Notes under the pieces: model-generated
The model's database searches: none
What the model was told of the DNA's origin: nothing
The model's input: the letters and a program-made list of their open reading frames with translations, nothing else
Made by a program: the position numbers and the translations under genes
Origin: Baffinella frigidus
Lineage: Eukaryota; Cryptophyceae; Cryptomonadales; Baffinellaceae
Direction of reading: 5' to 3'
DNA length: 23,246 nucleotides
NCBI GenBank assembly: GCA_026770585.1
Contig: MU646309.1
Coordinates: 742,045-765,290, forward strand
Shown: positions 1 to 23,246 of the stretch, piece by piece
How positions within the stretch are numbered: the first letter of the stretch is position 1
Layout of the letters: each line of letters begins with the position of its first letter

Positions 1-346
1 AAACCCTAAACCCCAAACCCCAAACCCCAAACCCCAAACCCCAAACCCTCAACCCCAAACCCTAAACCCTAAACCCTAAACCACAAACCCTAAACCACAA
101 ACCTCAAACCCCAAACCCTAAACCCCAAACCAGGTACCGCGCCACTGTGCAACGCCTCTCCTTCTCCGGACTGGAGGTCTGACCTCCTAAACCCTAAACT
201 CTAAACCCTGAACCCTGAACCCCAAACGCAGCGCCAAGGCGCCAGGTTTTGTGGACCTTCAACCCTAAACCCTAAACCCCAAACCCTAAACCCTAAACCC
301 TAAACCCTAAACCCTAAACCCTAAACCCTAAACCCTAAACCCTAAG
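1..346. repeat. Telomere / subtelomeric CCCTAAA tract
   Basis: Arrays of CCCTAAA mixed with CCCCAAA, CCCTCAA and CCCTGAA variants at 1-130, 184-230 and 259-346, broken by two short unique pieces (about 131-183 and 231-258). The C-rich strand reads inward from base 1, as expected for a left chromosome end. The repeat is the plant/algal TTTAGGG type. The outermost block is the most degenerate and the inner block (259-346) the most regular, so the window may begin just inside the true terminus. Confidence 0.9.
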
Positions 347-460
347 CCCTCTCTCCACCACCATTTTCGTCTCTCCACCACCACCACCACCACCACCACC
401 ACCACCATCTTCGACATCGCCCTCTCCCTCCCTCTCCACACCCTTCCCAGTGCCCCCCCA
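347..460. repeat. (CCA)n microsatellite and C-rich spacer
   Basis: A run of CCA triplets at about 373-407 follows a shorter CCACCACC block, inside TCTCCC-rich sequence. The long open frames here only translate this simple repeat (polyvaline on the minus strand), so no gene is called. Confidence 0.8.
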
Positions 461-755
461 GCTCCCCTTCCAAGAGTTCCCTTACTCTGGAGGAAGGGAG
501 GCGCTTTGCGCTTTGGGACGTTCCCCGCTCTCGGTGTTGGGTGCAGGGGTTTGGGGATTATGTACATACAGCCCTACAATGGTCCAAGTGGGGGGTATAC
601 CGCCCTACAATGGTCCTAGTGGGGATGTATACAGTTTTTTTTTGTGGGCAGCGCTGTTCCTGAACGGCAGTCGAGGAGCGATCGGCAGGTTCCGTGAGGA
701 GTTCCCCCAATTCCGTATGGCAGTCTTTCACCGCGAGGCACTGTGCACTGCGCTG
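461..755. other. Spacer without recognisable gene; one short direct repeat
   Basis: No coding homology recognised. A unit beginning CCCTACAATGGTCC occurs twice (about 572-595 and 602-625), flanked by near-complementary GTACATAC / GTATAC sequence, so a small decayed inverted repeat may lie here. Confidence 0.4.
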
Positions 756-896
756 CCCACTTAGCAGCGCCCGAGTTCCTTTTCACCTTGACATCAAGGT
801 GGAATTCCGGTTGGGTTCCAGGGCAATGGATACGATTCTAGTATAAATAGTTTAGATGGACTGTGTCCGTGAAGCCCCCGGTGCCTGCTAAGTGGG
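756..896. mobile_element. MITE-like family A, copy 1
   Basis: Terminal inverted repeat CCCACTTAGCAG...CTGCTAAGTGGG, extendable outward to GCTG...CAGC. The interior has a short palindrome (CACCTTGACATCAAGGTG) and the family motif around TTTAGATGGACTG. About 140 bp, too short to encode a transposase, so non-autonomous. Related copies at 3503, 17788, 18938, 19587 and 22797. Confidence 0.8.
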
Positions 897-927
897 CAGC
901 CGTCGCATTCTTTTGCGTGGACCCACA

Positions 928-1089
928 CCACACAGCGGGCTTCGAAGGGATTTCCGGCCCGAATCGGGCCACCTTTCCGTTACCTTATCCGTAGGAGACC
1001 CCCCTATGTCCCTACGGATTGCCTCTACCGTAGGGTCCTAGGTCTTATCGCTTAAGGGTTTTTCAAAATCCCTTCGAAGTCCGCTGTGG
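928..1089. mobile_element. MITE-like family D, copy 1
   Basis: Inverted repeat CCACACAGCGGGCTTCGAAG against CTTCGAAGTCCGCTGTGG. The centre carries inverted copies of CCGTAGG and CCTACGG. About 162 bp. Sister copies at 2419-2578 and 15296-15457. Confidence 0.8.
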
Positions 1090-1171
1090 AGTCACAACGC
1101 CGCATGCAAGACTTAACAAAAAGCATTTCCCCAGACTCACCCCACACCTCCATCTTTTCCCTGGCCGCACT

Positions 1172-1324
1172 TTTATCTCAAAAAACTCTTCTTAAAAGTC
1201 GTTTTCCTAAGTCAACTCCCCCACAAATCCGTCAACTTATTCTTTACTCTACACATAAGATGACGGATTTGTGAGGGAGTTGACTTTAGGAAAAGGACTT
1301 TTAAAAAGGGTTTCCTGAGATAAA
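1172..1324. mobile_element. MITE-like family I, copy 1
   Basis: TTTATCTCA...TGAGATAAA ends, with long arms containing AAGTCAACTCCCCCACAAAT and its complement. AT-rich loop. Same design as 14738-14887 and 23092-23246, with half copies inside FKBP intron 2. Confidence 0.8.
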
Positions 1325-1646
1325 CTTGGATACGTGGCTGGCGCGGTCGCGCAAATCGCGCTGGTTGTCGAATCTCATCCCGCCACTTGTTGAATTCAAT
1401 TGCTCGAAACGCATACTTTAGGCATCATATTCTGCCTGAAGTGGCCAAATTGGCAACTTCTGACGCCAAAAGTCTGCATTTCCAGCAATCAAATTAAATA
1501 CCTGGAGGGGAGGTATGAAATCAGGGCGCGCAACCTTCAGGGTTTTGTATGTAAGGTAAGGTGAAGATATAAGATAAACAATACGTGTGTATGTAAGGTA
1601 AGGTAAAGAGATAAGATAACCAACACCCGGTGTGTTTCCTTTGCAG
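1325..1646. other. Putative intron and upstream sequence with splice-donor tandem duplication
   Basis: A 32-bp unit starting TGTATGTAAGGTAAGGT occurs twice (about 1546-1577 and 1588-1619). It contains a consensus AAG|GTAAGG donor. The region ends in a pyrimidine-rich acceptor, TTTCCTTTGCAG. An open stretch just upstream (about 1486-1550) could be an exon but matches no family I know. Confidence 0.45.
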
Positions 1647-1715
1647 TTGCTGGTGCGGTGGCCAAACTTCAACTCCCGCTTTGACGAGTGGGTCTCGGCT
1701 GAGTCCGTCCGCGTG
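1647..1715 (+). CDS. Internal exon with Tudor-knot / chromo-barrel-like motif (partial gene)
   Basis: The 69-nt segment lies between a strong acceptor (TTTCCTTTGCAG) and a GTATGC donor, phase 0 at both ends. It encodes 23 residues with the core VRWPNFNSRFDEWV. The W-x-N-S-R-[FY]-D-E-W-V pattern is typical of the chromo-barrel/Tudor-knot fold (MRG15/MSL3/MYST type) that reads modified chromatin. Other exons of the gene were not found; neighbouring sequence is inverted-repeat elements. Motif and splice sites are seen directly; the chromatin role is inferred from the family. The piece could be a captured exon fragment rather than part of a working gene. Confidence 0.55.
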
Positions 1716-1809
1716 GTATGCTCCCCTGAACCCTGCACTCTAGCTCCGAAGCCATCAACCCAAAGCCCCAACCCGCCGAGAAGAGCAGCATTTGTTGATC
1801 ACCAGATGC

Positions 1810-1958
1810 GATCTCATAGGAAATCGATTTTAATTCAAAACTTTGGGGTAATGAAATTTACTACACACAATGAGTTTCACTAGTAATATTACAGCATTCG
1901 TATTGTATTTTTTATTGAATCTAATGGTTTTAAATTAAAGCTGTTTCCCTATGAGATC
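1810..1958. mobile_element. MITE-like family G (variant)
   Basis: Ends GATCTCATAGGAAA / TTTCCCTATGAGATC, AT-rich interior with a TTTACTACACA module. About 149 bp. Confidence 0.7.
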
Positions 1959-1980
1959 CTTAGGGAAGCAGAGCCTTCCT

Positions 1981-2036
1981 GCAAAATCAGTTCCAGTGTT
2001 CTCCTATGGCTAAAGCTGAAAGGACCTCTAGGACCT
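1981..2036 (-). repeat. Family K fragment, reverse orientation
   Basis: Contains TTCCAGTGTTCTCCTATGG followed by AGGACCTCTAGGACCT, matching the complement of the K consensus (ATAGGCGGACACCGGAACT and AGGTCCTTTAGGTCCT). A short fragment abutting the B element at 2039. Confidence 0.5.
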
Positions 2037-2038
2037 AA

Positions 2039-2164
2039 CCACGCCAGAGTGATCGAGGGAAACTGACGCCTTATCCACGTAAGATCTGACGTGGTTGACT
2101 TGAGGATTCAAGGGGTTTCCCTTGCAAGATGTCAAAAGTGGATGCTTTGAGCATCCTGGCGTGG
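2039..2164. mobile_element. MITE-like family B, copy 1
   Basis: CCACGCCAGAGTG at the left and CCTGGCGTGG at the right. Interior palindrome around CCACGTAAGATCTGACGTGG, then AGATGTCAAAAGTGGA. Sister copies at 15694, 17652, 18242 (left end missing) and 18534. Confidence 0.8.
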
Positions 2165-2196
2165 AAAGGATCCGGGCAGAGAGAAATGCGAAGCTG

Positions 2197-2377
2197 CCAC
2201 ACGAGAATGCTAGAGGGGCCTATTTAAAAGTGAGTTGTAACATTTGTGTAGTAACTTTCGTGAGATTGGTCACGTAACTCTACAAAATTAGTACAGTCAC
2301 GAGGTTGGAATACCCTATCCTGGTACAAATTTTTACAACCCTGCATGTAAAAAAGTTCATCCAGCATTCTCGAGTGG
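2197..2377. mobile_element. MITE-like family H, copy 1
   Basis: Ends CCACACGAGAATGCTAG / CCAGCATTCTCGAGTGG. Interior shares GTGTAGTAA, TTGGTCACGTAA and TTAGTACAGTCACG with the longer H elements at 6053 and 15040. Confidence 0.7.
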
Positions 2378-2418
2378 TGCGGCTCTCAATGGAATCAATC
2401 GTTTATCCGAAGTCTTAT

Positions 2419-2578
2419 CCACACAGCGGACTTCAAAGGGGTTTTGAATAACCCCTAAGCGATGAAACCTGAGAACCTACGGTAGGCAACCCGTAGGGGC
2501 ATAGGGAGGTTCCCACGGATAAAGTAACGGAAAGGTGGGCCGATTTGGGCCGAAAATCCCTTCTTAGCCCGCTGTGTA
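2419..2578. mobile_element. MITE-like family D, copy 2
   Basis: CCACACAGCGGACTTCAAAG at the left against a CCCGCTGTGTAG right end. Inner inverted CCTACGGTAGG and CCGTAGGG modules. Opposite interior orientation to the 928 copy. Confidence 0.75.
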
Positions 2579-2772
2579 GTCTTGTGTGGGGCAGGTCCTT
2601 CCAGCAGTCGAGAGAGCCGTGCACGGTCGCCCTCTCGTCCCTCCTTCCCCCCGCCCACCCCCCCCCCTCACTCCCCCATGTTGCGTAGGGAAGTAAGGGG
2701 AGGGGGGGGGGGGGGGGGGGGGGGGGGCTCACTTCCCCACGCAACGTGGGTTGAGGGTTGAGGGTTGAAGGT

Positions 2773-2832
<60 letters not shown>

Positions 2833-2850
2833 GGCCCGCGCGCGCTGCGA
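2579..2850. repeat. Poly-G hairpin and interstitial (TTGAGGG)12 array
   Basis: A 26-base G run (2702-2727) is flanked by inverted CCCATGTTGCGTAGGGAAGT / ACTTCCCCACGCAACGTGGG arms. It is followed at 2751-2834 by twelve TTGAGGG-type units, a telomere-like variant in the opposite orientation to the end telomere. The long frames across it are simple repeat. Homopolymer length may be affected by assembly. Confidence 0.75.
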
Positions 2851-2889
2851 GGGAGACACGCCTCCAGTGATCTAATTGTAGAGAGTGTC

Positions 2890-3008
2890 TGACTCAAATA
2901 CGATCTTGGCAACGAAAATTACTACACACCGGACTTTTTCAGTCACGTCCGTGTAGTAATTTTCGTTGCAAATCGGATCGGAGGTCCCCGAAATCGTATT
3001 TGTCTGAA
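2890..3008. repeat. Inverted repeat carrying ACGAAAATTACTACACA arms
   Basis: AACGAAAATTACTACACACC at 2911 is complemented by GTGTAGTAATTTTCGTTG about 2952-2969. Weaker outer arms contain AAATACGAT / ATCGTATTT. It shares the TTACTACACA module with family G but has different ends. Confidence 0.6.
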
Positions 3009-3094
3009 ATACTCGTCCGGATGAGATTTAGCACCGACGAAATGCACTTCACGAAACCGAACCTCATCATGTATATACTCTCCACCTGCAACCT

Positions 3095-3236
3095 CATCTC
3101 GAAAGACAACATAATCAGTTCCCTAATTAGCGTTTCCATTGAATTAGGAGGCCTAATTAAATTTTGTATGCCCTAACTAATTTCTCCTATTCAACCTCCT
3201 ATTGAAAATGAACTGATTCAGGTATCTTCCGAGATG
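3095..3236. mobile_element. MITE-like family F, copy 1
   Basis: CATCTCGAAAGA...TCTTCCGAGATG ends, inner GGAGGCCTAATTAAAT and CCTATTCAACCTCC. About 142 bp; sister copies at 5655 and 16440. Confidence 0.8.
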
Positions 3237-3376
3237 TGATCCCTGGAAGTAGCATGATCTGCCCTACCTATACCTTGCAACCCCTCAACAGCCATGCAAC
3301 TCGCATGAAACATCAAACACATCTGGCCTGCACTCGTGTGAAAGGGCAAACACATCTGGCCTGCCTTGCCTCGTCG
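3237..3376. other. Spacer with an 18-bp direct repeat
   Basis: CAAACACATCTGGCCTGC occurs at about 3313 and 3347. No gene recognised. Confidence 0.4.
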
Positions 3377-3421
3377 GGACTCAACCCCCGCCCGGCCCCG
3401 CAGATGCGGAATCCAGAAGCC
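3377..3421 (+). repeat. Echo of the 5' border of the exon at 3664
   Basis: CCCCCGCCCGG...CGCAG followed by ATGCGGAATCCAGAAGCC repeats, with a few mismatches, the intron end and first 18 bases of the 3664 exon (ATGCAGAATCCAGAGGCG). A truncated F element and a complete A element lie between echo and exon. Confidence 0.75.
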
Positions 3422-3502
3422 TAATTGAATTTAGTATGCCCTAACTAATTTCTCCTATCAACATCCTATCGAAAAGGAACTGATTCAGGTATCTTCCGAT
3501 AT
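3422..3502. mobile_element. Family F, truncated copy 2
   Basis: Only the right-hand part of F (TATGCCCTAACTAATTTCTC to ATCTTCCGAT) is present. Its left side abuts the exon echo and its right end abuts the A element at 3503. Confidence 0.7.
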
Positions 3503-3641
3503 CCACTTAGCAGCCATCGGGGGCTTCACGAATGCAGCCCATCTAAACGATTTGTACCGGAATCTTATCCATTGCCCTGGAATTCTAACCGCGTTTCCCC
3601 CGGATATCCGGGGGGAAAGGAACTCGGCCGCTGCTAAGTGG
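3503..3641. mobile_element. MITE-like family A, copy 2
   Basis: CCACTTAGCAGCC...GGCCGCTGCTAAGTGG. Centre is the palindrome CCCCCGGATATCCGGGGG. It ends about 20 bases before the acceptor of the 3664 exon. Confidence 0.85.
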
Positions 3642-3663
3642 GAACCCCCGCCCGCCCTTGCAG

Positions 3664-3790
3664 ATGCAGAATCCAGAGGCGTTGCGCATCTGCCCGAAGC
3701 ACGGCTCCCCCGTAGACCTGCTGTCCGGGCAAGCCAACCACCCGTACGACGCGCGCGGCTGCATCTGCCACCTGTCGGACACCCTCGAGG
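3664..3790 (+). CDS. Cys/His-rich exon of an unidentified gene
   Basis: Starts after CCCGCCCTTGCAG and ends before GTATCG. The open frame reads MQNPEALRICPKHGSPVDLL, then a part ending YDARGCICHLSDTLEG. A CPKH pair and a CICH group could bind a metal; I do not recognise the family. The exon is supported by splice-like borders, high GC at third positions, and degenerate duplicate copies of both its 5' border (3377-3421) and 3' part (4428-4496), the same pattern as the FKBP exons downstream. The ATG may be internal rather than the start. Adjacent exons are not established. Confidence 0.5.
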
Positions 3791-3803
3791 GTATCGCTCA
3801 CCT

Positions 3804-3883
3804 GCCCACACGGTGGACTACGGACCTTTCATCGAACGTCAACTTGCCCAGAGATAATTGACTTTGAGGATTTTGTAAAGTGA
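3804..3883 (+). mobile_element. Family J, partial copy
   Basis: CACACGGTGGAC, GTCAACTTGCCC and TTGACTTTGAGGATTTTGTAA match the left two thirds of the J elements at 5051 and 21119. The right end is replaced by the repeated segment at 3884. Confidence 0.6.
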
Positions 3884-4177
3884 GCGCGGCATGAATGTTT
3901 GGTGGCGGGGCACGGCAGAAGATCGACCTGCAGGTAAGGAACCGTTTCCTGATTCACGACATCCTTTCGAAGTCTGCTGTGTGGTAAGGGTGCCCGACCT
4001 AATTCCGGCGTTAACCTAAACACGGCATTCCGTAGGGTGCATCCGTAGACCGAGGACCTTTTCGCCTTGAAACCAAGGTGAAATCCCGGTTAGGTTAGAG
4101 GGCAAGCGAAAAACTGGGCGCGCCATAAATGTTTGCTGGCGGGGCACGCGACGCTGCAGAACATCGACCTCCAGGTA
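3884..4177 (+). repeat. Duplicated GCGCGSCATAAATGTTTG unit ending at a splice donor, with element debris between
   Basis: Two related units (about 3884-3937 and 4118-4177) share AATGTTTG.TGGCGGGGCACG and end CAG-A-A-[GC]ATCGACCT.CAG|GTA. Each contains a possible 15-nt exon, (K/N)IDLQ, between a CAG and a GTA donor. Between them are A-family interior sequence (about 4045-4110, GAGGACCTTTTCGCCTTGAA) and a D-like end (about 3961-3983). A third related sequence lies on the minus strand inside the element at 14203. Confidence 0.5.
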
Positions 4178-4427
4178 CTCCACACGCCCGGACATCCCGC
4201 GCAACCACGCCAGGGCAGAAGTTCAATTTTCAAGATCGTGTAGTAAAATGATGATTCGTTCGAGTAAAGTTGATTCTACCCAGGAAACACGCCAAAAGTG
4301 ATGGGAATTGGAGCTCTTTGTGGGCGGAGCACGTCCGGATTTAAAAAAATCTGTACCACAATAAGCCTTCTAAACCCCTTAAGCGCGAACGAGTGTGTGT
4401 GAAAAAGGAACTTGTGCCCTGGCGCGG
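4178..4427. other. Spacer, nothing recognised
   Basis: No gene or clear inverted repeat. One GTGTAGTAAAAT module near 4235. Confidence 0.4.
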
Positions 4428-4496
4428 CCTACCACCCGTACGACGCGCGAGGCTGCATCTGCCACCCGCCGGGCAGCCTCGAGGGTCCACGCCAGA
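4428..4496 (+). repeat. Echo of the 3' part of the exon at 3664
   Basis: CTACCACCCGTACGACGCGC through GGCTGCATCTGCCACC to CCTCGAGGGT repeats exon positions about 3738-3792, including the donor GT. The C element at 4497 starts immediately after. It differs from the exon at several positions, so it is a diverged rather than fresh copy. Confidence 0.8.
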
Positions 4497-4612
4497 GTGC
4501 ATGAGGGTCCTGATTTGTTTTAACCGCGTTTAAACGCGGTTGTTGACTTTTGAAAACCACTGCCTTGAAGGGGAATTGACTTTTGGCGAACTCGTCGAAG
4601 ACTCTGGCGTGG
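4497..4612. mobile_element. MITE-like family C, copy 1
   Basis: CCACGCCAGAGTG...ACTCTGGCGTGG. Interior has ACCGCGTTTAAACGCGGT palindrome and GTTGACTTTTGAAAACCACT. Same termini as family B but a different interior. Confidence 0.85.
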
Positions 4613-5040
4613 GTACCACTCACCGTGCTTCTTCTTCTTTTTCTTCTTTACTCTCGATGCAGGTCCTAAATGAGGCCTTTGAGCCTTGAGTTGAGTGAGA
4701 CAAAGTCTATGAGCCTTCCGAAACGGGCCCACCGTAGGGCTTTCCCGCTGAACCAGTTCCAGTGCCCGCCTGTTCTGGGAGTTTAAAGAGCCTAAAGGAC
4801 CTAAAGGCGCAGAAGGCTTCTACGCCTCTACTATAGGCGAGTATAGTACCCTTTAAACTCCCACTCCTACTATAGTGGGAGTTTAAAGAACCTAAAGGTC
4901 CTCAAGGCGAAGAAGACCTTCACGCCCCTCACCCACTCTCCTCAACTAGGAAAAGTCGCTCCCACGATTCCCGCAGAACCAGTTCCAGTGCCCGCCTATA
5001 GTGGGAGTTCACAGAACCTCAAGGACCTTAAAAGGCGGAA
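4613..5040 (-). repeat. Cluster of reverse-oriented family K copies
   Basis: AACCAGTTCCAGTGCCCGCC followed by a TGGGAGTT and an AGAGCCTAAAGGACCTAAAG-type tail occurs at about 4752 and 4979, with a tail-only copy at about 4875. On the minus strand these read AGGTCCTTTAGG, then CTCCCA, then GGCGGGCACTGGAACTGGTT. A short TTC-rich tract lies at 4628-4648. No gene recognised. Confidence 0.6.
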
Positions 5041-5050
5041 AAGACTTCTA

Positions 5051-5180
5051 CCCACACGGTGGATTTCATCAAAAGTCAACTTACCCTGTGGGCAGTTAAC
5101 TTTAAGGATTTTCTATTGTAGATTTGGTCACGTTACCGCTAAATTTAGGGGTGTCGAAACCCTCGAAGCCCACTGAGTGG
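5051..5180. mobile_element. MITE-like family J, copy 1
   Basis: CCCACACGGTGGATTT...GCCCACTGAGTGGG. Contains AAAGTCAACTTACC / AGTTAACTTT, and GGTCACGTTACC near the right. Sisters at 21119-21262 and, in part, 3804 and 22330. Confidence 0.65.
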
Positions 5181-5392
5181 GCCTCTCACCCACTCTCCTA
5201 AACCAGGAACAGTCGCGCCCACGAAACGTCAACCGCCAGCAACAGGCGCGGCAGCGGGGGGGGGCAGAAGCCAGAAGAAGCGGAGGGAGGTGGGACCAGC
5301 CGACGCTGTTCAGGTTGAGAGCCCCACGTTCTCTCCCCGCATCCCCCCACTCCCGCCTCCATCAACCTCGCGATTCTGCAAACTTAGAGCCT
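5181..5392. other. GC-rich spacer, unassigned
   Basis: An open frame spans part of this stretch but resembles no family and has no exon-like borders I can defend. Confidence 0.35.
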
Positions 5393-5500
5393 GCGGATTG
5401 CCTACGGTAGGAGCCCCCCCCCTACGACTTTTAGAGACCTTTTTGTTTTAAACCGCGTAGGAGGAGGGGGGGGTCCTACCGTAGGCTAAGGGGTCCGCTG
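5393..5500. repeat. Hairpin with CCTACGGTAGG arms
   Basis: GCGGATTGCCTACGGTAGGA is complemented by TCCTACCGTAGGC...GTCCGC, with C7 and G8 tracts inside the arms. The arms match the centre of the D family and part of E. A short CCACCGTTACCTTAAGTTAACGGTGG-type palindrome follows at about 5561-5586. Confidence 0.65.
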
Positions 5501-5654
5501 GCGTTAGCTTGTGGCATTACTTGCCCTGTCCTCCTCCTGGCTGGCAGATCTGCACATTCTCCACCGTTACCTTAAGTTAACGGTGGTTACACTTTTGCTT
5601 TGAGACGTTCCTCACCCTCTCGACCCGTGGCTCCCAACACCCCCCGCGCAATTT

Positions 5655-5796
5655 CATCTCGGAAGATAACTGAATGAGTTCCTTTTCAATAGGAGGTTGA
5701 ATACGAGAAATTAGTTAGGGCATAGTAAATTTAATGAGGCCTCCTAATTAAATGGAAACGCTACTTGGGGGACTGATTCAGTTATCTTTCGAGATG
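5655..5796. mobile_element. MITE-like family F, copy 3
   Basis: CATCTCGGAAGATAACTGAA...TTCAGTTATCTTTCGAGATG, the best-preserved F ends in the window. About 142 bp. Confidence 0.85.
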
Positions 5797-6052
5797 AAAT
5801 TCTTCCAGAACATGGTCCCTTTACGCATCCGTTTTCAGTCGGTGAGCCTAATACGTGACTCTTGAGGGGCACGTTTTGTTTAGGGCGTTAGCCCTCGGAC
5901 TCCCGAATTTGGAGGTCCTATACGTGACTCTTAGGAGCCTCGCACGTTTGAATCAATCACTGGTACCGCTCCCATCGAGTCATGAAGGGTCTTCCGACTA
6001 TTCCGAGTATTCCGATTTGTTTAGAGAGGATTTTTCGTTTTGCCCATGCCGT
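5797..6052. other. Spacer with diverged direct repeat
   Basis: CCTAATACGTGACTCTTGAG (about 5847) recurs as CCTATACGTGACTCTTAGGA (about 5917), each followed by GCACGTTT. No gene recognised. Confidence 0.4.
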
Positions 6053-6283
6053 CCACTCGAGGCTGAAAGAGGGAGTATTTTAAATGCGGGGTTGTTAAAT
6101 TTAGTACCAGTCACGGGCAGGCTTGGTCACGTATCTGGGGAATTTCCCCAGATACGTATCTCGGGGGATTCCCCCAGATACGTGACCAAACGCACCTATT
6201 TGTTTGAAATTTGCTACACATGTCGTGTTTCACTTGTAAAAGAAACCCTGTTTTAAAATAGTCACATTTCTAGCCTCGATTGG
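6053..6283. mobile_element. MITE-like family H, copy 2
   Basis: CCACTCGAGGCTG...TAGCCTCGATTGGG with inner TATTTTAAA / TTTAAAATA arms. Its loop holds three alternating copies of a CAGATACGT palindrome, making a compact secondary hairpin at about 6130-6185. Closest relative is 15040-15248. Confidence 0.8.
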
Positions 6284-6795
6284 GTCGCCGAGCTAAAGGT
6301 CCTTCTATTCTCCAGGTCCGGCCTTCCTCTCGACCCCGGCGGGGGCAAATGGCTCCAAGAACAGGCAACGGGAACGGTGGTCCACGCGACGCTTCGGAGA
6401 CAGAGGCTGCACCTGCAAGCGGCACCTCTTGCTCTGCCCCGGAAAGGACGGACGAGCCCGCCCCATCAGCGGAACAGGTGTCGAGCCTCGGATATTCTGA
6501 GCCTCGGGTGAGGACGGGCGAGCGCGCCCCATCAGCCCCTGCGTCCGCGTGCTCGTCGAGGACGACGTCTCCAGGGGGTGACGGCGGGGCGGGGCCGGAC
6601 CCCGTGGTCCTCGCGCTGACGCAGGGGGGTACAGGTTACGAGGCCCTCGCGCGCGCGCCGTCCTCACCCGCGGCTCAGAATGTCCGAGGCTCGCCACCTG
6701 TTCCGGCGTCGGATCACAACCCCAAGCGCCGCTCGTTGCTCCACGACCTGGGGTCTGATTCACTTTGAGAGAGTGTGGGCAATGAACTTCTGCTG
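6284..6795. repeat. GC-rich region built around a 235-bp inverted repeat
   Basis: Arms at about 6472-6518 and 6657-6704: AACAGGTGTCGAGCCTCGGA and GGTGAGGACGG complemented by CCGTCCTCACCC and TCCGAGGCTCGCCACCTGTT. Long open frames run through on both strands (about 6280-6768 plus, 6305-6844 minus). They are Pro/Ser/Ala-rich or Arg-rich, show no domain, and reflect GC content and the repeat, so they are not called as genes. Confidence 0.65.
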
Positions 6796-6913
6796 CAGGG
6801 GTACCTCGTCCATAAGAGACCGCCCTCCCACCTTGGACCTCCATACGGCCCTAGGCATAGCCCTGCTTTAGGGTCCTAGGGGGGTGCGGTTGCTTATGAG
6901 CGAGGTACCCCTG
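6796..6913. mobile_element. Hairpin MITE family E, copy 1
   Basis: CAGGGGTACCTCGTCCATAA...TTATGAGCGAGGTACCCCTG. About 118 bp, nearly palindromic throughout, with a C/G-tract and CCTAGG near the centre. Other copies at 7001, 7321, 20065/20152, 20537 and 21986. Confidence 0.85.
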
Positions 6914-7000
6914 TAGAGTCAGCTCCAAAATGGCGGATTCGGTGAACGGCAGGCAGGCTCCTGCTCCGCGAGCAGGAGTCTGAGCCTGACCCGGGGGTGG
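6914..7000. other. Spacer with a small hairpin
   Basis: CTCCTGCTC-CGC-GAGCAGGAG at about 6957-6977; nothing else recognised. Confidence 0.45.
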
Positions 7001-7122
7001 TACAGGGGTACCTCACTCATCAGAAACGCCCCCCCCCCTAGGATCACCATCGGGCCCTAGGCATGGTCCTGCTGTAGGGTCCTAGGGGGGGGGCGGTGTC
7101 TTGTGAGCGAGGTACCCCTGTA
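7001..7122. mobile_element. Hairpin MITE family E, copy 2
   Basis: TACAGGGGTACCTCACTCAT...GTGAGCGAGGTACCCCTGTA with an inner C8/G9 tract pair. Confidence 0.9.
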
Positions 7123-7320
7123 CGGATGGAGCTGGAGCAAGTGTGAGGGTGCCGCGCACCCAGCATTCCTGCTCTGGTCCAGCATTGAGTATCGCCACGT
7201 CATGTAGGTTACGTCCGCGGTCACTTACTTCGAGCCCTCTCTGGACGCATTGAGTTTATGGGCCGACGTCGTAAGTTCAATACAGGTCTCATCTGGTCCA
7301 GCACCGCGAAGATGCTGCTG
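7123..7320. other. Spacer, nothing recognised
   Basis: About 200 bp of mixed composition between two E elements. TCTGGTCCAGCA occurs twice (about 7175 and 7292). No gene recognised. Confidence 0.35.
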
Positions 7321-7441
7321 CAGGGGTACCTCGCTCATAAGAACAACAGCCTCCCCCTAGGACCCTACAGTAGGCCTATGTCTTGGGCCCTACGGTGGTC
7401 CTAGGGGGGGGGCAGTTTCTTATGAGCGAGGTACCCCTGTA
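7321..7441. mobile_element. Hairpin MITE family E, copy 3
   Basis: CAGGGGTACCTCGCTCATAA...TTATGAGCGAGGTACCCCTG, with the inner CCTACAGTAGG module. Confidence 0.9.
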
Positions 7442-7647
7442 CCCTCTGTGGGGGGGGATGCAGGGCAGCCTCGAACGGTATCGATGACCGAGAAATGTCT
7501 CTTAAGCATGTGCATGTACACCACACTTGTCGTGTCTCGTGCCCCCTGTACCCTCTGTGGGAGGGAAGGTGCATGGCAGCCTCGACGGTATCAATAACCG
7601 AGAAATGCCTCTTATTCATGGACACCACGTGTCTTGTTTCGTGCAAA
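7437..7647. repeat. Tandem duplication, ~105 bp unit x2
   Basis: Unit 7437-7543 (starting CCCTGTACCCTCTGTGGG) is repeated at 7544-7647 with perhaps 15-20% divergence by eye; both contain GACCGAGAAATG.CTCTTA. The first unit begins at the last bases of the E element. Confidence 0.75.
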
Positions 7648-8362
7648 TCTCGCGCTTCTGAGAGTCGCCTGTCTACAAAACAATTTCCGGTGTGGGCATA
7701 TGCTGGGAGCTCGAAGAACATAACGGACCTGAGGGATCTTCTTGCACATCTCACGCTTCTGAGAGCCACGAGCATGCCTCCGCGTGTGCAGCGAAGGTTT
7801 GATGCTTGAAACAAAGCAGAGCCAGCCTGCGGAGAGGTTTGGTGTCCGCCTATGGTGGGAGCTCTCAAAATCTTGAGAAACTTGGCGCCCCCCCCCTGTG
7901 CCAGCCGAGCAAGCTGTTGGGAGCTCGAAGAACCTAAAGGACCTAAAGCAACGGCAAATGCCTCCTTTCAGGGTTCGCAGATCCGGCTTCTGTTTGAGAC
8001 ACTTATGGGATGGGATGCAGGGTCCAAGGCTCGCTGGTGGAGTCGACTCTTTCGCAGCCTCAGTACTCACTCTGTACTTCAAACTCCAGCGTCCTAGGAG
8101 ATTTGTTTGCGTTTACTCATTTTCGTGTGTTTACTGAGTCAGTGCCCTGACCGAGCCTGACTGTTTGTCCCGGAGGGATCAGTCACTGAACCGATTCGCC
8201 CGAAGCTCAAGACAACCCCGAGTCCACTCCCAAAATGCTGCACTTTATGTCCAGTGACACCCTCCTATATCGGGCCCACGTAAAAGTTGGTCTCGACGGC
8301 CCTCTTTCTAGGCCTGCTCCAATTCTCCCTCCGCCTCCTCCGCCACTCACGGAGGCTAGGTT
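7648..8362 (-). repeat. Reverse family K fragments and unassigned sequence
   Basis: Tail fragments of reverse K (GGGAGCTCGAAGAACCTAAA and variants) occur near 7704 and 7918, with a shorter GGTGGGAGCTC near 7855. ACGCTTCTGAGAG-like sequence also repeats (about 7649 and 7751). Overlapping open frames are not supported by family resemblance or splice context. 8000-8362 shows nothing further. Confidence 0.45.
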
Positions 8363-8461
8363 TCACTCGCTCTCTCGCGCGCTCTCTCTTTCTCTCTCTT
8401 GCTCTTTCTCGCTCTCTCTTCCTCTCTCTATCTCGCTCTCTCGCTCTCTCGATCTCTCTCA
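8363..8461. repeat. (CT)n microsatellite
   Basis: CTCTCT-dominated tract with interspersed CG and TTT. It closely resembles the tract beginning near 18105, including the CGCTCTCTCGCGCGCTCTCT start. Confidence 0.9.
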
Positions 8462-8475
8462 CAGTGCACAGTACA

Positions 8476-8858
8476 CAGTACCTTTAGGTGCTTTAGGTTC
8501 TTTTAACTCCCACCATGGGCGGACACCGGAACTTATCTGCAGAAAAGCGATGCTTCCTTTCGGATCACATCAGGCCCCCCGATGCAGAGGATCGCGACAG
8601 AAACCGGCTAAAGGGTATCCTCATCGGCTAAAGGGTATCCTCATTATCCCAAAGAGGTACAGGCTCGCACACACACACCAGGACCAGAAGGCGGCTGAAG
8701 GCCCGTATAATATCCCATCGTTAGGTTCACAAAAGCTCCAACCACAGATATCTCAGATGTCAAACCAAACAAATGTAGAGGTTGCCCCCAATGTACGGGA
8801 GCCAGCAAAGTTAAGGGAGAGAGACAGGTGGGTGTGTCAAGGTTTTCCCCACTGTACG
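8476..8858 (+). repeat. Family K copy 1 plus 3' extension (first arm of a segmental duplication)
   Basis: K core: AGGTGCTTTAGGTTCTTTTA, CTCCCACC, GGCGGACACCGGAACTTAT, CGGATCACATCAGGCCCCCC, GATGCAG. It is followed by GGATCGCGACAGAAACCGGC and a CA-rich stretch to about 8833. The whole matches 9407-9905, except that the latter holds an extra 179-nt open segment at the GCAG. Confidence 0.75.
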
Positions 8859-9120
8859 TCCTTTAGGCTGGAATGTATGATGTGACAAAATGCACAATTC
8901 TTAATTCAAAGTTACTGCCAAGTTGAGCTCGAGTTGTGTGAAACATAATGAAACGTTGCGATTTCCATTGAATTAAGTTCAGCAGCAAGAAAACTTCCCG
9001 TCTCAAAACTGTTTTATGACTGAAGCATTGCGGTTTTCATGAAACTCTGCTCCGATTCGAAATAACTCAAAGTCAACAAGTGACTTCGAATTACGTATTT
9101 CCGCAAATTAAAAAACACAT
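8859..9120. other. AT-rich spacer
   Basis: No gene recognised. TTCCATTGAATTAA and related AT-rich words recall F-element interiors but without intact ends. Confidence 0.35.
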
Positions 9121-9489
9121 AGACTCGTCCCTTATTATAGGTCCTTCAGGTTCTTTTAGACTCGTCCCTTATTGTAGGTCCTTCAGGTTCTTTAACTCCC
9201 ACCAAAGGCGGACACCGGAACGTATCCTGCAGAAAGGCCATGCTTCCTTTCGGATCACACCAGCCCCCCCGGTGCAGGAGGATCGCGGCAGAAACCGGCT
9301 AAAGGGTATCCTCATCGGGCGTTCGAGTTAGATCTTGTACTTCAGGTTCTTCGAGCTCCCAACATCTGTAGGCGACCTCGTCCTTTAGGTCCTTTAGGTC
9401 CTTCGAGCTCCCAACATAGGCGGACACCGGAACTTGTTCTGTAGAAAGGTCATGCTTCCATTCGGATCACATCAGGCCCCCCGGTGCAG
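9121..9489 (+). repeat. Family K copies 2 and 3
   Basis: A 37-bp unit starting AGACTCGTCCCTTATT is tandemly doubled (9121-9157, 9158-9193). It is followed by K core to GGTGCAG at about 9277 with GGATCGCGGCAGAAACCGGC. A second copy begins near 9345 and ends CCCCCCGGTGCAG at 9489. Confidence 0.75.
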
Positions 9490-9690
9490 ATCATATTCCC
9501 TGTAATCAACGAGATCGGGAGCAATGGGCTGATGGTCTGCAGCAGCCCGATGATCTCGACGCTGGCAATACTATACTCTAACATTGCTCTCGCCACCTCG
9601 TTTACCCTCAGCCTACTGGACAACGTCGAGTTCGACCCTGTCCGCATCTTCCCGAGCTTCATGCGCAGGATCGCAGCAGAAACCGGCTAA
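9490..9690 (+). CDS. Membrane-segment exon of an unidentified protein (possible C-terminus)
   Basis: Open from the CAG acceptor at 9489 to TAA at 9688-9690, 66 codons beginning IIFPVINEIGSNGLMVCSSP. A hydrophobic run (about residues 20-43, including STLAILYSNIALATSFTLSL) looks like a transmembrane helix and is followed by polar NVEFDPVRIFPSFMRR. Family not recognised. The first 179 nt (9490-9668) are missing at the equivalent place in the parallel copies at 8476 and 9194, where GCAG runs directly into the GGATCGC...GAAACCGG sequence. So this is either an exon flanked by K elements or a captured segment. Composition and codons look coding, but an overlapping minus-strand frame also exists. Confidence 0.45.
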   Translation: MIFPVINEIGSNGLMVCSSPMISTLAILYSNIALATSFTLSLLDNVEFDPVRIFPSFMRRIAAETG

Positions 9691-9905
9691 AGGGTATCCT
9701 CATCAGGCATGTAAAGGTATACGATGTCGTTCCCATACTCACACACACACCAGGATCACAAGTCGCCTGAAGGCTCATATGGTATCCCATCGTGAGGCTC
9801 ATAGGAGCTCTAACCACGGATACCTCAGATGTCAAACCAAACATATGTAAAAGTTTTCCTCAGTGTACGGAAGTCAGCAAAGTTAAGGAAGAGAGTCAGG
9901 TCGGC
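9691..9905 (+). repeat. 3' extension of the K segmental duplication
   Basis: Matches 8620-8833: ACACACACACCAGG, TATCCCATCGT, TCAGATGTCAAACCAAACA, GCAAAGTTAAGG are shared. Confidence 0.75.
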
Positions 9906-9948
9906 ACAAAAGGAGGGTGTTTAAGCGGTCGATGTAGCCTCGACCATG

Positions 9949-10050
9949 TTTATCCCCCATCATACAATTTTTGGTCAACGCTGCAAAGTTGTAGCCCTTG
10001 AAAACCTGAGAATTTCATCCCCATGCACCAAAAAGTGTATGGTGGGGAAA
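9949..10050. repeat. Hairpin, TTTATCCCCCATCATACA arms
   Basis: CCCCCATCATACAATTTTTGGT is complemented, with mismatches, by ACCAAAAAGTGTATGGTGGGG about 40 bp later. Roughly 100-bp hairpin, singleton here. Confidence 0.7.
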
Positions 10051-10065
10051 CAGGCAGCTAAATAG

Positions 10066-10660
10066 CTCCTTTAGGTCCTTGAGGTTTTAATTTCGCCCAA
10101 CATAGCCCAACGACACGCCCTTCCGTAGAAAAGACTGCAGAGAAAGCATTTTTGCTTTCGGATCGCGTTTAGCTCGCTCACAAACCGAACCTAAGTCAGC
10201 GTTTATGAGGCTCATGGCATCTCATGGTTAAAGTGTAGGTCCTTTAAAGCGGTGAGTTAAATCGGTGCCCGCCTCGGTCCTTGAGGTCCTTGAGGTTTTA
10301 ATTTCACGACACGCCCAGTGGAATAAATATTTTTAATGGAAAAAGTCAATTATTCTCAGGCAAAAATATCAACTTTTGTTCCTTTAGGTCCTTTAGGTTT
10401 TAAATGCTCCCAACATGTGCCAACGACACGCCGTTCCGTAGAAGGGATCTGCGGAGTTGGGGGGGAAAGCGATGTTTAATAAGACGACAAACACGACCGC
10501 TGCACGCCACATGGAGAGGTAGGACGAGACGTAGGGGCTCTAGCCCAAGAACACCCCGAGGGGTGTATGTAGAGGGAAACCGTCACGTCCGCTAGGAAAA
10601 GCTACCTACACTACAGCAAAGGCCTGGGCGACGACGGGCGGAGCAGGCGCCCGTGCAGCG
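10066..10660 (+). repeat. Family K subgroup (two copies and a fragment) and unassigned sequence
   Basis: CTCCTTTAGGTCCTTGAGGT, CCCAACATAG, CAACGACACGCC, GTAGAA at 10068 and again at 10381; a fragment lies at about 10278-10315. This subgroup has CCAACGACACGCC where others have GGCGGACACCGG. 10470-10660 holds an Arg-rich open frame not supported as a gene. Confidence 0.6.
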
Positions 10661-10769
10661 GACTTCAGGAGGTTATGAGGACATGACCTTCAAAGTGGAC
10701 GTTTCCCAAAAATCAACTTACGGAATTACTCGACGTTTTCCACGTTTGAGAGCTCCTCCACTTTTGAGA

Positions 10770-10935
10770 ATGCAAGGTTAAAACCGATGCAAGGTTAGAA
10801 CCCGTAACGTGCGGGTTGCAGAGGTCAGCGAAAAATGTGTTTCAGGATTTGTGTGGTCAGAGAGATGCAAGGTTACATACAACCCATGCAAGGTCAGAAC
10901 CCGTAATGTGCAGGTTGTGAAGGTCAGTGAGATAG
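10770..10935. repeat. Tandem duplication of a ~75-bp unit
   Basis: ATGCAAGGTTA...GTTAGAACCCGTAACGTGCG (about 10770-10850) is repeated at about 10865-10935 as ATGCAAGGTTA...GTCAGAACCCGTAATGTGCA. Confidence 0.7.
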
Positions 10936-11090
10936 CCTCAACATATAGGGACAGCAGAGAAGATTCGGTGGGGAGGGAGGGGAGGTGATGCAGTATGGCG
11001 AGCTTTAAGTCAAAACTGTTAACTTTTGGTTCGTTCCACAAACCCCAGATTTTGCGAGGGTGGAGAAGCAGAGCTTTTACCTGGGGACAT

Positions 11091-11200
11091 GATCTTCCCC
11101 CTCTTAGTGCTAAAATCTGAGAGCACAGTTGTGAAACATAATTGAAAGTTGGTAGACAAATGTGGTCTCAGATTTTAGCACTAAGTAAGAGGGGGAAGGA
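11091..11200. repeat. Hairpin with 28-bp arms
   Basis: CTTCCCCCTCTTAGTGCTAA..AATCTGAGA at 11093 is complemented by TCTCAGATTTTAGCACTAAG..AGAGGGGGAAG at 11166. Likely another short non-autonomous element, singleton here. Confidence 0.75.
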
Positions 11201-11715
11201 CCTCAAAACGAGGCTTTGCGGGGATTCCCGGTCCCGAGGCGGGCCCGTCAGGCGCTCGATTGGGTGTAACTTTCGACCCCATGGGCTCATTTCACTTTTC
11301 TCGACGGTTCTAGAATCCTCAAACGGTCCCCTTCAGATCCGCTCAATGAATCTGGGGCATCAGAGGCCCGCAAACATACTCAAAATATGACTCCCCCAAA
11401 ACCACCGCATCTGGTTGTGCACATCCTTCCACCCATCCTCGCAAAAACCTTGGGACAACAAAGATGCTCAGTTTTTCAAGGCCTACAACTTTGCGAAGAC
11501 AAGTTTTTGGTTTCAATCAGGGGCAGAAAAGTTGGAGGCATCATAGTTCGTGACATTGGAGCCATTTCTGGTTTTCCCCCTAAATAACCTGTTCGGCTTC
11601 CTCGATTTTGCCTGTCTTTTTAAAAAACGTTCACGCAAGGCAGCGTAGAGCGCAGAACGAGATTGCAGGCGCTAGGCTCGAAGCATCCTTGCTTGCAGGG
11701 CGCAGAACGCCACGA
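11201..11715 (+). promoter_or_regulatory. Region upstream of the FKBP gene (element-free)
   Basis: About 500 bp with no inverted-repeat element recognised, unusual in this window, and placed just before the FKBP start codon. I see no TATA box or other defined promoter motif. An open frame continues 36 codons upstream of the chosen ATG but would bury the signal peptide, so it is treated as 5' UTR. The call as promoter/5' UTR rests on position only. Confidence 0.35.
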
Positions 11716-12108
11716 ATGACCCCCCTGCGCATCGCTCTCGCGGTCTCCGTCCTCCAGGTGCTCACGACGACTGCCCAGGCCTGGGCTCCCTCTCCGTTGC
11801 TCGCGGGACCCATCGGCGGGCTCTGCATCACCGCTTTCAGACGACCACGGGGGCCATGGTGCCGTGCTTGCGCGGAGACCGGCAGCACAGCATCAGGCAT
11901 CGAGGGGAGCGACGAGATTCGGGCGAGCAGGCGCTCTGCAGTCGCGGTCGCGGTCCTCCTCGTCCTGTCTCCGGGGGAGGGTGTGCACGCGGCCTCGCCG
12001 GCGCCTGTCAAGGCGCGAACGGAGGAGAAGTTGCCGTATAAAAACACCTTCACTAAGACTGCCTCGGGACTGCAGCTGCAGGACGTGCGCGTCGGAACTG
12101 GGCCGCAG
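11716..12108 (+). CDS. FKBP exon 1: bipartite plastid presequence, Tat signal, domain start
   Basis: 131 codons, phase 0 end. The start ATG was chosen because MTPLRIALAVSVLQVLTTTA begins a clean signal peptide. Ends GGGCCGCAG|GTTGG inside V-G-T-G-P-Q. Reading on through the donor enters a GA microsatellite, so an unspliced reading gives an Arg/Glu repeat tail that is an artefact. Confidence 0.88.
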
Positions 12109-12111
12109 GTT

Positions 12112-12148
<37 letters not shown>

Positions 12149-15100
12149 AAGAGAGAGAAAGAAAGAGATGGAGAGAAAGAGAGGGAGGGAGAGAGAGAGA
12201 GAGAGAGGGAGCTGGACAAAGGCTTTTGGGTACGTCCAGCGAAATACACCTTCCGTCACGAACACGGTGGTGGGGGAGTGCGGCGCGTCAGGGCAGAAGC
12301 AGGGAATGGTTTTGCTGCAGGGTGCGGGCTGGCTGCGCACCTGCCGAAGAGCACGCTGTGCTCCTTTCTCCCGTGGCGCCGAACCAGGGCTTCTGCGAGC
12401 GTGCTCCCGCCCACTAGCCCTCCGAGGTGGCTCAAATATTGCCTTGGGACCTTTTAGATTTGCCTTGACAGCGGAGCGGGGTCGGATTCGACCCCGCTAG
12501 GTCAAAAGTTGACACATTTTCAGGGGAAAATCAACTTTGGGGAACATGTTCCAGAGCACAATTTGAGCCACCTCGCAGGGCTGGTGGGCGAAGGCGCTGC
12601 GCAGTTTTCATGCCAGTTTCGCACTCCGTGTTCCCGCGAAGGCTGCGCAGTTTTGATTCCGGCTTCGCACACCTCCAGGTCGAGACGGGCAGCCGCGTGA
12701 CGTTCAACTACGTGGGGCGCCTCGCGGGTCGCCAAGGTTCCCACCCGCAACCCGTGCCAGCTTATAACCGGGTCGGGTACTGAGTAATTTTCAGCTAAAC
12801 CGAAGAAAGCTCTTCGGTATCTCCCGTCAGGAATTCGAGGTCCCTAGGGTTTCCTACCGTAGGGTCATAGGAAAGATTTTTTTTTGAAATAAAATACCCG
12901 AATCCTTGCAAGGATCCGGTATAAGCTGCTTCGGGTTGGCGCCTCGCGGACCGGCAAGGTTCCACCAACCACCAGCCCTTGGAGGTGGCTCAAATAGTGC
13001 TCTGCAACATTTTTGATTTACCTTGACATCGGGGTCGGATCCGACCCCGATGCAAGGTAAATTCGAAGACCTCCCAGGGCACTATTTGAGCCACTTGGGA
13101 GGGCTGGTGGAACCCTCATGGAAAGACCAAATCGTCGACTCTCAGACCTCTGGTTAAATCGTCGACTTTCAGACGATTTTGTAAACAATAAGTTGACGAT
13201 TTTGTGGGGGTGTTGACTTTCTCAAACCGATTAATAAATACATTGTGTGAGATAAAACCCTGACCCTCGGCACAACCACGGCAGCAAGGAAGCCGTTCGA
13301 AGACACAGCGCAGGACAACGCTGACCCTCCTCACAACCCTGCCCCCCCCACCCCTGACCCTCCGCACAAGCATAGCACCCCACGCCAGATTCTTGGAAGG
13401 GGTTGGCAAAAGTCAATTTCCCCTGAAGGCAGTGGTTTTCAAAAGTCAAAGCCCTATCCTGTAAGGTTCTAAAAAAATCAACCCCCTCCTGGGCTCAGGC
13501 GTGGGGAGACGTTATCTCAGAGCAAGTGTTTTAGAATTTGGTTTCCTAAAGTCAACTCCCCCATAACTCCGTCAACTTATGGATGCCAGGGCAGCCGTTC
13601 GAGGACACAGCGCAGGACAACGCCCCGGACCCGTTCTAAGGGTGTCCGGTTAGTACTGTCACGTCCGAAATTAGTACCGGGCTGTAAGAAGGCGGTACAA
13701 GAAGTTGCTACCGTCACGTCCAATCCATGCGTCCATTTATTGTACATCGCATTTTGGTACGTAGAGTGAAGCAAGATTTCGCACGCATGGCACCAGGGAA
13801 GCCGTTCGAGGACACAGCGCAGGACGACGACCCCATCCGCGTCGAGCTTGGCAAGACCCGTATCATCAAGGTGCCTCTCTCTACCTCTGCCTTTGTAAAA
13901 CTAGGCCCGCCATAAAACACATGTAGAGCAGAAACTCCGGGTGATAGACTCAGGGTTGGTTGGTTGGCTGAAACAGATTTTTTTATTCACGCACCGAAGT
14001 GGGGAGGCGACACGAGACAAGAAGATGCCGAAAGGTCACCTACCCAGAGTCGTATATCACCAAGTATACAACGTATACCAAGAATAAAAGGGCAACTGCA
14101 ACGCGGTTATGGCGAGCCGAGGCAAGACCCGCATCATCAAGGTGCCTCTATCTAGTCTATTCCTAAACCCCAAACCCTAGACCTTGACCCTAAACACCTA
14201 GCTCTGTCTCAGTCCATCCGGGCTTGCCAAGTTTACGCAGGCAGAGGTAGAGTACCTGGAGGTCAATCTTCTCCAGCCCGTGCTCACCAACGCCCGAATG
14301 GACTGAGACAGATGAAAATTTGAATTTCGAGGGGGAAAACGTCATCACGTCCGCTTAAAACGTTGTTGCTCTCAGGTTCTCAGGATCTCAGGATCTCGTT
14401 GTTGCTCTCAGGTTCTCAGGATCTCAGGATCTCAGAATTGGCCAAGTCTTTCCGCATTGGCTCTGGCCCTCCCGTTGGAATGCATCAAGATTCTGAGAAT
14501 CGGTGAAAATCTGAGAAACTCCGAGAATCAGGGAAAGCAAGTAGAACCCTGCCTCCTCGGGGAAGGAGGAATCCATTGTGATCATGCACCACGCCAGAGC
14601 CCAGGAGTTTTTAATTTATTTTTTAGAACCTCACAGGATAGGACTGTTGACTTTTGAAAACCACTGCCTTGAGGGGAAATAGACTTTTGGCAACCCCCTC
14701 CAAGAATCTGGCGTGGCAAGTATCGACGCAGAGGACTCTTATCTCAGAAACGGAATTCTAAAATTCGGTTTCTTAAGTCAATTCCTATACAAATTCGTCA
14801 ACTTATTATTTTCTCTATGCATAAGTTGACATATTTGCAGGGAATTGACTTAAGAAAACGAATTTTAGAATCCCTTTTTTGAGATAGACTCTCTCCCTAC
14901 CATATCGTGCGAGCCAACGGAAGAGAGTGTCGTCATTTAATTCTCTCTAGGACTTCAAGTCTCTAAAGGACTTAATTCAATTCTCCCTAGGACTGTTAAT
15001 TTATTTGAATCGTGGTCAGGACCGCATCGCCGTGACAGACCACTCGAGGCTGGAAGTGGGACTATTTTAAATGTGGGTTTCTTAAATTTAGTACCAGTCA

Positions 15101-18100
15101 CGGGCATGCTTGGTCACGTATCTCAGGTTATAACTTGAAAAACGTGACCAAATGCCCCTATTTATGTGAAAATTACTACACATTTTTTTCCCCTTTACTT
15201 GTAAAAGAATGACCATTTTAAAATAGTCACGTTTCTAGCCTCGAGTGGAGAGGGGCAGATTTTTTCTTGTAAATCGTGTGCCGAGCCGCGTCCAACCACA
15301 CAGCGGGCTTCGAAGGGATGTCGAATAACTCCTTAGCGATAAGGCCTAGGACCCTACGGTAGGCACTCCGTAGGGACACACGGGGGGTTCCTACGGATAA
15401 GGTAACGGAAACTTGGGCTCTCAGAGCCCGAAACTCCCTTCGAAACCCGCTATGTGGTAAGACCACCGGCAGCTGAAGAGAGAGATGTGGCGCAGGGGCT
15501 AGAGGAGGGGCCAGAGGGGATGCGGTCCATCTAAACGACTCCGGTACAAAGTGGGATTCCTATCGCTGGTAACGTGACCAATCTGCCCCGGGTAACCAGG
15601 GGCTGGAGGAAGGGCTAGAGGGGATGCGGGAGGGGGGCAAGCGGCGCCTGCTGATCCCCTCGGTGCTGGGGTACCAAGATAAGGAGGTGCGCACCACGCC
15701 CGGGCACTCGAAACATCCACGTTTGACATCTTAGGAAAATGCCTTGAATTCTTAAGTCAACCGCGTCAGATCTGACGCGGATAAGGCGTCGGTTTCCCTC
15801 CACCATTCTGGCGTGGGATGGGGGTCTGTTAGGTCCTTCATGTCATTTAGGGTTTGATTTCTCCCAACATAGGCGAACACCTCGCGCTTCCGCAGAAAGG
15901 ATCTGCAGGGAAAACGTTGTTTGTTTTCGGACTGCGTTCCGACTGTTAATTTGTTTTAATTATGTTAATTTATTTCAATTTCGCTCTCCAGTGCTGAAGC
16001 TCGCGGGGACAGGAGACAGGGGACATGACCCGAGCGTCCGATGTTGACTTAGCATCGATGTTGACTTAGAATCGATGTTGACTTGACTTAGAATCGATGT
16101 TGACTTACGTGAATGAGGGAAAGTTGACGTGCTCCTTGCATGGGTTGCGGCCCACACAATCACGAATCGTTCCGCTTGCATGCGATGCATGCGGAACGTG
16201 CACCGAGATTCATCCGAGAACATGTTTAATTCAAAATTAAATGGCCTATCAAACCGGATTATGGCCCCAATTAAATTTACTTCGGGCCCTATTTAACCTT
16301 CGTCCAACTCCTACGAACAAATATGGATTCAGTTTCTTTTAAATTAAACATGTCCCCGGATTAAGTTATGCCGGTTCAGTTGCGACCCACACGTTCTGGT
16401 GCCCCTTGCATGCGACGCGTGGGGTACGTGCCCCGAGTTCATCTCGGAAGATAACTGAATCAGTTCCTTTTCAGAGGAGGTTGAATAGGAGAAATCAGTT
16501 AGGGCATAGTAAATTGAATTAGGCCTCCTAATTAAATACAAACGCCACTTACGGAACTGATTCAGTTATCTTTCGAGATGAGAGTCATGCGCACACATTC
16601 CGGCGACCGCCCCTACGCCTGCAGCACCTGACATTCTGTGGGGCGCAAGTAACGCTGGGGTGGAGCTCATCCGGGAACATCATTTAATTAAAAGAAAATG
16701 GGCAACAAAATTTACTACACAATTGCTTTACTATTACTAGTATGAGCCTGATGTGTAGTAAATTTCGTTGTCCGTTTTCATTTAGTTAAAATGATGTTCC
16801 CGGATGAGAGCAGGAGGGGCCGATCCCTCGAAGCTTCGGAAACCGCCAGCGGCTCTACTCCACAGTCCTCAACAAGGTTTCTCCCCTTTTTTCTTCTTTT
16901 TTTCCCCGTCTTCTTCTTCTTCTTCTTCTTCTTCTTCTTCTTCTTCTTTATTACCCTCAGAAAAGAACTCGAGAGGTCCCCCAGCCTTTTGAAAAGTGAT
17001 CAACTTACTACTACTCTCATCCCGCGATGTGGCGGGCGGGCTTGCCCCTTTCCCACACAACATACCAGCCGAAACCCGAAACCCTACCCCCCTAACCACA
17101 TGTAGAGAACATACAGCATGATATAAGCGCGTAGAGTGTGCGTGACCTCCCTCTACTTAGGAGCGAACGGTGCCTTCTCGAACCGGCCCATCTAAACGAT
17201 TCCCGTACAAAGTGCAGATCCTTTATCCTGTAACGTGACCAATATTGCCCGGATATCCGGGCGCGTCGGGCACGACGCACGTGTAAGTAGCTAGGTTTAT
17301 CTGGGGAAACCTAATTTTCTTTCATTTGATGGTAATGAAAATTACTACACAATTCGTTCTTACTAGTCATATTAAAAAAATATGTAGTAATTTTCATTGC
17401 CATCAAATGAAAGAAAAATAGGTTTCCCTTGATAAAGGTCCTGCCAAACACCGCCTCCTCCGCTGCCGAGCGACTTTGGCACGAAATCCAAGCCGAGGTC
17501 GAAAATCGACCTTGGCTTTTCCGTAGGCACCCCCTATGTCCCTACGGTATTGAATACGTAGGGCCTATGGATTACGTTTAGATGGACTGTTCCCTTCTCG
17601 CTCGGCAGCGGTGGGGGGAATGCATTGTGCCTTTCCAGGCTCCACACTGTTCCACGCCAGGTTGATCGAGGGATACCGACGCCTTATCCACGTCAGATCC
17701 TGACGTCGTTAACTTAAGTATTCAGGGGATTTCACTTGCAAGATGTCAAAAGTGGATCTTTCGAGTCCTCTGGCGTGGACTGTTCGGCCACTTAGCAGCG
17801 ACCGAAGATATTTTCCCCCGGATTCTCGGGGGAAATTCCGGTTGGAATCCATAGCAATGGATAAGATTTCAGTACAAATCGTTTAGATGGACAGCATCCG
17901 TGAAGACCTCGGTGGCTGCTAGGTGGGCGCCCGTGCTCCCGGACCAGATGGCGTTTTGCAGAGACCTCCTGCGACTGGCTCGTGCAGGTTTTTTTTTGCG
18001 GTGCATGTGCGCAGCCGTCGAGAGGGGGCATGCACTCAGAAGCGGGGGGTGCCTGAAACGTAGCCTCCCGGGCTGGGTCCTTTGCTCCATGCGGCAGTGT

Positions 18101-18374
18101 GTGTGAGCCTCTCTCTCGCTCTCTCGCGCGCTCTCTCTCTCCCTCTCTGTCTCTCTGTCTCTCTCTCTCTCTCTGTCTCTGTCTCTCTCTTCATCACTCT
18201 CAGCCATTACTCTCAGACTCGGGCGTGCTAGGGGTACCAAGGGAAACCCCTTGCATCCTTCAGTCAACCACGTCAGATCTTACGTGGATAAGGCGTCGGG
18301 TTCCCTCAATCAATCTGGCGTGGTGGCGGCCATGTTGATGTCGATACAGGCTTGGCGGAGAGCAGGCAGCAGTG

Positions 18375-18407
<33 letters not shown>

Positions 18408-19283
18408 TGAGAGATAGAGATTGAGAGAGAGAGAGAGAGAGGGAGGGAGGGAGAGATTGAGAGAGAGAGAGAGAGACAGAGAAATTAAGACAGAGAGATA
18501 TGACGTGGCAGGTGCGCACGGAGCGCGAGCGAGAATCCACTTTTGACATCTTTGAAGGGAAACCCCTTGCATCCTTAAGTTAACCACGTCAGATCTTACG
18601 TGGATAAGGCGTCGGTTTCCCTCAAAGCAATCTGGCGTGGCAGGTGCGCACGGAGCGCGAGCGAGCAGCGCTGGGCGCCGACATCGCCGGGGTTGCTCCC
18701 CTTCCCACACCCACTTAGCAGCGAGGCAGCGAGCGAGGACCTTTTTCCCTTGCAGCCACCGGGGGCTTCACGGATACAGTCCATTTGAACGATTTGTACT
18801 GGAATGTTATCCGGGGCGGGGGTTGCTCACCCGCCCTCCCAACTAACTAATGTACTAACTAAGTAGCTAACGTGGGGCGGCCGTGCGTTGCTACATGGGA
18901 TATGAGTGGTACCACCCACGCACAACCCAACCACGCCCCACTTAGCAGCGAGCGAGGACTTTTTCACCTCGAATTGAAGGCAAAATTCCGGTCAGGTTCC
19001 AGGGCAATGGATAAGATTCTAGAATAAATCGTTGAGATGGACTGTATCCGTGAAGCCCCCGGTTGCTGCTCAGTGGCTCCCAGAGGTGCATTTGAGCCAT
19101 TATCTCCCATAGGTAATTGGAGCCATTCTCTCCCAGAGGTGATGGAATTGGAGCCATTTGGAAGCTCTCACCCTCCTCTCACCTCTCCCCGACTTGCGTC
19201 TGTGCTACCGGTACCCGGTTCTTGAGGCGAGGGTTGAAGGTTCAGGGTTCAGGGTTCAGGGTTTAATATTTAGGGTTTAGGGT

Positions 19284-19322
<39 letters not shown>

Positions 19323-19844
19323 GGTTTAGGGTTTAGGGTTTAGGGTTTAGGGTTTAGGGTTTAGGGTTTAGGTTTTAGGGTTGGGGGTTGGCAGCGCTCC
19401 CCGGAAGAGGTTGCATGGCCAAGTTCTGCTTTCTGGATGGCGTTTGGACGGAGAGAAACGTTTCTCCCGCATGCCCCGGATATCCGGGGGGGAAGGAACT
19501 CGGCCGCTGCTAAGTGGGAGACCTATGGGCCCCTCTAGCATTCTCGTGTTGCCAGGCAGAGCTAGGTGGTGTGTGGGTAAGACCTACCGCTTAGCAGCCA
19601 CCGGGGGCTTCACGGATACAGTCCATCTAAACGATGTGTACTGGAATCTCATCCATTGCCCTGGAACCTAACCGGAATTCCGCCTTGCATTCAAGGCGAA
19701 AAAGAACCCGGCTGCTGCTGAGTGGGCGTGCAGGATGGTGTCGTTCTCTCAACTTGACACGCGGGGCAGGTTGTGCTACTAGACGTGGAGGTGAAGCGCG
19801 TGCGGCCACCCACCTCTGTCGCCTCTGCCGCCGACCCCGACTGA
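11716..19844 (+). CDS. Thylakoid-lumen FKBP-type peptidyl-prolyl cis-trans isomerase, six exons
   Basis: Proposed join: 11716-12108, 12679-12736, 13797-13870, 15600-15686, 18644-18691, 19770-19844. It totals 735 nt, 244 residues plus TGA, with every phase consistent. The N-terminus has a hydrophobic signal ending AQA, then WAPSP: a bipartite plastid presequence with an aromatic at the cleavage point. Residues about 73-97 (ASRRSAVAVAVLLVLSPGEG, then VHAA) are a twin-arginine thylakoid signal. The FKBP domain runs from about residue 115: GLQLQDVRVGTG, VTFNYVGRL, PFEDT, VELGKTRIIKGLEEGLEGMR, KRRLLIPSVLGY, ending VVLLDVEVKRV. Tyr26, Phe36 and Tyr82 equivalents of FKBP12 are kept. Trp59 is Leu (KGLEEG) and Phe99 is Leu, as in many lumenal FKBPs, so catalysis may be weak and a chaperone or assembly role possible. 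The exon 5-6 join is the least certain; a further small exon could be missing. Confidence 0.85.
12116..12212. repeat. (GA)n microsatellite in FKBP intron 1
   Basis: GAGA tract with AAAG and GGGA interruptions starting 7 bases after the splice donor. It produces long low-complexity frames in all readings. Confidence 0.9.
12411..12587. mobile_element. MITE-like family M, copy 1
   Basis: CCACTAGCCCTCCGAGGTGG...CCACCTCGCAGGGCTGGTGG, with outer CGC / GCG extending the match. Inner palindrome GGGGTCGGATTCGACCCC. Sister at 12969-13110. Confidence 0.85.
12679..12736 (+). CDS. FKBP exon 2
   Basis: 58 nt encoding VETGSRVTFNYVGRLAGRQ plus one base of the next Gly. Contains the conserved Tyr of the FKBP core. 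Acceptor CACACCTCCAG; donor CAAG|GTTCCC. Confidence 0.88.
12758..12928. mobile_element. MITE-like singleton P
   Basis: CAGCTTATAACCGGGTCGGGTA...TACCCG...CCGGTATAAGCTG. Outer CAACCCG / CGGGTTG may extend the ends to 12746-12938. The centre carries the CCTACCGTAGGGTCATAGG module. It lies exactly between exon 2 and its echo. Confidence 0.75.
12937..12968 (+). repeat. Echo of FKBP exon 2 3' border
   Basis: GGCGCCTCGCGGACCGGCAAGG|TTCCA repeats exon 2's end and donor (GGCGCCTCGCGGGTCGCCAAGG|TTCCC) with three or four mismatches. Confidence 0.85.
12969..13110. mobile_element. MITE-like family M, copy 2
   Basis: CCACCAGCCCTTGGAGGTGG...CCACTTGGGAGGGCTGGTGG with inner GGGGTCGGATCCGACCCC. The flanking GGTTCCACCA / TGGTGGAACC also pair, so the GTTCCA donor of the preceding echo could itself be element-derived. 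Confidence 0.85.
13120..13256. mobile_element. Family I, half/rearranged copy
   Basis: AAGTTGACGATTTTGTGGGG, GTTGACTTTCTCAAACCGAT and TGTGAGATAA match the right half of the 23092 element. The left is rearranged, with two AAATCGTCGACT words. Confidence 0.65.
13281..13320 (+). repeat. Echo 1 of FKBP exon 3 5' border
   Basis: GCAAGGAAGCCGTTCGAAGA then CACAGCGCAGGACAACG matches the first ~36 bases of exon 3 with a few changes. It is bracketed by TGACCCTC.GCACAA tandem words (about 13260-13370). Confidence 0.85.
13380..13504. mobile_element. MITE-like family C, copy 2 (reverse)
   Basis: CCACGCCAGATTCTTGGAAG...GGGCTCAGGCGTGG; interior AAAGTCAATTTCCCCTGAAG is the complement of the 14589 copy. Confidence 0.85.
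13512..13582. mobile_element. Family I, left half copy
   Basis: TTATCTCAGAGCAAG...AAGTCAACTCCCCCATAACT..GTCAACTTAT, ending at the position where intact I elements reach their loop. Confidence 0.7.
13584..13629 (+). repeat. Echo 2 of FKBP exon 3 5' border
   Basis: ATGCCAGGGCAGCCGTTCGA then GGACACAGCGCAGGACAACG repeats the acceptor and first ~38 bases of exon 3, with few changes. Confidence 0.88.
13797..13870 (+). CDS. FKBP exon 3
   Basis: 74 nt. Completes Gly, then KPFEDTAQDDDPIRVELGKT and RIIK, phase 0 end. Contains the equivalent of the FKBP12 Phe36/Asp37 pair (here Phe-Glu) and Val55-Ile56 (Ile-Ile). Acceptor GGCACCAG, donor ATCAAG|GTGCCT. Chosen over the two upstream echoes because only this copy runs the full length with correct phase. 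Confidence 0.88.
14115..14155 (+). repeat. Echo of FKBP exon 3 3' border
   Basis: GGCAAGACCCGCATCATCAA|GGTGCCTCTATCTA repeats exon 3's last 20 bases and the intron start (GGCAAGACCCGTATCATCAA then GGTGCCTCTCTCTA). Confidence 0.88.
14162..14195. repeat. Short telomere-like tract
   Basis: CCTAAACCCCAAACCCTAGA and following CCCTAAAC; four to five degenerate CCCTAAA units directly after the exon-3 echo. Confidence 0.65.
14203..14312. mobile_element. Inverted-repeat element carrying a coding-like insert
   Basis: 21-bp ends TCTGTCTCAGTCCATCCGGG(C) / GCCCGAATGGACTGAGACAGA with one mismatch. The 68-bp interior is not palindromic. On the minus strand it reads V-G-E-H-G-L-E-KIDLQ, then a GTACTC donor, resembling the units at 3884 and 4118. 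This suggests a captured gene fragment (Pack-MITE style). Confidence 0.65.
14361..14432. repeat. 36-bp tandem repeat x2
   Basis: CGTTGTTGCTCTCAGGTTCT..CAGGATCTCAGGATCT is perfectly repeated (14361-14396, 14397-14432), with internal CTCAGGAT subrepeats. Confidence 0.9.
14589..14716. mobile_element. MITE-like family C, copy 3
   Basis: CCACGCCAGAGCCCAGGAG...AAGAATCTGGCGTGG, interior GTTGACTTTTGAAAACCACT. Confidence 0.85.
14738..14887. mobile_element. MITE-like family I, copy 2
   Basis: CTTATCTCAGAAACGGAATT...TTTTGAGATAG; arms TTAAGTCAATTCC / GGAATTGACTTAA. Intact. Confidence 0.85.
15040..15248. mobile_element. MITE-like family H, copy 3
   Basis: CCACTCGAGGCTGGAAGTGG...TTTCTAGCCTCGAGTGG. Interior TTTAGTACCAGTCACGGGCA, GGTCACGTATC, ATTACTACACA. 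Confidence 0.9.
15296..15457. mobile_element. MITE-like family D, copy 3
   Basis: CCACACAGCGGGCTTCGAAG...CTTCGAAACCCGCTATGTGG with central CCTACGGTAGGC / CCGTAGG. Confidence 0.85.
15491..15525 (+). repeat. Echo of FKBP exon 4 5' border
   Basis: GCAG|GGGCTAGAGGAGGGGC then CAGAGGGGATGCGG repeats the acceptor CAG and first ~30 bases of exon 4. An A-derived half element (15526-15596, CCATCTAAACGACTCCGGTA ... AACGTGACCAAT) separates them. Confidence 0.88.
15600..15686 (+). CDS. FKBP exon 4
   Basis: 87 nt, 29 codons: GLEEGLEGMREGGKRRLLIP then SVLGYQDKE. Core strands of the FKBP fold, with the Tyr82 equivalent in LGY and Leu in place of the usual Trp59. Acceptor GTAACCAG; donor AAGGAG|GTGCGC. Confidence 0.9.
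15694..15816. mobile_element. MITE-like family B, copy 2 (reverse interior)
   Basis: CCACGCCCGGGC...CATTCTGGCGTGG. Begins seven bases after the exon 4 donor. Inner GTCAGATCTGACGCGGATAA. Confidence 0.8.
15829..15945 (+). repeat. Family K subgroup copy
   Basis: TTAGGTCCTTCATGTCATTT, TCTCCCAACATAGGCGAACA, CGCAGAAAGGATCTGCAGGG; right end decayed. Confidence 0.6.
15946..16210. other. AT-rich tandem words and ATCGATGTTGACTTAGA repeat
   Basis: Repeated GTTAATTTRTTTYAATT words at 15946-15982. 16041-16107 has four copies of a ~17-bp ATCGATGTTGACTTAGA unit. About 16144-16210 is similar to 16378-16440 (both contain TTGCATGCGA.GC), flanking the G element. Confidence 0.6.
16211..16363. mobile_element. 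MITE-like family G, copy 2
   Basis: CATCCGAGAACATGTTTAAT...ATTAAACATGTCCCCGGAT. About 153 bp, AT-rich. A diverged duplicate of its flank lies on each side. Confidence 0.75.
16440..16580. mobile_element. MITE-like family F, copy 4
   Basis: CATCTCGGAAGATAACTGAA...TTCAGTTATCTTTCGAGATG; interior GGCCTCCTAATTAAAT. Confidence 0.9.
16584..16628 (+). pseudogene. Possible C2H2 zinc-finger fragment
   Basis: Reads V-MRTHSGDRPYACST then a stop codon. It matches the His-containing end and linker of a C2H2 finger (RTH-[TS]-G-[ED]-R-P-Y-x-C). A possible preceding piece (LACDA.GTC, about 16190 and 16410) is cut off by F and G elements. Likely a relic; the resemblance could be chance over so few residues. 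Confidence 0.35.
16666..16808. mobile_element. MITE-like family G, copy 1
   Basis: CTCATCCGGGAACATCATTT...AAATGATGTTCCCGGATGAG, inner AAATTTACTACACA / TGTGTAGTAAATTT. Best-preserved G copy. Confidence 0.9.
16870..16950. repeat. (TTC)n microsatellite
   Basis: About thirteen TTC units at 16910-16948 after a T/C-rich lead. The poly-Phe, poly-Ser and poly-Glu frames are artefacts of it. Confidence 0.9.
16951..17297. other. Spacer and A-derived half element
   Basis: 16951-17186 shows nothing firm. 17187-17270 (CCATCTAAACGATTCCCGTA...AACGTGACCAATATTGCCCG) is the same A-derived half found at 15526-15596. Confidence 0.5.
17298..17433. mobile_element. MITE-like family G, copy 4
   Basis: TATCTGGGGAAACCTA...TAGGTTTCCCTTGATA, with very long matched arms CATTTGATGGTAATGAAAAT / ATTTTCATTGCCATCAAATG and TTACTACACA at the loop. 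Confidence 0.9.
17449..17614. mobile_element. Inverted-repeat singleton
   Basis: CACCGCCTCCTCCGCTGCCGAGCG / CGCTCGGCAGCGGTG arms, with inner nested GAGGTCGAAAATCGACCT and CCGTAGG...CCTACGG modules like those of D. Confidence 0.65.
17652..17778. mobile_element. MITE-like family B, copy 3
   Basis: CCACGCCAGGTTGATCGAGG...CCTCTGGCGTGG. Flanked on both sides by ACTGTT, a plausible 6-bp target-site duplication. Confidence 0.85.
17788..17926. mobile_element. MITE-like family A, copy 3
   Basis: CCACTTAGCAGCGACC...GGTGGCTGCTAGGTGG; centre CCCCCGGATTCTCGGGGG. Nine bases from the B element. Confidence 0.85.
17927..18104. other. Spacer, nothing recognised
   Basis: GC-rich, includes a T8 run; no gene or inverted repeat seen. 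Confidence 0.35.
18105..18191. repeat. (CT)n microsatellite
   Basis: CTCTCT/CTGTCT tract, similar to 8363-8461. Confidence 0.9.
18218..18241 (+). repeat. Echo of FKBP exon 4 3' end
   Basis: CTCGG-GCGTGCTAGGGGTACCAAG resembles exon 4's TCGGTGCTGGGGTACCAAG. It directly replaces the missing left end of the truncated B element that follows. Confidence 0.6.
18242..18323. mobile_element. Family B, copy 4, left end missing
   Basis: GGGAAACCCCTTGCATCCTT...CAATCTGGCGTGG, nearly identical to 18551-18640, so one of the youngest pairs. Confidence 0.8.
18379..18490. repeat. (GA)n microsatellite
   Basis: GAGAGA tract with GATTGAGAGA and GGGAGGGAGG interruptions. Complementary in composition to the CT tract 190 bp upstream, so a large fold-back is possible. 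Confidence 0.9.
18507..18533 (+). repeat. Echo of FKBP exon 5 5' border
   Basis: GGCAG|GTGCGCACGGAGCGC then GAGCGAG is identical over 27 bases to the acceptor and start of exon 5. The B element 18534-18640 lies between. Confidence 0.92.
18534..18640. mobile_element. Family B, copy 5
   Basis: AATCCACTTTTGACATCTTT...CAATCTGGCGTGG. Its right terminus is followed by CAG|GTGCGC, so it abuts the acceptor AG. The left terminus lacks the full CCACGCC end. Confidence 0.8.
18644..18691 (+). CDS. FKBP exon 5
   Basis: 48 nt, VRTERERAALGADIAG, phase 0. The donor GCCGGG|GTTGCT is inferred from the echo at 18811-18840, where similarity spans this junction. Corresponds to the loop between the LGY strand and the last beta strand. 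Reading on gives a stop at the A-element end (CACTTAG). Confidence 0.7.
18711..18810. mobile_element. Family A, rearranged copy 4
   Basis: Starts CCACTTAGCAGCGAGGCAGC, but the interior jumps to CCACCGGGGGCTTCACGGAT and TTTGTACTGGAATGTTAT with no matching right end. It looks like two A halves joined. Confidence 0.65.
18811..18840 (+). repeat. Echo of FKBP exon 5 3' border
   Basis: CCGGGGCGGGGGTTGCTCAC..CCCTCCC resembles GCCGGGGTTGCTCCCCTTCC at 18687, across the proposed donor. Confidence 0.6.
18938..19076. mobile_element. MITE-like family A, copy 5
   Basis: CCACTTAGCAGCGAGCGAGG...CCGGTTGCTGCTCAGTGG, reverse interior orientation relative to 22797. Confidence 0.8.
19080..19165. repeat. Short tandem repeat, GAGCCATT..TCTCCCA unit
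   Basis: Three degenerate copies of TTGGAGCCATTCTCTCCCAG with AGGT between them. Confidence 0.65.
19229..19382. repeat. Interstitial telomeric array, TTTAGGG orientation
   Basis: Degenerate TTCAGGG and TTGAGGG units grade into eight near-perfect TTTAGGG units (about 19322-19380). Orientation is opposite to the terminal array, and the tract lies inside FKBP intron 5. Confidence 0.88.
19383..19586. other. Spacer with right half of an A element
   Basis: 19475-19519 matches the A right arm (CCCCGGATATCCGGGG...GCTGCTAAGTGG). The remainder is unassigned and is the best place to look for a missing small exon. Confidence 0.5.
19587..19725. mobile_element. MITE-like family A, copy 6
   Basis: CCGCTTAGCAGCCACCGGGG...GGCTGCTGCTGAGTGG. 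One end-base substitution; inner CGCCTTGCATTCAAGGCG. Confidence 0.85.
19770..19844 (+). CDS. FKBP exon 6 (last)
   Basis: 75 nt: VVLLDVEVKRVRPPTSVASA then ADPD and TGA. V-L-L-D-V-E-V is the closing beta strand of the FKBP fold, with Leu in place of Phe99. Acceptor GCGGGGCAG. A stop in frame 15 nt upstream shows that splicing is required. Confidence 0.88.
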   Translation, partial: VVLLDVEVKRVRPPTSVASAADPD

Positions 19845-19847
19845 GCA

Positions 19848-19871
19848 CCTCTGCCGCCGACCCCGACTGAG
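19848..19871 (+). repeat. Echo of the FKBP stop-codon region
   Basis: CCTCTGCCGCCGACCCCGAC then TGAG is an exact 24-base direct repeat of 19822-19845, placed right after the stop. Confidence 0.92.
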
Positions 19872-20055
19872 AGACCCTCCCTGGAGTCTCAACGCAACAG
19901 GACCCACGAGAGAGGCCTACGTCAGTCTACTTGAGTCTACTTGAGTCTACGGCGTCCTCATAACCTTGCGTCCTTAGATGCCCTTAGAGCCTAGATACCC
20001 ACATGGAGGCCCTGCGGAATCATCGCCTCCTCGGGAGGACGTTGCGGCTACACTC
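19872..20055. other. Region downstream of the FKBP gene
   Basis: Presumed 3' UTR and spacer. (TTGAGTCTAC) is repeated about three times at 19922-19950. No polyadenylation motif stands out. Confidence 0.4.
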
Positions 20056-20282
20056 ACACCAACGTACAGGGGTACCTCGCTCATAAGAAACCGCCCCCCC
20101 CCAGGACCCTACAGTAGGCCTATGCCTAGGGCTCCATGGCTACAGCTTCACTACAGGAGTACCTCGCTCATAAGAAACTGCCCCCCCCCCTAAGGCCACC
20201 ATAGAGCCCTAGGCGTAGGCCTACTGTAGGGACCTAGTGGGGGGCGGTTTCTTATGCGCGAGGTACCCTTGTACGTTGGTGT
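20056..20282. mobile_element. Family E, composite of a half and a full copy
   Basis: A left half (20065-20151) is followed by a full element (20152-20273). Flanking ACACCAACG / CGTTGGTGT also pair, so the pair forms one larger inverted repeat. Confidence 0.85.
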
Positions 20283-20309
20283 CAATAAACCGACCCCGAT
20301 CGATCCTTC

Positions 20310-20395
20310 TGCACCGGGGGGCGTGATGCGATCCGAAAGGAAGCAGGGCTTTACTGCAGGATCAATTCCAGTGTCCGCCTGTGATGGGGGCGAGC
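20310..20395 (-). repeat. Family K copy, reverse
   Basis: CTGCACCGGGGGGCGTGATG, CGATCCGAAAGGAAGCA, TTCCAGTGTCCGCC: the complement of the K core with its CAG end at 20310. Confidence 0.7.
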
Positions 20396-20401
20396 CAGGC
20401 G

Positions 20402-20473
20402 TTGACCATCAATTTGACCATCAATTTGACCATCAATTCGATCATCAATTTGACCATCAATATGACCATCAAC
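20402..20473. repeat. 12-bp minisatellite, six units
   Basis: TTGACCATCAAT repeated six times with few substitutions. One frame gives a DHQF repeat, with no evidence that it is translated. Confidence 0.9.
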
Positions 20474-20536
20474 TCGCTGCAGCCTCGCAAAGGGAGGCCC
20501 CCCTCGCGACCCTTGCGAGGGCCCTGTCCTATGTCC

Positions 20537-20659
20537 TACAGGGGTACCTCGCTCATAAGACCCCCCCCCCCCCCAGGACCCTACAGTAGGTCTATGCCTA
20601 GGGCCATATGGTGGTCCTAGGGGGGGGGGGCGGTTTCGTATGAGCGAGGTACCCCTGTA
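20537..20659. mobile_element. Hairpin MITE family E, copy 6
   Basis: TACAGGGGTACCTCGCTCAT...ATGAGCGAGGTACCCCTGTA, with very long C/G tracts (12-13 C and 10 G). Confidence 0.9.
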
Positions 20660-20737
20660 CCCATGCGAGCAGACCACCAACCGCCCGCGAGGAGACGAAT
20701 CTGCCCCTCGCGTCTCACGCATCAGCACCGCCCGATC

Positions 20738-20892
20738 TAATGGGGTAATGGGCTAAAAATGGGGTAGTTGGGCCTACGATTTTGACTACGGTAGGCCGTA
20801 GGGGCCTAGGGGGGCTCCTACGAAAACCCCCACGGCCTACCGGAGGTAATACCGTAGGCCTAACTACCCCATTTTTAGTCCGTTACCCTATG
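20738..20892. mobile_element. Inverted-repeat singleton Q
   Basis: ATGGGGTAATGGGCTAAAAA..GGGGTAGTTGGGCCTACG complemented by CGTAGGCCTAACTACCCCAT..TTAGTCCGTTACCC. Core holds GGTAGGCCGTAGG, the module also seen in D and E. Confidence 0.85.
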
Positions 20893-20940
20893 AAATCTCA
20901 CCCTCTTCCGCCTGACGCTCCGAGGCTCTCTCAAGGACTC

Positions 20941-21063
20941 TCAAGGAGCCGCGGTTTTCTCGGTGGTCTCGACAGCCTTCTTCTCGGCAGCCTTCTCGGC
21001 ACCAGGCTCCGTGGCCGGGGCGTCCTCCCCCTGCTCCTCCCCGCCCTCCGCCGCCTCCTCCTC
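20941..21063 (-). CDS. Candidate terminal exon, acidic Ala/Glu/Lys-rich tail, unidentified gene
   Basis: On the minus strand an acceptor GTGGAAACAG precedes 41 codons starting EEEAAEGGEEQGEDAPATEP, continuing with AEKAAEKKAVETTEKTAAP, then TGA. No ATG begins the frame, which fits an internal start by splicing. Low-complexity acidic tails of this type occur in many nuclear, ribosomal and cytoskeletal proteins, so no function is given. CTCTCAAGGA near the stop is directly repeated, recalling the FKBP stop echo. Confidence 0.45.
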   Translation of the reverse strand, partial: EEEAAEGGEEQGEDAPATEPGAEKAAEKKAVETTEKTAAP

Positions 21064-21118
21064 CTGTTTCCACGTCCCGAGATTCCCCAAGATGAGATCA
21101 CAGCACGGTGCACACGTA

Positions 21119-21262
21119 ACCACACGGTGGACTTTTCATCAGAAGTCAACTTACCGGAAGACGATTAACTTGAAGGATTTTGCAAGTTTTTTTCTCATGC
21201 AAATTGGTCACGTGACACCCCCTGGAATCCGGGGTCAAGGAAATCCTCGTAGCCCACCGATG
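21119..21262. mobile_element. MITE-like family J, copy 2
   Basis: CCACACGGTGGACTTTTCAT, AGAAGTCAACTTACC, GATTAACTTGAAGGATTTTG, GGTCACGTGAC, ending near AGCCCACCGATGGG. Confidence 0.65.
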
Positions 21263-21468
21263 GGAGGGGTTGCCTTGTTGAAAATAAGGACACACGCCGC
21301 TCGCAGGTGAACCCTAGGCACACATGCTTAGGCCTGGTGCACAGGCGTGATGTATGCCCCTACAGCGTGATGGAGCATACTTTCGAGTAACCCTTGCACC
21401 GAGAACACACGAGCGGCTCTGGATGCACGCAGGATCCGCCATGGGAAATCGCAGAGAGACGGGGGGGG
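21263..21468. other. Spacer, nothing recognised
   Basis: Mixed sequence with GTGATG-containing words repeated around 21348 and 21367. No gene called. Confidence 0.35.
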
Positions 21469-21637
21469 CACACCAGGCTATCCATGCCAACATAATTAAT
21501 GTCGATTGTAAGCGTTTGTGTAGTAATGTTCATACGTTTGGTCAAATGGCGCCCGAAAAGCGGGCGCAACGTGGCCAATTCTCCCTACAAAAAGCTACAA
21601 TCGACTTTTATTCTGATCGCATGGATAGCCTCGTGTG
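21469..21637. mobile_element. Inverted-repeat element
   Basis: ACACCAGGCTATCCATGCCA and GTCGATTGTAGC-like arms, complemented by ATCGCATGGATAGCCTCGTG and GCTACAATCGAC. Inner GGCGCCCGAAAAGCGGGCGC hairpin and a GTGTAGTAA module. Confidence 0.75.
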
Positions 21638-21727
21638 GGGGGACCGGTTGACGAGCTCGATGTGTACCACTCACCCAGCATGTCAACTTAAGAACAGTGA
21701 GGCTCAATAAGTGGAGGTAGAGGACCG

Positions 21728-21828
21728 GTTGATGATCTCGAGGGTGATGGGGGGGCGCTGCCTTGGGCTCCGCATCAGCAGCAATTTTCTGCAGCGCCTT
21801 CCCTCGGAGGTTCGCAACCTGCCACGCC
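21728..21828 (-). CDS. Candidate internal exon, unidentified minus-strand gene
   Basis: Minus-strand CACGCCAC..GGCAG acceptor, then VANLRGKALQKIAADAEPKA and APP. Ala/Lys/Glu-rich like the 20941 exon, so possibly the same gene. The far border is not resolved: CGGTTGATGATCTCGAGGG at its end is echoed at about 21645 (CGGTTGACGAGCTCGATG), the duplication pattern seen around true exons here. A C element abuts the acceptor. Tentative. Confidence 0.3.
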
Positions 21829-21831
21829 AGA

Positions 21832-21951
21832 GTGCAGGAGGGTCTTCATTTTTTTGAAATCACGTCTGAAAGCGGTTGTTAAAGACTTTTGAAAACCACT
21901 GCCCTGAGGAGGAATTGACTTTTGGCGCCCCCTTCCAAGGCTCTAGCGTGG
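21832..21951. mobile_element. MITE-like family C, copy 4
   Basis: CCACGCCAGAGTGCAGGAGG...GGCTCTAGCGTGG; one mismatch in the right terminus. Confidence 0.85.
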
Positions 21952-21985
21952 TGATCCTCAGCCTTGGAATCAGCCTCTCTCTCGG

Positions 21986-22106
21986 TACAGGGGTACCTCG
22001 CTCATAAGACACCGCCCCCCCCGTAGGACCACCATAGGCCCCTAGGCGTAGGCCTACTGTAGGGTCCTAGGGGGGGTCGGTTTCTTATGAGCGAGGTACC
22101 CCTGTA
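21986..22106. mobile_element. Hairpin MITE family E, copy 7
   Basis: TACAGGGGTACCTCGCTCAT...ATGAGCGAGGTACCCCTGTA, inner CCTACTGTAGG. Confidence 0.9.
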
Positions 22107-22186
22107 GTGCCAGCGCCGAGCCTCCGCGGGGGGGGGGAGTTAACTTAACGAACCCGAGGCAACTTTATGAGCCCGAGACACACCAC

Positions 22187-22290
22187 CTTTAGGTCCTTGA
22201 GGTTCTTCGAGCTCCCACCATAGGCGGACACATGAACTTGTTCTGTAGAAAGGCCATGCTTCCTTTCGGATCACATCAAGCCCCCCTCCC
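22187..22290 (+). repeat. Family K copy
   Basis: CTTTAGGTCCTTGAGGTTCT, GAGCTCCCACCATAGGCGGA, TGCTTCCTTTCGGATCACAT, CAAGCCCCCC; no GCAG at the end. Confidence 0.75.
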
Positions 22291-22418
22291 CTGTACACGC
22301 GTACGGCACAGCTGTAACAGCTCCGAGAACCGGGCTAATTTGGTCACGTTACCGCTAAATCCAGGGGTCCCGAAACCTTCGTAGTCCTCCGGGCGGGGCC
22401 CCAAGAACCGCGGCTGCG
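22291..22418. other. Spacer with family J right-end fragment
   Basis: 22336-22395 (GGTCACGTTACCGCTAAAT.CAGGGG, CGAAACC) matches J1 near 5127-5165. Confidence 0.55.
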
Positions 22419-22580
22419 CGTGCCACGCGACGATGGCCTGTGTATCAAATCTATTACGCCTTTCTATTATGTCTGCACTACTAAAAGTATTTTTGTTCAG
22501 AATCCGCGTCAAGTTGACAGATTTGTGGGTGGGTTGACTTTGCAACTGGTCGATTTGATGCACAGGCCATCGTCGCGTGG
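22419..22580. mobile_element. Inverted-repeat element, family I-like core
   Basis: CCACGCGACGATGGCCTGTG...CACAGGCCATCGTCGCGTGG, followed inward by TATCAAATC / GATTTGATG. Interior CAAGTTGACAGATTTGTGGG belongs to I, but the termini are CCAC-type. Confidence 0.8.
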
Positions 22581-22644
22581 TGCTGGTGGCGGGGGGTTGA
22601 ACACGGGCAGGACAAGCGACGCAGACCCGTTTATACCCTGAATC

Positions 22645-22786
22645 TAATTTCGGAACCAGACAGAATCTGTCCCGCTACCTTAAGCTTTCAAGGCTTAACA
22701 TAAGGGTGCATATGCTATTTTAGGCATAAACTCCAGGGTTAAAATAGCATAAATGTGGACAGATTCTGGTATCTTCCGAGATGAAA
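22645..22786. mobile_element. Inverted-repeat singleton with F-like right end
   Basis: ATTTCGGAACCAGACAGAAT.. / ..GATTCTGGTATCTTCCGAGATGAAAT, inner GCTATTTTA / TAAAATAGC arms. Confidence 0.7.
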
Positions 22787-22796
22787 TCGGACTGCA

Positions 22797-22935
22797 CCAC
22801 TTAGCAGCCACCGGGGGCTTCACGGATACAGTCCATCTAAACGATTTGTACTAGAATCTTATCCATTGCCCTAGAACCTGAATGGAATTTCACCTTGAAT
22901 TCAAGGTGAAAAGGTCCTCGGTCGCTGCTAAGTGG
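22797..22935. mobile_element. MITE-like family A, copy 7
   Basis: CCACTTAGCAGCCACCGGGG...CTCGGTCGCTGCTAAGTGG with inner CACCTTGAATTCAAGGTG. The most intact A copy. Confidence 0.9.
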
Positions 22936-23026
22936 CGGACAAGTTAGTCGTCAATAAAGCAGCGGAGGCGCGCGCTGGTGGCGCGGGGCGACCCTAAACC
23001 ATACACCCTCAATCCTACACCTTAAC
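22936..23026. repeat. Spacer ending in degenerate telomere-like words
   Basis: CCCTAAACCATACACCCTCA..CCTACACCTTAACCCC at about 22991-23029, decayed CCCTAAA units. Upstream GGCGCGCGCTGGTGGCGCGG is GC-rich and unassigned. Confidence 0.5.
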
Positions 23027-23086
23027 CCCTTTCAGCACCTCGGGCAAGTCGACGAACCACTTGAGGAGGTCAGGGACAGCGCCCAT
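23027..23086 (-). CDS. Candidate short exon, unidentified minus-strand gene
   Basis: Minus strand MGAVPDLLKWFVDLPEVLKG, then GGG|GTTAAG, a possible donor, entering the telomere-like tract. The amphipathic residue pattern and high GC third positions look coding. It may belong with the other minus-strand candidates at 21728 and 20941. No family recognised. Confidence 0.3.
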
Positions 23087-23091
23087 ACACC

Positions 23092-23246
23092 CTTATCTCA
23101 CAGAATGTATCTATTAATTGGTTTTAGAAAGTCAACTCACCTGCAAAATCGTCAACTTATTGTTTACTATTACTATCAAAATATTAAGTTGACGATTTTG
23201 TGGGGGAGTTGACTCTTTCTAAAACCAATTAATAAATCGAGTGTGT
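23092..23246. mobile_element. MITE-like family I, copy 3, reaching window end
   Basis: CTTATCTCACAGAATG...; arms TTAATTGGTTTTAGAAAGTC / GACTCTTTCTAAAACCAATT and AAAATCGTCAACTTA / TAAGTTGACGATTTT. The right terminus is cut by the end of the window. Confidence 0.85.

Follow-up and report, generated by a model that had tools for sequence, protein, structure and literature searches.

Copies of exon edges at splice junctions in an FKBP gene and elsewhere in the genome of Baffinella frigidus

Exon edges of the cryptophyte Baffinella frigidus were found to recur frequently, together with the splice junction, in the neighbouring intron sequence. These copies (echoes) were identified in an FKBP gene on contig MU646309.1 (window of 23,246 nucleotides, meaning the whole stretch of DNA analyzed, positions 742,045 to 765,290; all coordinates below are counted from its first letter). 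Such echoes are widespread in the genome of B. frigidus, and those of FKBP are one instance of a trait that is not specific to this gene. The reading that best suits the data is a direct duplication in place that is linked to insertion, a proposition which we regard as evenly balanced. How introns lengthen has mostly had to be deduced from ancient, degraded sequence. The exon-edge copies can be interpreted as a visible record of intron growth, in which a conserved exon stands beside a freely decaying copy, so that each event is recognisable, can be oriented and can be roughly dated. With 35 of 85 examined borders marked and some copies identical to the exon, the process looks recent and open to strain comparison.

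Echoes at the borders of the FKBP gene

The FKBP gene is located on the forward strand, as are all echoes described here. Exon 1 (11716 to 12108) contains a predicted start codon, a signal peptide and a twin-arginine-like stretch, and the spliced frame reads through it. It is followed by exon 2 (12679 to 12736), exon 3 (13797 to 13870), exon 4 (15600 to 15686), exon 5 (18644 to 18691) and the last exon with the stop codon (19770 to 19844), the latter being defined by the spliced frame and by P0001, the protein encoded by a transcript-like contig of 1,027 bases. The end of exon 2, both borders of exon 3 and the starts of exons 4 and 5, all of them echoed, are supported by P0001 as well. Extra residues in P0001 were located in the window at 16814 to 16876 (forward strand; EGPIPRSFGNRQRLYSTVLNK), an exon that was absent from the initial annotation and with which the number of internal FKBP borders is 12. 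In FKBP, P0001 supports the true copies as the spliced ones, and it is for this gene alone that splicing of the true copies was demonstrated.

According to the initial annotation, nearly every FKBP border is echoed. The echoes are real, but strong ones were found at only 5 of the 12 internal borders. The end of exon 2 (12716 to 12741) aligns with an echo at 12938 to 12963 (23 of 26 bases identical). The start of exon 3 is echoed twice, by a near copy at 13586 to 13626 (38 of 41 identical to 13793 to 13833) and a far copy at 13277 to 13320 (39 of 44 identical to 13786 to 13829), and the end of the same exon (13850 to 13883) recurs at 14121 to 14154 (32/34). For the start of exon 4 (15597 to 15629) the echo is located at 15493 to 15525 (30/33), and for the start of exon 5 (18630 to 18665) at 18498 to 18533 (34/36), where the first echo bases resemble the right end of the element family M1. 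All of these had been reported initially and are confirmed by alignment. The copy of the stop region (19822 to 19845) at 19848 to 19871 is exact, as claimed, but it is a head-to-tail duplication with a 26-base unit and without an element inside.

The echoes reported for the ends of exons 4 and 5 were not convincing. The former (18225 to 18241; 17 columns with a gap) reached a raw score of 25, near the range of unrelated matches (17 to 24), and the latter (18816 to 18831; 14 of 16 identical) a score of 22 within that range. At the start of exon 2 a near-tandem repeat (12636 to 12673 and 12588 to 12627, 82.5% identity) ends five bases before the border. The search at the FKBP borders gave nothing but GA-repeat matches for the end of exon 1 and no echo match for the start of the last exon, and the analysis of border-spanning repeats detected none at either border of exon 16814 to 16876. 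A 10-base repeat common to the end of exon 4 and the start of exon 5 is probably due to chance and was dropped, since this exon was found between them.

Frequency, orientation and extent of the copies

Exon-edge copies are also frequent beyond FKBP. A copy of the edge within about 450 bases in the exon's own flanks was found for 22 of 40 short kinase exons, which are short profile matches of up to 210 bases chosen roughly by E-value from 108 rows. For mismatched exon/flank pairs the frequency was 2.05% (32 of 1,559), which is an upper bound since loci L113 and L144 as well as L117 and L141 overlap, so that at least one true exon lies inside. No inverted edge copy was detected for the 40 kinase exons. 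Among 60 exons, with FKBP scoring for 3 of 6, a total of 27 had a direct copy, and 53 direct copies compare with a single inverted one. Loci L001 and L006 of the sample overlap.

The 85 examined borders, 35 of which have a spanning repeat, comprise 70 of 80 kinase borders, the 12 internal FKBP borders and 3 of 32 internal CCT1 borders, the last chosen without a rule and two of them with a repeat. Ten kinase borders were omitted for want of a placement by eye and two others were shifted one base by script. A composition filter removed the start of FKBP exon 4, which is therefore absent from the 35 borders and from the FKBP score of 3 of 6 given above. The 49 border-spanning repeats follow a strict side rule: copies of exon starts lie upstream (25 of 25) and copies of exon ends lie downstream (24 of 24). 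Sorting by exon halves instead gave six exceptions among 55. The identities range from about 81% to 100%, so that some of the events are recent, and the pattern recurs on many contigs.

In ungapped alignment the 49 repeats span a median of 35 exon and 6 intron bases, and the intron part is the shorter one in 46 of them, the borders having been set visually with the repeats already known. Gapped alignment revealed further intron-side homology in 15 of 49 pairs (16 of 49 in a slightly different set), which weakens the impression, strong before, that the copies stop sharply at the splice junction. Such homology was kept in 8 of 18 young and 7 of 31 older pairs (p = 0.12). The other 10 young pairs, including the 100% identical pair at L015, have no significant homology past the junction.

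An excess of echoes at splice sites was present in the raw counts (31 of 80 border windows versus 66 of 472 intron tiles), but it was not significant after matching for age (10 of 80 versus 37 of 472, p = 0.19). The upstream pyrimidine content, considered as a means of distinguishing original and copy, decides nothing (true 0.542, copy 0.557, random 0.517), and the position of the donor motif inside the repeats showed no asymmetry. The order of serial echoes at L115 and L135, at one point taken as an argument against insertion, was dropped as uninformative because small indels explain it. In the wider sample, unique interspersed repeats are GC-rich and enriched in the motif MAGGTR. The gap is under 30 bases, i.e., tandem or near-tandem, in 108 of 413 unique pairs; gaps of the non-overlapping repeats peak at 100 to 200 bases, and 77 of the 413 pairs overlap or abut.

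DNA between the copies

For most echoes an element was initially described between echo and true exon, and for several FKBP borders this applies. Between the end of exon 2 and its echo, a copy of the inverted-repeat family D is located at 12741 to 12938 (forward strand), in which the right end CTGGTGG is missing. The near echo of exon 3 is separated from the exon by repeat family B (13625 to 13779, forward strand), a family without obvious inverted ends, for which at least 42 matches were found, many of them starting internally. At exon 5, a copy of the inverted-repeat family M1 (18535 to 18640, forward strand) lacks about 21 bases of its left end, while its right end abuts the CAG of the exon. 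The exon 4 echo is followed by a 71-base segment (15526 to 15596, unstranded) that is 77% identical to 17184 to 17264. The stop region, in contrast, has no insert, and the segment between exon 3 end and echo (13884 to 14110, unstranded) has itself as its only copy in the sampled loci. Families D and M1 each occur in at least 40 places. Both 8-base ends of D are exact in 21 of 29 fetched copies and both 9-base ends of M1 in 20 of 29; the same 2 bp stand on either side of 14 of the 21 and 14 of the 20 end-intact copies, respectively.

A set of 37 inserts has a median length of 121 bases (10th to 90th percentile 66 to 221) and a mixed content. An enrichment of inserts in repeats was not apparent: mean coverage was 0.414 versus 0.422 for random segments (217 pairs, scored against the sampled loci only). 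Telomere-like repeats as a source of inserts were rejected, with values of 0.15 to 0.21 in the copy flanks versus 0.153, hardly an enrichment. Inverted repeats at both insert ends were present in 18 of 241 pairs, a set which includes satellite arrays, versus 0.7% after shuffling. A target duplication of an element, with intact ends abutting both copies, was therefore not the general finding (18 of 241), and the D and M1 copies of the window each lack one end.

Direct repeats straddle random spans in 83 of 888 cases. Compared to this, no excess was found for M1 (3 of 36) and D (2 of 32), whereas families B (14 of 36 distinct copies), G (9 of 29) and K (8 of 28) are in excess. The query sequences of B, M1, D and K were cut from inserts; without the query copies the values are 13 of 35 for B and 7 of 27 for K. 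For B, an earlier value of 15 of 37 had resulted from one copy contained in both L048 and L078. Of 141 pairs, 13.5% have the element-like motif CCAC after the left copy and 8.5% have GTGG before the right copy, each versus 5.5%. At exon borders, 2 of 37 inserts have a CCAC no more than 12 bases from the splice side, which is close to the 3.7% expected at random.

Origin of the copies and comparison with known systems

According to the favoured reading, a stretch that spans the junction, usually with 20 to 90 bases of exon and from a few up to a few dozen of intron, would undergo direct duplication in place. Intron-like DNA now separates the two copies, usually over about 65 to 220 bases. The copy joined to the remaining exon would stay exon, and the other would become intron sequence and decay. 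Such duplications may arise together with insertions, most simply from a break or integration with offset nicks, the ends of which are filled in, and repeat, microsatellite or mobile-element DNA could be captured between them. An event inside an exon would destroy it, whereas border events would survive and stay recognisable because they leave the exon complete and its splice site intact. A long duplication can render an insertion at an exon edge harmless, and the exon-edge copies show why. As expected for the repair of a staggered break, direct repeats bracket the insert and the copies are direct and in place (53 versus 1; side rule 49/49). Copy-making break repair, the second idea of the initial annotation, fits these data better than entry of elements at the junctions.

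A possible but less than probable origin is that segments across the junction were first duplicated in ordinary tandem, and that insertions then separated the copies while the intron side, free of selection, eroded. Direct orientation and side rule follow from it automatically. Adjacent copies with homology over the whole unit are present at the stop region, and a 61-base unit at L023, viewed by eye, reads as tandemly duplicated, one of its copies carrying M1. The sample is rich in tandem and near-tandem repeats, and the further intron-side homology would be expected from a longer duplication that eroded later; it was kept in a larger share of young pairs (p = 0.12). However, 10 of 18 young pairs, L015 among them, lack significant homology beyond the junction, and gaps of the non-overlapping repeats peak at 100 to 200 bases, against 77 of 413 pairs that overlap or abut.

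It is unlikely that elements select splice junctions for entry and generate long target duplications, with one insert end at the splice site and the other joined 20 to 90 bases into the exon. The short intron part of the ungapped repeats, the enrichment of B, G and K between direct repeats and the CCAC and GTGG excess point in this direction, as do three elements viewed by eye, namely D at exon 2, M1 at exon 5 and E in L016, each with one intact end at most 5 bases from the splice signal and a truncation at the other. In contrast, the border preference is lost on age matching, CCAC on the splice side is about random, gapped alignment extends the intron side, and intact M1 and D copies are mostly bordered by 2 bp and not by long duplications. 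The claim that inverted-repeat elements enter at the junctions is therefore not supported in the form given, the inserts being neither repeat-rich nor often equipped with two inverted ends.

A rather doubtful idea is that the exon itself is the target. Some exon-wide structure, e.g., exon RNA paired to its own gene, might mark the DNA, with one cut just outside the junction and the other 20 to 90 bases inside the exon; repair would duplicate the edge and insert DNA, and introns would grow outward. If true, this would explain why many copies, on both sides of exons, run just a few bases beyond the junction, with unrelated inserts. Templated filler, by which neighbouring exon sequence is copied into an intron break during end joining, is very improbable. 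Some inserts do appear by eye as patchworks of repeat pieces and satellites. Templated end-joining filler occurs in both orientations, however, so that the direct-only copies argue against it, as does the side rule. Chance repeats or assembly errors can practically be dismissed given the mismatched-flank control, the range of identities and the recurrence on many contigs, and no support for them was found.

In-place duplication linked to insertion shares features with several known systems; a search of titles and abstract openings gave nothing on exon-edge copies of tens of bases. Introners are described as mobile DNA in introns, some families having inverted ends and target duplications of 3 to 9 bp near splice sites, and the element itself makes the new intron (PMC9860276). 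Identity with introners, where a single repeated family would make up the intron, its two ends lying at or beside the splice sites, was rejected: FKBP introns contain different families and inserts elsewhere vary, and the duplicated stretch comprises the splice signal together with a large part of the exon edge, with a median of 35 exon bases. The initial annotation was right that copies of tens of bases span splice junctions on a scale unlike that given for introners. Intronic elements of Amoebophrya are similar in that direct repeats overlap the exon-intron boundaries and inverted repeats lie inside, but the reported direct repeats measure 3 to 5 nt (PMC7789003), compared to tens of bases here. 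In tandem genomic duplication an exon segment is likewise duplicated directly beside itself; the new intron is described as arising between AGGT copies (PMC3443670), whereas here the copies adjoin an existing border and are usually separated from each other by DNA resembling intron sequence. At breaks with 3' overhangs, human and mouse cells form small tandem duplications, which provides a biochemical path leading from offset breaks to direct duplications; the abstract of that work mentions no link to splice junctions or introns (PMC8355091). In Daphnia, short direct repeats are reported to flank 43% of gained introns, which was attributed to repair of staggered double-strand breaks (PMC3443670). 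As in B. frigidus, the DNA inserted at gene positions lies between direct repeats, which can be explained by fill-in of offset nicks. The Daphnia repeats are short and flank new introns, whereas in B. frigidus the copied stretch takes in 20 to 90 bases of an exon edge already present, as seen at 35 of 85 examined borders, and it is existing introns that grow.

The FKBP gene and copies of its exon borders

The genome holding the window (C7:742045-765290) is eukaryotic and comprises 382 Mb in 1,364 contigs; cryptophyte genomes are sometimes larger than 500 Mb and often contain more than 50% repeats, according to PMC12220804. A single frame runs through the six FKBP exons of the first model. The closest named match of the protein was found in Guillardia theta; matches in Hemiselmis, Hanusia and Rhodomonas rank lower. 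A cryptophyte host is therefore probable. Compared by eye, the protein match P0001 is identical to the six-exon model at all aligned residues between VHAAS and the C-terminus, the only difference being an additional 21 residues. These derive from a 63-base exon at 16814-16876, which was absent both from the exon set of the initial annotation and from the six-exon model. With this exon the gene has seven exons and therefore twelve internal borders. P0001 stems from a transcript-like contig of 1,027 bases, into which these FKBP introns would not fit, and contains true exon copies only, without echo sequences. Six FKBP junctions are backed by this apparently spliced product.

For the detection of echoes, the borders of the six-exon model, each extended by 45 bases in both directions, were compared to the surrounding 3 kb. 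Strong copies with an identity of 88-94% across 26-44 bases were found for the end of exon 2 (12679-12736), the start (two copies) and the end of exon 3 (13797-13870), the start of exon 4 (15600-15686) and the start of exon 5 (18644-18691). Echoes had been proposed at nearly every exon border, but those at the ends of exons 4 and 5 score near background. The copy of the stop region (19848-19871) is indeed exact, its nature being that of a tandem duplication. In L007, a locus elsewhere in the genome, an FKBP coding exon end is copied as far as the stop codon, like in the window.

In the introns of the window and of loci L105-L144, no pyrimidine-rich stretch was identified before the acceptor (0.50-0.54 pyrimidine versus 0.52 random). 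Of 19 donors, only 11 have the sequence GTR. Introns and other DNA contain dispersed telomere-like AAACCCT repeats in degenerate form, for example at window positions 1-350 and 19230-19382 and in many of the introns fetched (partly by eye).

Edge copies in other genes

The exon-anchored test was applied to FKBP paralogues, to four chaperonin genes and to 40 short kinase exons in two sets of 20. A direct copy was found for 11 exons in each kinase set (the first counted by eye). In the joint run, 22 of 40 kinase exons had a direct edge copy in their own flanks and none of the 40 an inverted one, compared to 32 of 1,559 for exons paired with the flanks of other exons, which is an upper bound since overlaps and related kinases are included. 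Without the second kinase set, 53 direct copies were spread over 27 of 60 exons (kinase 11/20, chaperonin 9/27, FKBP 3/6, paralogue 4/7), and a single inverted copy of 17 bases was found. In L083, a CCT6-like gene, a possible exon-start sequence occurs about six times in a row, mostly after CAG.

Repeats spanning the exon-intron border (49 in total) were present at 35 of 85 borders, which were placed by eye. All 25 start repeats are located upstream and all 24 end repeats downstream; sorting by exon halves instead gave 25 and 24 with six exceptions. The exclusively direct orientation together with this side rule indicates duplication in place.

Without gaps, the repeats cover a median of 35 exon bases and 6 intron bases, which suggested an anchor at the splice junction. 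With gapped alignment, 16 of 49 repeats had intron-side homology above the 95th percentile of the mismatched pairs. By age, it was found in 8 of 18 young and 7 of 31 older pairs (p = 0.12; slightly different set of 49). Ten young pairs have no intron-side homology, among them those of a kinase exon in L015, both borders of which are copied (100% and 98%). The anchor is suggestive only.

DNA between border and copy

The inverted-repeat elements described between echo and true exon were recovered for exon 5 (family M1) and exon 2 (family D), whereas the near insert of exon 3 (13625-13779) belongs to repeat family B, without obvious inverted ends. Elsewhere, both ends are exact in 20 of 29 fetched M1 copies and 21 of 29 fetched D copies, and identical 2-bp sequences flank 14 of those 20 and 14 of those 21. 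The window copies lack about 21 bases at the left (M1) and seven at the right (D). By eye, D copies in L052 and L065 have flanking repeats of 10 and 14 bases.

A direct repeat straddles 14 of 36 distinct B copies, 9 of 29 G and 8 of 28 K copies (two further repeat families), 3 of 36 M1 and 2 of 32 D copies, compared to 83 of 888 random spans. Among the matches listed, 17 of 23 reaching the right end of B start internally in the family; other matches have only the first ~100 bases in common. In these respects B (loci L069-L104 and the window) resembles a retroelement whose target duplications are unusually long.

The 37 border inserts have a median length of 121 bases and a mixed content. In a set of 217 pairs, the repeat coverage of the inserts equals background (measured against the fetched loci only). 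No one element family accounts for the copies.

Targeting and origin of the copies

In the raw counts, echoes were found in 31 of 80 border windows and unrelated direct repeats in 66 of 472 intron tiles (p = 8e-7). Both members of an intron pair are subject to decay, and unequal cut-offs were therefore applied for age matching (border repeats ≥94%, intron tiles ≥88%), resulting in 10 of 80 borders versus 37 of 472 tiles (p = 0.19). The raw excess can be explained by survival at borders plus slower decay.

A scan for locus-unique direct repeats covered 77 loci (210.7 kb) containing M1, D or B copies or FKBP paralogues; 184 pairs were identified in 54 of them. The repeats have a higher GC content (0.596 versus 0.529 in the 100-300 base class) and more frequent open frames; the tandem repeats of this sample have no such excess. 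MAGGTR occurs in 32 of 203 unique repeats versus 7.1% of matched segments, with pairs within one locus not being independent. Of 141 pairs, 13.5% have an element-like CCAC after the left copy, versus 5.5%. The gaps of non-overlapping unique repeats peak at 100-200 bases, and the two copies overlap or touch each other in 77 of 413 pairs.

The copies fit best to offset breaks, the ends of which would be filled in, with DNA captured between the copies. The main rival is a tandem duplication that would have been split later. In the portions of the literature covered, including PMC3443670 and PMC8355091, neither route is described with copies this long and this frequent at borders of existing exons; both break fill-in and tandem duplication are known in principle (PMC3443670; PMC8355091).
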